NCBI RefSeq assembly: GCF_041435195.1
Contig: NZ_CP108106.1
Coordinates: 2,480,001-2,544,000 of the forward strand
From: Streptomyces sp. NBC_00224
Lineage (GTDB): Bacteria; Actinomycetota; Actinomycetes; Streptomycetales; Streptomycetaceae
Reading direction: 5' to 3'
DNA: 64,000 bases
In this document: positions 1 to 64,000 of the stretch, in pieces
Position numbering within the stretch: the first letter of the stretch is position 1
Layout of the letters: each line of letters starts with the position of its first letter
Made by a program: the position numbers and the translations under genes
The notes under the pieces: model-generated
What the model was told of the DNA's origin: nothing
Databases searched by the model: none
Seen by the model: the letters and a program-made list of their open reading frames with translations, nothing else

Positions 1-614
1 CGGTCGACCTGGGCCTGGAGGTCGGCCTCGGTGTACGGGGCCTGCGGCCAGAACTCCTGCTCCAGGCCCTGGTTGGCGAGCGCGCCGCCCGCGAACGAGG
101 TGAGCTCGCCGCGCCCGATGTGCCGGAACAGGTCCATCAGCCACAGCCGGTCCTGCCCGGCCGCGAACCCGGCGCCGAACTCCGTTCCGTAGCGGGTGGT
201 GCCCTTGATGTGCGGGACGCCGGTCGCCTTGTCCCGGGTGATGGTGACGTCGGGGCGCGGGGAGCTGGTGGAGGCGACCTGGCCGCTGGGCACCCCGAAG
301 GAGGCGTCGTTGAAGAAGGAGTTGAGCTTGTCGTCGGTGAGCGAGGACTGGCCGGCGACCAGCGCGTCGTACTTGCCGAGCTGGTCGTCGCTGTGCGCGG
401 GATGGGTGCCGAAGGCCTTGTTGCCGAGGATCTCGACGAGGGTGGCGTTGCCGTTCTCGCCGGGCGGCAGGATGTCGCCGCAGCGCCCAAGGCAGTAGTC
501 GCTGTTGGGTGGTTCGGCGGCGCCGGCCTGGCTGAGCGGGGCGAGCAAAGCGGCCGAGAGGGCGATCACGGTGGCGGCGGTGGCGGTTCTGAGCCGTGCG
601 GTGGGTCGTCGCAT
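1..614 (-). CDS. Penicillin acylase family protein, N-terminal part (runs off window)
   Basis: Secreted N-terminal-nucleophile hydrolase of the penicillin/homoserine-lactone acylase family, which hydrolyses amide bonds of acylated small molecules. Only about 204 residues lie in the window and the gene continues past position 1. The ATG at 614 follows a GGAGC ribosome site. Residues 1-33 form a signal peptide (Arg-rich start, Ala/Leu core, AxA-type end near QAGAA). Downstream, ITRDKATGVPHIKG and FAAGQDRLWLMDLFRHIGRG match the family's alpha-chain signature. The catalytic Ser that begins the beta chain lies outside the window, so activity cannot be judged. The substrate is unknown; quorum-signal or beta-lactam acylation are both possible from the family. 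Confidence 0.85.
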   Translation of the reverse strand, partial: MRRPTARLRTATAATVIALSAALLAPLSQAGAAEPPNSDYCLGRCGDILPPGENGNATLVEILGNKAFGTHPAHSDDQLGKYDALVAGQSSLTDDKLNSFFNDASFGVPSGQVASTSSPRPDVTITRDKATGVPHIKGTTRYGTEFGAGFAAGQDRLWLMDLFRHIGRGELTSFAGGALANQGLEQEFWPQAPYTEADLQAQVD

Positions 615-684
615 GCGTGCTCCTTGTGAGGACCGATGCGGCGGACGTTACTGAGGGGTACCGCCGGAGGGAAGATGAACACAC

Positions 685-750
685 GTCACCTTTCCCGAAC
701 GTGCGTGACCTTTCCGGAATCACCACAGGGCGACATCACCACAGGGCGAC
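685..750. repeat. Two sets of short direct repeats in the acylase upstream region
   Basis: The 299-base gap 615-913 holds GTSACCTTTCCSGAA twice (685-699 and 705-719, 20-base offset). An exact 16-base tandem, ATCACCACAGGGCGAC, follows at 719-734 and 735-750. Both lie 70-140 bases upstream of the secreted acylase start. Offsets of 16-20 bases are typical of regulator half-sites on one helix face, so this may be a regulatory region, but no regulator is identified. Nothing else is recognised in the gap. Confidence 0.4.
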
Positions 751-913
751 GGAGGCGGGGCGCCCGGAGCACGCGGGGGGCGTGCGACGGTATCCGGTCA
801 GCGCTGCCTGATGGGGCCCATCGGATTTTCGATGGAGCCGGATCGGGTAGCCGTACGTCCATTCCTCGACGCCGAGCATTCGCCGAAGTACGAGTGACGG
901 AGGTGGCAGGGCC

Positions 914-1525
914 ATGGCTGGTTTCCGCAGCCTTGCGAGACAGGTGCGCGACCCAGGGAACGATCTCGCACTGCGCCGGTATTCGCTGCGCAAGTGCCTT
1001 GAACGGTTCGCCCCTTATGGACACCGGGCGACCTGGGACCATCTGTGTGCGGGGCACGGCATCGGGCCGGAGGACCGGGCGCCCGATCCGGCGCGGCTGG
1101 TGGCCGCGCTCGACGAGCTGGAGGCGGCGCGGGCCGTCTGGCTCGGATACGAAGCGGAGTTCGCGGCCCGCAGGAAGCGTGAGAAGCACGCCGGCCTGCG
1201 CAACCCCGGCTCCTTCGACGACTGGCACCGGCGGACCTGGGGCGGTTTCGGGGTCGCCTGGTGCGACGACCCGTCGGTGCATCCGACGCGGCCGCTGGCC
1301 GAGGTGCTCGGCCGGATCATCGCGGCCCTGCGGACGGTGCCGGGCGCGGGTTGCCCGGTGTGCGACGGGCAGGCGCTGGTGTGGCAGCGGGACCTGGCCC
1401 ACGATCCGTGGTGCGGCCCGGTCTGCACGGGCTGCGGAATCCTGGTGCCGCAGCCGGTGCTGACCGCCGAGGCACTGGTGCGCGCCAAGTCGGTACGGCG
1501 CGGAGCGCTGGCATCGGTGGCCTGA
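914..1525 (+). CDS. Hypothetical protein with C-terminal Cys-rich knuckles
   Basis: Conserved-looking protein of 203 residues with no recognised catalytic family. The ATG follows GGAGGTGGCAGGGCC, a good ribosome site. The N-terminal two thirds are Arg- and Trp-rich and soluble, with no signal peptide or membrane segment. Near residues 145-180 are CPVCDG and, after a short loop, CGPVCTGCG, a CxxC...CxxC arrangement that resembles a zinc ribbon. It stands alone: a strong hairpin follows the stop and the next gene is on the other strand. Zinc binding is inference and no function is proposed. Confidence 0.6.
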   Translation: MAGFRSLARQVRDPGNDLALRRYSLRKCLERFAPYGHRATWDHLCAGHGIGPEDRAPDPARLVAALDELEAARAVWLGYEAEFAARRKREKHAGLRNPGSFDDWHRRTWGGFGVAWCDDPSVHPTRPLAEVLGRIIAALRTVPGAGCPVCDGQALVWQRDLAHDPWCGPVCTGCGILVPQPVLTAEALVRAKSVRRGALASVA

Positions 1526-1529
1526 GACA

Positions 1530-1575
1530 CGCGGGGGCGGAGGCGGCCACGGGCCGCACGGGGGCCGCCCCCGCG
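1530..1575 (+). terminator. Hairpin after the 914-1525 gene
   Basis: CGCGGGGGCGG (1530-1540) pairs perfectly with CCGCCCCCGCG (1565-1575), and a second GC-rich stem lies in the loop. It begins a few bases after the stop codon at 1525. There is no U-tract, as is usual in Streptomyces. It may act bidirectionally between the convergent genes. Confidence 0.6.
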
Positions 1576-1590
1576 ATGTCAGGACGCCCG

Positions 1591-1649
1591 CTTCCCGTAC
1601 GGCCGACTCCCGTACGCCCACTTCCCGTACGGCCAGCTTCCGTACGGCT
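1591..1649. repeat. Short tandem repeat, four imperfect CTTCCCGTACGGCC units
   Basis: CTTCCCGTACGGCC-like units begin at 1591, about 1607, 1621 and about 1637, with small changes. They fill the gap between the convergent 914 gene and soxR and run into the soxR stop codon. CCGTACGG is itself palindromic, so the array could form small hairpins. It looks like slippage expansion; no role is evident. Confidence 0.5.
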
Positions 1650-2148
1650 AACAGGCCTCGCACGCGGCGGCGTCGGGCGCGACCTGCTTCTTCTTGCGCT
1701 CGGGCAGCAGTCGCGAGCCGGTGAGGCGTTCGCCGGAGATGTCGTCCGGGTTGGACAGGACACAGGTCTCCAGCGACAGACACCCGCAGCCGATGCAGTC
1801 CGTCAGATGGTTGCGCAGCCGGTTCAGCTGCTTGATGCGCTCGTCGAGTTCGGAGCGCCAGGTCTCGGAGAGCCGCGCCCAGTCCTCGCGGGTCGGGGTG
1901 CGCTCCTCGGGGAGTTCGGAGAGGGCGTCCCGGATCGTGGCGAGCGGGATGCCCACGCGCTGGGCGGCCCGCACGAAGGCGACCCGGCGCAGCACGTCGC
2001 GGCTGTAGCGGCGCTGGTTGCCCGAGGTGCGGCGGCTGCTGATCAGACCCTTGGACTCGTAGAAGTGCAGGGCGGACACGGCGGCCCCGCTACGGGCGGA
2101 CAGCTGACCGACCGTGAGCTCATGGACCTTCTCTGGAATCTGCGGCAC
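1648..2148 (-). CDS. soxR: Redox-sensing MerR-family activator SoxR
   Basis: Redox-sensing transcription factor of 166 residues; oxidation of its [2Fe-2S] cluster by redox-active compounds switches it on. The N-terminal winged helix-turn-helix (about residues 10-50, [11 protein letters not shown] and [12 protein letters not shown]) is typical of MerR proteins and is followed by the dimerisation coiled coil. The cluster motif [12 protein letters not shown] gives Cys118, 121, 123 and 129, the complete SoxR signature. In Streptomyces, SoxR does not drive an oxidative-stress regulon but responds to endogenous pigments and quinones (family knowledge). It is divergent from the MaoC gene with 128 bases between starts, but I see no canonical SoxR box there. 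The C-terminus carries an extra CEAC. Confidence 0.95.
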
Positions 2149-2181
2149 TCCTCGAACCCTACTGCTCGGCTGTGATCGCCG

Positions 2182-2227
2182 TTGACAGCGGGCACCGCCC
2201 CCAGCATGCTGAGCAAGCGCTTGGACA
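2182..2227 (+). promoter_or_regulatory. Promoter and KstR2-like TetR operator before the MaoC gene
   Basis: A -35 TTGACA (2182-2187) is followed after 17 bases by a weak -10 CATGCT (2205-2210). Immediately downstream lies AGCAAGCGCTTGGA (2212-2225), which matches the mycobacterial KstR2 operator AnCAAGnnCTTGnT at all but the last base. A near-copy lies upstream of the neighbouring tetR gene at 3425-3440. The site would cover the transcription start, as expected for repression. Confidence 0.55.
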
Positions 2228-2276
2228 GTGGAGGCGCAAAGGCAGCTGAAGCATGCGAGAGAGGCAGGAACCGGGC

Positions 2277-2738
2277 ATGGCAGAGCCGAGGATCTTCACC
2301 TCCGCCGACGAGCTGAAGGCCGGAGTGGGCGAGCCGCTCGGGTACAGCGACTGGCTGGAGATCGACCAGCACCGCATCGACCTGTTCGCCGACGCCACCG
2401 GGGACCACCAGTGGATCCACGTCGACCCGGCCCGCGCCGCGGCCGGCCCGTTCGGCACGACAATCGCGCACGGCTATCTGACGCTCTCCCTTCTCCCGGC
2501 CCTGGTACCGCAGGTGTTGCGCGTCGAGGGCATGAAGATGGGCATCAACTACGGCACGGAGAAGGTCCGTTTCCCCGCCCCGGTCCCGGTCGGCTCCCGT
2601 CTGCGCGCCACCGCCGTCCTGACGGACGTGGCGGAGGCGGGCGGCGGGGTACAGGTGACCGCGAAGGTCACGGTGGAGCGCGAGGGCGGCGAGAAGCCGG
2701 TGTGCGTGGCGGAGTCCGTGTCCCGGTACTTCTTCTGA
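2277..2738 (+). CDS. MaoC-like hotdog-fold dehydratase
   Basis: Enoyl-CoA hydratase/dehydratase of the MaoC family, 153 residues, acting on acyl-CoA thioesters in the cytosol. The signature [11 protein letters not shown] supplies Asp43 and His48 of the R-specific hydratase motif, and HGYLTLSL follows at residues 65-72. The ATG at 2277 is preferred because AGGA lies 7 bases upstream; an in-frame ATG at 2253 has no ribosome site. It is convergent with a TetR regulator whose probable operator overlaps this gene's promoter, and it sits near an acyl-CoA dehydrogenase. A role in fatty-acid or side-chain beta-oxidation is inferred. The physiological substrate cannot be read from the sequence. Confidence 0.85.
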
Positions 2739-2754
2739 GCGGACCCGCGGGCCG

Positions 2755-3384
2755 CTACTTCCGCTGCGCCCCGACCATCCGCAGCACCAGGTCCGCGTAG
2801 AGCGCGCCGACCTCGTCCGGGGTGCGGCGGCCCTCGGTGTTGAACCAGCGGGCCACGTCGATGCAGAGCGACAGCACCGCGAGGGTGGTGCCGGGGACGT
2901 CCGGGACGTCGAACTCGCCCGTCGCCACGCCCTCGTTGAGGATGCGCCGCACGGCGGCGTCGCTGCGGCGGCGCAGGCCCACGATCTCGGTGCGGTGCTC
3001 GGCGCCGAGCGCGTCGAGCTCGTACTGGACCACTCGGGCGGTCATGTGGTGCCCGGCGTGCCACCGTACGAAGGAGCGCACCGCGCCGTCGAGCCGGTCG
3101 GCGGCGGTGCCCGGAGCGTCCGCCGCCGTCTCCAGGATCTCCAGGGCCTTGTCGTGGCCGATCCGGCTGATCCGGTGAAGCAGCTCTTCCTTGGTCTTGT
3201 AGTGGATGTAGAGCGCGGCCGGGCTCATTCCGGCGCGGCCCGCGATGTCACGGGTCGTCGTGGCGTGGTAGCCGCGCTCCGCGAAGGCCTCCACGGCGGC
3301 GACGAGCAGCCTCCGGGCGGCCTCGGGCGTGACCTCGCCCCACGGCTTGTCCTCGCCGCCCACCGTCTGCTCAGCCGCGTCCAT
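2755..3384 (-). CDS. TetR-family regulator, KstR2-like
   Basis: TetR-type repressor of 209 residues. The helix-turn-helix occupies roughly residues 35-65 (AFAERGYHATTTRDIAGRAG and MSPAALYIHYKTKEELL), followed by an all-helical ligand domain. The ATG at 3384 has GGAAGGGG 6 bases upstream; an upstream start at 3414 lacks this. Sites resembling the KstR2 consensus lie in its own upstream region (3425-3440) and at the MaoC promoter (2212-2225), suggesting autoregulation and control of MaoC with an acyl-CoA effector. KstR2 proteins control cholesterol ring catabolism in mycobacteria, but no steroid genes are visible here, so a general acyl-CoA catabolic role is more likely. Confidence 0.8.
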   Translation of the reverse strand: MDAAEQTVGGEDKPWGEVTPEAARRLLVAAVEAFAERGYHATTTRDIAGRAGMSPAALYIHYKTKEELLHRISRIGHDKALEILETAADAPGTAADRLDGAVRSFVRWHAGHHMTARVVQYELDALGAEHRTEIVGLRRRSDAAVRRILNEGVATGEFDVPDVPGTTLAVLSLCIDVARWFNTEGRRTPDEVGALYADLVLRMVGAQRK

Positions 3385-3424
3385 CGCCTGCCCCTTCCTT
3401 CGGACGAACACCATACCCCGAAGG

Positions 3425-3440
3425 TGAGCAAGCGCTTAGA
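3425..3440. promoter_or_regulatory. Second KstR2-like operator, upstream of tetR
   Basis: TGAGCAAGCGCTTAGA shares its first 13 bases with the site at 2210-2225. It lies 40-56 bases upstream of the tetR start on the minus strand, with TATGGT as a possible -10 (3415-3410). This position fits autorepression. Confidence 0.55.
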
Positions 3441-3448
3441 GCGTGCGG

Positions 3449-3736
3449 CTACAGCTTCTGGAACGGGTCGTGCTCGGCGAGCAGCTTCTCCAGGCGGGCC
3501 TGGTCGACCCGGCTGACGATCTGCCCGGCCTCCTGGCGGTCGCGGACCACCTTGGCGAGCGTGAAGGCGGAGGTGACGAGGTAGAGGACGGCTATCCCGA
3601 GGAAGGCGCGCACCCAGGCGTCGGCCTGGAGCCGGGTGATGCCGATGGCCGTGGCCCCGATGGCGATGGCGAAGGACGCGACGGCCTGCCCGTAGTACGC
3701 GGCCGTGTTCTGCTGCTTGACCGGTGTCTCACTCAT
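3449..3736 (-). CDS. Small membrane protein of the YiaA/YiaB two-helix family
   Basis: 95-residue inner-membrane protein. Two hydrophobic helices, YGQAVASFAIAIGATAIGIT (about residues 13-33) and AFLGIAVLYLVTSAFTLAKV (about 43-62), are followed by a charged cytoplasmic tail. This is the layout of the YiaA/B two-helix domain. The ATG at 3736 (MSETPVKQQN) is the likely start because the 12 upstream codons are Pro/Arg-rich and unlike a gene start; no clear ribosome site is seen. It lies between an acyl-CoA dehydrogenase and tetR on the same strand. Function is unknown. Confidence 0.7.
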   Translation of the reverse strand: MSETPVKQQNTAAYYGQAVASFAIAIGATAIGITRLQADAWVRAFLGIAVLYLVTSAFTLAKVVRDRQEAGQIVSRVDQARLEKLLAEHDPFQKL

Positions 3737-3810
3737 GCGCACAGGATGCGACGGGTGTGGCCGGGGCCACATCCGCTCACGTACTCAGGGCGTACTCAGA
3801 ACACCGGGAC

Positions 3811-4962
3811 TCAGAACGCCGAGACCCCGGTCTCCGCCCGGCCGATGATCAGCTTCTGGATCTGGCTGGTGCCCTCGTAGAGCGTCATCACGCGCGCGTC
3901 GCGGAGCAGCTTGCCGACCGGGTACTCGTCGATGTAGCCGTAACCCCCGTACACCTGAAGAGCGTTGTTGGCCGCGCGCACGGCGGCCTCGGAGGCGAAC
4001 AGCTTCGCCTTGGAGGCGGCGGTGGCGAACTCCTCGCCCCGGTCGATGAGATCGGCGACCCGCCAGGTCAGCAGCCGGGCCGCGTCCACGTCCACGGAGA
4101 TGTCGCTGATCAGCTCCTGGACCAGCTGGTAGTGCGCGATGGTCCGGCCGAACTGCTCGCGCTGCCCGGCGTACGCGACCGCCGCGTCCAGGGCCGCTTG
4201 CGCGATGCCGACGCAGCCCGCCGCCACCGACATCCGCCCCTTGGCCAGCGCGGACATCGCGATCGAGAAGCCTTTGCCCTCCGGCCCGAGCAGCGCGCCG
4301 GAAGGGACGCGCACGTCCTGGAGGACCACCTCGGCGGTCGCCTGGCCGCGCAGGCCGAGCTTGCCGTGGATGGGGCGGCGGCTGAGACCGGGGGTGTCGG
4401 CCGGCACCAGGAAGGCGGAGACGCCGCGGTGTCCGGGGGTGTCGTTGGTGCGGGCGAAGAGCAGCACCACATCGGCCCAGGTGCCGTTGGTGATGAACAT
4501 CTTGGAGCCGTTGATGACGTAGTCGTCGCCGTCGCGGACCGCCCGGGTGGCGAGGTTCCCGGCGTCGGAGCCGGTGCCGGGCTCGGTCAGGCCGAAGCAG
4601 CCGAGCGCCTCGCCGGAGGTCAGGCGCGGCAGCCAGGCCCGCTTCTGCTCCTCGCTGCCCCAGTGCGCGAGGGTCTTGGCGACGAGGCCGAGCGAGACGG
4701 AGACGATGCCGCGCACCGACGAGTCGCCGCGCCCCAGCTCCTCGGTCACCAGGCAGTACGCGAGGTGGTCGCCGCCGGAGCCGCCGTACTCCTCCGGGAT
4801 GGTGAGCCCGAGGAAGCCGAGCGCGCCCAGCTTCTTCACGATCGACCTGTCGACGCTCTCGGCACGGTCCCAGGCGGCGGCGTACGGGACGACCTCGCGG
4901 GCGGTGAAGTCCTCGGCGAGCCGCCGCACCGCGGCCTGCTCCTCGCTCAGCTCCAGGTTCAT
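3811..4962 (-). CDS. Acyl-CoA dehydrogenase
   Basis: FAD-dependent acyl-CoA dehydrogenase of 383 residues, the usual length, catalysing alpha-beta dehydrogenation of an acyl-CoA. The three family domains are present: N-terminal helices, the central beta domain with GCFGLTEPGTGSDAGN (FAD/substrate loop) and ITNGTWADV, and the C-terminal helical domain with REQFGRTIAHYQLVQ. The catalytic base is Glu363 in TLYEGTSQIQ, the short/medium-chain position. Divergent from the tetR gene at 5051; an inverted repeat between them (5006-5022) recurs at the aldehyde dehydrogenase promoter. It is therefore probably repressed by that TetR. Substrate unknown; branched or short chain is likeliest. Confidence 0.92.
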   Translation of the reverse strand: MNLELSEEQAAVRRLAEDFTAREVVPYAAAWDRAESVDRSIVKKLGALGFLGLTIPEEYGGSGGDHLAYCLVTEELGRGDSSVRGIVSVSLGLVAKTLAHWGSEEQKRAWLPRLTSGEALGCFGLTEPGTGSDAGNLATRAVRDGDDYVINGSKMFITNGTWADVVLLFARTNDTPGHRGVSAFLVPADTPGLSRRPIHGKLGLRGQATAEVVLQDVRVPSGALLGPEGKGFSIAMSALAKGRMSVAAGCVGIAQAALDAAVAYAGQREQFGRTIAHYQLVQELISDISVDVDAARLLTWRVADLIDRGEEFATAASKAKLFASEAAVRAANNALQVYGGYGYIDEYPVGKLLRDARVMTLYEGTSQIQKLIIGRAETGVSAF

Positions 4963-5005
4963 GTCGCTCGCACCCCAGGTAGTCCGGTCGGTCGGTCCGC
5001 CGTTT

Positions 5006-5022
5006 AATTAGCGCTGCTAGTT
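5006..5022. promoter_or_regulatory. Shared TetR operator, copy 1
   Basis: AATTAGCGCTGCTAGTT is an imperfect inverted repeat (AAyTA-N7-TAGTT) between the divergent acyl-CoA dehydrogenase and tetR genes. The same 17-mer with four changes, AACTAGCGCCGGTAGTT, lies at 10038-10054 before the aldehyde dehydrogenase. Both continue with TTCC. Two such matches in 64 kb, both before catabolic dehydrogenases, make a common operator likely. Confidence 0.6.
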
Positions 5023-5050
5023 TTCCGTGCGCAGGCCTACTATGTGCCGC

Positions 5051-5728
5051 ATGGCCCGACCGCGCAAGCCCCTCCTCAGCCACGACCGCATCGTCGCGGC
5101 GGCGAGCGCGCTCGTGGACGCCGAGGGGCTCGCGGCCGTCTCGACCCGCCGCCTCGCCGCCGAGCTGGGCGTCAGCGGGCCCTCGCTCTACAACCACTTC
5201 CGTACCAAGGACGAGATCCTGGAGGCGGTGGCGGACGCGACCTCCGCACAGGTCGACCTGTCGATGTTCGAGGCGGGCGACGCCCGCGGCTGGCGCACCG
5301 CGCTGCACGACTGGGCCGTCGCCTACCGCGCGGTCCTCACCCGCCACCCCAACATCGTCCCGGTGCTCGCCCAGGGCCCCGGCCGCCGCCCGGCGGGCCT
5401 GCGGCTCGCGGACGCGGTGTTCGGCGCGATGGTCGCGGCGGGCTGGCCGCCCGCGCAGGCCACCCGCATCGGCGCGCTGATGCGGTACTTCATCATGGGC
5501 TCGGCCCTCGGCTCCTTCGCCCGCGGCTTCGTGGACGACGAGACGGCGTACGACCCGGCCGACTACCCCCACCTCGGCCAGGCCCATCTGCTGGCCGAGC
5601 GGCAGGAGGAGATCGACGAGGGCGCGTTCGGGACCGGGCTGCGGGCGCTCCTGGACGGGCTCCAGACGCAGTACGACGCGCTGCCCCGCCGGACCGCCGT
5701 CCACGGTTCGGCCCCCGCCGAAGGGTGA
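5051..5728 (+). CDS. TetR-family regulator of the acyl/aldehyde dehydrogenase genes
   Basis: TetR-type repressor of 225 residues. The helix-turn-helix lies near residues 28-55 (STRRLAAELGVSGPSLYNHFRTKDEIL), preceded by a basic start MARPRKPLLS. The ligand domain is helical and ends in a Gln/Asp-rich tail. ATG at 5051 is chosen because it begins the typical MARPRKP start; ATG/GTG codons upstream would add a Cys/Arg-rich stub. It is divergent from the acyl-CoA dehydrogenase with the operator at 5006-5022 between them, so autoregulation and control of both flanks is inferred. It overlaps nothing, and an arsR gene follows after 18 bases. Confidence 0.85.
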   Translation: MARPRKPLLSHDRIVAAASALVDAEGLAAVSTRRLAAELGVSGPSLYNHFRTKDEILEAVADATSAQVDLSMFEAGDARGWRTALHDWAVAYRAVLTRHPNIVPVLAQGPGRRPAGLRLADAVFGAMVAAGWPPAQATRIGALMRYFIMGSALGSFARGFVDDETAYDPADYPHLGQAHLLAERQEEIDEGAFGTGLRALLDGLQTQYDALPRRTAVHGSAPAEG

Positions 5729-5746
5729 CGGCGGCATCCTGGAGGC

Positions 5747-6442
5747 ATGACAACCACAAGGGGATCCGGACTGGCCGCGTTCGCCGCGCTGCTCGCCGAC
5801 GAGACCCGGGCGGCCTTCTGTCTGGCGCTGCTCGACGGGCGGGCCTGGACGGCCGGGGAGCTGGCGCGGTACGCGAAGGTCGCCCCCTCCACGGCCAGTG
5901 AGCACCTGGGCAAACTGGTCGCGGGCGGACTGCTCTCCGAGGAGCGGCAGGGGCGGCACCGGTATGTGCGCCTGGCCGACTCCGGGGTCGCCCACCTCGT
6001 CGAGGAGCTGGCGGCCCGTACGGCGCCGGTACGGCCGGGCAACCTCCGGGCCGCGTCCGCGGGCAGCGCGATGGCCCGCGGACGCACCTGCTACGACCAC
6101 CTCGCCGGCCGCCTCGGCATGGCCGTCACGGACGCGATGACGGTACGGGGGCTGCTCACCCAGGACGCCGGGTTCGCGCTGACGCGCGAAGGGGTGGGCT
6201 GGTACGGGGAGTTGGGGCTCGCCCTCGACCACAAGGGCAAGCGCCCGCTGGTGCGCTCGTGCCTGGACTGGACCGAGCGCCGCCCCCATCTGGCCGGGGT
6301 GGCCGGAGCCGTGCTGTGCGCGCACGCGCTGGACGCCGGGTGGTGCGTACGGATCGGCTCCGAGCGGGCGGTGCGGGTGACGCCGGCGGGCGAGGAGGCC
6401 CTGGCCGAGCTGCTCGGGATCGAGAAGGCGACCCTGCGGTGA
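5747..6442 (+). CDS. ArsR-family winged-helix regulator
   Basis: 231-residue ArsR/SmtB-type transcription factor, longer than classical metal sensors because of a C-terminal extension. The winged helix spans roughly residues 10-75 (LADETRAAFCLALLDGRAW, APSTASEHLGKLVAGGLLS, GRHRYVRLA). No ELCVCDL-type metal-binding cysteine pair is seen, so a small organic ligand is more likely than a metal. It lies 64 bases before an EamA transporter, and that gap contains two perfect inverted repeats. Control of the transporter is therefore inferred. Confidence 0.85.
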   Translation: MTTTRGSGLAAFAALLADETRAAFCLALLDGRAWTAGELARYAKVAPSTASEHLGKLVAGGLLSEERQGRHRYVRLADSGVAHLVEELAARTAPVRPGNLRAASAGSAMARGRTCYDHLAGRLGMAVTDAMTVRGLLTQDAGFALTREGVGWYGELGLALDHKGKRPLVRSCLDWTERRPHLAGVAGAVLCAHALDAGWCVRIGSERAVRVTPAGEEALAELLGIEKATLR

Positions 6443-6457
6443 GCCGAGGGGGGAGCG

Positions 6458-6506
6458 CCGAATAATTCGGTGAGCGCCGAACGGTTCCGGCCGTACCGTT
6501 CGGCGC
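6458..6506 (+). promoter_or_regulatory. Two inverted repeats abutting the EamA start codon
   Basis: CCGAAT-A-ATTCGG (6458-6470) is followed by an 11-base-arm repeat, GCGCCGAACGG (6474-6484) with CCGTTCGGCGC (6496-6506). The right arm ends exactly at the ATG (6507). TACCGT (6494-6499) is placed like a -10 for a transcript starting at the ATG, so the gene may be leaderless. A regulator bound here would occlude the promoter; the upstream ArsR is the obvious candidate. There is no ribosome site, which supports leaderless translation. Confidence 0.55.
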
Positions 6507-7463
6507 ATGACGAACTCCTCCCCCACCGGGCGTCGCTCGGAACGACTCGCCCTCGCCGCCGCCGGGGTCTCAGTGGTGCTGTGGGCCTCGGCCTTCGTGT
6601 CGATCCGCAGCGCCGGTGACGCCTACTCCCCGGGGGCGCTCGCCCTGGGGCGGCTGCTCGCCGGCACCGCCGTGCTCGGCGTACTCCTGGTCGCCCGGCG
6701 CGAGGGCCTCCCGCCGCGCGCCGCCTGGCGGGGCATAGCCGTCTCCGGGCTGCTGTGGTTCGGCCTCTACATGGTGGTGCTCAACTGGGGCGAGCAGCAG
6801 GTCGACGCGGGGACGGCCGCGATGGTCGTCAACATCGGCCCGATCCTCATCGCGCTGCTCGGCGCCCGGTTCCTCGGGGAGCGGCTGCCGCCCCGGCTCG
6901 TGGCGGGCATGGGCGTCTCGTTCGCGGGCGCGGTGGCCGTCGGCCTTTCGATGTCCGGCGACGGCGGCGCCAATGTGCTCGGGGTGGTGCTGTGCATGCT
7001 CGCGGCGGTGTCGTACGCGGCCGGTGTCGTGGCGCAGAAGCCCGCGCTCGCCCACGCCAGCGCCCTCCAAGTGACCTTCTTCGGCTGTCTGGTGGGGGCC
7101 GTGGTCTGTCTCCCGTTCAGCGGGCAGCTGGTGTCGGACGCCGCCGACGCGCCGCTCACGGCGACGCTGAACATGGTCTATCTGGGGGTCTTCCCGACCG
7201 CACTCGCCTTCACGACCTGGGCGTACGCCCTGGCCCGCACGACGGCTGGCCGCCTCGGCGCGACCACCTATGTGGTGCCCGCGCTGGTGGTGCTGATGTC
7301 CTGGCTGGTCCTCGACGAGGTCCCGGCATGGCTCACCCTGGTCGGCGGCGCCCTCTGCCTCGCGGGCGTCGCGGTCTCGCGCTCCCGCCCCCGGCGCCGC
7401 ACCGAACGTACGGAACCGGAGAGCGGGAGCACAGCCGTGCCCGCCGTGGCGGACGCCCGATAA
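6507..7463 (+). CDS. EamA/DMT-family membrane transporter
   Basis: Drug/metabolite transporter of 318 residues with ten predicted membrane helices arranged as two EamA repeats. Examples are LALAAAGVSVVLWASAFVSI at the N-terminus and TYVVPALVVLMSWLVLDEVP near the end, a typical second-repeat motif. The C-terminus is a charged, Arg/Glu-rich cytoplasmic tail. Such proteins export amino acids, metabolites or drugs; the substrate is not predictable. The start codon directly follows a long inverted repeat, and the gene follows an ArsR regulator, so ligand-induced export is inferred. Confidence 0.88.
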   Translation: MTNSSPTGRRSERLALAAAGVSVVLWASAFVSIRSAGDAYSPGALALGRLLAGTAVLGVLLVARREGLPPRAAWRGIAVSGLLWFGLYMVVLNWGEQQVDAGTAAMVVNIGPILIALLGARFLGERLPPRLVAGMGVSFAGAVAVGLSMSGDGGANVLGVVLCMLAAVSYAAGVVAQKPALAHASALQVTFFGCLVGAVVCLPFSGQLVSDAADAPLTATLNMVYLGVFPTALAFTTWAYALARTTAGRLGATTYVVPALVVLMSWLVLDEVPAWLTLVGGALCLAGVAVSRSRPRRRTERTEPESGSTAVPAVADAR

Positions 7464-7470
7464 GGCTTCC

Positions 7471-8550
7471 CTAGAACACCACCAGCGCCCGGCCGCCCTT
7501 GCCCGCGAGCATGTTGTCGAACGCGGCCGGGATCCCGTCGAGCCCGATCCGCTCCGACACCATCGCGCCCAGGTCGAGACGCCCGGCCCGGACGTGGTCG
7601 GCGAGCACCGGCAGGTCGCGCGCCGGGTCGCTGTTGCCGTAGACGCAGCCCGAGAGCGTACGGCCCCAGTGGAAGATCTCCAGGGCGTTGAAGGAGACCT
7701 GCTGGTCCTTGCCGCCGATGCCGACGACCGTGGTGCGCCCGCCGCGCCGGGTGGACTCCCAGGCGGTACGGATGGTCACCGCGCGGCCGACGCACTCCAC
7801 GGCCACGTCCACCCCGTGGCCGCCGGTCAGCTTGCGGACGTCCTTGGCGGTCGTGTCCGAGGCGAGGACGAAGTCGGTGGCGCCCGCCCGCCGCGCCAGC
7901 TCCTCCTTGGCCGGGGAGACGTCGACCGCCACGATCCGGGCGGCGCCCGCGATCCGGGCCGACTGGAGGGTGGCCAGGCCCACGCCGCCGACGCCGAACA
8001 CCGCGACCGTCTCGCCCTCGCGCACCTTGGCCGAGTGGTGGATCGCGCCGTATCCGGTGAGGACCGCGCAGCCGAGCAGCGCGGCCTCGGTGAGCGGGAT
8101 GCCCTCGGGCAGCGGCAGCAGACAGTTCTCGGCCACCACCGTCTCCTCCGCGAACGCGGCGACGTTGAGCCCGGGGTGGAGCTCGGTCCCGGCGGAGGTG
8201 CGCGCGTACACCGCGCCCGCGCCCGTCAGCGCGTTCACACAGAGCCAGACCTCGCCGAGGGAGCAGGGGTGGCAGCTGCCGCACGAGGGCGCCCAGTTGA
8301 GGACCACGCCGTCGCCGGGCGCCACCGAGGTGACCCCCTCGCCGACGGAGATCACCGTGCCCGCGCCCTCGTGGCCGAGGACCGCGGGGACCGGCACGCG
8401 CATGGTGCCGTTGGTGAGCGACAGGTCGGAGTGGCAGACCCCGGCGGCGGCGAGGCGGACCCGCACCTGGCCGGGGCCGGGCTCGGGGAGTTCTATCTCG
8501 GTGACCTCCAGCGGGGAGCCGATGGAGGGAAGGACTGCGGCGCGGACCAC
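7471..8550 (-). CDS. Zinc-dependent alcohol dehydrogenase (class III-like MDR)
   Basis: NAD(P)-dependent medium-chain dehydrogenase of 359 residues oxidising an alcohol to an aldehyde. Catalytic zinc ligands are Cys39 (GVCHSDLS) and His60-Glu61 (LGHEGAG). The structural zinc site is Cys90, 93, 96 and 104 (CGSCHPCSLGEVWLC). The Rossmann motif GVGGVGLA lies near residue 185. It begins 46 bases after the aldehyde dehydrogenase stop on the same strand, so the two form an operon converting alcohol to acid, preceded by the shared TetR operator. It resembles the S-hydroxymethyl-type/long-chain group; the substrate is not resolved. Confidence 0.92.
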   Translation of the reverse strand: MVRAAVLPSIGSPLEVTEIELPEPGPGQVRVRLAAAGVCHSDLSLTNGTMRVPVPAVLGHEGAGTVISVGEGVTSVAPGDGVVLNWAPSCGSCHPCSLGEVWLCVNALTGAGAVYARTSAGTELHPGLNVAAFAEETVVAENCLLPLPEGIPLTEAALLGCAVLTGYGAIHHSAKVREGETVAVFGVGGVGLATLQSARIAGAARIVAVDVSPAKEELARRAGATDFVLASDTTAKDVRKLTGGHGVDVAVECVGRAVTIRTAWESTRRGGRTTVVGIGGKDQQVSFNALEIFHWGRTLSGCVYGNSDPARDLPVLADHVRAGRLDLGAMVSERIGLDGIPAAFDNMLAGKGGRALVVF

Positions 8551-8595
8551 GATGCTGCTCCCGGGAATGAGAAGTGGTTCAGAAGTAACAGTGCG

Positions 8596-9990
8596 TCAGA
8601 ACTGGAGGGACTTCGTCTGGAGGTACTCGGTCAGGCCGTGCGGGCCGAGCTCGCGGCCGACGCCCGACTGCTTGTACCCGCCGAACGGGGCCAGCGGGTT
8701 GAACCGGCCGCCGTTGATGTCGACCTGCCCGGTGTCCATCCGCCGGGCGAAGGCGACCGCCTCGGCCTCGTCCCCGGCCCAGACCGCTCCCGCGAGCCCG
8801 TACACCGTGCCGTTGGCGATCCGCAGCGCGTCGTCCTCGTCCTCGTACCGGATGAGCGAGACGACCGGGCCGAAGATCTCCTCCTGGGCGATGGTCATGC
8901 CGGGTGCGACGTCGGCGAAGACGGTCGGCGCCACGTAGTACCCCTGCTCCAGCGGGGCCTCGGCGCCGCCCGCGACGAGGCGGGCGCCCTCCTCGACGCC
9001 CTTGGCGATGTAACCGCGCACCCGCTCCCGCTGCTTGGCGCTGACCAGCGGGCCGACGCGGTCGCCCGCCGGGTACTTGGCGACGGCGGCCCTGGCGAGC
9101 TCGACCGCCTCCTCGTACCGGTCGCTGTGGACCAGCATCCGGGTCCAGGCGCTGCACGTCTGGCCCGCGTTGCTCATGACGTTGGCGATGCCGACGGCGA
9201 CCGCCTTGGCCAGGTCGGCGGAGGGCAGGATGACGTTGGCGGACTTGCCGCCCAGCTCCAGGGCGACGCGCTTGACGGCCGCGCCCGCGGTGGCGCCGAT
9301 CTGCCGGCCCACGGCCGTCGAGCCGGTGAAGGAGACGAGGTCGACCCCCTCGTGCTCGGCGAGCGCCTGGCCCGCGACCGGGCCGAGTCCGGTGACCAGG
9401 TTGAACACCCCGGCGGGCAGCCCGGCTTCGTGCACCGCCTCGGCGAAGAGCCGTGCGGTGAGCGGGGTGTCCTCGGCGGGCTTGAGCACGACCGTGCAGC
9501 CCGCCGCGAGGGCGGGGGCGACCTTGGCGACGATCTGGTGCAGCGGGTAGTTCCACGGCGTGATCGCGCCGACCACGCCGACCGGCTCGTGGAAGACCGT
9601 GGAGTTCCCTATGCGCTCCTCGAAGCCGTACGAGGCGGCGAGTTCGGCGTACGAACCGGCGACCGCGATCGGCAGGCCGACGTGCACCTGCTGGGCGAAC
9701 TGCTCGGGCGCGCCGAGCTCGGCGGTGACGGTCGCGGCGATCTCGTCCTTGCGGGCGGCGAGCCGGTCCCGCAGGGCGGCGATCAGGGCGGCGCGCCCGG
9801 CGGGCGGGGTCGCGGCCCAGCCCGGCAGCGCCGCGCGGGCCGCGCGCACCGCCGCGTCGACGTCCTCGGCGGTACCCGCCGGGACGTGGGCGATGACCTG
9901 CTCGTCCGCCGGGTTCACCACGGCGATCGTGTCGCCGCCCGCGGCGGGCGTCCACCGGCCGCCTATGTACATCCCGTCGTGGGCGTTCAT
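8596..9990 (-). CDS. NAD-dependent aldehyde dehydrogenase
   Basis: Aldehyde dehydrogenase of 464 residues, oxidising an aldehyde to the carboxylate. All active-site residues are present: Asn147 (PWNYPL), Glu245 (LELGGKS) and nucleophile Cys279 (GQTCSAWTR), plus the FTGSTAVGRQ NAD loop. ATG at 9990 has AGGAGGAG 5 bases upstream, making it the clear start. It is first in an operon with the alcohol dehydrogenase and is preceded by a perfect AACTA-N7-TAGTT operator. It is therefore co-regulated, by inference, with the acyl-CoA dehydrogenase 5 kb away. Confidence 0.95.
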   Translation of the reverse strand: MNAHDGMYIGGRWTPAAGGDTIAVVNPADEQVIAHVPAGTAEDVDAAVRAARAALPGWAATPPAGRAALIAALRDRLAARKDEIAATVTAELGAPEQFAQQVHVGLPIAVAGSYAELAASYGFEERIGNSTVFHEPVGVVGAITPWNYPLHQIVAKVAPALAAGCTVVLKPAEDTPLTARLFAEAVHEAGLPAGVFNLVTGLGPVAGQALAEHEGVDLVSFTGSTAVGRQIGATAGAAVKRVALELGGKSANVILPSADLAKAVAVGIANVMSNAGQTCSAWTRMLVHSDRYEEAVELARAAVAKYPAGDRVGPLVSAKQRERVRGYIAKGVEEGARLVAGGAEAPLEQGYYVAPTVFADVAPGMTIAQEEIFGPVVSLIRYEDEDDALRIANGTVYGLAGAVWAGDEAEAVAFARRMDTGQVDINGGRFNPLAPFGGYKQSGVGRELGPHGLTEYLQTKSLQF

Positions 9991-10037
9991 CGCGCTCCTC
10001 CTGAGCCTGGGGTCCTGCGTCTGGGTCCGGGGACCCA

Positions 10038-10054
10038 AACTAGCGCCGGTAGTT
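10038..10054. promoter_or_regulatory. Shared TetR operator, copy 2
   Basis: AACTAGCGCCGGTAGTT is a perfect inverted repeat (AACTA-N7-TAGTT), 48-64 bases upstream of the aldehyde dehydrogenase start. It matches the copy at 5006-5022 at 13 of 17 positions, and both continue with TTCC. Confidence 0.6.
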
Positions 10055-10102
10055 TTCCGGCACCAGGGGCTGCCCGGCCAGTCCCCGGGCGTCAGGAGGA
10101 GG

Positions 10103-10915
10103 CTATGCGGTCCGGCCCGGGCCCCGGACGGCGGTCAGATGGGCGAAGACGACGACGTTGCTCTCGTAGCCCTTCTTGCGGTCGAACTTGCCGCCGCAGG
10201 TGATCAGCCGCAGCTCCGGCCGGTTCCGCGGGCCGTACACCTCCTCGTTGGGAAAGTGCGCCTTGTCGTACTTGCGGACCGCGTCCACCGTGTACACCGC
10301 GGTCCGGCCGTCGGCGCGCCGGGCCTCGACGAGCCTGCCGGGCCGCAGCACCGAGAGGTTGGCGAAGACGGCCGCCCCGGTGCGGGTGTCGCGGTGGCCG
10401 ACCGCGAGGGCCGTGCCCGTCTCGCCCGGGGTGGGCCCGCCCTGGAACCAGCCGACCAGCTTGGGGTCGTCGACCGGCGGGGTGGCCAGGTGCCGCCCCG
10501 GGTCGAGCCCGAGGCCGACGACCGGCGCCTTCAGGCTCAGATACGGGATGGCGAGGCCGGTCGCCCTGGACGGCGGCAGCGGCCGGGGCGGGCGGGCGGC
10601 CGCCTTGGGCACGGCGAGCCTGCCGCGCCCGGCCGGGGCAGCCCGGCCCCCCGTGCCGGGCGGCTTGGCGCCCGGCACGACCGGGGCCGCGGGCGCCCCC
10701 GGGGCCTGCTTGTCCCCGTCGGCCCCCGTGGGGGCCGAGGGCGTCGCCGCACCCCCGGCCCCCACGGCGCCCATGGCGACCGGTGCGACCGACCCGTCGT
10801 CCTGGGCCCACCAGACGCCGCCGACGACCAGGGTCGCGGCCAGCGCCGCCGTCCGCGTCAGCCGGTAGGCGCGGGTGCGGTGGAAGGGCCTTGGGGAACC
10901 TCTACGCGGCGCCAT
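10103..10915 (-). CDS. Class F sortase
   Basis: Membrane-anchored transpeptidase of 270 residues. After a short cytoplasmic start there is one signal-anchor helix (AALAATLVVGGVWWA, about residues 22-38), a long Ala/Pro-rich linker to about residue 125, then the sortase barrel. The catalytic triad is visible: His in ALAVGHRDTRTG, Cys240 in LRLITCGGKFD, and Arg in DRKKGYESN. The single-domain actinobacterial layout fits class F rather than housekeeping class E. It overlaps the upstream surface-protein gene by 14 bases, implying translational coupling and an enzyme-substrate pair. The true sorting motif is uncertain. Confidence 0.85.
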   Translation of the reverse strand: MAPRRGSPRPFHRTRAYRLTRTAALAATLVVGGVWWAQDDGSVAPVAMGAVGAGGAATPSAPTGADGDKQAPGAPAAPVVPGAKPPGTGGRAAPAGRGRLAVPKAAARPPRPLPPSRATGLAIPYLSLKAPVVGLGLDPGRHLATPPVDDPKLVGWFQGGPTPGETGTALAVGHRDTRTGAAVFANLSVLRPGRLVEARRADGRTAVYTVDAVRKYDKAHFPNEEVYGPRNRPELRLITCGGKFDRKKGYESNVVVFAHLTAVRGPGRTA

Positions 10916-11549
10916 GGGGGCGGCGGCGCAGCCGTCGGACGAAGAGCACCCCGGAGACCCCGACCAGACCGAGGGCCGCGATGCCCGCGGCCGGCGAGAC
11001 ACCGTCGGTGAAGCCGTCGGTCCCGGCCAGGCCGCCGCCGCCGGCGTTCGGCCCGCCGTGGGGGCCGCCGGTGCCGCCGGTCGAGCCGCCGGTCGCACCG
11101 CCCGAGCTGGTGCCGACGGGGGCGCAGTCGACCTTGAAGACCTTGTGCTTGCCCGCGCCGTTGCCGCCGGTGATGTTCCAGGTGAGCTTGTACTGCCCGT
11201 CCGGGAGGGTGAGCGGCACGGTGTGGCCGGTGCCGGTGGCGAGGGTGATGGCGCCGTTGAGGGTGGCACCGCCCGCCCTGAGCGGCTGTGTCTGGATGGA
11301 CCAGGTGATGCCCTGTGCGACGTCGAAGTTGAACGCGTCGAGGTAGAACCCGCAGACCTTGGGCTCGTTGCGCTGGTCGGTGAACGGGGTGCCCAGGTTG
11401 TGGATCTTCACGTCGCCGTTGTCGCCGGGGGCGGCGTGTGCGGCGGGCGCCCCGGCCAGGGCGGCTCCGGTGAGCCCGAGGGCGAGGGCCGCGGCGGCGG
11501 TGACGGCCGGGCGGCGGACGGTGGGACGCGGGGGTGAGAAGGCAGGCAT
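10902..11549 (-). CDS. Secreted surface protein with C-terminal membrane anchor (sortase partner)
   Basis: 215-residue exported protein of unknown fold. Residues 1-40 are a signal peptide (LALGLTGAALAGAPAAHAA). The body (about 41-145) has two Cys residues (KVCGFYLD, FKVDCAP) that could form a disulphide. A Gly/Thr-rich linker leads to LAGTDG, a hydrophobic helix AGIAALGLVGVSGVLFV and an Arg-rich tail RRLRRR. This is cell-wall-sorting architecture, but the motif is LAGTDG, not LPxTG or LAxTG. The start has an AAAGGAAA ribosome site. The overlapping sortase downstream suggests it is the dedicated substrate. Possible role in aerial surface structure is speculation. Confidence 0.75.
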   Translation of the reverse strand: MPAFSPPRPTVRRPAVTAAAALALGLTGAALAGAPAAHAAPGDNGDVKIHNLGTPFTDQRNEPKVCGFYLDAFNFDVAQGITWSIQTQPLRAGGATLNGAITLATGTGHTVPLTLPDGQYKLTWNITGGNGAGKHKVFKVDCAPVGTSSGGATGGSTGGTGGPHGGPNAGGGGLAGTDGFTDGVSPAAGIAALGLVGVSGVLFVRRLRRRPHGAA

Positions 11550-11633
11550 GCGCTTTCCTTTGAGTCAGATTGTCATATAAATCGACCTTTCGTCTGACTC
11601 TCTTTCACACCTTCACGGCGAAACGGCGGAGCA

Positions 11634-11670
11634 GCGCCGGACGGGAGGCTCGATATCGCCCGTCCGGCGC
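11634..11670 (-). terminator. Perfect 12-bp hairpin after the citrate transporter
   Basis: GCGCCGGACGGG (11634-11645) pairs perfectly with CCCGTCCGGCGC (11659-11670) across a 13-base loop. It lies 38 bases past the transporter stop and upstream of the surface-protein promoter, so it should isolate the two units. The remaining 11550-11633 carries the surface-protein promoter region with no clear hexamers. Confidence 0.75.
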
Positions 11671-11707
11671 AGCGCGCCCTCTGTCCGCGTCCTGTGTCCG
11701 GCCCGCC

Positions 11708-13087
11708 TCAGATGATCCCGAAAAGGATGCCCGCGCCGAGGACCACCAGCGAGGTGAGCGCCGCCCACTTCACCGTGAACCGGGTGTGGTCGCCGAACTC
11801 GACCTTGGCCATGCCCACCAGGACGTATACGGCGGGAACCAGCGGGCTCGACATGTGCAGCGCCTGTCCGACCAGCGAGGCGCGGGCGATCTCCACGGAG
11901 GAGACGCCGTGCGCGGCACCGGCCTCCGCGAGGACCGGCAGGACGCCGAAGTAGAAGCCGTCGTTGGACATGAAGTACGTGAGCGGCAGGCTCAGGACGC
12001 CGGTGACCAGCGCCATGTGCGGGCCCATGCCGTCGGGAACGGCGCCGACCAGCCAGTCCGCCATGTGCTTGACCATGCCGGTGCCGTTGAGGACGCCGGT
12101 GAAGACGGCCGCGGCGAAGACCATGCCCGCCACGTTGACGACATTGTCGGAGTGGGCGGCGATCCGGGCCTTCTGGTCCGGCATGTGCGGGAAGTTGACG
12201 GTGAGCGCGAGCGCCGCGCCCAGCAGGAACAGCACCGGGATCGGCAGCCACTCCATGATCATGGCGGTGAGCAGCACCACGGTGAGGGCCGCATTGAACC
12301 AGTACAGCTTGGGGCGCAGGGTCGCGCGCTTGGGGTCGAGCCCCTGGAGGTCGGGCGCCTCGGGCAGGTCCTGGTCCGACCCGCCGCCCGTACCGGGGCG
12401 CGGCGCCTCGGAGCCGCCCGCCGCCACCAGGACCGTCTCGCTCTCCGGCTCCAGGACCTCGTCCAGCGTGAGGTAGCCGAGCCGCTTGCGCTCGCGGCGC
12501 CCCAGGACGTACGCGAGGACGAAGACCGCCACCAGGCCGACCGCGAGGGCCGGGATCATCGGGACGAAGATGTCGGACGCGTCGAGCTTGAGGGCGGTGG
12601 CGGCGCGGGCGGTCGGGCCGCCCCAGGGCAGGGTGTTCATCACGCCGTTGGCGGTGGCGGCGACCCCGGTCATCACCACGAGGCTCATCTTCAGCCGCTT
12701 GTAGAGCGGATACATCGCGGAGACCGTGATCATGAAGGTGGTCGAGCCGTCGCCGTCGAGCGAGACGATCGCGGCGAGCACCGCCGTACCGACGACCACA
12801 CGCACCGGGTCGGCCTTGCAGAACCGCAGGATGCCCCGGACGATCGGATCGAAGAGGCCGACGTCGATCATCACGCCGAAGTAGATGATCGCGAACATCA
12901 GCATCGCGGCGGTCGGCGCGAGCTTGCCCACGCCGTCGACCACGTAGTCACCGAGGTGGGCGCCCTTGCCCACGAAGACGCAGAAGAGGGCGGGGATCAG
13001 AACCAGCGCCGCGATGGGCGACAGCTTCTTCAGCATGATCAGCACCAGGAAGGTCGCGATCATGGTGAAGCCGAGGACGGTCAGCAT
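11708..13087 (-). CDS. CitMHS-family citrate-divalent metal:proton symporter
   Basis: Membrane transporter of 459 residues with about 12 helices that imports metal-citrate complexes with protons. The N-terminus MLTVLGFTMIATFLVLIMLK and motifs DGDGSTTFMITVSAMYP and MSNDGFYFGVLPVLAEAG are characteristic. A long charged cytoplasmic loop rich in Glu/Gly sits mid-protein (about residues 200-265). ATG at 13087 is favoured because AGGTG lies 6 bases upstream and homologues start MLT; an in-frame GTG at 13096 is the alternative. No two-component system is adjacent, unlike many CitMHS genes. The gap 13088-13209 is its promoter region. Confidence 0.93.
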   Translation of the reverse strand: MLTVLGFTMIATFLVLIMLKKLSPIAALVLIPALFCVFVGKGAHLGDYVVDGVGKLAPTAAMLMFAIIYFGVMIDVGLFDPIVRGILRFCKADPVRVVVGTAVLAAIVSLDGDGSTTFMITVSAMYPLYKRLKMSLVVMTGVAATANGVMNTLPWGGPTARAATALKLDASDIFVPMIPALAVGLVAVFVLAYVLGRRERKRLGYLTLDEVLEPESETVLVAAGGSEAPRPGTGGGSDQDLPEAPDLQGLDPKRATLRPKLYWFNAALTVVLLTAMIMEWLPIPVLFLLGAALALTVNFPHMPDQKARIAAHSDNVVNVAGMVFAAAVFTGVLNGTGMVKHMADWLVGAVPDGMGPHMALVTGVLSLPLTYFMSNDGFYFGVLPVLAEAGAAHGVSSVEIARASLVGQALHMSSPLVPAVYVLVGMAKVEFGDHTRFTVKWAALTSLVVLGAGILFGII

Positions 13088-13209
13088 GGAGGACACCTAA
13101 CGTTCACCCTTGAACTCCCACCAGGGGGCTGGCGGTGGGATGACGTTAGGTCGGCCCTTCCGGCGTTAACAAGATGTTGACGTGTGAGCAATACGAGCAA
13201 AACCCCAGG

Positions 13210-15429
13210 TCAACGAAGTGCGACCAGCTCGACCGGGAAACCGTTGAGCACCGCCGTCCCCGACAGCGGGTCCAGGCGCGAGCCGTCGAGCAGCTGGTTG
13301 ACGTTGACCCCGGGCTGCCCGGCGGCGACCCCGAGCCGGGTCCCGGGGCGGTTGTGCCCCCACCCGTGCGGGAGGCTGACCACGCCCGTACGGATGGAGT
13401 CGGTGATCTCCACGGGCGCCGCCACCTCGCCGCCGTCCGCCTTGACGCGTACGGGATCGCCGTCGCGCAGACCGAGCCGTGCCGCGTCCTCGGGATGTAC
13501 GTGGAGGGTGCAGCGGTTGGAACCGCCGTTCAGCGACGGGATGTTGTGCAGCCAGCTGTTGTTGGAGCGCAGATGGCGCCGGCCGACCAGGACGAGCCCG
13601 TCCGGGCGGGCGCCGAGGGCCGCGCGCAGCCGGGGCAGATCACCGGCGATCGGTGCGGGCAGCAGCTCGATCCGCCCGCTGCGGGTCCGCAGCACCTGCG
13701 GCAGCCGGGGCTCCAGCGGGCCGAGGTCGATGCCGTGCGGATGGGCGAGCACCCGCTCCAGGCCGAGTCCGTCCGGGGCGGCGCCGAAGCCGTCGCCGTA
13801 GGGGCCGAGCCGCAGCATCATGTCGAGCCGCCGCTCGGGACCGTTCTCCCCGGTCAGCGCCGCGGCGAGCTCCTTGGGATCGCGTCCGTGCACGGCCGAG
13901 TGCGGGTCGGCCACGGCCTTGCCCAGCGTACGGTCGACGACCATCGCGTCCACGGCGTCCGCCGGGGCGCCGTGCATCCCGGTCGCCGCGAGGACGAGCC
14001 GGGCATGGATCTCGCACTCGTCGAGCCTGCCCTCGGCGAGCGGCACGGCGGGCCGGGTGTAGCGGACCTGGTTGCGCACGGCGAGCGCGTTGAAGGCGAA
14101 GTCGAAGTGGGCGCTCTGGGAGGGCGGCGGCGGGGGCAGGACGACGTCGGCGTGGCGCGAGGTCTCGTTGAGGTACGGGTCGATGCTGACCATGAAGTCG
14201 AGCCCGGCCAGCGCGCGGTCGAGCCGGTCGCCGTCGGGGGCGGAGAGCACCGGGTTGGCGGCGCAGACGATCAGCGCCCGGACCTTCCCCTCGCCCGGCG
14301 TCTCGATCTCCTCGGCGAGCGCGGCCGCCGGCAGCTCCGACTTGGCCTCCGGGTGGCCGCCGACCCGGCTGCGCCAGCGGCCGATCTCGAACCCCTTGCC
14401 GGGCCCGGCCGGACGCGGGGCGCGGTCGGTGGCGGAGAGCGGGAAGAGCGCGCCGCCGGGCCGGTCCAGATTGCCGGTGAGGATGTTGAGGACGTCGACG
14501 AGCCAGCTGGCGAGGGTGCCGTGCTCCACCGTGCAGCTGCCGATGCGGCCGTAGACGGCGGCGGTGGGCGCGGCCGCGAGCTCCCGGGCGAGGATGCGGA
14601 TCTCGTCCGGGTCGAGGTCGCAGGCCGCCCCGACCGCCTCGGGGGTGAACTCCCGTACGGCCTCCTGGACTTCGGCCAGCCCCTCCACCCGGTCCGCGAG
14701 CTCCCCGAGCGAGGTCAGCTTCTCCTCGAAGAGGACGTGGGCGAGCGCGGCGAGCAGCAGCGCGTCGGTGCCGGGCCGGGGGGCCAGATGCCGGTCCGCC
14801 AGCTTGGCGGTACGGGTGCGGCGCGGGTCGACGACGGTGAGGGTGCCGCCGCGCCGGCGCAGCGCCTTGAGCCTGCCGGGGAAGTCCGGCGCGGTGCACA
14901 GGCTCCCGTTGGACTCCAGGGGGTTGGCGCCGAGCAGCAGCAGGTGGTCGGTGCGGTCGAGGTCCGGCACCGGGATGGCGAAGGGGTCGCCGAAGAGCAG
15001 CCCGCTGGAGACGTGCTTGGGCATCTGGTCGAGGGTGCTGGCGGTGAAGAGGCTGCGGGTGTGCAGCCCGCCGAGCAGTACGGGCGGGTAGAGGGCCCCG
15101 GCCATGGTGTGGACGTTGGGGTTGCCGAGCACGACCCCGACGGCGTCGGCGCCGTACATCTCGACCACCGGCCGCAGCCGCGCCGCGACCAGGTCGAACG
15201 CCTCGTCCCAAGTCGCCTGCTCCAGCCTGCCGTCGCGGCGGACGAGGGGCGCGGTGAGCCGGTCGGGGTCGCTGTCGACCTCGCCGAACGAGGCGCCCTT
15301 GGGGCAGATGAACCCCTGGCTGAACACATCGTCCCGGTCGCCGCGGGCGCCGGTGACCCGGGTCCCCTCGACGGTCAGGGTCAGCCCGCAGGTGGCTTCG
15401 CAGAGGGGGCAGATGCGGAGTGCGGACAT
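13210..15429 (-). CDS. Molybdopterin-dependent oxidoreductase (DMSO-reductase family)
   Basis: 739-residue catalytic subunit of the Mo/W-bisPGD family. The N-terminal [4Fe-4S] ligands are Cys7, 10, 14 and 42 (CPLCEATCGL ... GFICPKG). The cofactor-binding regions include LLLLGANPLESNGS and TLTVVDPRRTRTAKLADRHL, and the C-terminal domain has HPEDAARLGLRDGDPV and SLPHGWGHNRPG. No Tat signal is present, so it is cytoplasmic, and no electron-transfer or membrane subunit is adjacent. ATG at 15429 follows GGGGAGGA. Family members include formate dehydrogenase- and nitrate reductase-like enzymes; the substrate here cannot be assigned. A TetR gene lies upstream on the same strand. Confidence 0.9.
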   Translation of the reverse strand: MSALRICPLCEATCGLTLTVEGTRVTGARGDRDDVFSQGFICPKGASFGEVDSDPDRLTAPLVRRDGRLEQATWDEAFDLVAARLRPVVEMYGADAVGVVLGNPNVHTMAGALYPPVLLGGLHTRSLFTASTLDQMPKHVSSGLLFGDPFAIPVPDLDRTDHLLLLGANPLESNGSLCTAPDFPGRLKALRRRGGTLTVVDPRRTRTAKLADRHLAPRPGTDALLLAALAHVLFEEKLTSLGELADRVEGLAEVQEAVREFTPEAVGAACDLDPDEIRILARELAAAPTAAVYGRIGSCTVEHGTLASWLVDVLNILTGNLDRPGGALFPLSATDRAPRPAGPGKGFEIGRWRSRVGGHPEAKSELPAAALAEEIETPGEGKVRALIVCAANPVLSAPDGDRLDRALAGLDFMVSIDPYLNETSRHADVVLPPPPPSQSAHFDFAFNALAVRNQVRYTRPAVPLAEGRLDECEIHARLVLAATGMHGAPADAVDAMVVDRTLGKAVADPHSAVHGRDPKELAAALTGENGPERRLDMMLRLGPYGDGFGAAPDGLGLERVLAHPHGIDLGPLEPRLPQVLRTRSGRIELLPAPIAGDLPRLRAALGARPDGLVLVGRRHLRSNNSWLHNIPSLNGGSNRCTLHVHPEDAARLGLRDGDPVRVKADGGEVAAPVEITDSIRTGVVSLPHGWGHNRPGTRLGVAAGQPGVNVNQLLDGSRLDPLSGTAVLNGFPVELVALR

Positions 15430-15477
15430 GGGGGGGTCCTCCCCGGGGCGGCGGGTGGTGACGCGCGGGCGGTTTTG

Positions 15478-15493
15478 AGCATACCGACCGGTA
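15478..15493 (-). promoter_or_regulatory. Promoter with palindromic operator for the molybdoenzyme
   Basis: On the minus strand TACCGGTCGGTA (15493-15482), a near-palindrome, overlaps TATGCT (15483-15478), a good -10. The site lies about 55 bases before the start codon. TetR operators often take this form, and a tetR gene lies immediately upstream. Nothing else is recognised in 15494-15601. Confidence 0.45.
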
Positions 15494-15601
15494 GGCATGG
15501 TGGCGAGGGTCGAGGAGCACCGGGGATTGCTCGGGAGCACCGGGGTTCGGGAAACCCCGAGGGCCGAGGAAGACCGATCCTGCCGGGCCGTGGCCGAGGG
15601 C

Positions 15602-16219
15602 TCAGCCCAGGGTCCTGGCCAGATACGCGTGCAGCAGCTCGCGGGTCTCGGACACGATGCCCGGGTCGCCGTCCGGGTCGGTGCGGAAGGCGAGCCGCAG
15701 CAGGGCGTCCGCCGCCTCCACCGCGACCAGGATGGTCCGGCGCAGCTCGGCGTCCGGAGCGCGGCCGAACTGCGCCGGGAGCAGCTCGGCGAGCCGGTCG
15801 GCCAGGAGGTGGTTGGCGTCGGTGGCGGGGTCGACGACCGGCTGCGGGCCGCCGAAGTCGACCAGGTTGAACCCGGGCACGGTCTTCTTCAGGACCAGGT
15901 ACTCGTCGAGCACCGCGTCGATCGCCCCGCGCCAGTCCGCTGCCTCGATCGTGACGAGCCGGGCACCGACGATCTCCGCGAACCGGTCCAGATTGCGGGC
16001 GGCGAGCGCCTCCGCGAGCGCCCGCTTGTTGCTGAAGAAGCGGTAGACCGACCCGATGGGCACCCCGGCCCGCTGGGCGACGGCCCGGGTCGACAGCTCG
16101 TCGTACCCGGTCTCGTCCAGGAGCTCGGCGCAGGCGTCCAGGATCCGGCTGAGGCGCTCGGCACTGCGCTGCTGCACCGGTGCGCGGCGGAGGTTCGCAT
16201 GGGACACGCGCCCCATCAT
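15602..16219 (-). CDS. TetR-family regulator divergent from hmgA
   Basis: TetR-type repressor of about 205 residues. The helix-turn-helix is ELSTRAVAQRAGVPIGSVYRF (about residues 42-62) followed by FSNKRALAEAL. Two tandem ATG codons (16219 and 16216) are both possible starts. It is divergent from homogentisate dioxygenase with 94 bases between, and that gap holds a four-half-site operator over the hmgA promoter. Repression of hmgA is therefore likely. It is also upstream of, and co-oriented with, the molybdoenzyme gene. The ligand is unknown, with aromatic acids plausible. Confidence 0.8.
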   Translation of the reverse strand: MMGRVSHANLRRAPVQQRSAERLSRILDACAELLDETGYDELSTRAVAQRAGVPIGSVYRFFSNKRALAEALAARNLDRFAEIVGARLVTIEAADWRGAIDAVLDEYLVLKKTVPGFNLVDFGGPQPVVDPATDANHLLADRLAELLPAQFGRAPDAELRRTILVAVEAADALLRLAFRTDPDGDPGIVSETRELLHAYLARTLG

Positions 16220-16242
16220 GCCGCGCTCGGCCGGTTTTGCCG

Positions 16243-16293
16243 TTGACGCGGTCGAATCCGAATCCTACGGTGACCCATAGGATTGCAGGATTC
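16243..16293 (+). promoter_or_regulatory. hmgA promoter with nested inverted-repeat operator
   Basis: TTGACG (16243-16248), a 17-base spacer and TACGGT (16266-16271) make a strong vegetative-type promoter. AATCCTA (16261-16267) and TAGGATT (16278-16284) are a perfect inverted repeat overlapping the -10. An outer pair, GAATCC (16254-16259) and GGATTC (16288-16293), extends it to four half-sites. Occupancy would block transcription. Confidence 0.65.
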
Positions 16294-16313
16294 TTCGGCG
16301 GCGGGAGCGGTAG

Positions 16314-17639
16314 ATGACGACCAGCAGCGAGCAGGCCAGGAAGACGGCGGAGGCGCTGACGTACTCCCCCGGGTTCGGCAACGAGCACAGCTCGGAGGCG
16401 GTTCCCGGCGCCCTGCCGCATGGCCGGAACTCGCCGCAGCGCGCCCCCCTCGGGCTCTACGCGGAGCAGCTGAGCGGCTCGGCGTTCACCGAGCCGAGGG
16501 CGCACAACCGCCGCTCCTGGCTGTACCGGATCACGCCGTCGGCCGCGCACCCCGCCTTCGTCCGCACCGACAACGGCCGGCTGCGCAGCGCGCCCTTCAC
16601 CGAGACCGTGCCCGACCCCAACCGGCTGCGCTGGAACCCGCTGCCCGAGCCGGAGCGGGGCACCGACTGGCTGGCGGGCCTGTGGACGCTGGGCGGCAAC
16701 GGCGACGCCACCCAGCGCACCGGTATGGCGGTGCACCTCTACCACGCCAACGCCTCCATGGACCGGGTCTTCAGCGACGCGGACGGCGAGCTGCTGATCG
16801 TCCCCGAGCACGGCGGACTGCTGCTGCGCACCGAGTTCGGCCTCCTCGCGGCCCGCCCCGGCGAGGTCGCGCTGATCCCGCGCGGCGTGCGCTTCCGGGT
16901 CGAGCTGCTCGACGAGACGGCCCGCGGTTACGTGTGCGAGAACTACGGCCAGCCGTTCCAGCTCCCCGACCTCGGCCCGATCGGTGCCAACGGCCTCGCG
17001 GGCGCCCGCGACTTCCTGGCGCCGGTCGCGGCGTACGAGGAGGTCGAGGGCCCGGTGGAGGTGGTCAACAAGTTCTGCGGCAACCTCTGGTCCGCGCGGT
17101 ACGACCACTCCCCGCTGGACGTGGTCGCGTGGCACGGCAACCACGTCCCGTACGTGTACGACCTGCGCCGCTTCAACGTCATCGGCACGATCTCGTACGA
17201 CCACCCGGACCCGTCGATCTTCACGGTCCTCACCTCCCCGTCGGACACCCCCGGCCTCGCGGGCGTCGACTTCGTCGTCTTCGCGCCGCGCTGGCTGGTG
17301 GGCGAGGACACGTTCCGGCCGCCGTACTTCCACCGGAACGTGATGAGCGAGTACATGGGCCTGATCGAGGGCGCGTACGACGCCAAGGCGGAGGGATTCG
17401 TGCCCGGCGGCGGCTCGCTGCACAACATGATGTCGGCGCACGGCCCCGACCGGGAGACGTTCGACAGGGCGAGCGCGGCGGAGCTGAAGCCCCAGAAGAT
17501 CGACGACGGCCTCGCGTTCATGTTCGAGACCCGATGGCCGGTGACGGCAACGGAACAGGCGGCGTCGGCGGGGCATCTGCAGCGGGGGTACGACGAGGTG
17601 TGGCGGGGGCTGGAGCGCCACTTCGGCGCGGAGAGGTAG
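16314..17639 (+). CDS. hmgA: Homogentisate 1,2-dioxygenase
   Basis: Ring-cleaving iron dioxygenase of tyrosine/phenylalanine catabolism, converting homogentisate to maleylacetoacetate. 441 residues, close to the human enzyme's 445. Starts with the conserved [20 protein letters not shown]. The Fe(II) ligands are His340 and Glu346 in [15 protein letters not shown] and His370 in [21 protein letters not shown] precedes the ATG. No fumarylacetoacetase or maleylacetoacetate isomerase gene is nearby, so the pathway is dispersed. Loss of this enzyme usually gives a brown pyomelanin phenotype (family knowledge). Regulation by the divergent TetR is inferred from the operator. Confidence 0.97.
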
Positions 17640-17647
17640 GGCCCGGA

Positions 17648-17796
17648 GTTCGTCTGCAGGCCATCTGTGGCTGGTCGCGCAGTTCCCCGCGCCCCTGAGA
17701 TGCGCCCCTGCGGGGCGCCCAGGGGATGCCGCGCAGCGGCATATTTAGGGGCGCGGGGAACTGCGCGACCAGCCCCCACCGGCCCGCAGACAAACA
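17648..17796. repeat. Interspersed palindromic repeat, copy 1
   Basis: Long inverted repeat with imperfect arms of about 49 bases (17648-17696 and 17747-17795). The conserved core is TGGTCGCGCAGTTCCCCGCG on one side and its complement on the other, bounded by TCTGC/GCAGA. The centre carries a second GC-rich hairpin and the only AT-rich patch, ATATTTAG. It follows hmgA and may terminate transcription. A related copy lies at 18701-18816. Confidence 0.8.
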
Positions 17797-17875
17797 CCGG
17801 GCCCCGGGCCCTCGTCGCCTCTCGGATCCTGATCAGTACCTTCCGCTTCGCCCCAGAGCCTGATACGGAATCCCC

Positions 17876-18658
17876 GTGACCTCCTCGACCCCCTCCCCCA
17901 CTCCCCCGACCTCCTCCTTCGCCCCCGACTCGCTGGTCCTCAACCGCAAGCTGCCGCTCTGGTACCAGGTCTCGCAGTCCCTGCGCGCGTCGATACTCGG
18001 CCGCACCCCGGACGCCTCGCTGCGGCTGCCCACCGAGGAGCGGCTGGCCGCGCACTACGGCGTGAGCGTGCTGACCATGCGGCAGGCGCTGAAGGAGCTA
18101 GAGGAGGAGGGGCTGATCACCCGGCACCGGCGGCGCGGCACATTCATCGATCCGGCCGCGCGGCGCGGGGCGCCGGTGCGGCTGCTCGGATCGATCGACG
18201 CGATCGTGGCGCAGCAGTCGGGCGAGCCGACGACGGTGCTCGGGCACGGACCGGAGCCGGTGCCGGGGGAACTCGCGGAGTACTTCCCCGACTGCGCGTC
18301 GGTCGTCACCTACCGGCGCCTGCGGCGGGACGGGGCTACCGGGGAGCCCACCAACTGGGCGGAGAACGCGGTACGTCCGGAGCTCGCGGCCGGGATCGAG
18401 GTGTCCGACCTCGAACGGTGGCCCATGACGAAGGTGCTGCGGGACGCGGTGGGGGTGCGGATCAGCCGGATCACGGACACGGTGGAGGCTCGGCTGGCGG
18501 ATCCGGTGACGGCGGAACTCCTTGAGGTGCCGCTACTGTCGCCGATCCTGCACTACACGGGGGTGACGTACGACGCGGCGGGCCGCGTGGTGGACGTCGC
18601 CCGCATCCGGTACCGGGGGGACCGGTTCTCGTTCTCCGTGACGGTGGAGGCCCGTTGA
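17876..18658 (+). CDS. GntR/HutC-family regulator
   Basis: 260-residue transcription factor with an N-terminal winged helix (about residues 25-92, LPTEERLAAHYGVSVLTMRQ then LEEEGLITRHRRRGTF) and a C-terminal UTRA effector domain ending HYTGVTYDAAGRVVDVARIR. The GTG start at 17876 lacks a ribosome site; GATACGGAA lies about 8 bases upstream as a -10-like element, so translation is probably leaderless. It sits between two copies of the palindromic repeat and has no obvious operon partner. HmgA lies 236 bases upstream on the same strand, so regulation of aromatic catabolism is possible but unproven. Confidence 0.88.
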   Translation: MTSSTPSPTPPTSSFAPDSLVLNRKLPLWYQVSQSLRASILGRTPDASLRLPTEERLAAHYGVSVLTMRQALKELEEEGLITRHRRRGTFIDPAARRGAPVRLLGSIDAIVAQQSGEPTTVLGHGPEPVPGELAEYFPDCASVVTYRRLRRDGATGEPTNWAENAVRPELAAGIEVSDLERWPMTKVLRDAVGVRISRITDTVEARLADPVTAELLEVPLLSPILHYTGVTYDAAGRVVDVARIRYRGDRFSFSVTVEAR

Positions 18659-18677
18659 TCTCGCCGGAGGCGGCTTT

Positions 18678-18883
18678 CCCGGGGGCTGCGCCCCGGACCC
18701 CGTTCGTCTGCGGATTGTCCGTGGCTGGTCGCGCAGTTCCCCGCGCCCCTACAGGGCGCCCCGCAGGGGCGCTTTCAGGGGCGCGGGGAACTGCGCGAGC
18801 AACCCAGCACGGCCCGCAGACAAAAGAAGCGGGGTGCAGGGGCCGCAGGCCCCGCAACAGGGTCCGGGGGCGCAGCCCCCGGG
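18678..18883. repeat. Interspersed palindromic repeat, copy 2, with outer arms
   Basis: Inner part 18701-18816 matches copy 1: arms built on GGTCGCGCAGTTCCCCGCGC and its complement, bounded by GTCTGC/GCAGAC. Outside it lies another inverted repeat, CCCGGGGGCTGCGCCCCGGA (from 18678) against TCCGGGGGCGCAGCCCCCGG (ending 18882). The whole is a nested palindrome of about 205 bases filling the gap after the GntR gene. No coding potential is seen. The remaining 18884-18977 holds a -10-like TAGCAT (18964-18969) for the next gene. Confidence 0.8.
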
Positions 18884-18977
18884 AGAGCCACCTCCACCCC
18901 CACCCACCCCCGGAGGGTCTAGGTGAAGGGGCGGGGAGGGGCCAAAACCCCCCGCCGGACGCCTAGCATTGGCCCCC

Positions 18978-20165
18978 GTGAGTGACGACCTGCAGCCGCT
19001 CGACGACCTGATGCCCTGGTCCGTGGCCCAACTCCGCCCCGGCCGCCCCTGGGTCACCGCCCCGGACGCCCGCACACTCCGCACCCGCTGGGACAGACTC
19101 GTCCAAGCGGACAGAGAAACCCGCGAACACCTCTTCCACCCCACCCGCACCCGCACCCTCCACACCCGAGTCACCGCCCTCCCCCTCCGCCCCACCAACA
19201 CCGCTCCCCTGGCCCTGGAATCCGGCCCCTGCCCCACCCCCCTCCGCTTCACCCACGGCCCCTTCGACCAGCAGTGGCTGATACCCGATCACCGCCTCCT
19301 GGACGCCGCCCGCCCTGAGCTGTGGCGCGTCGCCGACGAGCGGCAGTTGTTCGTGGTGGAGCAGGGGTATCTGCCGAAGGCCGACGGCCCCGCCCTCACC
19401 GTCTCCGCCCTGCTCCCCGACGGCCGCTCCCCCGCCGGCCGCCCGGGGCGCATCCGCCCCCTCTACCGCCGCCCGGGCGCCACGGAACCCAACCTCACCC
19501 CCGGCCTGCTCCCCTTCCTCGGCAAGGCGTACGGGCACGACGTCACCCCCGAGGACCTGCTCGCCTGGACCGTGGCCGCCGCGCGGCCCTCGTCCTCCGG
19601 GTGCGTGCTGCCGCTCACCCCCGACCCGCTGCTCTGGGAGCGGGGCGTAGAGCTGGGGCACCGGATCGTCGAGCTGACCGTGCGCGGGGCGCGCGGCGGT
19701 GCGAAGCCCCGGCTGCCCGGCGGACGGCGGCCGTACGTACGGGCCGCGATCCCGGCCCGGCCGGACGCCCTGCGCTACGACCCGGAGGACGAGAGCCTGT
19801 ACCTCGGCGAGGGCCGGATCTCGCCCGTCCCGCCGGGCGCCTGGGAGTTCGAGGTGAGCGGCGTACGCGTACTGGAGCTGTGGTTCGAGCAGCGGACCGA
19901 GAGCGGCGAGCCCGGCACGCTGGAGGCCGTCCGGCCCGCCTCCTGGCCGCAGGAGTGGACCTCCGAGCTGCTTGAGCTCATCACCGTGCTGGCCCTGCTG
20001 GACGAACTGCGGCCGCGGCAGCGGGAGCTGGCCGACGGACCCCGTCTCGCCCGGGACCGGCTCGTCGAGGCGCGTGTCCTGCCCGTACCACCCGCGGCCC
20101 GCCGCCCCGCCTCCGTACTCGATCATCATGAAGAGGGCCCGGACGGCCAGCTGGCCCTCCTCTGA
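18978..20165 (+). CDS. Orphan type ISP restriction-modification specificity-domain protein
   Basis: 395-residue protein resembling the C-terminal target-recognition domain of type ISP restriction-modification enzymes (LlaBIII-like). The indicative stretch is GPFDQQWLIPDHRLLDAARP followed by ELWR (about residues 95-120), and PVPPGAWEFEVSGVRVLELW near 280-300 matches the conserved specificity-domain end. No helicase, nuclease or methyltransferase motif is present or adjacent, so it is not a working restriction enzyme by itself. GTG at 18978 follows TAGCAT by 8 bases, suggesting a leaderless transcript. Possible roles are DNA binding or a domesticated remnant. Early codon use is unusually C-rich. 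Confidence 0.6.
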   Translation: MSDDLQPLDDLMPWSVAQLRPGRPWVTAPDARTLRTRWDRLVQADRETREHLFHPTRTRTLHTRVTALPLRPTNTAPLALESGPCPTPLRFTHGPFDQQWLIPDHRLLDAARPELWRVADERQLFVVEQGYLPKADGPALTVSALLPDGRSPAGRPGRIRPLYRRPGATEPNLTPGLLPFLGKAYGHDVTPEDLLAWTVAAARPSSSGCVLPLTPDPLLWERGVELGHRIVELTVRGARGGAKPRLPGGRRPYVRAAIPARPDALRYDPEDESLYLGEGRISPVPPGAWEFEVSGVRVLELWFEQRTESGEPGTLEAVRPASWPQEWTSELLELITVLALLDELRPRQRELADGPRLARDRLVEARVLPVPPAARRPASVLDHHEEGPDGQLALL

Positions 20166-20225
20166 TCCCGATGATCCCGAGCCAACCCGTGACAAAAGCG
20201 GTCCGTCCGCGATAAGCACGGCCCC

Positions 20226-20830
20226 ATGAGCACTCCGCAGCCCCTCCCCCTCGACGGGATCACGGTCGTCGCCGTGGAACAGGCCGTCTCCGCCCCGTTC
20301 GCCACCCTCCCCCAAGCTCTTTCCATACGCGCACAAGCGGGCGTACGACATGCTTGTCCAGTGCGAGGCCGGTCTGGTCTCCGTGACGGGGACCAGCTGC
20401 GCCGGGGTACGACCGGCCGGGGCGGCCCGGTGGAGATCTCGATGCTGGAGGCGCTGGCGGAGTGGCTGGGGCATCCCCTGCACCAGGTGATGCACGGGGG
20501 AACGGAACCGGCGCGCACCGGGGTCGCGCACGCCGTCATCGCCCCGTACAACGCCTATGCGACGGCGGACGGCCAGGTGCTGCTCTCCGTACAGAACGAC
20601 CGCGAGTGGCAGAGGCTGACCGAACAGGTCCTGGAGCGACCGGAGTTGGCCGAAGATGCGGCGTAGGCGACCAACACCGCGCGGACCGCGCACCGGGTGG
20701 AGACGGACAAGGGGTCGGTGAAGCGCTGGCGGTGCCGGCGCTGGGTGAGCACACCGAAGCGCTGCTGCGAGCCCTGGGGATGACAGAGGAGCTGACAGCA
20801 GCGCTGCGCCGGGACGGCGTGATCGCCTGA
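20226..20830 (+). pseudogene. Decayed CaiB/BaiF-type CoA-transferase
   Basis: Fragments of a class III CoA-transferase occur in order but in different frames. The start MSTPQPLPLDGITVVAVEQA is in one frame (20226 onward). AYDMLVQCEAGLVSVTGT follows near 20340 in another. VEISMLEALAEWLGHPLHQV onward is back in the first frame, which stops at TAG (20664). The family C-terminus PALGEHTEALLRALGM and RRDGVIA ends at 20830 in a third frame. About half the normal length of roughly 400 residues is missing, including the catalytic-Asp region. At least one large deletion and two frameshifts are needed, so it is inactive. Confidence 0.85.
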
Positions 20831-20922
20831 ACGTGGATCAGGAAGTCAATGATTTCTCAGGACATCGGTTCCCCGGGACGCCGGTTTCTCGGGGGAGTCA
20901 CTGATCGTGGGCTTTCGTGGCT

Positions 20923-21186
20923 TCAGCCGCGGCTGCCGAAGAGCGAGCGGCGAAGGCGCCGCAGCGGGGCGAAGAGCGAGACGCGGGCGCTCTTGCTCCT
21001 CCGGCGGTGCGCGGCGTCACGCGAGGTCAGCTCACGCATCAGCAACGTCGCCTCGGCCGACTCCCGCAGCGGGACGGCGGGGCCGCCCAGCACCGAGAGA
21101 TGGCGGTCGAGCCGCGAGCTGGTCGCACTGCTCCCGCAGGTGATGGCAGGCACTCGCGCCCTGCTGCGCACTGTTATCTGTTCCAT
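20923..21186 (-). CDS. Small basic hypothetical protein
   Basis: 87-residue protein starting MEQITVRSRARVPAITCGSS, with a GGGGAGTG ribosome site 5 bases before the ATG at 21186. The N-terminal part is mixed; the C-terminal 25 residues are strongly basic (SKSARVSLFAPLRRLRRSLF), like a nucleic-acid- or membrane-surface-binding tail. Divergent from the receptor kinase gene 258 bases away. It is not a family I can name, but the ribosome site and codon pattern support a real gene. A plus-strand frame over the same bases looks less likely. The region 20831-20922 holds nothing I recognise. Confidence 0.55.
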   Translation of the reverse strand: MEQITVRSRARVPAITCGSSATSSRLDRHLSVLGGPAVPLRESAEATLLMRELTSRDAAHRRRSKSARVSLFAPLRRLRRSLFGSRG

Positions 21187-21443
21187 GTCACTCCCCACCC
21201 ATACGAGGGCACCCGGCCCCGGGCAGGGTAACCCTATCGCCCTCGCATCACACTCGTGTATCCCGGTGGTGGGATTCACCTCTCCCGGGGTGGGGTTGAC
21301 ACGAGGCACTGATTACTCTCCGAATATGCCTGATTCCAGGGCGAGTTGGACAACGCGTCCGAGGGGGCCACTACCGCGCTGACCTGAGCTAACGTGGAGA
21401 GGATCCGCCGTTGTGGTCGCGCCCTCGCCGAGGAGGCCCGCCA

Positions 21444-23087
21444 GTGAGCGAAGTGCCGGGCAATGCAGAGCGCGTGATCGGGGGCCGCTACCGACTGCTG
21501 TCCCCGCTCGGCCGCGGCGGCATGGGCGAGGTGTGGCGGGCGCGCGACGAGGTACTGGGGCGCGAGGTCGCGGTCAAGGAGGTCCGGGCGCCGGCCGGGC
21601 TGGACTCCACCGACGAACAACGGCTGTACGCACGCCTCGAACGCGAGGCGTGGGCCGCGGCCCGGATCTCGCACCGCAATGTGGTGACGGTCTACGACGT
21701 GGCGACCCACGACGGCCGCCCCTGGATCGTGATGGAACTGGTGCGCGGGCTCTCGCTCTCCGAGGTACTGGAGGCGGACGGGCCGCTGTCCCCGCAGCGC
21801 GCCGGGCACATCGGGGCCGAGATCGTCGCGGCCCTGCGCGCCGCGCACGACGCCGGGGTGCTGCACCGCGATGTGAAGCCCGCCAACGTACTGCTCGCCA
21901 ACGACGGCCGGGTGGTCCTCACCGACTTCGGCATCGCCATGGTGGCGGGCACGTCCACGCTCACCATGACGGGCGAGGTGATCGGGTCGCCCGAATTCCT
22001 CTCCCCCGAACAGGCGTTGGGGCGCACGCCCGGTCCCGCGTCGGACCTGTGGTCGCTCGGAGTGCTGCTGTACGCGGCGGTCGAGGGCAGCTCGCCGTTC
22101 CGCCAGGCGACCCCGCTCTCCACCCTGCGGGCCGTGGTCGACGAGGAGCTGCCGCCGCCGCGCCGGGCGGGCGCGCTCGCCCCGGTGATCGGGGGGCTGC
22201 TGCGCAAGGACCCGGCCGAGCGGCTGTCTCCGGAGGAGGCCGAGCACCAGCTGCGCGTGGTGGGCGCCGGTGGTGAGGTACGGGACGTGCCGCCGCCGCA
22301 CCCCGGGGCATACGGGCCGACGGTCACTTCCGGGACGCCGGGCCTCGGCCGGACGCCGCCGCTGCCGATCCCGGTGGCGTCGGGAGCGTACGGCCCGGAG
22401 ACCCCGGAGCCGTCGACGGGCCGTCAGAGGCAGGCGGGCGTGGTGCTGTTGGTCGGGGCCCTGATCCTGCTGCTCGCGCTGGGCGGCCTCGCGTGGGCCC
22501 TGGCGCACAGCGGAGACGGCGGAGGAGGCGACGACGACGCGGGCACACCCTCCGCGCCGGGGCCGGTCTCGCACTCCACGCCGCACACCAGCAGCGCGGC
22601 CACCAAGAGCCACAGCACCACGAGCGCCACCACGGGCACCCCCAGTTCCAGCCCGAGCAGCTCGTCGGCGCCCGTGCCGTCCGTGAAGGTCTCCCTCCAG
22701 AGCGTTCGCGGAAGTTACGAGGGAACGTGCCCGCCGCCGGACGGCTCGGCCCCGGCCATGGTCGCCTCCTTCACCGTGGGCCGTACGCCGGTGGACGTCC
22801 AGTACCGCTGGGTGACGGCGGCCGGGGAGTCGTCCGACCCGGGCTGGAAGACGCTGAGCTTCGGGTCCGGCGACGCCAGGAGCAGGCAGGTGCAGCACAT
22901 CGAGACGGGGTTCGAGGCCGGGAAGACGGTCCACAACGCGGTGCGGCTGGAAGTGCGCTCACCGGTCGCGGTGAACTCCAACTCCGTTTCGTACTCGGTC
23001 ACTTGCACGGAGAAGACCCCGACGGGCGGGGCCTCCTCCTCGTACACGGCGCCGACGGGCGGTGGCTCGGGTTCGCCCGCCGGCTGA
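21444..23087 (+). CDS. Receptor-type serine/threonine protein kinase (PknB-like)
   Basis: 547-residue Hanks-type kinase. The cytoplasmic kinase domain (about residues 14-280) has the glycine loop LGRGGMGEVW, ATP Lys45, catalytic HRDVKPAN (His141-Asp143-Lys145) and DFG at Asp161. A single helix near residues 330-353 (VVLLVGALILLLALGGLAWA) leads to a Ser/Thr-rich linker and an extracytoplasmic domain with one Cys pair (YEGTCPPPDG ... VTCTEK). There are no PASTA repeats, so the sensor differs from PknB. GTG at 21444 is preceded by AGGAGG at 7 bases. Convergent with the SGNH lipase. The signal and substrates are unknown. Confidence 0.93.
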   Translation: MSEVPGNAERVIGGRYRLLSPLGRGGMGEVWRARDEVLGREVAVKEVRAPAGLDSTDEQRLYARLEREAWAAARISHRNVVTVYDVATHDGRPWIVMELVRGLSLSEVLEADGPLSPQRAGHIGAEIVAALRAAHDAGVLHRDVKPANVLLANDGRVVLTDFGIAMVAGTSTLTMTGEVIGSPEFLSPEQALGRTPGPASDLWSLGVLLYAAVEGSSPFRQATPLSTLRAVVDEELPPPRRAGALAPVIGGLLRKDPAERLSPEEAEHQLRVVGAGGEVRDVPPPHPGAYGPTVTSGTPGLGRTPPLPIPVASGAYGPETPEPSTGRQRQAGVVLLVGALILLLALGGLAWALAHSGDGGGGDDDAGTPSAPGPVSHSTPHTSSAATKSHSTTSATTGTPSSSPSSSSAPVPSVKVSLQSVRGSYEGTCPPPDGSAPAMVASFTVGRTPVDVQYRWVTAAGESSDPGWKTLSFGSGDARSRQVQHIETGFEAGKTVHNAVRLEVRSPVAVNSNSVSYSVTCTEKTPTGGASSSYTAPTGGGSGSPAG

Positions 23088-23105
23088 GGTGACGTCGGGC
23101 CGGGA

Positions 23106-23915
23106 TCAGGCGGCGTTGGTGAAGGTGGGCAGGTAGGCGCCGGACTGTCCGGCGGCGGTCGGGTGGTAGGACTCGCCGATGTTGGTCCAGACGAGGCTGT
23201 TCAGCCAGGAGTTGCTGGAGCAGATCTCATGGTTGACGTAGGGCGGGACGACCGAGGCGAAGGTGTAGCCGTGGTCGGCCGCGCGCTTGGCGGTGACGGT
23301 GTTCAGCTCGTCCGCCGCGCCGTTGATCGCCGCGCGCGAGGTGTCGCTCAGCCCGCCGAAGCAGCTGCCGCCGATCTTGTAGAAGTGCGGGTAGCCGATG
23401 ACGACGACATGGGCGTTCGGCGCCTTGGCTCTGATCGCGCTGTAGACGGAGTCGAGCTTTCCGGGCAGGACGGTGTCGGCGTAGGTGCGCGCCTGGTTGA
23501 TGCGGTTGATACAGGTGGACTGCGAGTTCAGGACGCAGGTGGTCATGACGTCGGCGAAGCCCGCGTCATTGCCGCCGATGGTGATGGAGACGAGGTCGGT
23601 GGAGGAGTTGAGCGGGCCGAGCTGCTTGGCGGTGACATCGTCGGTGATCGCGCCCGAACACGCGGTGAAGGCGAACGAGGCAGGCGCGTGGGACGCCGCC
23701 CAGAGGGACGGGTAGGCCTTGGGCGAGCGCTTGCAGGAGCCGCTGGAGCTGTCGTACGTACCGGTTCCCACTCCTGAGGAGTAGGAGTCGCCGAGCGCCA
23801 CATAGTCGGTGCCTGCGGCCTGGGTCGCGGCATTGGCCACGCCTGCCCCGGTGAGGGCGAAGGCTGCGGCCAGGAAGATCGACGACACATAGGCCGTCAT
23901 ACGGGAGAGCTTCAT
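23106..23915 (-). CDS. Secreted SGNH-family lipase/esterase
   Basis: 269-residue extracellular GDSL/SGNH hydrolase. The signal peptide covers residues 1-30 (FLAAAFALTGAGVANA). Block I GDSYSSG gives nucleophile Ser44. Block III is GGNDAGF, and Block V SYHPTAAGQ gives His251. Six cysteines (for example SGSCKRSP, TACSGAI, TTCVLNSQSTC) fit the three disulphides of Streptomyces lipases. AGGAGG lies before the ATG at 23915. From memory, S. coelicolor SCO1725 is a characterised enzyme of this type. It hydrolyses acyl esters or phospholipids outside the cell. Confidence 0.95.
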   Translation of the reverse strand: MKLSRMTAYVSSIFLAAAFALTGAGVANAATQAAGTDYVALGDSYSSGVGTGTYDSSSGSCKRSPKAYPSLWAASHAPASFAFTACSGAITDDVTAKQLGPLNSSTDLVSITIGGNDAGFADVMTTCVLNSQSTCINRINQARTYADTVLPGKLDSVYSAIRAKAPNAHVVVIGYPHFYKIGGSCFGGLSDTSRAAINGAADELNTVTAKRAADHGYTFASVVPPYVNHEICSSNSWLNSLVWTNIGESYHPTAAGQSGAYLPTFTNAA

Positions 23916-24151
23916 GTGGGGGCCTCCTAGTGCGGGATATCCGCCACAGATGTCGTACCAGCGAGTAGGGATCACCGGAAGTGGACATGCCAAGAACTTT
24001 CAGAAATCCGCTCCAACGGGGGAACCCCTGACCCTGAGATCCCGTCAATTGACCTTCACGGCACGGAAGTTCACCTGCACGCCCCTTGCCTTGACGGCCC
24101 TCCTGGGGGTGCGCCACATTGAAGCCCCGCTCACCCACGCAGAGGATCAGA

Positions 24152-24580
24152 GTGGCCCGGACGGCATCGGCCCCACGGGGTCCGCGACATGACAGGTCAT
24201 CGGTTCACGCGGACGCGGCGGCGGTCGCGAGTGGCGCCGCGCTCGCCGTGTCCGGGGCCGGTGCCGCGCTCGCGTACATTCCGCTGGATTCGCCACTGCG
24301 CGCCCCGTTGGCGCTGTTCTTCTTGATCGCCGCGCCCGCCGAGGCGCTGTTTTTCGCCTTGCGCCGACTGGAACCGCTCACCCGCACGGTGGCGTCGTTA
24401 TCCGGGGCGGTACTCATCGATCTGATGATCGCCGAAATCATGGCGGGCGCCCATGTCCGGTCCGTACGTGGCGAGATCATGGCGGTCGCCTTGATCAGCT
24501 TTCTTCTCTTCCTGGCGGGAACAGGAGTAAATAACTCCGCAAGCGACCGGTCGAGAAAGGCCAAAAACCCAAAAACGTGA
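24152..24580 (+). CDS. Small four-helix membrane protein at head of glycan cluster
   Basis: 142-residue integral membrane protein with about four helices: SGAALAVSGAGAALAYIPLD, APLALFFLIAAPAEALFFAL, VASLSGAVLIDLMIAEIMAG and IMAVALISFLLFLAGTGV, then a basic tail. No known family is assigned. The GTG at 24152 is preceded by AGAGGA at 5 bases and is preferred over a TTG at 24119. It lies upstream of, and co-oriented with, the glycosyltransferases 350 bases away. An accessory role in glycan export is possible but unproven. The gap 23916-24151 is the divergent promoter region. Confidence 0.6.
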   Translation: MARTASAPRGPRHDRSSVHADAAAVASGAALAVSGAGAALAYIPLDSPLRAPLALFFLIAAPAEALFFALRRLEPLTRTVASLSGAVLIDLMIAEIMAGAHVRSVRGEIMAVALISFLLFLAGTGVNNSASDRSRKAKNPKT

Positions 24581-24929
24581 GGCCACGTTCCAAGGTCTTG
24601 CCATACAGCCCCAACCATCAATACCGTCTTACATCCACCCGCATCGGTCCATCGTGCCAAGCGACGCCAGGGGAGGGGCTCAAGCGTCGCGATGGTGTGC
24701 CGGGCGGGGCGCGCTAGGGGGGTACCGTGCTCGGTCTTCGTGCGTCGTCGACCGGTCGCGGGCCGCGCGGCCAGCAAAGCCAGCTCACCCACACAGCACG
24801 GAATGCAAGACCTTCATGGCGGAAATGCCAGCTCGTCATGACCGGGGTGAGAACCCCCCTTTCGTAACCGGAAACTCATCCGGACCGCCCGGGGGCGGGC
24901 GGTCCACCGGACGAGAGGGTCAGAGACTC

Positions 24930-25823
24930 GTGAGCTCTTTTGTGCGCCCGGGCAGCCGGGAACAAGATCCAGCGGCCGAATCGCCGGGCCGAGAGGCCGA
25001 CGGTCCCGCGTTGATCGCGGTGGCAGATGAATCCGCCGCCCGAATACTGGCCTTTCCCGCGCACTACCGCGCGGTCTCGCCGAATCTCGCGATCGCGCCG
25101 CCGGTCAGCGTCGTGATCCCCGCCATGAACGAGGCGGAAAACCTCCCGTACGTCTTCAGGACACTTCCGGACTGGATCCACGAAGTCGTCCTGGTCGACG
25201 GGAATTCCACCGACGACACCGTGCGGGTCGCCCGTGAACTGCGGCCCGACGTCAAGGTCGTCAAGCAGGTCGGAAAGGGCAAGGGAGACGCTCTGATCAG
25301 CGGATTCGCCGCCTGCACCGGCGACATCATCGTGATGGTCGACGCGGACGGCTCGGCCGACGGCGAGGAGATCGTCAGCTATGTGTCCGCCCTGGTCGGC
25401 GGCGCCGACTTCGCCAAGGGCTCCCGCTTCGCCAACGGCGGCGGCACGGACGACATGACGCCCGTCCGCAAGCTCGGCAACTGGGCCCTGTGCGCCATCG
25501 TCAACCGCAAGTTCGGCGCCCGCTACACCGACCTCTGCTACGGCTACAACGCCTTCTGGAAGCACTGCCTCGACAAGATCGTCCTGGACTGCAGCGGCTT
25601 CGAGATAGAGACCCTGATCAACATCCGGATCGTCAAGGCCGGTCTGCGGGTCCAGGAGGTGCCCAGCCACGAGTACAACCGGATCCACGGCGTCTCCAAC
25701 CTCAGCGCCGTGCGCGACGGCATCCGGGTGCTCAAGGTGATCCTCAAGGAGAAGGCCGTACCCCGCAGCCACCGTCGACCGCAGGCGATCGGCCTCAACA
25801 CCAGTCGGGGAGAAGTGTCTTGA
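24930..25823 (+). CDS. Family 2 glycosyltransferase (dolichol-phosphate-mannose-synthase-like)
   Basis: GT-A fold glycosyltransferase of about 297 residues. VSVVIPAMNEAENLPYVFRT begins the catalytic domain, VLVDGNSTDDT holds the first nucleotide-binding Asp, and MVDADGSADG is the DxD metal motif. It has no C-terminal membrane helices, so it is a soluble or peripheral enzyme, probably making a polyprenyl-phosphate sugar. GTG at 24930 is a reasonable start but the ribosome site is distant; an ATG at 24816 would add a low-complexity leader. It overlaps the next GT2 gene by 4 bases. The 349-base gap 24581-24929 may hold the promoter and an untranslated leader. Confidence 0.88.
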   Translation: MSSFVRPGSREQDPAAESPGREADGPALIAVADESAARILAFPAHYRAVSPNLAIAPPVSVVIPAMNEAENLPYVFRTLPDWIHEVVLVDGNSTDDTVRVARELRPDVKVVKQVGKGKGDALISGFAACTGDIIVMVDADGSADGEEIVSYVSALVGGADFAKGSRFANGGGTDDMTPVRKLGNWALCAIVNRKFGARYTDLCYGYNAFWKHCLDKIVLDCSGFEIETLINIRIVKAGLRVQEVPSHEYNRIHGVSNLSAVRDGIRVLKVILKEKAVPRSHRRPQAIGLNTSRGEVS

Positions 25824-26947
25824 CCGACCGTCAGACCCGCGACTTCTCCGTGGTGATCTGCGTGTACACCGAGGACCGCTGGGAGGACATCCTCGCGGCG
25901 GTCGCCTCGGTGCGCCACCAGTCACGGCCGGCCCTGGAGACCCTGCTGGTCGTGGACCACAACCCGGCGCTGCTCGAACGGCTGGGCGGGGAGTACAAGA
26001 AGTGCGCGGCGGACGGGGAGGTGCGGGTGCTCGCCAACGCGGGCCCCCGCGGCCTCTCGGCCGGCCGCAACACCGGGATCGCCGCCGCGCGGGGCGCGTA
26101 CGTGGCCTTCCTGGACGACGACGCCGTGGCCGAGCGCGACTGGCTGCGGCACTTCCACGAGGGGTACGCCGACCCCCGGGTGATGGCGGTCGGCGGGCGC
26201 ACCGAGCCCGCCTGGGCCTCCGGACGCCGCCCGGCCTGGTTCCCCGAGGAGTTCGACTGGGTGGTGGGCTGTACGTACCGGGGCCTGCCGCCCGGCCGGG
26301 TGCGGGTCCGCAACGTCCTGGGCGGCAACGCCTCCTTCCGGCGCACGGCGTTCGACGCGGCCGGGGGCTTCGCCACCGGCATCGGCCGCGACGGCGACAG
26401 ACGGCCGCTGGGCTGCGAGGAGACGGAGCTGTGCATCCGGCTCTCACGGGCCCTGCCCGACGCGGTGCTCCTGATCGACGACCGCGCGGTGATCCACCAC
26501 CGCGTCCCGCCCGCCCGCGAGCACTTCGGCTACTTCCGCACGCGGACCTACGCCGAGGGCCTCTCCAAGGCGCTGGTCGCCCGAAGTGTGGGGGCCGACA
26601 AGGGACTGGAGTCGGAGCGCCGCTATACGACGAGGGTGCTTCCGGCCGGTGTCGTACGGGGGCTGCGCGACGCGGTACTCGGCCGGGCCGACGGGGCGGG
26701 GCGCGCGGGCGCGATCGTGACGGGCGTCGCGGTGGCCGCGGCCGGCTATCTCCTCGGCACCCTGCGGGCCCGCCGGGGCGGGACGGCCTTCGAGATCGCC
26801 CCGATCGCGGCGACGGCGGAGGCCGGAATGCGGGCGGATGAACCGGATGAAACTCAGCGGGACGGGCGCGAGCCGGACCGGAGCAGGCCTGGCGGAGCCG
26901 ATCCGGGCGCGGACAAGTCGGCCGGGGACGAGGAGGAGGCCGCGTGA
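25820..26947 (+). CDS. Family 2 glycosyltransferase with C-terminal hydrophobic segment
   Basis: 375-residue GT2 enzyme. FSVVICVYTEDRWEDILAAV starts the fold, GLSAGRNTGIAAA and FLDDDAV give the nucleotide and DxD motifs, and CEETELCIRLSR resembles the acceptor ED motif. A hydrophobic helix near residue 300 (IVTGVAVAAAGYLLGTL) could tether it to the membrane, and the tail is Asp/Glu-rich. The TTG at 25820 overlaps the upstream stop and has GGAGAAG 6 bases away. It overlaps the deacetylase gene by 4 bases, so the cluster is translationally coupled. Confidence 0.87.
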   Translation: MTDRQTRDFSVVICVYTEDRWEDILAAVASVRHQSRPALETLLVVDHNPALLERLGGEYKKCAADGEVRVLANAGPRGLSAGRNTGIAAARGAYVAFLDDDAVAERDWLRHFHEGYADPRVMAVGGRTEPAWASGRRPAWFPEEFDWVVGCTYRGLPPGRVRVRNVLGGNASFRRTAFDAAGGFATGIGRDGDRRPLGCEETELCIRLSRALPDAVLLIDDRAVIHHRVPPAREHFGYFRTRTYAEGLSKALVARSVGADKGLESERRYTTRVLPAGVVRGLRDAVLGRADGAGRAGAIVTGVAVAAAGYLLGTLRARRGGTAFEIAPIAATAEAGMRADEPDETQRDGREPDRSRPGGADPGADKSAGDEEEAA

Positions 26948-27735
26948 GTGCGCCCGTGCCGATCCTGATGTACCACGCGGTGGGCCACCGCCCGGCCGAG
27001 GCGGCCTACGGGCTCTCCGTCTCCCCGGACGCGTTCGCCGAGCAGATGAACGTGCTGGCAGACCGGGGCTTCACCCCGCTCACCACGGCCGGGCTGGCGC
27101 ACGCGTGGCGCACGGCGGGAGCACTGCCGAGGCGCCCCGTCCTGATCACCTTCGACGACGGGTACGAGGGAGTGCACCGGCACGCCCTGCCGGTGCTCGC
27201 CAAACACGGCTTCGCCGCCACCCTCTTCGTCTCGACCGGCTGGCTGCGCGGCGCACACGAGGAGGGCGGCGCCCTCGACACCATGCTCGACTGGGACCAG
27301 GTGCGCGAACTGGCCGCGGCCGGCACGGAGATCGGCGGCCACAGCCACACCCACCCGCAGCTCGACCAACTCACCGCCGACCGGCTGTGGTTCGAGACCC
27401 TGCGCTGCAAGGAGATCGTCACCGAGGAGCTCGGCACCCGGCCCGTCTCCTTCGCCTACCCCTACGGCTACTCCAGCCGCCGGGTGCGCCGGACCGTCCG
27501 CGCGGCCGGGTTCGCCCAGGCGCTGGCGGTCGGCAACGCACTCGCCCGGCGCCGCCAGGGCCCGTATGCCCTGGAGCGGGTCACCGTGCGGCGCGGTACC
27601 GGTGTCGAGGAGTTCGAGCGGCTGGTCGAGGGGCGCGCCGTCGGCCGCACCTTCGCCCGCGACCGCGTCCTCACCAAGGGGTACGCGATGGTCCGCCGGG
27701 GACGGCAGGCCGGGCGCGCACTGGCCGGAAGGTGA
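26944..27735 (+). CDS. NodB-type polysaccharide deacetylase
   Basis: 263-residue carbohydrate esterase family 4 enzyme removing N- or O-acetyl groups from a glycan. The metal motif is complete: Asp71-Asp72 in TFDDGYEG and His133/His137 in GGHSHTHP, with the later FAYPYG motif. It has no signal peptide or membrane segment, so it would act in the cytoplasm on a lipid-linked intermediate. GTG at 26944 overlaps the previous stop (GTGA). It lies between glycosyltransferases and a flippase, which supports modification before export. Confidence 0.9.
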   Translation: MSAPVPILMYHAVGHRPAEAAYGLSVSPDAFAEQMNVLADRGFTPLTTAGLAHAWRTAGALPRRPVLITFDDGYEGVHRHALPVLAKHGFAATLFVSTGWLRGAHEEGGALDTMLDWDQVRELAAAGTEIGGHSHTHPQLDQLTADRLWFETLRCKEIVTEELGTRPVSFAYPYGYSSRRVRRTVRAAGFAQALAVGNALARRRQGPYALERVTVRRGTGVEEFERLVEGRAVGRTFARDRVLTKGYAMVRRGRQAGRALAGR

Positions 27736-27744
27736 GCGGCGGCG

Positions 27745-29112
27745 GTGACCGGGACGACCGCCGCCCGGCGGCGCGGGGCGCATGCCCGGGAGGAACGTGA
27801 CGGCACCCCGCTCTTCCGGAACGCCTATGCCCTGATGGTCAACACCGGTATCAGCGCGGTCCTCGGCCTCGGCTTCTGGCTGGTGGCCGCGCACCACTAC
27901 ACGGAGGACGCGGTCGGCCAGGGGTCGGCGGCCATCGCGGCGATGAAGTTCCTCGCCGGGATCACCGCACTCACCCTGACCGGCGCCCTGGCCCGGTTCA
28001 TCCCGGTGTCGGGCGCGGCCACCGGCAGGCTGGTGTTCCGCACCTACGCGGCGAGCGCCGTCGTCGTGGCCGTGGCCACCGTGCTCTTCCTCCTCACACT
28101 GAACGTCTGGGGCCCCTCCTACCGTTTTCTGCACGGAACGCTGCACGGCCTCGGCTTCGTCGCCGCCGTCGTCGCCTGGGCGGTCCTCACCCTCCAGGAC
28201 GGGGTGCTGACCGGGCTGCGCAGCGCGTTCTGGGTGCCGGTCGGCAACACCGCCTTCTCCACGGTGAAACTCCTCCTCCTGGTGGCGATCGCCACCGCGC
28301 TGCCCACCACGGGCGTCTTCGTCTCCTGGGTGGCGGCGATCGCGGTCTCCGTACTGCCGCTGGGCTGGCTGGTCTTCCGGCGCCTTGTGCCCCGGCATGT
28401 GGAACTGACCGCCGCGACCGCGCGACCGCCCGGCCACCGCGAGCTCGTCCGCTTCCTCGCGGGCGACTGCACGGGCTCGCTCTTCGCCCTCGCCGTCGTC
28501 TATCTGGTGCCGGTGATCGTCGCCTCCCAGGTGAGCTCGTCCGACAACGCGTACTTCTACATCACCGCCACCATCGGCGGCACGGTGGAACTCCTCGCCA
28601 TCAACATGGGCGCCTCACTGACCGTCGAGGGCGCCCACGACCCCGACCGCCTCGGACGCAACGCGCGCGCCGCGCTGATCCGGATGGCCAAGATCGTGGT
28701 GCCGATCTGTGCCGTGCTCTTCGTCCTGGCACCGCTGGTCCTGCGGGTCTTCGGCCAGGGGTACGCGGACCACGCGACGCCGCTGCTGCGCCTGTTGGTG
28801 ACCGGAGCCGCCCTCAGGGTCGTGATCGAGCTGTACTTCGCGGTGCTGCGCGCGCGGAGCCGCACCGCCGGACTCGCCTACCTCCAAGGCGCGTTGTGCC
28901 TCCTGGTGCTCGGCTCGACCCTGGCCCTGCTCCCGCCGATGGGTCTGACAGGAGTGGGCATCGCCGAGGTGTCCAGCCTCGCCGTGATCGCGGTGATCGC
29001 GGCGGCGAAGCTGTACGGGGTGCTGCGGGCGGGGACGGGGGCGGACGCGGGAGCCGACGCGGAGGTTGCTCCGGACGCCCCGGATCAGCGGTCGAGCCAG
29101 CGCACCTCGTAG
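27745..29112 (+). CDS. Wzx-like polysaccharide flippase (MOP superfamily)
   Basis: 455-residue membrane protein with about 12-14 helices. The N-terminus FRNAYALMVNTGISAVLGLG, and VGQGSAAIAAMKFLAGITAL after it, are typical of O-antigen flippases that turn lipid-linked saccharides across the membrane. The C-terminal 30 residues are Asp/Ala-rich and cytoplasmic. The GTG start is 10 bases after the deacetylase. Its 3' end overlaps the convergent hydrolase gene by 28 bases. No polymerase (Wzy) or ligase is visible, so the product may be a short glycolipid or be finished elsewhere. Confidence 0.88.
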   Translation: MTGTTAARRRGAHAREERDGTPLFRNAYALMVNTGISAVLGLGFWLVAAHHYTEDAVGQGSAAIAAMKFLAGITALTLTGALARFIPVSGAATGRLVFRTYAASAVVVAVATVLFLLTLNVWGPSYRFLHGTLHGLGFVAAVVAWAVLTLQDGVLTGLRSAFWVPVGNTAFSTVKLLLLVAIATALPTTGVFVSWVAAIAVSVLPLGWLVFRRLVPRHVELTAATARPPGHRELVRFLAGDCTGSLFALAVVYLVPVIVASQVSSSDNAYFYITATIGGTVELLAINMGASLTVEGAHDPDRLGRNARAALIRMAKIVVPICAVLFVLAPLVLRVFGQGYADHATPLLRLLVTGAALRVVIELYFAVLRARSRTAGLAYLQGALCLLVLGSTLALLPPMGLTGVGIAEVSSLAVIAVIAAAKLYGVLRAGTGADAGADAEVAPDAPDQRSSQRTS

Positions 29113-30437
29113 CCGGCCAGCGGGACCGACCGGCCGTCGACACGGGCCTGGACCGCGCGGTCCAGGGTGTTGACGACGAGGGCGGACTTGCCGCTCGCCA
29201 GCACCCGTATCCCCGATATGTCGTCACCGGTGCTCTCGGCCTTCTCGTACCGCGTGCCGGGCGGGAACTCCTTGGCGAACCGGGAGATCAGCCCGTACAT
29301 CGGCAACGCCGCTCCCCCGTCGGCCAGTTGGGTCGGCTTCCACAGACAGCCGGGGCACTGCGCGGTGGTCTGCTGCGGGCTCCAGTAGAACGCGGTGGTC
29401 GCCCCGCCCCGCGCGATGGCGATCATCGCGGCGGCCTGGGCGGCGACCCGGCGCTGCTCGCTCCAGCCGGAGTTCTCCGGCTCCACGTAGTACTCCGTCC
29501 ACCACAGCGGCAGTCCGTCCGACTGCTCGCGCAGCCAGCGGCCGACATCGGTGAACTTGTCGAGCGCGGTGAACGGGTCGGGCAGCGCCTGGTTGTCGCG
29601 GGTGAACCCGGCGCCGTCGACGGCCACGAAGTCGGCGCCCTTCTTGTGCGCGTTCCAGTAGGTGAAGGCGTCCAGCACCCGCTGGTCGACCGAGCCCCAG
29701 GGCCCCTTGAGCTCGGAGGCGAACTGGGTGTCCGCCGGAGCGTAGCTGTCCATGACCAGATAGGGGCCGCCCACCTGGTTGTCCTCGTTGACCTGCTTCA
29801 CCTCGTCGTAGACGAGGTTGTACAGCTGTGTGTACCCCTCGTAGTTCCAGCGCTGGCTGGTGTCGTCGAAGAACCCCTTGAACTCGTTCCACACCACGAA
29901 GTGGCGCACGTCCGGGTAGCGCCTGGCGACGGTCGCCGCGAGCTCCGCGAAGTCCTGGTAGTGCGACGGAAGGGGCGCGGACTCCAAGGACTTGAGGCTC
30001 CAGTCCGTGTGATCCGCGCCCGCCTTGCCGCCCTTCATCCAGTCGGGCGCGCAGCACAGCGTGATCACGGGGGTGGATCCCGTGGAGCGGATGAAGGCGA
30101 TCCGCCGGTCGAGGTCCGAGAAGTCGTACACACCCGGCGACGGCTCCGGGTTGCCCGCCCCCCAGCCCATGATCGCCTGGTCCTGCGGCAGGGACTGCCC
30201 GGCCAGCAGCGTGCGGGCGCGCGCTACGGCCTCGGTGGTGCCGCTGTCCGCGCTGAACTGGGTGTGGGTGAAGCCCCAGCCGAGCTCGGGGTCGTCCCGG
30301 GCGGGGCCGGTGGGGCCGCCGGAGCCGGACTTGCCTTCGGACGGGCCGCCCGTGGAGCCCCTCATGGCGAGGACCAGCGCGAGCACGGCCGCGACCAGGC
30401 CGAGCAGTGCGGCCGGAGCCCATACATGACGACGCAT
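29085..30437 (-). CDS. Secreted/anchored GH39-like glycoside hydrolase
   Basis: 450-residue clan-A type (beta/alpha)8 hydrolase. One N-terminal helix (PAALLGLVAAVLALVLAM, about residues 7-25) is a signal anchor, followed by a Gly/Ser-rich linker. The acid/base is Glu185 in FVVWNEFKGF and the nucleophile is Glu315 in LWWTEYYVEP. The first position has the conserved Asn-Glu pair. An adjacent GTG-ATG (30440/30437) gives two possible starts. Opposed to the glycan-export genes, it probably trims or processes the exported saccharide. Substrate unknown; beta-xylosidase or alpha-L-iduronidase-like enzymes are the nearest named activities. Confidence 0.8.
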   Translation of the reverse strand: MRRHVWAPAALLGLVAAVLALVLAMRGSTGGPSEGKSGSGGPTGPARDDPELGWGFTHTQFSADSGTTEAVARARTLLAGQSLPQDQAIMGWGAGNPEPSPGVYDFSDLDRRIAFIRSTGSTPVITLCCAPDWMKGGKAGADHTDWSLKSLESAPLPSHYQDFAELAATVARRYPDVRHFVVWNEFKGFFDDTSQRWNYEGYTQLYNLVYDEVKQVNEDNQVGGPYLVMDSYAPADTQFASELKGPWGSVDQRVLDAFTYWNAHKKGADFVAVDGAGFTRDNQALPDPFTALDKFTDVGRWLREQSDGLPLWWTEYYVEPENSGWSEQRRVAAQAAAMIAIARGGATTAFYWSPQQTTAQCPGCLWKPTQLADGGAALPMYGLISRFAKEFPPGTRYEKAESTGDDISGIRVLASGKSALVVNTLDRAVQARVDGRSVPLAGYEVRWLDR

Positions 30438-30578
30438 CACGATTCAGCCTATCGACGGAGGTTGCCTTTCGGACGTTTTTCAACCGAACACTCATGGAAC
30501 GTCCGGCCCCCCACCTCCGGTTCCCGCCCCGGCCCAACGGGACAAAACACCGTGCACGGCGAGGCGTGTTGCCGGATC

Positions 30579-31682
30579 ATGGAAGCCATGTCCGCGAACC
30601 CTGAAGCCACGCTGCCGATCCGGCTGAACGTGGACGACAGCGACTCCCCGTCCGATGTCGTCGACGCGCTGTTCCTCGGCCGGTTCGCCACGGGCGAGCA
30701 GCCGTTCTCGCACAGCTCCTCCATAGACCGGGTCAAGAAGGGCGTCAGCCTGCTGCCGGCCGGGGCGACCGTGCTGCGCGCGGCGCGCGACGACGACCGC
30801 AGCGCCACGCTCGCCGAGGGCGACGGCTGGACGCTGCTCGTCTCCCGCTGGAACCGGGGCGCGGACGTCACGGTGACCGCGACCAGCGAGGACCTCGCCG
30901 AGAGAGTGCTGAAGCAGGCCACCGAGGGCGCGGAGGACGAGCCGGAACCGGTACCGGAGAACGTCACGATGGGCTTCTGGTACGTCTCGCCGCGCCGCGG
31001 CCCGCACCGCACCACCCGCCAGATCGCGGCCGGTACGTGGGAGGAGGTCCGCCCCAACTACACGGCGCCGGTGGCCGAGGCGATGGACCACCTGATGAAG
31101 GTGACCCCCGACGACATCGCGGGCCGACTGCTGCTGCTCCATGGCCCACCCGGCACCGGCAAGACGTCGGCGCTGCGCACGCTCGCCCGCTCCTGGCGCG
31201 ACTGGTGTCAGGTGGACTGCGTCCTGGACCCGGAGCGCCTCTTCAACGACGTCGGCTACTTGATGGACATCGCGATCGGCGAGGACGACGGCACGGCGAA
31301 GGGCCGCTGGCGGCTGCTGTTGCTGGAGGACTGCGACGAACTGATCCGTGGCGAGGCCAAGCACACGGCGGGGCAGGCCCTGTCGCGCCTGCTGAACCTG
31401 ACGGACGGACTGCTGGGCCAGGGCCGCAACGTCCTGGTCGGCGTCACCACCAACGAGGACCTGGAGCGCCTGCACCCCGCGGTCGTCCGCCCCGGCCGCT
31501 GTCTGGCCCGTATCGAAGTGGGCCCGATGACCCGCCGCGAGGCGGTGACCTGGTTGGGCACGGAGGAAGGCGTCGGCCGCGAGGGCGCCACCCTGGCCGA
31601 GCTGTTCGCCCTGCGCCGCGGCACCACACCGCCCAGCGTCCCGGACCCCCGGGAGAGCGCGGACGCGGGGCTGTATTTGTAA
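30579..31682 (+). CDS. AAA-family ATPase with DUF5925-like N-terminal domain
   Basis: 367-residue AAA ATPase. The N-terminal half (about residues 1-150) is a Streptomyces-type DUF5925 domain. The ATPase has Walker A GPPGTGKT (about residues 189-196), Walker B LLLLEDCDEL (about 245-254), sensor TTNEDL and arginine finger region HPAVVRPGRC. The second AAA subdomain (ALRRG) is short. ATG at 30579 or 30588 could be the start; neither has a strong ribosome site. It stands alone between the hydrolase and a GntR gene. The role is unknown; remodelling of a protein partner is the family expectation. Confidence 0.85.
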   Translation: MEAMSANPEATLPIRLNVDDSDSPSDVVDALFLGRFATGEQPFSHSSSIDRVKKGVSLLPAGATVLRAARDDDRSATLAEGDGWTLLVSRWNRGADVTVTATSEDLAERVLKQATEGAEDEPEPVPENVTMGFWYVSPRRGPHRTTRQIAAGTWEEVRPNYTAPVAEAMDHLMKVTPDDIAGRLLLLHGPPGTGKTSALRTLARSWRDWCQVDCVLDPERLFNDVGYLMDIAIGEDDGTAKGRWRLLLLEDCDELIRGEAKHTAGQALSRLLNLTDGLLGQGRNVLVGVTTNEDLERLHPAVVRPGRCLARIEVGPMTRREAVTWLGTEEGVGREGATLAELFALRRGTTPPSVPDPRESADAGLYL

Positions 31683-31746
31683 GGGGGTGTAGGGGGTGTA
31701 CTTGTACGGGGCGCTCGGCTTGCGGCTTGCGGCCGGGGGTTGGTCG

Positions 31747-32121
31747 TCAGTCGCCGTACACCGCTCGCACCGCGTCGGACACCGCCGCTTGTGCCGCTTC
31801 GCGGCTGAGGCCCAGGCGCCGCACCTCCTCGGCGTAGGTCCGGGCGGCCGCCGCGGCCCGGCGTTCCGCCGCGTCGCCCGCTGCCGCGACGAACGTGCCG
31901 TTGCGGCCACGCGTCTCGATCACGCCGTCCGCCTCCAGTGCGCGGTAGGCCTTGGCCACGGTGTTGGCGGCGAGCCCGAGCTCCTCGGCGAGGCCGCGCA
32001 CCGTGGGCAGCTTGTACCCCACGGGCAGCACCCCCGCCCTGGCCCGCTCGGCGATCTGGGCCCGCAGCTGCTCGTACGGCGCGCTGGCGGCTTCCTGGTC
32101 AATGACGATCTTCAGGGTCAC
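31747..32121 (-). CDS. YtrA-type GntR regulator
   Basis: Short 124-residue GntR protein: winged helix at about residues 14-80 (YEQLRAQIAERARAGVLPVG, LAANTVAKAYRALEADGVIE) with only a small helical tail. This is the YtrA subfamily, which usually represses an adjacent ABC transporter, but none is present here. GTG at 32121 begins VTLKIVIDQ, the normal family start; longer in-frame starts would add a Cys/Arg stub. It is divergent from a leaderless-looking frame at 32199. The 64 bases between it and the AAA gene contain only short G-rich repeats. Confidence 0.85.
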   Translation of the reverse strand: MTLKIVIDQEAASAPYEQLRAQIAERARAGVLPVGYKLPTVRGLAEELGLAANTVAKAYRALEADGVIETRGRNGTFVAAAGDAAERRAAAAARTYAEEVRRLGLSREAAQAAVSDAVRAVYGD

Positions 32122-32198
32122 ACGCCGATTCTGCCCCTCCCCCGCCCGGGGCGAAAATGGGAGGCACCGTTCGTGCCCTGCGCGTAACGTCCGACTCC

Positions 32199-32318
32199 AT
32201 GACCGTGACTGTCCGAGCACCACGGCCCGGCACCTCCCTCGACGCCGAATCCGTACGGGCATCGCCTAAGACAGCCCGCTCCCCGGACAGGCCTTTACCG
32301 CCAACGGCCCGATGCTGA
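32199..32318 (+). other. Leaderless short frame, probable detached N-terminus of the DUF402 gene
   Basis: ATG at 32199 lies 8 bases after TAACGT, the normal layout for a leaderless Streptomyces start, and opens a 39-codon frame beginning MTVTVRAPRPGTSLDAES. It stops at 32316-32318. In the frame that continues into the DUF402 protein, the sequence after a stop at 32267 reads DSPLPGQAFTANGPMLTINN, which looks like the missing continuation. A frameshift (or sequencing error) near 32260-32285 would explain both. Alternatively the frame is a leader peptide overlapping the next ATG (32312) by seven bases. Confidence 0.4.
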
Positions 32319-32365
32319 CGATCAACAACTGGTCCCCTACGAAATCTGCGCTACGGAGATACGTC

Positions 32366-32866
32366 ATGTCCGCGAACTCGGCCGAGCCCGGCTCCCTCCT
32401 CACCATCACCCTGGTCAAGTCCGGCCGTACGAAGATCGGTTACCCGGCGTCCGTGGTGTCCGACGACGGCGTCCGCCTCACGGTCCGCGCCCCCTGGGCG
32501 GCCGACGGCGTCCGCGACTTCGGGTTCGTCCGCTTCGAGCCGGGCGACGTCTTCACCGAGCACTACTGGCGGGACCGCTGGTACGCGGTGAAGGAGGTAC
32601 GGGCGGCCGACGCGTCGCTCAAGGGCTGGTACTGCGACATCACCCGCCCCGCCGTGGTGCGCGACGGAGCAGTGGTCGTGGAGGACCTGGACCTCGACCT
32701 CTGGGTCTCCGCCGACGGCGGCACCGTGCTCCGCCTGGACGAGGACGAGTTCGCCGAGAGCGGCCTGGCCGACCACGACCCGGACGCGGCGGCCCGCGCC
32801 GTACAGGCCCTGGACGAGCTGGAACTCCTGGCGAAGCTCGGCAAGTTCACGGCGCTGCTCGACTAG
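32366..32866 (+). CDS. DUF402 domain protein
   Basis: 166-residue DUF402 protein, a fold shared with FomD-like nucleotidyl-phosphate hydrolases. The core motifs are present: GDVFTEHYWRDRWYAVKEVR, KGWYCDITRP and VVVEDLDLDLWVSADG, whose acidic residues bind metal in the family. ATG at 32366 has GGAG 8 bases upstream; an in-frame ATG at 32312 would add MLTINNWSPTKSALRRYV. The upstream sequence suggests the ancestral gene began at 32199 and is now frameshifted. Activity on nucleoside di- or triphosphates is inferred from the family only. Confidence 0.8.
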   Translation: MSANSAEPGSLLTITLVKSGRTKIGYPASVVSDDGVRLTVRAPWAADGVRDFGFVRFEPGDVFTEHYWRDRWYAVKEVRAADASLKGWYCDITRPAVVRDGAVVVEDLDLDLWVSADGGTVLRLDEDEFAESGLADHDPDAAARAVQALDELELLAKLGKFTALLD

Positions 32867-32937
32867 TACGCGAGCAGTACGCGCGCGTTACGTCCCGGAA
32901 CGGCCCGCCTCATGTCCGGGCGGGCCGACTTCGTACC

Positions 32938-33028
32938 CAGCCCTTCGTGCCCGGCCTTCGTGCCCGGCTTGCCCGGCCTTCGTGCCCGGGAGGCGGCCCG
33001 CCTCGCGCCCGGTGGCGGGCCGCCTCCC
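32938..33028 (+). terminator. Tandem repeat and 15-bp hairpin downstream of DUF402
   Basis: In the 315-base gap 32867-33181, three copies of CCTTCGTGCCCGG occupy about 32942-32990. They are followed by a perfect hairpin: GGGAGGCGGCCCGCC (32988-33002) with GGCGGGCCGCCTCCC (33014-33028). The hairpin should terminate the DUF402 transcript. Downstream, TAGCGT near 33134 is a possible -10 for the LPMO gene; the rest shows nothing clear. Confidence 0.7.
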
Positions 33029-33181
33029 GGCCCGGGGCGGCCCGTTCTTAACCGTCTCTCAGTCGCTCCTTAACGCGACCATAAAGATCGCCATCACCCG
33101 CTCCCAGCAGCCGATTTCGCGGTTCTCGGCGGCTAGCGTGCTCCACGCCCACCCCGTGCAGCACCGAAGGAGAACGTCACG

Positions 33182-34240
33182 ATGACCGCTCGTCGCAAGG
33201 CCGCCACCATCGCCGCCCTGGCCATGGCGCCGCTCGCGCTGACCGGGCTCGCGGCCGGTCCGGCCGCTGCCCACGGCTCGATGACGGATCCGGTCAGCCG
33301 GGTCTCCGCCTGCTACGCCGAGGGGCCGGAGAGCCCCCGCTCGGCCGCCTGCAAGGCGGCCGTCGCCGCCAGTGGGACCCAGGCGTTCTACGACTGGAAC
33401 GCGGTCAACATCGCCAACGCGGCGGGCAAGTCGAAGCAGATCATCCCCGACGGCAAGCTCTGCAGCGCGGGCAACGACAAGTACAAGGGCCTCGACCTGG
33501 CGCGCGCCGACTGGCCGTCCACCAAGCTGACCGCCGGGCGCCACGCCTTCCACTACAAGGGCACGGCTCCCCACAAGGGCACGTTCGAGCTGTACATCAC
33601 CAAAGGCGGCTACGACCCCACCAAGCCCCTGAAGTGGTCGGACCTGGAGTCCGCGCCGTTCGCCAAGGTGACGAACCCGTCGATGCGGAACGGCGATTAC
33701 GTCTTCGACGCGACCCTGCCCGCCAAGTCGGGCCGCCACCTCGTCTACTCGATCTGGCAGCGCTCGGACAGCCCCGAGGCCTTCTACACCTGCTCCGACG
33801 TGGTGTTCGGCAAGGACAGCGGCGGCACCGGATCCGCCCCGGCCCCGACGGCCTCGGCGCCGACCCAGCAGCAGGTCGAGGACGGCGCCTCCAAGTCGAC
33901 GGTGGAGCACCACGGGCACGGCGACGACGACGCGAGTACGGGCGCGGGTGCACCGGCGCGGCAGGCCGCCGACAAGGGCGGAAAGCCGAGCGGCGAGCAG
34001 CCTGGCAAGCAGGGCGGCGGCAAGGAGCAGTCCGGCAACCAGCCCCGGACCGACAGCGTGGCCGCGGCTCCGGCCCAGAACGGCTCGGTCAGCACCGAGA
34101 ACCTCGCCGAGACGGGCGGGAGCGGCTCCACCCCGTACCTCGCGTTCGGCGGTGCGGCCGCCCTGGCCGCGGGCGCCGCGTTCCTCTTCCTGACCGTCCG
34201 CCGCAAGGCCGCACCGGCCGGCGGCCGCCACGGCCGCTGA
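33182..34240 (+). CDS. AA10 lytic polysaccharide monooxygenase with LAETG wall anchor
   Basis: 352-residue copper oxidase attacking chitin or cellulose. After a signal peptide cut at AAA/HGSM, the mature N-terminal His31 and His131 (TAPHKG) form the copper brace. The AA10 domain runs to about residue 205. A low-complexity linker rich in Gly, Asp and His (HHGHGDDD) leads to LAETG (308-312), a hydrophobic helix and a basic tail RRKAAPAGGRHGR, a class E sortase signal. It should therefore be covalently wall-attached rather than free. AAGGAG precedes the ATG. From memory it resembles S. coelicolor SCO1734, linked to wall glycan remodelling. Confidence 0.93.
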   Translation: MTARRKAATIAALAMAPLALTGLAAGPAAAHGSMTDPVSRVSACYAEGPESPRSAACKAAVAASGTQAFYDWNAVNIANAAGKSKQIIPDGKLCSAGNDKYKGLDLARADWPSTKLTAGRHAFHYKGTAPHKGTFELYITKGGYDPTKPLKWSDLESAPFAKVTNPSMRNGDYVFDATLPAKSGRHLVYSIWQRSDSPEAFYTCSDVVFGKDSGGTGSAPAPTASAPTQQQVEDGASKSTVEHHGHGDDDASTGAGAPARQAADKGGKPSGEQPGKQGGGKEQSGNQPRTDSVAAAPAQNGSVSTENLAETGGSGSTPYLAFGGAAALAAGAAFLFLTVRRKAAPAGGRHGR

Positions 34241-34263
34241 TCCACCCTCTACACCCGCACAAG

Positions 34264-34306
34264 GCGAGGCCCCTTCAACCTACTTCGTAGGTTGAAGGGG
34301 CCTCGC
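34264..34306. terminator. Perfect 20-bp bidirectional terminator
   Basis: Positions 34264-34283 (beginning GCGAGGCCCC) are the exact complement of 34287-34306, with a three-base TTC loop. It lies between the convergent LPMO and lipase genes, 24 bases past the LPMO stop. A stem this long should stop transcription from both sides. Confidence 0.9.
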
Positions 34307-34360
34307 TGATGCCGGTGCCGACCGGTATGCGATCCGGCGCCGTCTACGGGGAGCGCGGGC

Positions 34361-35239
34361 TCAGCCGATGACGGACGCGCAGGTGGTGGGTGTGGCGTGC
34401 GCGGGGTCGAGCGCGTTCACCACTTCGTGGTAGGTGATGCGGTCGACGAGCCCCATCGCCACGTGCTCGGAGAGGTCGAGGGCGCACTTGTCCTGGATGA
34501 GGACGTTGTCGACATCGGGTCCGTCCAGGAACTGCGAGCGGTACGGGGTGACCACCTCGTCGTACTTGCTGGCGATGACGGTGTAGTGCACCCCGGGAAC
34601 GGTGTCGCCGCCCGCGTTGAGCTTGGCCAGGAACGGCGACCCGGCCACCTGGTCGGCGAGGCCGGGGGTGGCGAGGTTGAGCAGGTCCCCGGCGCCGGGG
34701 AAGTAGGGCAGCAGCGCCGTGAGGCCGAGCAGGGTGGTGCCGTGGTTGTCGGGCGCGATACCGACCAGGGTGTTCACCTTGGAGGCGCCGCCCATGAACT
34801 TCAGATACCAGCGCGGCATCATGCCGCCCTGGGAGTGCCCCACGAGATCGGCCTTGGGGGCGCCGGTCGACGCGAGCACTTTGTCTACGAAACCGGCGAG
34901 CTGTTCGGCCGATTTGTCGATGTGGCCGAGACCGTTGAAGAGCGGTACGCCCGGGAACTGCCCGTAGTCGAGGGAGAAGACGCAGTAGTCCCGGTGGGCG
35001 AGGTACGGGGCGAGGGCCAGCCAGTTGTCGACCGAGTTCCCGAAGGTGCCGTGGACCAGGACAACGGGGCGGGGGTGGGCGGCGGAGGGCTTGCAGGAAT
35101 AGTTGTTCCAGCCGCTGCTGGGGGCGGACTGGGCGTGCGCGGCGGTGGCGGGAACGGCGGTGGCCGCGGCCGCGAGCAGCAGCGCCGCCAGCGGTCCGAG
35201 CAGGTGTTTCCAGGCGCGGCGGGGCTTCCAGGGCAGCAT
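34361..35239 (-). CDS. Secreted triacylglycerol lipase (Lipase_2 family)
   Basis: 292-residue extracellular alpha/beta-hydrolase. The signal peptide (about residues 1-36, LAALLLAAAATAVPATAAHA) is followed by PVVLVHGTFGNSVDNWLALA, the oxyanion region. The nucleophile is Ser136 in GHSQGGMM; APDNHGTT and SKYDEVVTPY follow, the latter carrying the probable catalytic Asp. AAGGAG lies 8 bases before the ATG at 35239. Convergent with the LPMO and downstream of a TetR gene on the same strand, with two 13-base direct repeats in its promoter region. Confidence 0.93.
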   Translation of the reverse strand: MLPWKPRRAWKHLLGPLAALLLAAAATAVPATAAHAQSAPSSGWNNYSCKPSAAHPRPVVLVHGTFGNSVDNWLALAPYLAHRDYCVFSLDYGQFPGVPLFNGLGHIDKSAEQLAGFVDKVLASTGAPKADLVGHSQGGMMPRWYLKFMGGASKVNTLVGIAPDNHGTTLLGLTALLPYFPGAGDLLNLATPGLADQVAGSPFLAKLNAGGDTVPGVHYTVIASKYDEVVTPYRSQFLDGPDVDNVLIQDKCALDLSEHVAMGLVDRITYHEVVNALDPAHATPTTCASVIG

Positions 35240-35322
35240 CGAGCGATCTCCTTGCGGCTCAAGGGGAGTTGCGGGGACACACACCCTGTGATCCGGACCA
35301 CAAGTGCTGTTCGCTCGCCAAA

Positions 35323-35362
35323 TTACGCACCAGTAGCCTGAGAGTGAAGTTACGCGTCAGTA
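35323..35362. promoter_or_regulatory. Direct repeat TTACGCRYCAGTA before the lipase
   Basis: TTACGCACCAGTA (35323-35335) and TTACGCGTCAGTA (35350-35362) are 27 bases apart in the lipase upstream region, 84-123 bases from the start. The second contains TTAC-N6-GTAA dyad symmetry. They are likely regulator sites; the TetR encoded just upstream is a candidate, although its own promoter has a different repeat. Confidence 0.5.
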
Positions 35363-35426
35363 AAAACTGCCGTGTCGCTGTCCGGGCTCAGCTACCTCCC
35401 TTCCGGCACCCACGCTCCCGGCTCCC

Positions 35427-36155
35427 TCATTCGCGGCCCCGCCGCCGCCCGACCCCGCGGCTCTTGACCCCTACGCCTTCGCCCCCTGCACCTTCACCCC
35501 TGGCGCCCTCATCCCCGTCGGCCGACAGCAGCTTCTCCAGCGCCGCGGCGAGATCGGCCGCGAGTTCGTCGTCGACCGGGGCGTGGCGGCTCAGCAGCCG
35601 GTACCACATCACCCCGAACGCGAAGTCGACGGCGAGGTCGAGCGACGCGTCGGCGCCCTCGCTCAATTCGCCGCGCCGCACCCCGCGTTCCAGGATCTGG
35701 CGCAGCACCTCGCGGCGCGGGCCGATCACCGACTCCTGCAGCCGCCGGGACAGCTCGGCGTCGCCCTGCGCGTCGGCCATCAGCCCCACGATGGCCCGGC
35801 CGGTGACGCCCCGGGTCAGCTCGAAGGTGTAGGCGAGGAGCTCCTCGACATCGCCGCGGACGCCGCCCGTGTCGGGGAACAGCCGGTCGGGGGTGCGGTG
35901 CGGCAGCTCACCCAGGACTTCGATGAGGACGTCCTGCTTGGACGGCCACCAGCGGTAGACGGTCTGGCGGCCGACGCCGGCTTCGTCCGCGATCCCCTTC
36001 ATCGTCAGTTCCTGGTAGCCGTCGCGCTGGCACAGCTCCAGCGCGGCCTCCAGCACGGCGCGCCGGGCCGTCTCACTGCGGGGCCGCCCGCGGGGGGCCG
36101 GACCCTCGCCCGACCCGCCTCCCGGCACCTTCGAGGAATTTTCGGGATTCTCCAT
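35427..36155 (-). CDS. TetR-family regulator divergent from an SDR gene
   Basis: 242-residue TetR repressor. The helix-turn-helix is MKGIADEAGVGRQTVYRWWP (about residues 52-71) in a typical setting (RRAVLEAALELCQRDGYQEL). The C-terminal 25 residues are Gly/Arg-rich and probably disordered (VKSRGVGRRRGRE). The gene is divergent from a short-chain dehydrogenase with an 86-base gap carrying two 22-base direct repeats, the probable operators. The ligand pocket sequence gives no clue to effector. It could also act on the lipase downstream. Confidence 0.85.
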   Translation of the reverse strand: MENPENSSKVPGGGSGEGPAPRGRPRSETARRAVLEAALELCQRDGYQELTMKGIADEAGVGRQTVYRWWPSKQDVLIEVLGELPHRTPDRLFPDTGGVRGDVEELLAYTFELTRGVTGRAIVGLMADAQGDAELSRRLQESVIGPRREVLRQILERGVRRGELSEGADASLDLAVDFAFGVMWYRLLSRHAPVDDELAADLAAALEKLLSADGDEGARGEGAGGEGVGVKSRGVGRRRGRE

Positions 36156-36162
36156 GGGACCA

Positions 36163-36213
36163 CTTTACAAGACACCGTGCACCGGAATACGCTTTACGAG
36201 ACACGGAGCACCG
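36163..36213. promoter_or_regulatory. Duplicated 22-base operator between tetR and SDR genes
   Basis: CTTTACAAGACACCGTGCAC plus CG (36163-36184) and CTTTACGAGACACGGAGCAC plus CG (36192-36213) differ at three positions and are offset by 29 bases. They lie just upstream of both divergent starts, where repression of both genes would be efficient. Confidence 0.65.
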
Positions 36214-36241
36214 TAATTTGTCGAAGCGTGGAAGGTACGGC

Positions 36242-36979
36242 ATGAACGAGCGAGTTGTGATCATCGGCGGCACGTCCGGCATCGGCCTGGCGGCCGCGCG
36301 GCGCCAGCTCACCGAGGGCAGGGATGTCGTCGTCACCGGCCGCACCCCGGAGCGGCTGCGTGCGGCGCTGGCCGAACTGGACGCGCTGGAGGGCGTGGTG
36401 GGCACGGCGACGGGCGCGATCGTGGACGCCCGGGACGAGACGGCCACGGTCGAGTTCTTCGCCGGCCTCCAGCGGGCCGACCACGTCGTCATCGCCGCGA
36501 CCGGCGCCACCGCGGCGGGGCCGTTCCGCTCGGTGACGACGGAGGCGCTGCGCGAGGCCGCCGAGGGCAAGTTGATCGCGCACAGCCTCACGGCCCGGGC
36601 CGCCCTCGAAGTCCTGTCCCCCGGCGGGTCGCTCACCTTCCTGACCGCCGCGTCGGCGGGCGCCGCGATGCCCGGCACGGCGGGGCTCGCGGCCGTCAAC
36701 GCCTCGGTCGCGGCGATGGTCCCCGTCCTCGCCGTCGAGCTGGGCCCGATCCGGGTCAACGCGGTCTCGCCGGGCGTGGTGGACACGCCGTGGTGGGACT
36801 GGATGGACGCGGACGCCAAGGCGCAGACCTTCGCCTCGTACGCCAAGTCGACCCCGGCCGGCCGCTGCGGCGCCCCCGAGGACATCGCGGACGCCATCGC
36901 GTTCCTCATAGGCAACAGCTTCACGACGGGCGTCGTGCTCACGGTGGACGGGGGTGCGCGGCTCTCGGCAGGGGCGTAA
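36242..36979 (+). CDS. Short-chain dehydrogenase/reductase lacking the YxxxK motif
   Basis: 245-residue classical-length SDR. The Rossmann motif GGTSGIG (residues 9-15) and the C-terminal IRVNAVSPGVVDTPW and TTGVVLTVDGGARL are intact. Where the catalytic Tyr-x3-Lys should be, the sequence reads GTAGLAAVNASVAAMVPVLA, so both Tyr and Lys are missing. It may be a non-catalytic or substrate-sensing SDR, or use another mechanism. GGAAGG precedes the ATG. It is controlled, by inference, by the divergent TetR through the duplicated operator. Confidence 0.85.
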   Translation: MNERVVIIGGTSGIGLAAARRQLTEGRDVVVTGRTPERLRAALAELDALEGVVGTATGAIVDARDETATVEFFAGLQRADHVVIAATGATAAGPFRSVTTEALREAAEGKLIAHSLTARAALEVLSPGGSLTFLTAASAGAAMPGTAGLAAVNASVAAMVPVLAVELGPIRVNAVSPGVVDTPWWDWMDADAKAQTFASYAKSTPAGRCGAPEDIADAIAFLIGNSFTTGVVLTVDGGARLSAGA

Positions 36980-37044
36980 GCAAGTACGCCGCGGGCGGGG
37001 CGAGGTCCCCGGCCCGGCCCCGGCGAGGCGGAACCGGGCCGCAC

Positions 37045-38232
37045 TCAGGCAGCGTCGGCCAGGGTGCCAGGGGCTGCTGCGGTGCCAGTGACTGCTGCGA
37101 CGCCAGGGGCTGCCACGGTGCCGACAGGGGCGGCCCCCGGACCGGTTGCCGCCGCCGCGCTGACGATCGCGGCCGGGCCGAAGCGGGCGCGGGCGCGGTC
37201 GGCGACCGCCTCGATACGGCGGGCCCGGTCGTCCGCGGGGTCGAACGTCAACTGCCGGGAGGCCAGTCGGGCGGGCGTCAGCCCCTCGGCCCGCAGGGAG
37301 ATGCCCCGGACGCGGGCTCGCTGGAGGCCCAGCGACTCGTGGATCGCGTACGCCAGCGCGGTGAGCGCCGGGGAGTGGGCCGTGGGCTCGCGCAGGGTGC
37401 GGCCACGAGTGGTGGTGGACCGGTCGGCGTATCGGACGGTGAGCGTCAGGGAGCGGCACACCTGCTCCGTACCGCGCAGCCGGGCGCCCAGCTCCTCCGT
37501 GAGGGAGAGCAGCGCACGGCGTCGGCGGTCGGGGTCCAACTCGTCACGGGGGAAGGAGCGTTCGGCACCGAGGGAGCGGGCCGCCGCGTTCGGTACGACG
37601 GGGGTGCGGTCGATGCCTCGGGCCCGTTCGTGGAGCTCGCGCCCGGACCGCGCGCCGACGATCCGCTGCAAGGTGGCGAGCGGGGCGGCGGCGACCCTGC
37701 CGACCGAGTCGAGCCCGTACGAGCAGAGGGTACGGGCGGTCGCGGTGCCGACCCCGTCCAGCGCGGCGACGGGCTTGTCCGCCAGGAACTCCGTCACCTC
37801 GTCCGGGGACAGCGCCAGGGTCGTGCCCGGCCGGGCACCCCGGGCGGCCATCCGGGCCAGCATGGGGTTGGGCCCGGCCCCGATGGTGCAGTCCACTCCG
37901 CAGTGGGCGAGCGCCCTGACCCGGATGACGGAGGCGAGCTGGGCCGCGTTCCACCCGAAGTACCGCTCGGCGCCCCGCACATCGACGAGCGCGGCGTCCG
38001 GCGGGAGCGCCTGGACGACCGGGGTGAGACCGCCGAGCACCGCGAGCAGCGCGGGGAGCGCGGCCTCACGCCCACCACCCGCACCCGCGCTCCCACCGGC
38101 CCCGACAGCCGCAGCCCCGGCACCCGTACCACCAGCAGCCCCGGCACCACCCGTACCACCGGCAGCAGACCCTTCAGGCACAGGAGACACAGGAGACACA
38201 GGAGGCATATGGAATCGGACGCAGAGGATCAT
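37045..38232 (-). CDS. ImuB-like Y-family DNA polymerase paralogue
   Basis: 395-residue protein of the Y-family fold, the usual partner of DnaE2 in damage-induced mutagenesis. The fingers/thumb region is recognisable (CTIGAGPNPMLARMAARGAR, LDGVGTATARTLCSYGLDSV) and so is the little-finger domain. The palm's catalytic acidic residues are absent: the N-terminus is MILCVRFHMPP and the second site reads ALVDVRGAERYFG. It is thus a non-catalytic scaffold like ImuB. A Gly/Ala low-complexity insert lies near residues 20-60. Its ATG overlaps the dnaE2 stop (ATGA). No imuA gene is nearby. Confidence 0.85.
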   Translation of the reverse strand: MILCVRFHMPPVSPVSPVPEGSAAGGTGGAGAAGGTGAGAAAVGAGGSAGAGGGREAALPALLAVLGGLTPVVQALPPDAALVDVRGAERYFGWNAAQLASVIRVRALAHCGVDCTIGAGPNPMLARMAARGARPGTTLALSPDEVTEFLADKPVAALDGVGTATARTLCSYGLDSVGRVAAAPLATLQRIVGARSGRELHERARGIDRTPVVPNAAARSLGAERSFPRDELDPDRRRRALLSLTEELGARLRGTEQVCRSLTLTVRYADRSTTTRGRTLREPTAHSPALTALAYAIHESLGLQRARVRGISLRAEGLTPARLASRQLTFDPADDRARRIEAVADRARARFGPAAIVSAAAATGPGAAPVGTVAAPGVAAVTGTAAAPGTLADAA

Positions 38233-41200
38233 CCCGCGCTCCCCGGGCTCTGGTGCCACAACTTCCGGCCGGTGGCGGCTCGTTCGCCGGGGGGCTGGAG
38301 GTCGGCCCAGGGGTTCAGCTGATACCCCGTGGACAGTTCGATACGGCGTCCACCGTCGGGCTCCTCCCCGGGTGTCCCCTCTCCCTCCCCTTCTCCCTCG
38401 CCCTCGCCGTCAGGCGTCGGCGTCGGCGCCGGGGTCGACAGGCGGGCGGAGACCGCGTCCAGGCCGCCCTCGCGGCGGAGTTCGACCAGCTCGGCCAGGT
38501 TCCAGGCCGCGGCGCCCACCACGCTGAGGCTGCGCGGGCCGCGTCGCTGCACCACCCCTCGTACCAGCAGGAGCCAGGAATGGAAGACAGTGTGAGCACA
38601 GGCGGCGTGGCTGTCGCCGAAGAAGGCGAGGTCGACCAGGCCCGTCCCGTCGTCCAGCGTGGTGAAGATGACCCGCTGGCCGGACCGGATGGGCGGGGTC
38701 TGGGTGGCCGCCTTGGCGCCCGCGACCAGGACGGTCTCGCCGTGCCCGGCGTCCCGCAGCCGCTTGGCCGAGACCACGCCCAGCTCCTTCAGGAACGTCT
38801 CGTGATCCACCATCAGATGGCGGGAAGCGTCCATGCCGAGGACGCCCAGCTCGGCGCTGAGCCGTTCCGCCTCGTCGAGGTCGGGCAGTCCGGCGCGGGC
38901 CGTCCGCCGCCCGTCGCCGAGCGGGAGCTGGCCGCCGCCGGACCCGGCCGCCCGCTGGGCGCGGTGGAGTTCGGCGAGGTGCAGCAGCAGGTCGCGCCGG
39001 TTGCCGCCGAACGCGTCGAGCGCGCCGACCTGGGCGAGCCGTTCGGCGACGGGGCGGCTCGGCCTGGCCCGCCGCCAGAAGTCGAGCAGCGAGGAGTAGG
39101 GCTGCCCCTGTTCGATCCGGGCGGTCTCGGCCTCGCTGATCCCCTGGACGTCCGCGAGCGCGAGCCGGAGCCCCCAGATCCGGGAATTGGACACCAGTTC
39201 GATTCGATGGGCGGCCGCCGACCGGTTCACGTCCACCGGCAGGATGGGCACCCCGCGCCGCCGTGCGTCCGCGAGGAGCAGACGCTTGGGGTACATCCCG
39301 GGGTCATGGGTGAGCAGCCCGGCGTAGAAGGCGGCCGGGTGGTGGGCCTTGAGCCAGGCCGACTGGTAGGTCGGCACGGCGAACGCGACGGCGTGCGCCT
39401 TGCAGAAGCCGTACGAGCCGAAGGCCTTGATGATCTCCCAGGTGCGGTCGATCACTTCGGGCGTGTACGAGCGCTCGGCCGCGCGCGCGGCGAACCAGAC
39501 GCGGATCTTCTCCTGCGACTCGGGGTCGGAGAGGGCGCGCCGGGCCTGGTCGGCCTCGGCCCGGTCGCAGCCGGTCATGACGGCCACCATCCGGATGAGC
39601 TGCTCGTGGAAGACGACCACGCCGTAGGTCTCCTCCAGTACGTCCGCCAGGTCCTCGTGCGGGTGGCGCACCGGGGCCCGCCCGTGGCGCGCCTCGATGA
39701 ACGGCCGGACCATGTCGGCGGCGACCGGCCCCGGCCGGAAGAGCGAGATGTCCACGACCAGGTCGTGGAAGGTCGAGGGCTGCAGCCGTCCGATCAGATC
39801 GCGCTGGCCCGGCGACTCGATCTGGAAGCAGCCGAGCGTCTCGGTGGAGCGGATGAGCCGGTAGGTCGGCAGGTCCCCCTGCGGCACCTGGCGCGGGTCG
39901 TCGAGGTCCAGCTTCCGGCCGGTGGTGCGGCCGATCTCGGCGACCGCGTGCGCCATCGCCGACTGCATCCGTACGCCGAGGACATCCAGCTTGAGCAGCC
40001 CGAGGTCCTCCACGTCCTCCTTGTCGAACTGGGACATGGGGAACCCCTCGCCGCTGGTCGGCACCACCGGGGTGCGGCGCAGCAGCGTGATGTTCGAGAG
40101 CAGCACTCCGCACGGGTGCATGGCGACCCCGCGCGGCAGCCCGTCCAGCGCCTCGACCAGCTCCCACAGCCTCCCGTGCCGCCCCTGCTCCGCCGCGACC
40201 TCGCGCAGCTCCGGCAGTTCGGCCATCGCGGCGCGGGCGTCACGGGCCCGGATGTGCGGGAAGGACTTGGCGATCCGGTCGATCTCGGCCGGGTCCATGG
40301 ACAGCGCGGCGCCCACGTCGCGTACGGCGTGGCGGACCCGGTAGGTCTCGGGCATGGCGACGGTGGCGACCCGTTCGGTGCCGAAGCGGCCGATGATCGC
40401 GCGGTAGACGTCGAGGCGGCGGGCGGACTCGACGTCGATGTCGATGTCGGGCAGCACATAGCGCCGGGTGGACAGGAAGCGCTCCATCAGCAGGCCGTGT
40501 TCGACGGGGTCGGCGTGGGCGATGCCGAGGAGGTGGTTGACGAGCGACCCGGCGCTGGAGCCGCGCGCGGCCACCCGGATGCCCATCTCCCGTATGTCGT
40601 CGACGACTTGGGCGACGGTGAGGAAGTACGCGGCGAAGCCGTGGAAGGCGATGACGTCCAGCTCCCGGTGCATCCGCTCCCAGTACGTGCGGTCGGTGTC
40701 GTAGCCGCGCAGCACCATGCCGGCGGCGGCCCGGGAGGCGAGGACCCGCTGCGGGGTGCGGTCCGCGGCGCCGACGAGATGGGGCTCGGGGAAGTAGCTG
40801 TACGTCTTGAGGCCCAGCTCCCCCCGGGGGTCGACCAGGCACGCGGCGGCGGTCTCCTCGGTCGTGGTGAGCAGCCGGTGCGCGGCGTCCCGGCGGAACC
40901 CGGCGGCCTCGGCGACCCGTTCGGCGGCGCGGGCCATGGCGGCCGGGTCCTTGAGCCAGCGCTCGCCGCTGTCCAGCCCCCGGCGCGGGTCGACGGGGAC
41001 GAGCCGGCGGGCCGCGTCCAGGACGTCGGCGACCGGCCCGAGCCCGGCGTCCGCGTACCGCACGGCGTTGGTCAGCACGGCCGGTACACCCTGTTCGGCG
41101 GCGAGGCCGAGGGTGCGGGCGGCGAGCCGCAGCGAGCCGGGCCCGGTGCCCGCGCGCCCGTGGTGCACGACCTCCAGGCGCAGGGCGTCGCCGTACAGCT

Positions 41201-41735
41201 CGCGCCACGGCGCGAGGAGGTGAGCGGCCCGGTCCGGGCGGCCGGTGGCGAGCGCCCTGCCCACCTCGGACGCGGGTCCCAGCAGCACGGTGAGTCCGTC
41301 GGCGGGCAGCGCGGACCAGGAGAGGACAGGCGGTCCGGCGGCCGTGTGGGCGGCGGTGATCAGCCGGCAGAGCTCCGCCCAGCCGGTGGCGCCGTCCCGG
41401 GCGAGGAAGGTGGCGCGCGGCGCCGACTCGTCGACGAAGGCGCCGCCCCGCACCGGGGTGCGCGGACGCCGGGCGGAGGCGACCTCTCTCGCCTGCCCCT
41501 TCGCTTGTTCGAGGAGGTGTTCCGGGACGGCGAGGTCGGTGCCGAAGAGCGGGCGCACCCCCGCCGCGGCGCACGCCTTGGCGAAGCGCACGGCGCCGGC
41601 GAGGGTGTCCCGGTCGGTGAGAGCGAGTGCGTCCATCCCCCGTTCGGCGGCGCGCTCGGCCAGCCGTTCCGGGTGGGAAGCCCCGTACCGCAGGGAGTAA
41701 CCCGAAACGGTGCGCAGATGCGTGAAACCGGGCAC
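38229..41735 (-). CDS. dnaE2: Error-prone DNA polymerase III alpha subunit, DnaE2
   Basis: 1168-residue C-family polymerase for translesion synthesis. It has the N-terminal PHP domain (FTHLRTVSGYSLRYG), the catalytic palm motif PDIDIDVES (Asp430-432-434), FNC-like region FGSYGFCKAHAVAFAV, and a C-terminal OB fold (VLVAGAKAATQTPPIRSG). A Glu/Gly repeat (GEGEGEGEGEG) lies near the C-terminus. GTG at 41735 has AGGAGG 5 bases upstream and begins PGFTHL, the family start; a TTG at 41753 is less likely. It is followed by an overlapping imuB-like gene. An SOS box at 41793-41806 indicates LexA control. Confidence 0.95.
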   Translation of the reverse strand: MPGFTHLRTVSGYSLRYGASHPERLAERAAERGMDALALTDRDTLAGAVRFAKACAAAGVRPLFGTDLAVPEHLLEQAKGQAREVASARRPRTPVRGGAFVDESAPRATFLARDGATGWAELCRLITAAHTAAGPPVLSWSALPADGLTVLLGPASEVGRALATGRPDRAAHLLAPWRELYGDALRLEVVHHGRAGTGPGSLRLAARTLGLAAEQGVPAVLTNAVRYADAGLGPVADVLDAARRLVPVDPRRGLDSGERWLKDPAAMARAAERVAEAAGFRRDAAHRLLTTTEETAAACLVDPRGELGLKTYSYFPEPHLVGAADRTPQRVLASRAAAGMVLRGYDTDRTYWERMHRELDVIAFHGFAAYFLTVAQVVDDIREMGIRVAARGSSAGSLVNHLLGIAHADPVEHGLLMERFLSTRRYVLPDIDIDVESARRLDVYRAIIGRFGTERVATVAMPETYRVRHAVRDVGAALSMDPAEIDRIAKSFPHIRARDARAAMAELPELREVAAEQGRHGRLWELVEALDGLPRGVAMHPCGVLLSNITLLRRTPVVPTSGEGFPMSQFDKEDVEDLGLLKLDVLGVRMQSAMAHAVAEIGRTTGRKLDLDDPRQVPQGDLPTYRLIRSTETLGCFQIESPGQRDLIGRLQPSTFHDLVVDISLFRPGPVAADMVRPFIEARHGRAPVRHPHEDLADVLEETYGVVVFHEQLIRMVAVMTGCDRAEADQARRALSDPESQEKIRVWFAARAAERSYTPEVIDRTWEIIKAFGSYGFCKAHAVAFAVPTYQSAWLKAHHPAAFYAGLLTHDPGMYPKRLLLADARRRGVPILPVDVNRSAAAHRIELVSNSRIWGLRLALADVQGISEAETARIEQGQPYSSLLDFWRRARPSRPVAERLAQVGALDAFGGNRRDLLLHLAELHRAQRAAGSGGGQLPLGDGRRTARAGLPDLDEAERLSAELGVLGMDASRHLMVDHETFLKELGVVSAKRLRDAGHGETVLVAGAKAATQTPPIRSGQRVIFTTLDDGTGLVDLAFFGDSHAACAHTVFHSWLLLVRGVVQRRGPRSLSVVGAAAWNLAELVELRREGGLDAVSARLSTPAPTPTPDGEGEGEGEGEGTPGEEPDGGRRIELSTGYQLNPWADLQPPGERAATGRKLWHQSPGSAG

Positions 41736-41776
41736 CCGCACCTCCTGGACCAATCGTTCTCACTTCCCCCTCCTTC

Positions 41777-41806
41777 ACCATAGACCAATTTTCGAACGTA
41801 CGTGCG
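41777..41806 (-). promoter_or_regulatory. dnaE2 promoter with SOS (LexA) box
   Basis: CGAACGTACGTGCG (41793-41806) matches the actinobacterial LexA consensus CGAACrnryGTTCG at all but one base. A -10 TATGGT (41782-41777) on the minus strand lies 10 bases downstream, so LexA would cover the -35 region. The same box is 104 bases upstream of the divergent membrane-protein gene. Confidence 0.7.
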
Positions 41807-41909
41807 ATGGATGAATGAGCGGCCAGTGCGCGCGACCAGTACGAAGGTCGTCAGCCATTCGGACCAGCCCCGACTGCGCCGCCCTGCCGCGCCCCGGAGG
41901 GTGAGGGGC

Positions 41910-42959
41910 ATGACGTTCGTCGACGAGGTGAAGAGCGCCGTCACCGTGCGGGCCGCACTGCTGGTCACGGGGGTGCTCGGGCTGATGGTCGCGTTCATCG
42001 CGTCCTATGCCGGGGCCTTCCACAGCCCCAAGCCGAAGGACGTTCCGTTCGGGGTGGTCGCACCCGCACAGATCAGCGCACAGGCTGTGCAGCGGCTGAA
42101 CGCGATCCCCGGCGGCGCGCTGGACGCCCGTGCGGTCAAGGACCCGGCCGCGGCCACCCGGCAGCTGCGCGACCGCGACATCGACGGCGCGCTGATCGTC
42201 GACCCGAGGTCCACCACCGACACCCTGCTCGTCGCGGGCGGCGGCGGGGCGTCCCTCTCCCAGGCCGTCGAGCTGGTCGTCACCGCGATCGAGAAGGCCG
42301 AGCAGCGCACCGTGAAGGTGGTCGACATCGCCCCGGCCCACCGGGACGACGCCCGGGGCCTGTCCTCGTTCTACCTGGTCGTCGGCTGGTGCGTGGGCGG
42401 CTATCTGTGCGCCGCGATCCTGGCGATCAGCCATGGCGCCCGGCCCGCCAACACCCAGCGGGCAGTGATCCGGCTCGCCGCCCTCGCGGTGTACTCGATC
42501 GCCGCCGGGCTGCTCGGCGCGCTGATCATCGGGCCGGTGCTCGGCGCGCTGCCGGGCAGCTACCTGGGCCTGGCGGGCCTGGGTGCGCTGGTGGTGTTCG
42601 CGGTCGGCGCCACCACCCTGGCCTTCCAGGGCCTCGCCGGGATCGTCGGCATCGGGCTCGCGATCCTGGTCGTCGTCGTCCTGGGCAACCCGAGCGCGGG
42701 CGGCGCCTATCCGTATCCGCTGCTGCCGCCGTTCTGGAAGGCGATCGGCCCCGCGCTGCCCCCGGGCGCCGGAACCTGGGTGGCGCGCTCCATCGCGTAC
42801 TTCCGGGGCAACGCGGTCACCGGCCCGCTCCTGGTGCTCTCCGCCTGGGCGGTGGGCGGGGCCGTGGTCACCCTGGTCATGGCCGGGCTGCGCAAGAAGG
42901 ACGTACGCGCGGGGGACGACCCGCTCGAAGTCGGCGCGGGGGCCGGGACCGGCGCCTGA
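41910..42959 (+). CDS. ABC-2/YhgE-like membrane protein
   Basis: 349-residue membrane protein. One N-terminal helix (ALLVTGVLGLMVAFIASYAG) is followed by an extracytoplasmic domain of about 150 residues (FGVVAPAQISAQAVQRLNAI onward) and five C-terminal helices (SFYLVVGWCVGGYLCAAILA and later). This resembles the YhgE/Pip and ABC-2 permease superfamily. ATG at 41910 (MTFVDEVKS) has a GAGGGTGAGGG ribosome site. No ATPase is adjacent. It is divergent from dnaE2 and could share the SOS box, which is untested. Confidence 0.75.
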   Translation: MTFVDEVKSAVTVRAALLVTGVLGLMVAFIASYAGAFHSPKPKDVPFGVVAPAQISAQAVQRLNAIPGGALDARAVKDPAAATRQLRDRDIDGALIVDPRSTTDTLLVAGGGGASLSQAVELVVTAIEKAEQRTVKVVDIAPAHRDDARGLSSFYLVVGWCVGGYLCAAILAISHGARPANTQRAVIRLAALAVYSIAAGLLGALIIGPVLGALPGSYLGLAGLGALVVFAVGATTLAFQGLAGIVGIGLAILVVVVLGNPSAGGAYPYPLLPPFWKAIGPALPPGAGTWVARSIAYFRGNAVTGPLLVLSAWAVGGAVVTLVMAGLRKKDVRAGDDPLEVGAGAGTGA

Positions 42960-43050
42960 GCGTCCTCGACGGCCCCGCCCGCCCCGTACGTACGCGCAGA
43001 CGAGGCCGACCGACCGGTTCGGGTGTTCACGAGTGAGAATCCGCCCACCT

Positions 43051-43956
43051 TCATGGAATCGAAGGCGGTTTCGCTGGTGGATCTTCCATTCCTAGATCCG
43101 AATGAGCCTGCGCCCCAGGAGTCTCCGGCTCGGGCACGTCCACCGCGGAAGCGTCCACCGCGGGAGCATCCGTCGCAGGCGCCGCGAAGACCTGCTGCGG
43201 GGCCGCCCGCTCCAGGAACCGCAGCAGCTCCACCGGGAACGGCAGGACCAGCGTCGAGTTCTTCTCGGCCGCCACCGCCACCACGGTCTGGAGCAGCCGC
43301 AGTTGGAGGGCCGCGGGCTCCTTCGACATCACCCCGGCCGCCTCGGCCAGCTTCTTCGACGCCTGGAGCTCCGCGTCCGCGTTGATCACCCGCGCCCGGC
43401 GCTCACGGTCGGCCTCGGCCTGACGGGCCATCGAGCGCTTCATCGTCTCCGGCAGCGAGACGTCCTTGATCTCCACCCGGTCGATCTGCACGCCCCACCC
43501 CATGGCCGGGCTGTCGATCATCAACTCCAGGCCCTGGTTGAGCTTTTCACGGTTGGAGAGCAGATCGTCGAGGTCGCTCTTGCCGATGATCGAGCGCAGT
43601 GAGGTCTGGGCCATCTGGGAGACCGCGAAGCGGTAGTCCTCGACCTGGATGACGGCGTCGGCCGGGTCGACCACCTTGAAGTAGATCACCGCGTCCACCC
43701 GGACGGTGACGTTGTCGCGGGTGATTCCGTCCTGCGCGGGGACGGGCATCGTCACAATCTGCATGTTCACCTTGTGGAGCCGGTCGGCGAGCGGAAGGAT
43801 CAGGGTGAAGCCCGGGCCGCGCACCGATCCCCTGAGTTTGCCCAGCCGGAAGACCACACCGCGTTCGTACTGCTTGACGACCCGGGCCGCCGCCATCACA
43901 TACACGATGCCGGCGGATCCGACGGCCACAGCCGTCGCCACCAATGCCTCGACCAT
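43051..43956 (-). CDS. SPFH/band-7 membrane protein (slipin-like)
   Basis: 301-residue stomatin/slipin protein. One N-terminal helix (ALVATAVAVGSAGIVYVMAA) is followed by the SPFH domain (VVKQYERGVVFRLGKLRGSV to about residue 190, including DVSLPETMKRSMARQAEADR). An Ala/Glu-rich coiled-coil region and a Pro/Ala-rich tail come next. Such proteins oligomerise in membrane microdomains. No NfeD protease gene, the usual slipin partner, is adjacent. ATG 43956 or GTG 43959 could be the start. Convergent with the YhgE-like gene. Confidence 0.9.
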   Translation of the reverse strand: MVEALVATAVAVGSAGIVYVMAAARVVKQYERGVVFRLGKLRGSVRGPGFTLILPLADRLHKVNMQIVTMPVPAQDGITRDNVTVRVDAVIYFKVVDPADAVIQVEDYRFAVSQMAQTSLRSIIGKSDLDDLLSNREKLNQGLELMIDSPAMGWGVQIDRVEIKDVSLPETMKRSMARQAEADRERRARVINADAELQASKKLAEAAGVMSKEPAALQLRLLQTVVAVAAEKNSTLVLPFPVELLRFLERAAPQQVFAAPATDAPAVDASAVDVPEPETPGAQAHSDLGMEDPPAKPPSIP

Positions 43957-44069
43957 CACGGCCCCCAAGGGTCCGAATCGGACGTGTACTTCGACGGTAA
44001 CTCCGCTTCCGTCCCAGGGGGAGTCCCGGTCACACTCCACTGAATGGGTAAAACGCGGGCGGGAGGGGA

Positions 44070-45038
44070 ATGCCGCAACAGTCGATGCCTGTATCCGACA
44101 ACCGGTATGGGCGGTACGAGGACGGTCCCGGCGATCGGTATCGCGACCCACTAGCGGAGGGGGCACGAGTGCGCGGTCGGGTGCGCGCGGCCGACGGGCG
44201 GCATCTGACGGTGGAGCGCTTCGGAGACCCGCGGGGCAGACCGGTCTTCCTGCTGCACGGCACCCCCGGCAGCCGTCTCGGCCCCGCACCCCGCGGCATG
44301 GTGCTCTACCAGCGCCGGATGCAGCTGATCGCCTACGACCGGCCCGGCTACGGCGGCTCCGACCGGCTGGAGGGCCGCAGCGTCGCCGACGTCGTCCAGG
44401 ACGTGAAGGCGATCGCGGACAGCTACGGCCTGGAACGCTTCGCCGTCGTCGGCCGCTCCGGCGGCGCCCCGCACGCGCTGGCCTGCGCGGCCCTGCTGCC
44501 CGAGCGGGTCACCCGGACCGCCGCGCTGGTCACGCTCGCGCCCCGGGACGCGGCCGGGCTCGACTGGTTCGACGGGATGACCGCCTACAACGTGGAGGAG
44601 TTCACGACCGCGTCGGTCAACCCCGAGGAGTTCGCCGCCCGGCTCATCCCGCGCTCGGACGAGATCCGCCGGAACCCCATCCAGCTCCTGGACGAGCTGC
44701 GCCGCGACCTCACCCACGCCGACCGCATGGTGGTCAAGGACGCCGGGGTGCGGTCCATGCTGCTGCGCAACTACCAGGAGGCGCTGCGGACTTCGGCGTA
44801 CGGATGGATCGACGACGCGCTCGCCTTCTGCGGCCCCTGGGGGTTCGACCCGGCCGACATCATCGGCGAGGTGCTGCTCTGGCACGGCGTGAAGGACGTG
44901 TTCTCGCCGGTCGGCCACTCCCGCTGGCTCGCCGAACGCATCCCGGGCGCCACGGCCGTCCTGGAGCCGACCGCCGCCCACTTCGACGCCCTGCACGCGC
45001 TGCCCGACATCCTCACCTGGCTCATCGAGGAGGACTGA
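44070..45038 (+). CDS. Alpha/beta-hydrolase
   Basis: 322-residue alpha/beta-hydrolase, cytoplasmic. VFLLHGTPGSRLGPAP gives the oxyanion region, VVGRSGGAPHALACAA the nucleophile elbow (Ser130), and TAAHFDALHAL the catalytic His; the Asp is likely in LWHGVKDVFSP. An unusual charged N-terminus with Tyr-Arg-Asp repeats (residues 10-27) precedes the fold. The ATG follows GGGAGGGG. It is divergent from the SPFH gene. Substrate unknown; members include epoxide hydrolases, esterases and proline iminopeptidase-like enzymes. Confidence 0.9.
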   Translation: MPQQSMPVSDNRYGRYEDGPGDRYRDPLAEGARVRGRVRAADGRHLTVERFGDPRGRPVFLLHGTPGSRLGPAPRGMVLYQRRMQLIAYDRPGYGGSDRLEGRSVADVVQDVKAIADSYGLERFAVVGRSGGAPHALACAALLPERVTRTAALVTLAPRDAAGLDWFDGMTAYNVEEFTTASVNPEEFAARLIPRSDEIRRNPIQLLDELRRDLTHADRMVVKDAGVRSMLLRNYQEALRTSAYGWIDDALAFCGPWGFDPADIIGEVLLWHGVKDVFSPVGHSRWLAERIPGATAVLEPTAAHFDALHALPDILTWLIEED

Positions 45039-45077
45039 GAGCCTGTCTTTGACCTCCGGCGGTACACGGCGGAGGGA

Positions 45078-45106
45078 ACCGGTGCGATCACTCCGGTCGC
45101 ACCGGT
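45078..45106. terminator. Hairpin between hydrolase and fxsT
   Basis: ACCGGTGCGA (45078-45087) pairs perfectly with TCGCACCGGT (45097-45106). It lies in the 80-base gap between two convergent genes, where a shared terminator is expected. Confidence 0.75.
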
Positions 45107-45118
45107 CGTCCCCTCACA

Positions 45119-48100
45119 TCACACCGCGAGCGGCTCCAGGTCCCGCTGCACCCTGCGCTCGTCCCTGGCGATCCGGACGAACGCGTGCTCGTCGCCGAGC
45201 AGTCGCTGCAGCTCCTCCACGGCCTCCGCCCGCACGTGCAGCGCCTCCTCCTTGCGGCCGAGCCCGTCGAGCGTCACCGACATGTTCGCGGCGCAGGCGA
45301 GCGTCTCGGGGTGGTGCGCTCCCAGCACCTCCCGCAGCCGCGCGACCGCGTTGCGCTCGATCTCCAGGGCGCTCTCCAGATCGCCCATGTCGGCCTTCAC
45401 ATTGGCCAGGTTGACGGTGGCGAACAGCGCGTGCGGATGGTTCTCCCCGAGTATGTCGCGCATGGTCCGTATGGTCGTCTCCAACAGGGTGTCGGCGGAG
45501 TCGAGTGCCCCGCAGCCCCACTGGTAGATGCCCAGGTTGTTGCTGGCCGCCAGCGTGTACGGGTGCCGCTCCCCCGGCACCTTGATGTACTGGTCGACGA
45601 CCTCCTGGGCCGCGTCCCGGGCCGCCGCCGAGTCCCCGGCCGCGAACAGGTCGGCGGCCATGTTGAGGTCGCAGGCCAGCCAGTCGGGGTTGGCGGAGGT
45701 GTACTTGGCGCGGTAGCGGTTGCGGGTCGCGGTGGTCAGCCGGCGCGCGTCGTCGAGCCGGCCCGCCCGGCGCAGCGACACGGCGAGGCTCTTGGCCGCC
45801 GCCAGGGTGCCAGGGAAGGCCCGGCCCAACTGCTCCTTGTAGAGGTCGTACGTCCGGCTGAGCAGCGCCACCGAGTCCTCGTAGCGCCCGATCTCCCGCA
45901 GGTCCCGCGCCAGGTTCATCGCGGAGGAGAGGGTGTACGGGTGCTCCGGGCCGAGCACCTCGGTGCGCCGGTCGTAGACGTCCTGGTCGAGCTCGCGGGC
46001 CCGGGCGTACTGGCCGAGCATCCGCATGTTCAGGGCGAGGTTGTTGGCGGCGGCGAGCGTGCGCGGGTGCGACTCGTCGAAGATCTGCCGGAACCCCTCG
46101 TGCGCCTCGGTCGCCAGCTCCATCGCCTTGCTGTACTGGCCGAGCGCCCCGAGGTCCATCGCGAGGGCGCTGGTGGTCATGTACGTGTGCGGATGCGTGG
46201 CGCCGAGCACTTCCGTCTGGCGGGCCAGGGTCTCCTCGTCCAGCTCCATCGCCTCGACGTAACGGCCGCGCGAGCGAAGGATGTTGGAGAGGTGGAAGCG
46301 CAGGTACAGGTACTGGAGGTCGTTGGGCCCCAGTTTCTCGCGCCACTCCTCGCGCAGGTCCTCGGCGAGGTTGGCGGCCGCGTTGAAGTCACCGCGCTTC
46401 CACAGATAGCGCACGCGGTCGATGAGGAGCCGGCGGGTCTCCGGCTCGTCGCACAGACGCGCCCCCGACGGGGTCAGATGCGGCCAGATGGTGTTGAACT
46501 GCGCCCAGGTCTCCGGGTTGTCGATCGGCTCGTCGGCGTCCGGCCGGGCGCCCGCGAGGATGCGGTGCACGGCGTGCCGGGCGTCCATCTGCTCCTCGTC
46601 GCTCAACTGCGCCCGGATCACCGCCTGGACGAGCCGGTGCACCTGGATGGAGCTGCCGACCTGGTCGACCTTGGCGAGGGCGAACCGGCCGATCTCCCGG
46701 ATGACCCGGCCGAGCACCAGCTTCTCCTGGAGCGTGGCGTCGTACGGCTTGAGCGCGTCGATCATCTCCTTGCTGTAGAGGAGATTGGCGGAGATCGGCT
46801 CGGGCGCGAAGAAGGCGCAGAGCTGGAGCAGCCGGACCGCCGCGGGCGATCGCTGCTTCAGCCGCTCGATGGAGACGTTCCAGGTGGCGGCGACCGGCTC
46901 GGGGTATCCGGCGGGCTGGTTGAGCGCGAGGACGCTGGGGGCCTGCTGGGCCAGCTGCTCCAGATAGGCGGCGACCGGCGTCGCGGTCTCCGCGATCCAC
47001 GCCGCCGCCTGCTCGACGGCGAGCGGCAGGTCACCGACCGCGGTGGCGACCTGGTCGGCGTCGTCCACGGTGAGCCCGGGGGCGCGCCGCTGGAGGTGCT
47101 CGATGGACTCCTCGCGCAGGAACACGTCGACGGGCAGCGCGTCGCCGTACTGCGACCAGGTCTGGTTCCTGGAGGTCACCAGGACGTGGCCCGGGCCGCC
47201 CGGCGGGAAGAACCGCTTGAGCTGCTCGGGGTCGTCCGCGTTGTCGAAGACCAGCAGCCAGCGCGAGGTGGGCACCCCGCGCCGCAGCAGGTCGATGGCC
47301 TCGCGGGAGGCGGAGTTCATGTCGTCGCCGCCCTGCACCCCGAGCCGTACGCCGAGCTCGGCGAGGCCGGCCACCACGTCGTCGGGCTGCTCGGCGGAGA
47401 TCCACCAGACCAGGTCGTAGTCGGCCATGAACCGGTGGACGTACTCCAGGGCCACCTGTGTCTTGCCGACGCCGCCGAGTCCGTACAGCGTCTGCGGCTG
47501 CGGCAGGACGACGGCGAGGCCGCCGCCGAGCTGGTCGCGCATCCGCTCCAGGACCAGCGAGCGGCCGGTGAAGCCGGGGTTGCGCGGCGGCGCGTTCCAG
47601 ATCTTGGGGACGGTGCCGGGGAACCGCGGTCCGGGCGCCACCCCGTCGCTGATCTGCACCGGCCGCTCCAGGGCGCGCAGCAGCGCGGTGGTGGCGTGCA
47701 CCTCGTCGAGCCGGAACAGGTCCACCGGGTTGCGGTCGATGTAGGGCGCGGTGAGCCGTACGTCTCCGACGCGCAGCGGCAGCAGCTGGCGGCGGGCACC
47801 CGAGGGGTCCTCGGCGGCGGCCCGGGACCAGATCTCCACGGCGCGGGCCGACTTGAGGTAGGCGCTGGAGATCAGGACGACGGTACGGGCCGCGTTCTCG
47901 GCGGCGACCGCCTCCCCGTCGGCGCTGCTGGGCTCGGCCGACACGTCGCGGGGCACCACCCGGAACCCGGCCCGGGTCAGCACGGACTCGATCCAGTCGG
48001 CCCACATCCGGTTCTCGGCCACATAGCTGAGGAACAGATCGGCCGGAAGTGCGGGCCTGCGGCGGGTGAAGGCGTCCCGGATCCGCAGCCGGATCTCCTC

Positions 48101-49054
48101 GTTGACGGTCGGCATCGAGGTGATCCGGCCCTCGGTGACGACGGAGGCGAGCCGCTCGAAGGCGGAGAGCAGCGAGTTGGAGAGCCCGGCCTCGTCGCCG
48201 AAGGTCGCCAGCGTCTCCTCGTAGGCGTAGTAGGGGCGGTACGGGATCTCCACCGCGCCCCAGTACGCGGTGAGTTCGTCGCCGGAGAGCCCGGCCGGGA
48301 AGCGGTCGAACTTGAGGCGGGCGAGCGCCCGGCCGGCGTCCGCCTTCTCCTTCTCGCCCTCGTCGATGCGCATGGGGACGGGCAGGATGCGGATGTTCTG
48401 CCCGCTGTAGCGCTCGTCTATCTGGCGGGCCACGGAGGCGGCGCCGTCTATGGACTGGTCGCTGAGGGTGAAGCAGTCCACCAGGACGTCGGGGAGGTGG
48501 ACGGTGCAGATGTCGGCGATGTCGCTGAGGCCGGTGCGGCTGTCGATCAGTACGTAGTCGTAGTTCTCCTTCATGTCCTCGCGCAGGGCGTCGAAGAAGT
48601 GGCCGCCGCCGAGCCGGTCGTAGAAGTTGTCCCAGTCGAACGTGGAGACGGTCGCCGAGTACTCGCGGTTCTGCCGGCCGGCGGAGACGAAGTCCAGGGT
48701 GCCGCCGTCGGGGAACTGCCAGCCCAGGGCCTCGGGTGTGAGCGAGACGGCGTGCGGCTGGATGCGCGCGTAGTCGCGGTGCCAGTCGTCCGAGCGCGGC
48801 ACGGGACTGGTGGCGGCCCAGGCGTATTCGGTGATGAGATCGATGACCCCGGTGGTGGCACCGAGCGTCGAGGGGTCGAGGAAGGGGTGGAAGAAGCGGT
48901 GCAGCCCCGGGGCCTCCAGGTCCCAGTCCACCGCGAGGACCCGCTTGCCGTTGGCGGCAAGGATCCAGGCCGTGTTGGCGAGGGCCATGGTGCGGCCCGT
49001 ACCACCCTTGTACGAGTAGAACGTGACGATGCGTCCGTCACGACTGGCTGTCAT
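45119..49054 (-). CDS. fxsT: FxSxx-COOH system protein FxsT: ParA-like, TIR, NB-ARC and TPR domains
   Basis: 1311-residue multidomain protein. Residues 1-320 are a ParA/MinD-type ATPase (FYSYKGGTGRTMALANTAWI, deviant Walker A at residues 16-22). About 335-470 is a TIR-like domain (LFLSYVAENRMWADWIESVL). About 500-800 is an NB-ARC/STAND NTPase with GLGGVGKTQ near residue 525 and VFDNADD. From about 880 to the end come some ten TPRs, several with the TLxxxxNLAxxL pattern of 42-residue repeats. ATG at 49054 has GGAGGA 6 bases upstream and overlaps fxsC by 17 bases. This is the architecture of immune-type STAND sensors. Its function in the Fxs system is unknown. Confidence 0.88.
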   Translation of the reverse strand: MTASRDGRIVTFYSYKGGTGRTMALANTAWILAANGKRVLAVDWDLEAPGLHRFFHPFLDPSTLGATTGVIDLITEYAWAATSPVPRSDDWHRDYARIQPHAVSLTPEALGWQFPDGGTLDFVSAGRQNREYSATVSTFDWDNFYDRLGGGHFFDALREDMKENYDYVLIDSRTGLSDIADICTVHLPDVLVDCFTLSDQSIDGAASVARQIDERYSGQNIRILPVPMRIDEGEKEKADAGRALARLKFDRFPAGLSGDELTAYWGAVEIPYRPYYAYEETLATFGDEAGLSNSLLSAFERLASVVTEGRITSMPTVNEEIRLRIRDAFTRRRPALPADLFLSYVAENRMWADWIESVLTRAGFRVVPRDVSAEPSSADGEAVAAENAARTVVLISSAYLKSARAVEIWSRAAAEDPSGARRQLLPLRVGDVRLTAPYIDRNPVDLFRLDEVHATTALLRALERPVQISDGVAPGPRFPGTVPKIWNAPPRNPGFTGRSLVLERMRDQLGGGLAVVLPQPQTLYGLGGVGKTQVALEYVHRFMADYDLVWWISAEQPDDVVAGLAELGVRLGVQGGDDMNSASREAIDLLRRGVPTSRWLLVFDNADDPEQLKRFFPPGGPGHVLVTSRNQTWSQYGDALPVDVFLREESIEHLQRRAPGLTVDDADQVATAVGDLPLAVEQAAAWIAETATPVAAYLEQLAQQAPSVLALNQPAGYPEPVAATWNVSIERLKQRSPAAVRLLQLCAFFAPEPISANLLYSKEMIDALKPYDATLQEKLVLGRVIREIGRFALAKVDQVGSSIQVHRLVQAVIRAQLSDEEQMDARHAVHRILAGARPDADEPIDNPETWAQFNTIWPHLTPSGARLCDEPETRRLLIDRVRYLWKRGDFNAAANLAEDLREEWREKLGPNDLQYLYLRFHLSNILRSRGRYVEAMELDEETLARQTEVLGATHPHTYMTTSALAMDLGALGQYSKAMELATEAHEGFRQIFDESHPRTLAAANNLALNMRMLGQYARARELDQDVYDRRTEVLGPEHPYTLSSAMNLARDLREIGRYEDSVALLSRTYDLYKEQLGRAFPGTLAAAKSLAVSLRRAGRLDDARRLTTATRNRYRAKYTSANPDWLACDLNMAADLFAAGDSAAARDAAQEVVDQYIKVPGERHPYTLAASNNLGIYQWGCGALDSADTLLETTIRTMRDILGENHPHALFATVNLANVKADMGDLESALEIERNAVARLREVLGAHHPETLACAANMSVTLDGLGRKEEALHVRAEAVEELQRLLGDEHAFVRIARDERRVQRDLEPLAV

Positions 49055-50378
49055 CCGTCTCCTCCGCATCGGGCGCGTGATCGAGCCTGTCGGGGATGTA
49101 CTGCGTGGTGCCGAAATCGGTGCCCATCGGCCCGACCAGGCGCGGCCGTTCGGTGTGCCCGCCCCCCGCGGGCGGATAGACCGTCGCGTGTCTCAGATAC
49201 TGCTGTGCCGCCGCCTCCACGACCTGGGGCAGTATCTGCCCGAAGGCCTCCATGCTGGGTACGCCCTTGGCTGCGGCCCGGCACGCGGCCCGCCCCTGGC
49301 GCATCTTGGACGGCATGGTCTCTTCCAGACGGTGCGTCAACTCCACCTCCGATGCCCGGCTCTGGGTGTCGTCGCGGTTCCAGGGGACGACCACGCTCAC
49401 CCAGGGCCGGTGCTCGGCGTCGAAGGCCGCGAGCCGGGCGCGCCGGTCCTCGTCCTCCAGCGCCCACCGGTCCACCAGCAGGACCTCGGGCCGCGACGGC
49501 GGCTGCTTGCCGTCGAGGTGCAGCACCTCCTCGTCGAAGGAGGAGACGGTGGTCTGGTAGTTGAGCGAGCGCACCATGTCCTCCGCCACCAGCGCCAGCG
49601 GCCGGGCGGAGATGGGGTGATAGGGATTCCACTCCAGCGGGCTCTCCCCGTAGTACGCGTCGTCGCGGCCCTCGGGCAGTTCGTGCCGGGTGGGCGCGGC
49701 GACGGTGACGTGCATGGGGCGTGGGCCCTCGCTGGGGGCCGCGCCGAAGGCGCTGGGCGCCAGCCGGTAGTCGACGTGGCGGCCGGGCCTGATCGCGGTG
49801 GCGTCGGCGACGCTGACGATGCGTTTGGCGAGCTCGTAGACCGCGCGTTCGTACTCCTCGGCGAATATGCGCAGCTTGATCAGCCCGTAGAGGCCGTCGG
49901 TGACGTAGCGGTCGCCGAAGGCCCGGTGGTTGAACTGCAACCGCTCGGCGGGCCCGGGCAGTTGCTCGGGCGGGACCGGCACCCACAGGGCCGGCACGAT
50001 CGCCTCGGCCGGGCGGTTGGTGTATGCCTGGTGCTGGATGGTGCGCTGCTCGAACGCGTACCACTCACGGCCGCACATCTCGCTCGCGAAGTAGCGCGGC
50101 GAGAACAGCGGCACGAACACCCGGCAGGAGGCGAGGACTTCGCCGAGGCGCTCCGACCAGCCCTCGCCGGACCGTATCTCCCGGTCCATGAAGCCGGCGG
50201 GCGCACCGGCGGGCAGGTCGGTCATGGCCATCACATGGCCGCAGAGATCACGGAAGAGCCGCTCCACCCACATGTCGGGGTCCGGGCCGCCCGCCCCGTA
50301 CCTCGGCGTGTGCGCGTAACTCAGAAAGAAGTAGGGCCGATGTTGGTCGGCCGGACGCGGCTGCGCTGATGCGTGCAC
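49038..50378 (-). CDS. fxsC: TIR-like protein FxsC
   Basis: 446-residue protein of the FxsC family. The N-terminal half is a TIR-like fold: PYFFLSYAHTPRYG starts strand A, FMDREIRSGEGW and LASCRVFVPLFSPRYFASEM follow. The C-terminal half (about residues 230-400) has no recognised domain but contains VLLVDRWALEDEDRRARLAAF. No signal peptide or membrane segment. GTG start at 50378. It overlaps fxsT and follows aac(3) by 60 bases, a gap holding a 7-bp hairpin. TIR domains may cleave NAD or act in protein contact; a conserved catalytic Glu cannot be assigned by eye. Confidence 0.85.
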   Translation of the reverse strand: MHASAQPRPADQHRPYFFLSYAHTPRYGAGGPDPDMWVERLFRDLCGHVMAMTDLPAGAPAGFMDREIRSGEGWSERLGEVLASCRVFVPLFSPRYFASEMCGREWYAFEQRTIQHQAYTNRPAEAIVPALWVPVPPEQLPGPAERLQFNHRAFGDRYVTDGLYGLIKLRIFAEEYERAVYELAKRIVSVADATAIRPGRHVDYRLAPSAFGAAPSEGPRPMHVTVAAPTRHELPEGRDDAYYGESPLEWNPYHPISARPLALVAEDMVRSLNYQTTVSSFDEEVLHLDGKQPPSRPEVLLVDRWALEDEDRRARLAAFDAEHRPWVSVVVPWNRDDTQSRASEVELTHRLEETMPSKMRQGRAACRAAAKGVPSMEAFGQILPQVVEAAAQQYLRHATVYPPAGGGHTERPRLVGPMGTDFGTTQYIPDRLDHAPDAEETDDSQS

Positions 50379-50415
50379 ACGACCCCCGTCCTGCAGTATT
50401 GAAGAACATCATTCC

Positions 50416-50432
50416 GGAGCGCACGGCGCTCC
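50416..50432 (-). other. Small hairpin between aac(3) and fxsC
   Basis: GGAGCGC-ACG-GCGCTCC is a perfect 7-bp stem with a three-base loop in the only gap longer than 30 bases within the fxs operon. It may be a processing or attenuation site that sets lower fxsC-fxsT expression. Confidence 0.4.
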
Positions 50433-50438
50433 ATCCCC

Positions 50439-51257
50439 TCACCGTTCGGTCAAACAAGGCCGCTTTTCGGTCATCCAGTCCACCGCATGGTCCACCGCCC
50501 CCTTGATCGAAAACAACCGGGCGGTTCTCCGTCCCAGCTGCCACTCTTTGCGCATTTCTTCCGGAAGGTCGGCCCCGACCGCCTCGAAGTCGCTGTCGTC
50601 GAGATCGACGTCGGGATAGTGGAACCATCCCCGACGCCCACTCTCGTCCCGCACCACACAGCTGTACAGCTTCTTGGGCGGGTTGCGCAGATACCGGTAT
50701 TCCGCGAGGTGAAAGGCGCTGCAGACACCGAATCCCACATTGATCATGAGTACCCGGGCCCCGGCGCGATACAGCGCGCCGACCGGCGACTTCTCGCCCA
50801 GATGACAATCGGGTTCATGCCCCTCCATCAGCTCCAGGGCACGGCAGCCCCAGGCAGCGAAGGACGTCTGGGGATGGGTGCTGCGCACCGCCCCTTCCGA
50901 GGTGCGCACCCACTCCGCCAACCGGCCCATTCCCTGACTTCGGGTCCGGTCCGGGTCGAAAGGCTCCATTCTGCGCTTGAAATCCTTGTACGCGGCCGGA
51001 TCCCGCAGCACGTTCCTGCTCCGCCGCCGGTGGGCAGTGGAGGTGAGCGAGTTCTCCGCCGTGAAGGCCGGGACCACCAGGGTGCCCTTGAGCCGACCAC
51101 CGACCACCGTCTGCAGGGCCTGCCCCAGCACGCGCGGGCCGTGCCCCAGACCGCTCATTGAGGCGTGCACGAGCAGGGTGTCCCCCTCGTTGATCCCCAT
51201 GGCGACCAGGTCGTCGAGTAACGCGCTCTCCAGCACTGCTTGGGCTCGCTCATCCAC
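50439..51257 (-). CDS. AAC(3)-family N-acetyltransferase within the fxs operon
   Basis: 272-residue acetyl-CoA-dependent acetyltransferase of the antibiotic AAC(3) fold. It has the N-terminal GDTLLVHASMSGLG, TLVVPAFTAENS, the active-site motif VRSTHPQTSFAAWG (His128) and CSAFHLAEYRYL, all typical. The GTG start overlaps the fxsB stop by 8 bases, so it is translationally coupled to the peptide maturase. That context argues against a simple aminoglycoside-resistance role and for acetylation of the peptide or a partner molecule. The true substrate is unknown. Confidence 0.88.
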   Translation of the reverse strand: MDERAQAVLESALLDDLVAMGINEGDTLLVHASMSGLGHGPRVLGQALQTVVGGRLKGTLVVPAFTAENSLTSTAHRRRSRNVLRDPAAYKDFKRRMEPFDPDRTRSQGMGRLAEWVRTSEGAVRSTHPQTSFAAWGCRALELMEGHEPDCHLGEKSPVGALYRAGARVLMINVGFGVCSAFHLAEYRYLRNPPKKLYSCVVRDESGRRGWFHYPDVDLDDSDFEAVGADLPEEMRKEWQLGRRTARLFSIKGAVDHAVDWMTEKRPCLTER

Positions 51258-53487
51258 GGGCTGCCTCTTCCCACTCCACCAGGACGTCGGCGACCAGGCT
51301 CTTCCCGCCTACGGTGAGTTCGGCCGCCCCCTGAAGAGCTTCCAGCGCCCGCCGGGTCTCCGCCAGAGTGCGTGCACTCCTGTCGTACGCGGCGACCGCC
51401 ACCCGCTCATGTGTTTCGGCCAGCAGGACCGAAACCGGCACCGGCTCTTCACGCCAGTCGGCCGGGTGGAGCCAGCCGCCGTCCAGGGCGTACAGGTCCG
51501 CCACATCGCGCAGGGCCCGGAACCTGGCCCTGCGGAAGCCTCGCAGCAGCCCCAGCGCCAACGCGTCCCCCGTGAGCCCCACGGGCACCCCCAGTGCCCC
51601 GTAGCCGTGCCGCCCGGCCACCGGTTCGCCGGCGCCCGCGAGCGGGGTGAGCGTGGTCAGCGCGGCGGCCGCGGCGGCCGCGTGGCCCGGCACAGTGGCC
51701 GAGAGCAGCCCCCAGGCGGCGCCCAGACGCCCGCTCCACTCGTCGGCCTCGGCGAGACCCAGACGCGGCAGCACCTGTGTGCCGAAGCAGTCGCGGTACG
51801 GGTCGAGGTCGTCGAGCGCCGGATCGGGCGCCCCGTCCCGGCCGAGGCCCCGCACCGGCAGCCAGTCGCCGCACGGCTCGCGCGGGCACTCCACCTCCAG
51901 CTCGAAGCGCTCGCCCCGGACCCGGAAGCCCTTCTCGGCCGAGACCACCCGCGCGCGGCCGGACTCGCCCGGGGCGCCGACCCTCAGCTCCCCGAGGGTG
52001 GGCAGCACCAGCCTGCCGTCCGCGTACCCGACGGTGACGGGCACGTCGAGCCTGCCGCGGACGGCGGCGGCCGCGGTGTAGGCGGCAAGGCGGTGGGCGT
52101 GGGCGACGGCGTCGGGCCGGCCCGTGCGCAGCGCCTGAAGGGTGGTGAGCAGCCAGCCGCGCGCGTACGGATGCGTCAGCACCTCGTCGAGGCCCGGCCC
52201 GTCGACTAGGGCGGTCAGCCGCCAGGCCTCGGCCCACTCGGGACCGCCGCGTCCGGCCAGATCGGCGTGGAGGCGGGCGAGCAGGGTGCGGGTGAGTTCG
52301 TGCTCGGCCGCGACGAGTTCACCGGGGTCGGTGACGGCGCCGGGGACGAGGCGGGCGGCCGTGCGGGTCTCGATGCCCCGCACCAGCGCCTCCAGGTCCG
52401 CGCAGTAGACCGAGGGCCCGTCGAAGGCGCCCCTGCCCGCCGTCTCGTTCGCCGAGCGGTAGCGGTGGGTGTAGAGCCCGCCGCCGCAGGAGCGGACGAC
52501 CGGGCACTGTCTGCACTCGGGTCCGACCCCGGCCAGGCCGAGCTGGCGCACCCGTACCCCTGGATGGGCGGCGACCTCGTCGAAGGAGTGCCGGAAGACG
52601 TCAAACCCGGTGGCGGCCGCGCCTTCGTAGGCGCTCTTGAGCGAGTCGACCTGTTCCAGGGTGCCGTCGGTCTCCACCACCACGAGGTCGGTGGGGGCCA
52701 GGCCCAGGGACTCGGTGAGGCTGGGGCCGCCGTTCAACGTCGACAGTACGGACTCGAACAGCCGGACCGGAACCGGTCTGCCCTGTTCCTCCCACCGGTC
52801 GAAGACCGCCAGGATCCACTCGGCGTACTCGGTCGGGGAGCCGCCCGGCCGGGCCGGGGGCGCGTCCCAGGTGGCGTGCGGCAGCAAGTAGTCGATGCGC
52901 GGCGGGTCCAGGGCGATGAGCGCGTCATGGACGGTGACCGGGTCGTTGGCCACGTCGATGGTGCAGAGCAGCCCGAGGAAGAGGTGGCGGTAGCGCTCGC
53001 TGCGGAGCAGTTCGACGGCCTTCAGGACCAGGGGATGGCTGGTGCGGCCGTCGGCGAAGCGGCGGTGGCGGTCGTTGGCCGACCGGTCGCCGTCGAGGGA
53101 GATGCCGACCCTGACGCCGAACTCGTCGAACAGGTCGAGGTAGCGGCTGCTGAGCTGGAGGCCGTTGGTGTGGATGCGCAGATCGAGCTCCGCGACGCCG
53201 TCGAGGGCGGCGGTCAGCTCCTCGCACACCCGGCGCAGCCTGGCGGGGCCCGCCAGCAGCGGCTCCCCTCCGTGCAGGATCACTGACACGGAGGGCAGTA
53301 CGTGTTTCTCGGCGTGCTCGGCCAGTCGCCGGGCCGTCCATGAAATCGCCTCGTCAGAGATTGCCTTGGGGCGGGTACGCCAACTCTGATCAGGGGCTTC
53401 GTAGATATAGCAGTGATCACAAGCAAGATCGCATCTGCTGTGAACCTTGAGCACGATCTCGCGGAATGGGACCACGGGTCCAGTCAT
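51250..53487 (-). CDS. fxsB: FxsB radical SAM/SPASM peptide maturase
   Basis: 745-residue radical S-adenosylmethionine enzyme predicted to crosslink the FxsA peptide. The [4Fe-4S] cluster motif CDLACDHC (Cys19, 23, 26) is followed by HGGEPLLAG and SLDGDRSANDRHRR. A SPASM-like Cys cluster, CRQCPVVRSCGGG, lies near residue 325. The C-terminal 350 residues resemble HEXXH-type maturase domains in their helical pattern. At the expected zinc motif, however, the sequence is LLRGFRRARFRALRDVADLY (about residues 645-665), so metal ligands are lost. It starts 27 bases after fxsA. Family members make Phe-containing three-residue cyclophanes. Confidence 0.9.
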   Translation of the reverse strand: MTGPVVPFREIVLKVHSRCDLACDHCYIYEAPDQSWRTRPKAISDEAISWTARRLAEHAEKHVLPSVSVILHGGEPLLAGPARLRRVCEELTAALDGVAELDLRIHTNGLQLSSRYLDLFDEFGVRVGISLDGDRSANDRHRRFADGRTSHPLVLKAVELLRSERYRHLFLGLLCTIDVANDPVTVHDALIALDPPRIDYLLPHATWDAPPARPGGSPTEYAEWILAVFDRWEEQGRPVPVRLFESVLSTLNGGPSLTESLGLAPTDLVVVETDGTLEQVDSLKSAYEGAAATGFDVFRHSFDEVAAHPGVRVRQLGLAGVGPECRQCPVVRSCGGGLYTHRYRSANETAGRGAFDGPSVYCADLEALVRGIETRTAARLVPGAVTDPGELVAAEHELTRTLLARLHADLAGRGGPEWAEAWRLTALVDGPGLDEVLTHPYARGWLLTTLQALRTGRPDAVAHAHRLAAYTAAAAVRGRLDVPVTVGYADGRLVLPTLGELRVGAPGESGRARVVSAEKGFRVRGERFELEVECPREPCGDWLPVRGLGRDGAPDPALDDLDPYRDCFGTQVLPRLGLAEADEWSGRLGAAWGLLSATVPGHAAAAAAALTTLTPLAGAGEPVAGRHGYGALGVPVGLTGDALALGLLRGFRRARFRALRDVADLYALDGGWLHPADWREEPVPVSVLLAETHERVAVAAYDRSARTLAETRRALEALQGAAELTVGGKSLVADVLVEWEEAARG

Positions 53488-53514
53488 TCCGCCAGTCTAG
53501 AGCTCTCCGACAGA

Positions 53515-53682
53515 CTAGAGAGCCGAGTTGAAGGTCGACGCCTGCACGGGGCGACCGATCGACGAGGGCAGCACGCGGCCGAGCTTCCTGGCGGCGTCCG
53601 CACCGCGGACGTCGATGTCTGCCAGGGGCACACGGCTCTTCTTCGCAGGGGCGAAGGAGAGAGAATTCACGGAGGTCTTCAC
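53515..53682 (-). CDS. fxsA: FxsA precursor peptide, FxSxx-COOH RiPP
   Basis: 55-residue precursor peptide. GTG at 53682 has AGGAC 5 bases upstream and begins VKTSVNSLSFAPAKKSRVPL. The middle, ADIDVRGADAARKLGRVLPS, is a leader region typical of the family, and the C-terminus is STFNSAL. FNSAL is exactly the FxSxx-COOH motif: Phe51, Ser53 and two residues to the free carboxylate. A Phe51-Ser53 cyclophane made by FxsB is the family-based expectation. It is short and easily missed. A TTGCCA/TAAAGT promoter lies about 75 bases upstream. Confidence 0.88.
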   Translation of the reverse strand: MKTSVNSLSFAPAKKSRVPLADIDVRGADAARKLGRVLPSSIGRPVQASTFNSAL

Positions 53683-53758
53683 GGCCGTCCTTGATGGGTA
53701 ATTCCTGCATGTGGACAGTGGTACCGACGACATGCACCGTTGCAGTGTCGGCGGCACG

Positions 53759-53786
53759 ACTTTACTCTCTTGGCCACTGTTGGCAA
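53759..53786 (-). promoter_or_regulatory. Promoter of the fxsA-B-aac-C-T operon
   Basis: On the minus strand TTGCCA (53786-53781), a 16-base spacer and TAAAGT (53764-53759) form a good vegetative-type promoter, predicting a leader of about 70 bases before fxsA. On the other side of the gap, GGAACG-GGT-CGTTCC (53841-53855) is a perfect inverted repeat before the SLATT gene and may be an operator. Confidence 0.5.
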
Positions 53787-53889
53787 CTGAGCACGACCGC
53801 TTGCCGCAAACGCGTGACCCAGCATTGGCGGAAGGTGTACGGAACGGGTCGTTCCATCGAAAGAGTGATGACTAAAACCGCAGACAGGG

Positions 53890-54831
53890 GTGGATGTGAC
53901 GGCGATTCCCGGTCCTCTGCAAAGCATGGTCTTCCGCAACGCCGACCTGCCGGGTCTCTTCCATCACGCGGACTCACTCGCGATAGGGCGCCAGCGGGCC
54001 GCGGTGAACAGCACCCGCTGGCAGTTGTGCCTGCTGGTGGTGGGGGCGGCGCTGGCGGCACTGCCGTGGAAGATGACGCTCGGTGGTGACTTCCAGCTGA
54101 CCAGCGCGCTCAGCGCACTGGCGTACGCGGGGGTGCTCGCGGTGAGCTTCCGCGCTGCCCGCGGGCATGCGAAATCGCATTGGCAACTGAACCGTTCGGC
54201 GGCCGAGTTCATCAAATCCATGTGCTGGCGCTATGCCGTGCACGGCACCCCCTTCGATTCCCAGGCACCCGATCCCGAAGGTCTGTTCACCCTCCGTCTG
54301 GAGGAAGGACTGCGGGAGTTGCGCAAGGTCGGCTGGCGGGATCCGCGCGAGGACCGGGCGTCGGGCCTGGCCGATGTGCCCCTCATCACCGCGCCCATGC
54401 GGGAGTTACGGGCGAAGGCGTTCACCGTACGCAAGGAGACCTACGTCCGGGACCGGCTGATCGAGCAGCGCAACTGGTACCGGCGCCGCCAGGAGGCCTC
54501 CAAGCGGGCCACCGCGCTGTGGACCTCGGCAATCACCCTGCTCACCGTTCTCGCGTTGCTCTTCGCGACGCTGCACATGTTCGGCGCGGCCCAGGACGTC
54601 AAGGTCGCCGGGCTGCTCTCGGCCGCGGCGGCCGCGTGTCTGGCGTGGAGCGAGATCCGCCGCCACCAGCCGCTGATCTCGGCGCACTCCCTGGTGGAGC
54701 AGGACCTCAAGGAGATGCACGTGGCCATGGAGAACACGGTCAGCGAGCGGGAGTGGCCGGGCGCGGTCTACGAGACCGAGCGGGTCGTGTCGCCCCAGCA
54801 CACCGACTGGCTGGTCCGGCTCCGCAGTTGA
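53890..54831 (+). CDS. SLATT/DUF4231-type membrane protein
   Basis: 313-residue protein with two pairs of membrane helices (WQLCLLVVGAALAALPW and ALSALAYAGVLAVSF; TSAITLLTVLALLFATLHMF and AGLLSAAAAACLAWSEI), each followed by an amphipathic charged helix (RDRLIEQRNWYRRRQEASKR). This is the SLATT fold (SMODS- and SLOG-associated two-helix effector), proposed to form pores when a nucleotide-sensing partner is activated. A SLOG gene is the next gene, converging 17 bases away. GTG 53890 or GTG 53896 could start it; AGGGG lies 5 bases before the latter. Divergent from fxsA. Confidence 0.75.
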   Translation: MDVTAIPGPLQSMVFRNADLPGLFHHADSLAIGRQRAAVNSTRWQLCLLVVGAALAALPWKMTLGGDFQLTSALSALAYAGVLAVSFRAARGHAKSHWQLNRSAAEFIKSMCWRYAVHGTPFDSQAPDPEGLFTLRLEEGLRELRKVGWRDPREDRASGLADVPLITAPMRELRAKAFTVRKETYVRDRLIEQRNWYRRRQEASKRATALWTSAITLLTVLALLFATLHMFGAAQDVKVAGLLSAAAAACLAWSEIRRHQPLISAHSLVEQDLKEMHVAMENTVSEREWPGAVYETERVVSPQHTDWLVRLRS

Positions 54832-54848
54832 TCGCCCCGGACGGGGCG

Positions 54849-55328
54849 CTACGGGCGGCGCACCCCGTCGCACCACACCACCGTGACCGACTTGCCCAGG
54901 CCACGGGCGTACTGGACGATGTCGCCGGTGCCGCCGAGCCCCCGCGCGGGCTGGCCGTCCCAGACGGCGACCAGACGGTCGCAGTTGTCCGCGATATAGG
55001 CGCCGGCCGCGTAGTACGCCTCGTCCGTCGCGTGCGGGAAGTCCATCCGGACCTCCTGCGTGGCCTGTCCCCTCAGCCCCTGGTAGCGGGCGAGTTCGGC
55101 GGCGTCGGCGAAGCCGTTCTCGTAGTCGCCGCTGGGAATGACCACGGTCAGGGAGGCGCCGCACTCCAGGGCGATGGCCGCGAACAGCTGGTCCGCGCCG
55201 ACCGCGAGGCTGGAGAGGGCCTCCAGGGAACCGTCGTGTCCGCACAGCAGGCTCCGCAGACAGGTGCGGATCTCCCCCAGCGCCTCGGAGGGAATGTCTC
55301 GGTGACCGGTCACTCCGATGCGTTTCAC
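54849..55328 (-). CDS. SLOG-domain protein, probable nucleotide-derivative sensor
   Basis: 159-residue Rossmannoid protein of the SLOG (SMF/LOG) superfamily. RIGVTGHRDIPSEAL (Gly-His-Arg motif), ALSSLAVGADQLFAAIALE and ARGLGGTGDIVQYARGLGKS supply the ligand-binding loops. It is a stand-alone domain with no nuclease or effector fused. In SLOG-SLATT pairs the SLOG protein is proposed to sense or process a nucleotide ligand and trigger the membrane partner. GTG at 55328 has GGGGTGA 6 bases upstream. The gap 55329-55487 holds a terminator. Confidence 0.75.
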   Translation of the reverse strand: MKRIGVTGHRDIPSEALGEIRTCLRSLLCGHDGSLEALSSLAVGADQLFAAIALECGASLTVVIPSGDYENGFADAAELARYQGLRGQATQEVRMDFPHATDEAYYAAGAYIADNCDRLVAVWDGQPARGLGGTGDIVQYARGLGKSVTVVWCDGVRRP

Positions 55329-55425
55329 TGACTCACCCCGTGTGTCCGGTCGCCTCTCCGCCGTGAACATCCTCCCAAAAAGGCGCATCGCGTCCAGTCA
55401 TGGCCGCCGTATGTGCACAGGGAAC

Positions 55426-55456
55426 GAGCCCCCGCCCGATGGCCGGACGGGGGCTC
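55426..55456 (-). terminator. Terminator of the protease gene
   Basis: GAGCCCCCGCCCG (55426-55438) pairs with CGGACGGGGGCTC (55444-55456), with one G-T mismatch in 13 and a five-base loop. It begins 32 bases past the protease stop and lies upstream of the SLOG gene, also minus strand. Confidence 0.85.
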
Positions 55457-55487
55457 GCCGCTGCCGGGGCAGCGAGGTGATCAGCCG

Positions 55488-56393
55488 TCAGAAGAGACTG
55501 ACGCCATAGGCGTTCATGGCCTCGACCACGGGCTGGAAGAAGGTCGTGCCGCCGGAGGAGCAGTTGCCGCTGCCGCCGGAGGTGAGGCCCAGCGCGGTCG
55601 AGCCGGCGTAGAGCGGGCCGCCGGAGTCGCCGGGCTCGGCGCACACCGTGGTCCTGATCAGGCCGTACACGATGTCACCGCCGCCGTAGTTGACGGTGGC
55701 GTTGAGCGCGGTGACCCGGCCGCTGTGGATGCCGGTGGTCGAGCCTCGCCGGGTGACCGTCTGGCCGACCGTGGGGTTGGCCGCGCTGCTGATGTGCTGG
55801 CTGCCCACGGCACTCGGGTGGGCCAGCGAGGTGTTCGTGTACTGCACGAGGCCGTAGTCGTTGCCCGGGAAGCTGGTGCCGACCGTCGGGCCGATGCTCG
55901 TCGCGTGCGAGGAACTGGTGTACCAGGGCGGCTTGCCCTCGGTGCAGTGACCGGCCGTCAGGAAGTAGTAGGTGCTGCCCTTCTTGACGTTGAAGCCGAG
56001 GGAGCAGCGCCAGCTCGGCGCGTAGATGGCGTCGCCGCCGGAGAGCAGCTTGCTGAACTTGCCGGGGGTCCGCTCGACGCGTATGGCGGACGCGTTGGCT
56101 CCGGCCTGCCGCTTGATCTTGGCTATGTCGGCCTTGCTGACGGTGGAGTCGGCGGTCACGACCAGCGTGTGGGTGGCGGGGTCGACGCTCCAGGCGGTGC
56201 CCGCGACGTCGGCGCCGAGCACGGCGCTGCTCGCGGCGGAGAGTTGGGTGGCGCTGAACACCTGGGACGGGGTGGCACTTGCGGTGGGGACCGCGAGTGC
56301 GCCGGCGGCGAGGAGCCCTGCGGTAAGGGCGACTGCCTTGGTGCGTCTCGCGAGACCGCGGTGGCGGGTGGGGGTGGTGCGCTTGATCCTCAC
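55488..56393 (-). CDS. Secreted S1-family serine protease with alpha-lytic-type propeptide
   Basis: 301-residue chymotrypsin-like protease related to Streptomyces griseus proteases. A signal peptide (about 1-43, [20 protein letters not shown]) and a short alpha-lytic pro-domain (to about residue 120) precede the mature enzyme, which starts near [15 protein letters not shown]. The triad is His149 (TAGHCTEG), Asp179 (GNDYGLVQY) and Ser257 (GDSGGPLY). Cysteine pairs match the two disulphides of the family. GTG at 56393 has GAGGAA 5 bases upstream. A CAAGCGCTTG palindrome lies in its promoter region. Confidence 0.95.
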
Positions 56394-56500
56394 TTCTGTT
56401 CCTCCCGAGGGGAATCGAGGGGCCCGAGTTGGGTGGGGGGACCCCGTGAGGCGCAGCCAGAGCTGACGGCAGCACTGTTGAGCGCAAGCCGTGCTCCTGA

Positions 56501-56510
56501 CAAGCGCTTG
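56501..56510. promoter_or_regulatory. CAAGCGCTTG palindrome upstream of the protease
   Basis: A perfect 10-base palindrome overlaps TTGTCA (56503-56498, minus strand), a possible -35 whose -10 would be AACAGT after 18 bases. The central CG fits LacI-family operators. It shares its core with the KstR2-like sites near 2 and 3 kb, but its flanks differ. Confidence 0.35.
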
Positions 56511-56525
56511 GGAGGGAGTATTCGG

Positions 56526-56567
56526 CGGCCCGGCCGTCGGGCGCAAGGGCGCCTTTCGGCCGGGCCG
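56526..56567 (-). terminator. Terminator of the DUF1684 operon
   Basis: CGGCCCGGCCG (56526-56536) pairs perfectly with CGGCCGGGCCG (56557-56567), and a second stem, GGGCGC/GGCGCC, lies in the loop. It begins 22 bases past the DUF1684 stop. Confidence 0.85.
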
Positions 56568-56589
56568 TTGGGGTTTGCGAGCCCGCGGG

Positions 56590-57399
56590 TCAGCGGGTGA
56601 GGACGGTCCGCTCGCCCGCCGCGACCGCCGCGTCGAGGGTGTTGCCCGGGGGCGGGAAGGGGCAGATGAAGTGCTCCGCGAAGGCGCACGGAGGCAGCAG
56701 TGCGCGGTTGAAGTCCACCGTGAGCCGTCCTTGCGCATCGGGTGCGCCGGGGCGCAGGAAACGGAACCGGAAGCTCGAATCCCCGCTGGTCGCATCGGCG
56801 AACACCGCCCAGAGCGCGCCGTCGTCCTCGACCGCCACCTGGAGGGTGTGTTCCCGGCCGTCGAGCGCGAACGCGAGCTCCCCGCCGAGGCCGAGCCCGC
56901 GCTCCACTCCGTCGGCGTTCGCCACCCGTACGGTCCGCGCCTCGTCGTACGGGCGGAAGGTGGCGGGCACCGCCCAGCGCGCCTCGTACGGCGTCGCCCC
57001 GATGCCCGCGAAAGCGCGTCGGCGCTCGGCCTCCGGGTCCCAGACCCGCACCGCCCACAGCCCTTCGCGGCGCAGCACCACGAGCCGCCGCGCGCCCTGG
57101 GCCAGCCGGGACTCACCGATGGGCGTGTGGTCGGCGGTCAGCCGCACCTCGCCGCTGAAGGGCTCTGAGTCGAGGGCGATCCCGTCCTGCGCGGCGGCCG
57201 TGAGCACCACCGCGTCGTCGTCTTCGCGCCACTCGCCCGGCACGGCCGGAATTCGCCCCTCCACCGCGTCGGCGAGCCAGTGGGTGCCGGTCAGCGCCAG
57301 CGGACCGTAGGGCGCCGAGACAGTCTCGATGCGCCGTTCGTGCCAGTTCTTCCACTCCTGTGCCGCGTCCTGCGGATCCCTCGCCGCGTCCGTGCTCAT
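56590..57399 (-). CDS. DUF1684 domain protein
   Basis: 269-residue protein of unknown function. The family's signature is near the C-terminus: [20 protein letters not shown] then PPPGNTL. Two beta-rich halves have no catalytic motif I can name; the conserved Cys and His in the signature could bind a metal or flavin. GAAGGG lies before the ATG. It starts 4 bases after the stop of the first flavin monooxygenase, so it is the last gene of that operon. The partnership with flavin monooxygenases suggests a role in organosulfur or xenobiotic metabolism. Confidence 0.85.
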
Positions 57400-57403
57400 G
57401 TGT

Positions 57404-58696
57404 TCAACCCTTCCGTACGGGGGTGGGCAGCCCCAGGTGCGAGCGCAGTGTCGGGCCGGAGTATTCCGTACGGAAGACCCCGCGCTCCTGCAGCAGCGGC
57501 ACCACCCGGTCGACGAAGTCGTCGAGTCCGCCCGGCGTCAGATGCGGGACGAGGATGAAGCCGTCGGCGGCGTCGGCCGTCACGAACTCGGTGAGCTGGG
57601 CGGCCACCGAGGCCGGGGTCCCGATGAACGACTGCCGGCCGGTCGTCTCGATGACGGTCTGCCGGATGGAGAGGCCCTTGGCCTCGGACAGCGCCCGCCA
57701 CTTGGCGGCGACCGCAAAGGGGTCGCCCACCTTCACCCGGCCCTTGACCAGTTCGGACTCCGGGTCCGGGTCGATCTCCGGAAGCGGCCCGTCGGGGTCG
57801 TAGGCGGACAGGTCGCGGCCCCAGATCTGCTCCAGGGCGACGATCGCGTTCTGCGCGGAGACCTGGCGGCGCCGGATGTCGGCGGCCTTCTCCTGCGCCT
57901 CGGCGTCGGTGTCGCCGAGCACGAAGGTCACCCCCGGCATGATCTTCAGATCCTCGGGGCGCCTGCCGTACTTGGCGAGCCGGGACTTCACATCGGCGTA
58001 GAACTCCCGCCCGGCCTCCAGGGTGCCGTGCCGGGTGAAGACGATGTCGGCGGTGGAGGCGGCGAACTCGCGGCCCTCGCCGGAGTCCCCGGCCTGGATG
58101 ACGACCGGGTGGCCCTGCGGGGAGCGCGGGACGGTGAACTCCCCCGATATGGAGAAGTGCTGCCCCTGATGGGCGAACGGACGCGGGGTGCCCTCCGGCG
58201 TCCAGGAGTCCCACAGCTCACGGGCGGTGGCGACGAACTCGGCGGCCCGGGTATAGCGGTCGGCGCGGTCCAGATAGCCGCCGCGCCGGAAGTTCTCCCC
58301 GGTGAACGCGTCGAACGAGGTGACCACGTTCCAGGCGGCGCGCCCGCCGGAGAGGTGGTCGAGGGAGGCGAAGCGCCGGGCGAGCTCGTAGGGCTCGTTG
58401 AAGGTGGCGTTGACGGTGGCGGCGAGGCCCAGGTGCTCGGTGACGGCCGCGAGCGCGCCGAGGACGGTGAGGGATTCGGGGCGGCCCACCACGTCGAGGT
58501 CGTGGATGCGCCCCTTGTGCTCGCGCAGCCGCAGCCCCTCGGCGAGGAAGAAGAAGTCGAACCGGCCGCGCTCGGCGGTGCGGGCCAGATGCACGAAGGA
58601 GGAGAAGTCGATCTGGCTCCTGGAGCGAGGGTCGGCCCACACGGTGGTGTTGTTGACGCCGGGGAAGTGGGCGGCGAGGTGCATCTGCTTGGTCAT
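57404..58696 (-). CDS. LLM-class flavin-dependent monooxygenase (NtaA/DszA group)
   Basis: 430-residue FMNH2-dependent monooxygenase of the luciferase-like superfamily. The NtaA/SnaA/SoxA group is indicated by AWNVVTSFDAFTGENFRRGG, HPVVIQAGDSGEGREFAAST and GTPASVAAQLTEFV. It uses reduced flavin supplied by a separate reductase, not seen nearby. ATG at 58696 overlaps the stop of the upstream monooxygenase (ATGA). The group oxidises nitrilotriacetate, dibenzothiophene sulfone and similar compounds; the substrate here is unknown. Confidence 0.9.
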   Translation of the reverse strand: MTKQMHLAAHFPGVNNTTVWADPRSRSQIDFSSFVHLARTAERGRFDFFFLAEGLRLREHKGRIHDLDVVGRPESLTVLGALAAVTEHLGLAATVNATFNEPYELARRFASLDHLSGGRAAWNVVTSFDAFTGENFRRGGYLDRADRYTRAAEFVATARELWDSWTPEGTPRPFAHQGQHFSISGEFTVPRSPQGHPVVIQAGDSGEGREFAASTADIVFTRHGTLEAGREFYADVKSRLAKYGRRPEDLKIMPGVTFVLGDTDAEAQEKAADIRRRQVSAQNAIVALEQIWGRDLSAYDPDGPLPEIDPDPESELVKGRVKVGDPFAVAAKWRALSEAKGLSIRQTVIETTGRQSFIGTPASVAAQLTEFVTADAADGFILVPHLTPGGLDDFVDRVVPLLQERGVFRTEYSGPTLRSHLGLPTPVRKG

Positions 58697-59706
58697 GACG
58701 GGCTCCCGGCGTGCGCGTACTGGTTGGCGGCCCGGGCCAGGCCCAGGTGTTCGCGGAGTGTGGCGCCGGGGTAGAACCGGCGCAGTAAGCCCCGGTGCTG
58801 GAGCACCGGTACGGTCCCGTCGACGAGCAGCGCCAGATCGCGCTCGGGCTCGGCCGGGCGCAGATGGAAGCCCTCGGCCGCGCCCTGCTCGTACCAGTCG
58901 CCGATGAGCGTGGCGAGGCCGACCGCGTCGGCGGTGGTGTGCAGTTGGACGGGGAGCGAGACGAGCACCCGCAGCCGCTCGGGGTCGCGGCCGTGGGCGC
59001 GGGCCCGGTCGCGCAGCTCCTCGCGCAGTTCGCGGGCGGCGGCCGGGTCCTCGGCGCGCACCAGCGCGATGTCGGCGTGCCGGACGGCGGCCGCGCGCGG
59101 CTCGGGGGCGGTCGCGTCGATCACCGTGACGGGGTGGCCCTGCGGCGGCCGGGGCACGATGGCCGGGCCGCGCACCGAGAACGTACGGCCTTCGAAGTCG
59201 ACGTAGTGCAGCTTGTCGCGGTCGATGAAGCGGCCGGTCGGCTCGTCGCGGATCTCGGCGCCGTCCTCCCAGCTGTCCCACAACCTGCCCGCCACGTCCG
59301 CGACTTCGCGCGCCTCGTGCCACAGGTCGGCGGCGGGCGCGGCGGGGCGGCGGCCGAAGAGCGCGGCCTCCGCCTCGGTGGTGGACACCTCGGGGCTCCA
59401 GCCGGCCCGGCCCCGGCTCACCCAGTCGAGGGTGGCCACGGCCGAGGAGACGTGGAACGGCTCGGTGTGCGTGGTGGTCACGGTGGGCACGAGGCCGATC
59501 CGCTCGGTGGCGGGCGCGACCCGGGCGAGCACGGCGAGCGCGTCGAGGCCCGGCCGGGCGAAGGAGTCCCCGAGCGTGACGAAGTCCAGGGTGCCCCGCT
59601 CGGCGAGCCGGGCGAGGGCGGTGTAGTGGCGGGCTTCGTAGTGGGGCGAGCCGCCGATGTCGGCGGCGAGGTGGAGCGGCCGGGTGGGCGTACGGGGAGG
59701 AGGCAT
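58693..59706 (-). CDS. LLM-class flavin-dependent monooxygenase
   Basis: 337-residue luciferase-like monooxygenase, a distant paralogue of the next gene. LARLAERGTLDFVTLGDSFA, DWVSRGRAGWSPEVSTTEAE and HPVTVIDATAPEPRAAAVRH correspond to family motifs; the last lacks the usual QAGxS, reading DATAP. AAGGAG lies 7 bases before the ATG at 59706. It is first in a three-gene operon. A fragment of an ABC transporter ATPase gene precedes it, suggesting the operon once included uptake genes. Confidence 0.88.
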   Translation of the reverse strand: MPPPRTPTRPLHLAADIGGSPHYEARHYTALARLAERGTLDFVTLGDSFARPGLDALAVLARVAPATERIGLVPTVTTTHTEPFHVSSAVATLDWVSRGRAGWSPEVSTTEAEAALFGRRPAAPAADLWHEAREVADVAGRLWDSWEDGAEIRDEPTGRFIDRDKLHYVDFEGRTFSVRGPAIVPRPPQGHPVTVIDATAPEPRAAAVRHADIALVRAEDPAAARELREELRDRARAHGRDPERLRVLVSLPVQLHTTADAVGLATLIGDWYEQGAAEGFHLRPAEPERDLALLVDGTVPVLQHRGLLRRFYPGATLREHLGLARAANQYAHAGSPS

Positions 59707-59735
59707 GTCGGTTCTCCTTGCGGGGTGCGTCGGGA

Positions 59736-59780
59736 TCAGAGGATCTTGGCGAGGAAGGCGCGGGTGCGCTCGTGGGGCCC
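59736..59780 (-). pseudogene. C-terminal remnant of an amino-acid-type ABC transporter ATPase
   Basis: Reading the minus strand, PHERTRAFLAKIL followed by a stop (59736-59738) is the characteristic end of GlnQ/polar-amino-acid-type ABC ATPases. About 15 codons remain, with an in-frame stop directly upstream, so the rest was deleted. It lies between the FAD-binding protein and the monooxygenases, where uptake genes would be expected. Confidence 0.65.
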
Positions 59781-59829
59781 CCTTCACGGGGTGGCGGGTG
59801 GAATGCGGTACGGAGGTTGCGGCGCCGGT

Positions 59830-61638
59830 TCAGGCGCTGAGCGGGCGACACGCGAGGTCGCGCAGGAAGCTCAGCGCGGCGCGCGCACAGGCGTCGTTCT
59901 GCCGGAACGCGGGCCCGCCGGTGCGGGGCCGGGTGAAGGCGCCGGACACCCGCGCGGTGGTGTGCGGGCCGAGCGCGAAGCGGCGCGGGTGCGGGCGCCC
60001 GTCGCGGTCCAGGACCCGCCCGTCGGCGGGGTCCACGGTGAGCAGCCCGCTCGCGGTGATGCCGGCGCCGTCCCGGTGGAGGGCGCGCAGCAACGGGCTG
60101 CGGGTGCGCTCCGGGGACGGTTCGGGCAGCCGCGCCTCGACCAGGGCGCGCGCCTCGGTCCACTCCCCCGGCACACTGGCGCCGCCGGCCCGGAAGACGC
60201 CCTTGTCCTCGTCGCGCTCCACGGTGATGCCCGCGCCCAGGAACCGGACGACCCCGGCGTCGGAGAGCGCGAGCAGTTGGCGCAGCCGGGGGCCGGGCGG
60301 GCCGGAGGCGAGGTAGCTGAAGAACCCGTGCCACCGGCCGCCCACATCACCGAGCCGCAGAAGCTGCCCGTAGACGGAGAGCAGCCCCAGGAACACCGCC
60401 AGGTCGGGGCTGCGGGCCTGGTCATGACGGCGCGTCAGGTCCTGGTTGATGTAGGCGCGCAGCCCGTCCTGGAGGGCGTCGGACGACGCGAAGCGCACTC
60501 CGTCCAGGGGGTGGTCGAGCGCCTCCAGGTCGAGCCGGTCGGCCGGGTCGGGGACGGCGGCGGCGACCAGGGCGTGCAGCTCGGGGCTTCCCGCCCCGGC
60601 CGCCGCGTACTTCTCCTCGAAGTCGGGCCAGTCGACGGCCGTACGCCCGGGGTGGGCGGTGAAGAGGCGGTGGTAGTGCGCGAAGCCGAGCTCTTTGTCG
60701 ATGAGCGGCCACACATCCCGCCGGAAGTTGAGGCGGCCCGGCCGTTTCAGCAGCTCGTCGACGGCATCCGGCCCGAAGAAGCGTGGCAGCGGCGGCCGTT
60801 CGCCCTGCCAGGTGTACCCGATCTTGGAGTGGTAGGGGACCCCGCGTCGCGAGCCGACGTGGAGGACCGGCTCGCGGCCGGACGGATGGTAGGTCCCGCT
60901 CTCGTCGTAGCGCCCGCCGCGCCCCTCGGTGAGCAGCACCATCAGGTCGACGAAGGCGAGCCCGAAGCCGCGCACGATCACCGCTTCGCCGGGGCCCAGG
61001 GCCGACAGGTCCGAGTCCGCCGTGAAGTCGGGCGGCAGGTGGACGAGCCCGTGGCGTACCGCGAAGTCCGTCAACTCCCGCTGCTCGGCGTCCGGTTCGG
61101 CGTCCAGATGGCCGAGGGTGAGCACCACCAGATCGGCGCCCAGCGGCTCGGCGCGCCCTTCGAGCCACACCTGCTGGCGGCCCTCGCGCGGCCCGCCGAT
61201 CCGCAGCACCCGGGTGCGGTGCTCGTGGACGGTGACGGCGGGGCCGAGCTCGGCCACCGCCTCCTCGTACACCCAGCGCAGATACGCGCCCTGCGCACGC
61301 CGACTCGGGAAGGTCTGCCCGTCGATCCCGGCCCACTCGGCGAGGGTGGGCCCCGGACGCACCGGGCCCTCCTGTACGACCGTCTCGTCGGTGAACATGG
61401 TGACGTCCTCGGCCATGGAGTTCATCCACAGCAGCGGCGACTGCTCCTCGCGCCAGATCCGGCCGCCGCCCGGTGGATAGGGGTCCACCAGATGGACCTC
61501 CAGCGGCTGGTCCCCGTACAGGCCGGGGAGGTTGGCGGCGAGCCGCTCCAGGAATCCGGTCCCCCGCGGACCGGCTCCCACGACGACGAGGACGGACGGC
61601 GGTTTCGGGAAAGGCTGCTTCGGGAGGGGCAGGGGCAT
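59830..61638 (-). CDS. FAD/NAD(P)-binding protein
   Basis: 602-residue protein with an N-terminal dinucleotide fold, VLVVVGAGPRGTGFLERLAA, followed by VHLVDPYPPGGGRIWREEQS, the mark of the FAD_NAD_binding_9 group. The middle region (about residues 230-420) and the end PRTGGPAFRQNDACARAALS resemble lysine/ornithine N-hydroxylase-like reductases. ATG at 61638 follows GGAGCC. A TTGACA/CATAGC promoter lies about 90 bases upstream. Next to flavin monooxygenases it could supply electrons or a second oxidation. It may once have been in one operon with them. Confidence 0.8.
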   Translation of the reverse strand: MPLPLPKQPFPKPPSVLVVVGAGPRGTGFLERLAANLPGLYGDQPLEVHLVDPYPPGGGRIWREEQSPLLWMNSMAEDVTMFTDETVVQEGPVRPGPTLAEWAGIDGQTFPSRRAQGAYLRWVYEEAVAELGPAVTVHEHRTRVLRIGGPREGRQQVWLEGRAEPLGADLVVLTLGHLDAEPDAEQRELTDFAVRHGLVHLPPDFTADSDLSALGPGEAVIVRGFGLAFVDLMVLLTEGRGGRYDESGTYHPSGREPVLHVGSRRGVPYHSKIGYTWQGERPPLPRFFGPDAVDELLKRPGRLNFRRDVWPLIDKELGFAHYHRLFTAHPGRTAVDWPDFEEKYAAAGAGSPELHALVAAAVPDPADRLDLEALDHPLDGVRFASSDALQDGLRAYINQDLTRRHDQARSPDLAVFLGLLSVYGQLLRLGDVGGRWHGFFSYLASGPPGPRLRQLLALSDAGVVRFLGAGITVERDEDKGVFRAGGASVPGEWTEARALVEARLPEPSPERTRSPLLRALHRDGAGITASGLLTVDPADGRVLDRDGRPHPRRFALGPHTTARVSGAFTRPRTGGPAFRQNDACARAALSFLRDLACRPLSA

Positions 61639-61727
61639 GCGAAGGCTCCGTGGATGCCGGGATCGAACACGGTGATGCCTTCACGTACACAGCGCGGACC
61701 AGCCCCTCAGCACGGTCCGTTCCCGAG

Positions 61728-61756
61728 GCTATGCGGTGCGTACGGCCGGTTGTCAA
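61728..61756 (-). promoter_or_regulatory. Promoter of the FAD-binding protein gene
   Basis: TTGACA (61756-61751), a 17-base spacer and CATAGC (61733-61728) on the minus strand. It lies 90-118 bases before the ATG and about 70 bases from the divergent leader-peptide frame. Confidence 0.5.
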
Positions 61757-61827
61757 GGCTGTCCGCACTGTGAGCGGTACGTCTCACGGCAGTTGACGCG
61801 GATACGGATGCCTGTTCCACTTGGGCC

Positions 61828-61899
61828 ATGCATCCGCAGCAGTGGCTGGTCACGCGCTCCCACATCGACTTCGGTCGAGTGTGGTCCTCCTCCTGTTGA
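61828..61899 (+). CDS. Actinobacterial cysteine-type leader peptide (orphan)
   Basis: 23-codon frame whose core LVTRSHIDFGRVWSSSC matches the pattern (RxHIDxxRxxSxxC) of putative leader peptides that precede sulfur-assimilation and ABC-transport genes in actinomycetes. There is no ribosome site; TTGACG lies at 61793-61798, so the transcript may be leaderless. No plus-strand gene follows within 1.7 kb: the next gene is on the opposite strand. The regulated operon has apparently been lost, in line with the ABC ATPase remnant 2 kb away. From 61900 to 62082 nothing else is recognised. Confidence 0.6.
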   Translation: MHPQQWLVTRSHIDFGRVWSSSC

Positions 61900-62082
61900 G
61901 CCGACCGCCCGCACGGATTTCCCACGGCGCCCGCGCGCGCCGTTCTCCCGCGCCTTCACACAGCTGACACCGCGCACCCCTCCCCTCGCACAAGTCGCAC
62001 GACTCGCACGCCCGCGTCACCGCGTCACCGATGTCACCCACCGAACACAAGTGACCGTACGTACACACTTCATGACGGTACG

Positions 62083-63345
62083 TCAGCAGTCGCACCCGCA
62101 GTCGCATCCATCACAGCAATCGCACCCGTCGCAGCACTTGCAGACATCACAGCAATCGCAGCAGTCACAGTCGCAGTCGCGGCAGAAGCCTTCCTGCTTC
62201 TTCCGCGACCAGGGGCCCTCGTACTCCTTGGCGCAGCACATCTGGCAGGTGCAGCAGAGCCCGGCGAAGACGCCGCACCCCGCGAGGAAGCCGCGCGGCG
62301 CGGGGGGCCTGGGTCCCTCGCCCTGCGGCGGCGAACCGTACGGGTTGCCGGGCACCGGGGCGTACGGGCCGCCGGGCGGCGGCGAACCGTAGGGACCGGG
62401 CTGGTGGGAGCCGTGAGCACCGGTATCGGCGTGACCGTGGACATCGGCGTCGCCGTGACCGTGCGCATCGGCACCGCCGTGGGCGCAGCCCGCCGTCCCG
62501 AAGGACCGGTTCACGGACTGCTTCAGCTCGTGGGCGAGCAGGACGTGCGCCAGCCTGCCGTCGACGAAGTCGACCTCGCGCAGGGCGAGCCGGATGCCGT
62601 GCACCGCGTCATCGGCGAGCCGCCGGGCCTCGGCCAGGTCGGTGCCGGTCGCCGTGAGCGGGTTCCAGGCGCCCGACGCGGCGTCGGACGCCTGGTCCTC
62701 CACGGCGTCCAGGAGGTGCGCGAGCCGTCCGAAGAGGCGGCCCGCCTCGGCCAGCGGCTCGGCGTTGTGCGGGCGCCCGGCGAGTACGGCCGTGTGCGCG
62801 AAGGCCGCGGCGGTGGCCGTCTCGGTCGGCTCGGTGACCGTGAGCAGGGAGGTGCCCGGCCCGGCGAGCGCCTCGATCGCGGTCTGCCGGTCGACCGCGT
62901 CGACCAGGACCGCCGTGTCGAACCCGAGTGAGGCGCCGGTGCGGGCGCCCGCCCGGTCCCAGCTCGCGGCGAGCCGGCGGGCCGCCAGCGCCACCGGCCT
63001 GCGCTTCAACAGCCCGTCCCGGTCGGCCACGTGGTCGCGGACCTTCGCCGAGGCCAGGACCAGCGAGACGGCCGCGGCGAGCCGGGCGCCCTCGCCCTGG
63101 GCGACCGGGGCCGTCCGCATCGCGCGCAGCGGACAGGGCCCGGCGGTGCGCCTGCGCCCGGTGCTGCTCTCGACCTGAGCCTCCGTCAGAACCGAGACGA
63201 TCAGCCCGTCGTAGTTGGTCACGACCCGGGCGAGCTGGCCGTGGTCGGAGCGAAGTGCCAGGCAGAGGCCGCAGAGATGGGCCATCCACTCGGTTCTCAG
63301 GCCCTCTGTGAGCCGATGCGAGCAGGGCCTGACGATTCCGAACAC
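62083..63345 (-). CDS. DUF5685 protein with His-rich linker and Cys/Asp tail
   Basis: 420-residue protein of unknown function. The N-terminal DUF5685-like domain begins FGIVRPCSHRLTEGLRTEWM and has further Cys (HLCGLCLALRSDH), so it may bind metal. A His-rich linker (HGGADAHGHGDADVHGHADT) and a Pro/Gly-rich stretch (QPGPYGSPPPGGPYAP) follow. The last 65 residues contain 23 Cys, with repeats such as CCDGCDCCDGCDCGCDC. GTG at 63345 has GGAG 5 bases upstream. Strong metal binding is inferred; the ending resembles metallothionein-like or iron-sulfur storage tails. Confidence 0.8.
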   Translation of the reverse strand: MFGIVRPCSHRLTEGLRTEWMAHLCGLCLALRSDHGQLARVVTNYDGLIVSVLTEAQVESSTGRRRTAGPCPLRAMRTAPVAQGEGARLAAAVSLVLASAKVRDHVADRDGLLKRRPVALAARRLAASWDRAGARTGASLGFDTAVLVDAVDRQTAIEALAGPGTSLLTVTEPTETATAAAFAHTAVLAGRPHNAEPLAEAGRLFGRLAHLLDAVEDQASDAASGAWNPLTATGTDLAEARRLADDAVHGIRLALREVDFVDGRLAHVLLAHELKQSVNRSFGTAGCAHGGADAHGHGDADVHGHADTGAHGSHQPGPYGSPPPGGPYAPVPGNPYGSPPQGEGPRPPAPRGFLAGCGVFAGLCCTCQMCCAKEYEGPWSRKKQEGFCRDCDCDCCDCCDVCKCCDGCDCCDGCDCGCDC

Positions 63346-63657
63346 GACGCTCCCCCGGGTGCCGCGGGACACCTCGCCCCACGCCTCGTTCAACAGTGCG
63401 GCAGGCATCGTATCGAGCGATCCGTTCACCCGTACGTCCGCTCCATCACCCGTCTGGACGGAAGTTCATATTTTGTATCCGTTACCCGTCGTACAGCGGA
63501 AGAAAGCTGACGATTCGCCACATCTTCTGCACCAGTCCCGTCACGAATCCCCTGCACGGCGGCTATCCACTTGGCGCGGTATCCGCATCATGGACGACCA
63601 TAGGGGTGCGGAACGCGAGAAGTAGCAAGAAGAAGTCCGCTGTGAGAGGAGGCGTCC

Positions 63658-64000
63658 ATGGGATCGGTGCGCAAGGCGAGTGCCTGGCTGGGACTTGTCG
63701 AGGACAACGACGACCGCTACTACGACGACGAGTACACCGAGGAAGCCGAGTCCGGCGAAGCCTGGGTGACGGACCCGCGGGTGCGGGTGGCCTCCGAGGC
63801 GGCCCACGAGCAGGGGCGCCGGATCGCCACGGTCACGCCCGACGGGTTCCGTGACGCGCGCGGCATCGGCGAGCTCTTCCGCGAGGGCGTCCCGGTCATC
63901 GTGAACCTCACGTCCATGGAGCCCGGTGACGCCAAGCGCGTCGTGGACTTCGCGGCCGGCCTGACGTTCGGGCTGCGCGGCTCCATCGAGCGCGTGGCGA
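63658..64000 (+). CDS. SepF-like cell-division protein, N-terminal part (runs off window)
   Basis: First 114 codons of a SepF-family protein. The N-terminal amphipathic helix [16 protein letters not shown] is the membrane-binding element, followed by an acidic linker ([16 protein letters not shown]). The core then begins [20 protein letters not shown] and [20 protein letters not shown], which matches SepF. AGAGGAGG lies before the ATG. The gene is cut at the window edge. It is probably the SepF paralogue outside the dcw cluster (SCO1749-like, from memory), because no ftsZ or ylmG neighbours are visible. The 312-base gap 63346-63657 holds divergent promoters without clear hexamers. Confidence 0.92.

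Follow-up and report, generated by a model that had tools for sequence, protein, structure and literature searches.

The window analysed here, a 64,000-nucleotide stretch of the genome of Streptomyces sp. NBC_00224, carries a standard FxSxx-COOH locus (fxsA, fxsBH, an AAC(3)-like gene, fxsC and fxsT) joined to a SLATT gene and a SLOG gene (Table 1). The same block had been recognized in the preliminary description of this DNA, and that observation is confirmed by our profile matches and by a model of the SLOG protein. The matches of FxsC to NF040588 and TIGR04276, of FxsT to NF040586, and of the SLATT protein to PF18184, PF18181, NF033610 and NF033634 all exceed their cut-offs. The FxsA precursor begins at a GTG codon at 53682 and ends in STFNSAL, an FxSxx terminus reading FNSAL, and similar precursors occur in relatives; FxsA endings correlate with SLATT presence, but phylogeny confounds the correlation. 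In FxsB(H), C19, C23 and C26 are conserved and the HExxH extension is inactivated, the window protein having no HExxH, and its sequence makes it the predicted cyclophane-forming maturase of FxsA. The AAC(3)-like gene overlaps fxsB by 8 bp and is missing in many relatives; its product scores under the AAC(3) equivalog cut-off, and H128, H147, H183 and E186 are conserved among 20 sequences. The alpha/beta hydrolase, a candidate processing enzyme, has its S130/D276/H304 triad kept in 29/29 sequences. Of the 20 SLATT-less FxsBH loci examined, 18 have the gene close to fxs (L112 and, on a short contig, L103 being the exceptions); L083, L160 and L164, which are deep-lineage SLATT loci, are without it. 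Profile searches recognized no transporter or export gene inside the block. A YhgE/ABC-2-type membrane protein, with matches below cut-off, is encoded at 41802-42959, 2 kb outside it. No vWA or MoxR gene of a VMAP (vWA-MoxR ternary) system was found among the 20 window proteins scanned (33182-63429), Rfam and tRNA searches of the window gave no lead, and a PHROGs search returned two weak matches and no lead.

Table 1. Features of the fxs/SLATT-SLOG locus in the window.
Feature	Position	Strand	Evidence or remark
alpha/beta hydrolase	44070..45038	+	Pfam Abhydrolase_1; far side of fxsT, outside the interval of the preliminary description
fxsT	45119..49069	-	NF040586 1067 bits, NF047398, TIR_2, NB-ARC, TPR
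fxsC, TIR-like	49038..50378	-	NF040588, TIGR04276, TIR_2 E 1.8e-8
AAC(3)-like acyltransferase	50439..51257	-	Antibiotic_NAT E 2.7e-64
fxsB(H), radical SAM/SPASM	51250..53487	-	TIGR04269 575 bits (cut-off 370), NF040587 413 bits
fxsA precursor, 55 aa	53515..53682	-	TIGR04268 39.6 bits (cut-off 28)
207-bp divergent control region	53683..53889	between fxsA and SLATT	alignment of 12 divergent loci
SLATT_3 + SLATT_1 membrane protein	53890..54831	+	SLATT_3 E 1.8e-40, SLATT_1 E 1.7e-35, NF033610, NF033634
SLOG (YpsA-like) small protein, 159 aa	54849..55328	-	predicted SLOG fold

FxsT, a predicted STAND sensor or switch, comprises a ParA-like domain (residues 13-217), a TIR domain (346-456) and an NB-ARC plus TPR region (494-1314). 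The ParA-like domain, which matches the PADLOC candidate defence family PDC-M28B (E 1.1e-23), is inactive, its P-loop reading KGGTGR, and the NB-ARC P-loop GLGGVGKT is conserved. In the TIR domain the glutamate column holds V, L, I, A or T in 56/56 sequences, with a variable acidic or amide residue one position before. FxsC retains the motif SPxYFxSxxCGxEW, and E105 (codon at 50064-50066), which by the canonical motif we take to be the TIR catalytic glutamate, is present in 55/56 sequences. Because FxsC keeps this glutamate and FxsT never does (0/56), FxsC, rather than FxsT, is by sequence the candidate NAD-cleaving enzyme; the degenerate FxsT TIR is unlikely to act in this capacity and was rejected, which corrects in detail the TIR/STAND response suggested in the preliminary description. 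The predicted structure of FxsC has a pLDDT of 57.8, and TIR domains appeared among the weak matches of its fold search, none at E <=0.001; a PDB sequence search with FxsC gave no match.

The SLATT protein, a predicted pore-forming effector, has three clear hydrophobic segments, the number ranging from two to six among 51 relatives; two TM helices are expected for each SLATT unit. The model of its convergent neighbour shows a SLOG fold of the YpsA/DprA branch, LOG enzymes being less close, and a PDB sequence search with this protein found no match. Comparing it by eye with the LOG-type motif, we saw no catalytic glutamate at the expected place. Its G64-A65-D66 corresponds to the GxD/E signature given for the YpsA-like SLOG clade in the available portion of PMC6459960, the G and the D being kept in 51/51 sequences, and the protein is likely a nucleotide-ligand sensor.

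The preliminary description had singled out the adjacency of SLATT and SLOG to fxs genes as the new element, and our neighbourhood search shows it recurring in many genomes, with many gene orders and on many fxs lineages. A first draw covered 150 same-genus genomes. Of its 42 close SLATT relatives, 41 lay in fxs loci, or 41/46 of all SLATT matches, a figure in which four relatives of ~30% identity outside fxs loci (in G064, G077, G086 and G118) count as misses. SLATT presence is patchy (46/150 genomes), and SLOG accompanies it in convergent orientation in 42/42 first-draw loci. A second draw with the public SLATT_3 model placed 9/9 same-genus matches in fxs loci, seven of these genomes being new and two (G000 and G056) common to both draws. 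The pair was also found on fxs lineages far removed from this one, whose FxsT proteins are 35-46% and SLATT proteins 53-73% identical. A coupling limited to Streptomyces was rejected, as fxsB with SLATT-SLOG occurs, in several gene orders, in Streptosporangium, Microbispora, Hamadaea and Actinomadura; in the family-model draw, FxsB was present in 0/5 SLATT_3 genomes from other genera, and it exceeded its cut-off in 58/296 actinobacterial-class genomes drawn. Because the coupling recurs across genomes and lineages, it is not a peculiarity of this genome. The preliminary description had also named fxs loci lacking any effector-like partner as evidence against its reading, and such loci were found in part: many lack SLATT, though producing the same kind of peptide, and in ten of them, one upstream gene being checked in each, no obvious effector was seen. 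Metabolic or regulatory genes predominate next to SLATT-less loci. The repeated neighbourhood of fxs with SLATT and SLOG in several kinds of actinobacteria suggests a peptide-controlled circuit, hitherto unrecognised, for self-defence or self-killing.

In a midpoint-rooted tree the FxsT proteins of L083, L160 and L164 are outermost, and the SLATT proteins of the same loci fall on the same side of a 100/100 branch as group 2, which shows that the SLATT-SLOG cassette changes fxs partners. Partial Mantel correlations given rpoB were 0.85 for SLATT-FxsB (n=38) and 0.88 for SLATT-SLOG (n=41), and, in 22 same-site genomes, 0.89 for SLATT-FxsC, the flank controls in these 22 genomes giving 0.56 for SLATT-DUF1684, 0.59 for FxsC-DUF1684 and 0.23 for B-DUF1684. 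Group-1 loci are mostly co-inherited with the species marker at one chromosomal site, many with common flanks (S1 protease, DUF1684); group-2 flanks differ.

The 207-bp region between fxsA and SLATT contains, in the alignment, a conserved block of ~45 bp carrying AGTAAAGTCGTGC on the fxsA strand (53754-53766) and a GGAAC-N5-RTTCC dyad on the SLATT-facing side. In the window, TAAAGT is found upstream of fxsB at a distance of <=900 bp, as it is in 29/29 other group-1 loci with fxsB and in 0/11 group-2 loci, and the conserved promoter-like motif has one match in the window where none is expected; the region thus holds a promoter-like block strongly conserved in group 1. The window palindrome TTGGCCACTGTTGGCAA was rejected as an operator, not being conserved in relatives. 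Because the fxs operon is inverted in 8/42 loci, where SLATT follows fxsT, the shared region is not essential, and a strict requirement for it was rejected.

A further 80 loci were retrieved with fxs-free SLATT_3 proteins; they include at least two profile-seed sources (L179, L216), and iterated-profile E-values are flattering. A Thoeris-type (ThsB-type) TIR gene adjoins SLATT in 34 of them, a count that leaves out FxsC-type TIR profile matches (19/80 loci, many at ~1e-8 to 1e-10); the wider figure of 46/80 for any TIR at <=400 bp was set aside. For most ThsB-SLATT pairs no SLOG match lies in the vicinity, and two Actinoallomurus loci are SLATT-TIR-SLOG operons without fxs, the TIR bearing WCxRE.

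Kaur et al. 2020 (PMC7159879; citing Haft & Basu 2011) propose, in the text available, that standalone FxSxx plus TIR-AP-ATPase systems are conflict systems, and this "standalone" type has the same core as our locus, including an inactive MinD/ParA-like domain and a TIR on the AP-ATPase. Unlike the window locus, its description in that text has no mention of SLATT-SLOG, the AAC(3)-like gene or the alpha/beta hydrolase, and SLATT is discussed there for GTPase-centred systems. The earlier statement that Fxs families have no established role therefore needs amending, since a conflict role had been proposed; no experimental role for FxS systems was found in the literature searched. The description of the fxs core dates from 2020, and the SLATT-SLOG coupling of fxs was not found in that literature. 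The locus resembles Thoeris in pairing a TIR with catalytic glutamate and a SLOG domain, and SLATT_3 elsewhere often adjoins ThsB-type TIRs; it differs in that its SLOG is a separate YpsA-like protein, its effector is SLATT, and RiPP and STAND parts are added. We found no PADLOC Thoeris match in seven proteins, no ThsB_TIR Pfam match in ten, and no SIR2 (SIR2-SLOG type) or Macro domain of ThsA in ten local proteins. According to the portion of PMC9503650 available, YpsA-like SLOG is linked to cADPR sensing, and firmicute-phage neighbourhoods likewise set a TIR beside a SLATT effector, with predicted gating by ADPr derivatives; unlike our locus, these are described there with neither a peptide nor an FxsT or SLOG partner. 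SLATT is required for DRT10 phage defence (PMC12632851, preprint), being an obligate (DRT10) or occasional (DRT9, PMC12483538) defence-enzyme partner; those systems rely on a reverse-transcriptase product, not a TIR product, and SLOG and RiPP go unmentioned in the available parts of both sources. The SLATT-like domain of a Streptomyces transglycosylase, as described in the accessible part of PMC11256431, is unrelated.

Our best explanation, held tentatively and at somewhat short of even confidence, is that an FxSxx peptide/STAND system here carries its own SLATT-SLOG output cassette. We infer the following course: FxsB would cross-link FxsA to yield a short cyclophane peptide, which the AAC(3)-like enzyme may cap and the alpha/beta hydrolase may release; the state of the FxsT NB-ARC/TPR switch would be set by the mature peptide or by its absence; FxsT firing would activate FxsC, whose TIR would cleave NAD+; a NAD-derived product would be bound by the YpsA-like SLOG and/or SLATT; and SLATT would open or disrupt the membrane so that the cell stops, most plausibly aborting phage infection. 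The STAND, TIR, SLOG and SLATT parts fit the conflict system originally suggested, and published predictions agree. More doubtful is the strict chain in which a cross-linked RiPP peptide licenses the NLR-like FxsT and the FxsC TIR makes a NAD-derived messenger that acts through the free-standing YpsA-like SLOG to open SLATT, a Thoeris-like output under RiPP control and an exchangeable actinobacterial cassette.

Rather unlikely, in our judgement, is a developmental or envelope-stress circuit, with the FxS peptide an internal or kin signal, SLATT a stress-gated membrane protein and not a killer, and FxsT an AfsR-like switch. Group-1 loci are indeed largely inherited with rpoB at one site (r 0.82-0.85 for SLATT, FxsB and FxsT), SLATT has a weak PspM-like match (E 1e-4; 22.3 bits where the cut-off is 80), no plasmid record matched SLATT at 1e-20, and the neighbours of SLATT-less loci are for the most part metabolic or regulatory; however, SLATT_3 elsewhere adjoins Thoeris-type TIRs, presence is patchy, the cassette switches fxs partners, and FxsB-like genes (<60% identity) occur in 18 plasmid records. 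That SLATT-SLOG is a passenger, kept beside fxs through shared descent at one chromosomal site, would fit the common flanks of group 1 and the part of the tree agreement common to DUF1684, yet the different flanks of group 2, the deep fxs lineages, other genera and gene orders, and the retention of the cassette after operon inversion make it very improbable.

The same circuit could run with SLOG switching it off, by degrading or sequestering the TIR product, while SLATT senses the signal directly; the fold nearer YpsA/DprA than LOG enzymes, and the LOG-type glutamate not visible in our by-eye comparison with the motif, speak against this, and we consider it improbable. The convergent orientation of SLOG and SLATT in the 42 first-draw loci would allow separate control, most ThsB-SLATT pairs do without a nearby SLOG match, and degrading roles are proposed for viral SLOG domains in the available part of PMC9503650. 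Of similarly low probability is a secreted toxin or bacteriocin made from modified FxsA, with SLATT-SLOG (and FxsC/FxsT) as immunity or sensing: the RiPP-type precursor with its conserved C-terminal F-x-S-x-x and maturase, the sub-cut-off YhgE/ABC-2-type protein beyond the block, and the "peptide toxin or signal" allowed in the available text of Kaur et al. 2020 (PMC7159879) would suit it, but no export gene was recognized in the block, no hydrophobic segment reached the threshold applied in window FxsT, FxsC or SLOG, and SLATT is missing from many loci with the same peptide type.

The SLATT-SLOG linkage gives FxS systems a concrete, testable output and directs attention to FxsC, not FxsT. If the peptide/STAND system with its output cassette is true, it would be an unusual case of a modified peptide and an NLR-like protein governing a TIR signal, and would be relevant to the licensing of bacterial immune switches.

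The association of fxs, SLATT and SLOG genes is real and recurrent. Among 150 same-genus genomes the window SLATT was matched in 46 (E 1e-20 or better), 42 of the matches being at least 43% identical to it and the other four about 30%, and FxsB was present in 94 (E 1e-60). In the 42 SLATT loci mapped, namely the window and 41 fetched loci (L-numbers below; G-numbers are genomes), fxs genes adjoin SLATT in 41, counting G028, whose contig stops within fxsB, and SLOG accompanies SLATT in every one, at 1.5-11 kb in L055, L056 and L091; the adjacency noticed in the preliminary description thus extends beyond this genome. Because the four more distant relatives are not near fxsB, linkage over all SLATT matches is 41/46. 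The one exception, G057 (L058), carries SLATT-SLOG at the usual site, where no fxs gene was found; that genome has another FxsBH some 463 kb distant. In a second test, which shares G000 (the window genome) and G056 with the first draw, the public SLATT_3 model gave 14 matches in 296 class-level genomes: nine were same-genus, all with FxsB within about 8 kb, and FxsB was absent from all five SLATT_3 genomes of other genera.

The window has a GC content of 72% and is assigned to Streptomyces, the genus of the named homologues listed. In the family scan, FxsA (TIGR04268), FxsB (TIGR04269, together with NF040587, the inactivated HExxH extension), FxsC (NF040588 and TIGR04276), FxsT (NF040586, a KGGVGR-type ParA-like domain and TIR_2) and the SLATT_3+SLATT_1 protein were recognised above curated cut-offs, and the Antibiotic_NAT/AAC(3)-like protein scored above the Pfam cut-off and below the AAC(3) equivalog cut-off. 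From fxsA to fxsT the genes are spaced as in an operon (27 bp between fxsA and fxsB, 60 bp between aac and fxsC, with fxsB and aac overlapping by 8 bp and fxsC and fxsT by 32 bp), and the SLATT and SLOG genes converge 17 bp apart. The preliminary description had SLATT facing fxsA across 207 bp, which is so in the window, but in 8 of 42 loci (L075-L082) the fxs operon is inverted between the hydrolase and SLATT genes, so that SLATT follows fxsT. Going by NCBIfam family names, FxsB presumably forms a cyclophane. The ParA-like part of FxsT matched PADLOC family PDC-M28B (E 1.1e-23), which we take to be a phage-defence candidate class, and no window protein matched an established defence system.

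Since many group-1 SLATT loci occupy one common site with the same S1 protease and DUF1684 flanks, synteny must be discounted. Eleven of the 42 loci (group 2, L083-L093) are without the DUF1684 flank, five of them having another flank in common (families f8, f14 and f15); L098, near group 2 in the FxsT tree and with f14/f15, is without SLATT and SLOG. In three deep lineages (L083, L160, L164) FxsT is 35-46% identical to one another and to the remainder and is outermost in the midpoint-rooted FxsT tree, on long branches of a quick-mode tree, while their SLATT proteins are 53-73% identical to those of group 2 and fall with them on the same side of a 100/100 branch of the SLATT tree, the branching order within that group being unsettled. 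Gene order differs as well, being A-C-T-B-aac-SLATT in L164, with SLATT divergent from aac-A-B-C-T in L083. Outside the genus, fxsB, SLATT and SLOG occur together in Streptosporangium (L220), Microbispora (L231), Hamadaea (L223) and Actinomadura (L249), SLOG being codirectional with SLATT in all four.

Partial Mantel correlations given rpoB were 0.85 for SLATT-FxsB (n=38), 0.88 for SLATT-SLOG (n=41), and 0.45 and 0.47 for SLATT-FxsT and SLATT-FxsC (n=37, L083 included in both). Within the site, over the 22 group-1 genomes having all genes, they were 0.89 for SLATT-FxsC, 0.75 for both SLATT-FxsT and SLATT-SLOG, and 0.68 for SLATT-FxsB. The flank controls in these genomes are not zero (with DUF1684: SLATT 0.56, FxsC 0.59, SLOG 0.34, FxsT 0.25, FxsB 0.23), and part of the tree agreement is therefore linkage alone. 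Judged on these sequence comparisons as a whole, the SLATT-fxs coupling appears to be more than shared descent. Five loci (L057, L061, L064, L068, L069) carry between fxsA and SLATT a family f13 gene, whose product has hydrophobic stretches; a sixth member is in L094.

Coordinates of the window, its neighbouring features and related loci
Feature	Position	Strand	Remark
Window	G000:C1:2480001-2544000		
YhgE/ABC-2-like membrane protein gene	window 41802-42959	+	beyond alpha/beta hydrolase
Band 7/SPFH protein gene	window 43051-44289	-	beyond alpha/beta hydrolase
TAAAGT-type promoter-like block 5' of fxsA	window 53754-53766	-	conserved in group-1 loci, retained in inverted loci, none seen in group 2
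Alpha-lytic/streptogrisin-type S1 protease gene	window 55488-56393	-	adjoins SLOG in many group-1 loci, none seen in group 2
Further fxsB locus, window genome (L104)	G000:C1:2005949-2007052		
Further fxsB locus, window genome (L105)	G000:C1:6055799-6056947		
SLATT-TIR-SLOG operon	L227:4992-8535		Actinoallomurus
SLATT-TIR-SLOG operon	L230:4965-8532		Actinoallomurus
SLATT-SLOG, then methyltransferase-domain protein	L249:6493-8493		Actinomadura
SLATT-SLOG, then methyltransferase-domain protein	L253:6349-8286		Actinomadura
SLATT-SLOG, then methyltransferase-domain protein	L256:6562-8520		Actinomadura
ORF with RyR domain overlapping SLOG match, beside SLATT	L218:2458-4089	-	actinobacterial MAG

At least 95% of 49 FxsT sequences have KGGTGR as their ParA-like P-loop. 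Because the catalytic-glutamate column of its TIR holds V/L/I/A/T in 56 of 56 sequences and its NB-ARC P-loop (GLGGVGKT) is preserved, FxsT appears to be a switch rather than a TIR enzyme; its TIR, which the preliminary description had counted as part of the response, is unlikely to be the enzyme. FxsC, on the other hand, keeps E105 of the motif SPxYFxSxxCGxEW in 55 of 56 sequences, the exception being L100, a locus without SLATT. That this glutamate is kept despite identity down to 23-36% in the deep lineages suggests selected catalysis, and FxsC, not FxsT, is the likely enzyme. Only four of 53 FxsB sequences contain HEFQH (L101, L103, L104, L106), all from loci in which SLATT was not detected, L103 being a short contig; HExxH is absent from the FxsB of SLATT-bearing loci. 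As for the alpha/beta hydrolase, for which a processing role is our guess, Ser/Asp/His are kept in 29/29; of 20 FxsBH loci without SLATT that were examined, 18 have it, and it is missing from L083, L160 and L164. Fxs loci devoid of any effector-like partner would have counted against the preliminary description; SLATT-less loci do exist, and the single upstream gene scanned in each of ten gave no obvious effector, which goes only part of the way. Of the two further fxsB loci of the window genome, one has an intact HEFQH FxsB, and neither has SLATT within the 20 kb taken.

Outside fxs loci, SLATT is repeatedly paired with TIR genes, and the TIR-SLATT-SLOG combination also occurs by itself. A ThsB_TIR gene (Pfam) adjoins SLATT in two of the five SLATT_3 loci of other genera (L169, L171); L168 has a ThsB_TIR-like ORF beside SLATT, judged by eye, and a TIR-STAND-TPR gene, and L170 and L167 had no ThsB_TIR-type gene among the genes scanned. 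When genome contigs were scanned with an alignment of four SLATT_3 proteins, a profile built up from three TIRs of the ThsB type matched 34 of the best 80 of 84 relatives. In 28 of the 34 the TIR gene lies directly upstream of SLATT in the same orientation, 27 of them at a distance of 4-42 bp; 29 of these 80 gave no match to any of the four profiles applied. The 34 loci (among L179-L258) are mostly actinobacterial, with one Chloroflexi and one Deltaproteobacteria MAG (L251, L225). In the two Actinoallomurus loci, SLATT, a TIR retaining WCxRE and a SLOG of the same family retaining GxD form an operon, no fxs gene being detected, which looks like a minimal Thoeris-like system. The N-terminus of the L249 methyltransferase-domain protein matched PADLOC mad2 (E 5e-11) and a TIR effector model (E 2e-6).

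Because TIR-SLATT recurs and TIR-SLATT-SLOG stands alone, we place FxsC upstream of SLOG and SLATT, and propose, from residue conservation and gene context, a chain in which FxsC would signal to SLOG and SLOG to SLATT; of its steps, the part played by the peptide has the weakest support. In the available text of Kaur et al. 2020 (PMC7159879), standalone FxSxx systems are described as having a TIR-AP-ATPase together with an inactive MinD/ParA-like domain, a peptide toxin or signal is proposed for them, and SLATT is discussed for GTPase systems. Passages available from other sources place cADPR sensors among YpsA-like SLOG domains and SLATT genes beside TIR genes in phages (PMC9503650), report that DRT10 phage defence requires SLATT (PMC12632851, a preprint) and that SLATT occurs with DRT9 (PMC12483538). 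In the open-licence literature searched, as far as its text was available, FxS systems tied to SLATT or SLOG were not found. The association extends a known predicted conflict system, FxSxx, by a specific effector arm, SLATT-SLOG, and shifts its likely enzyme from FxsT to FxsC.
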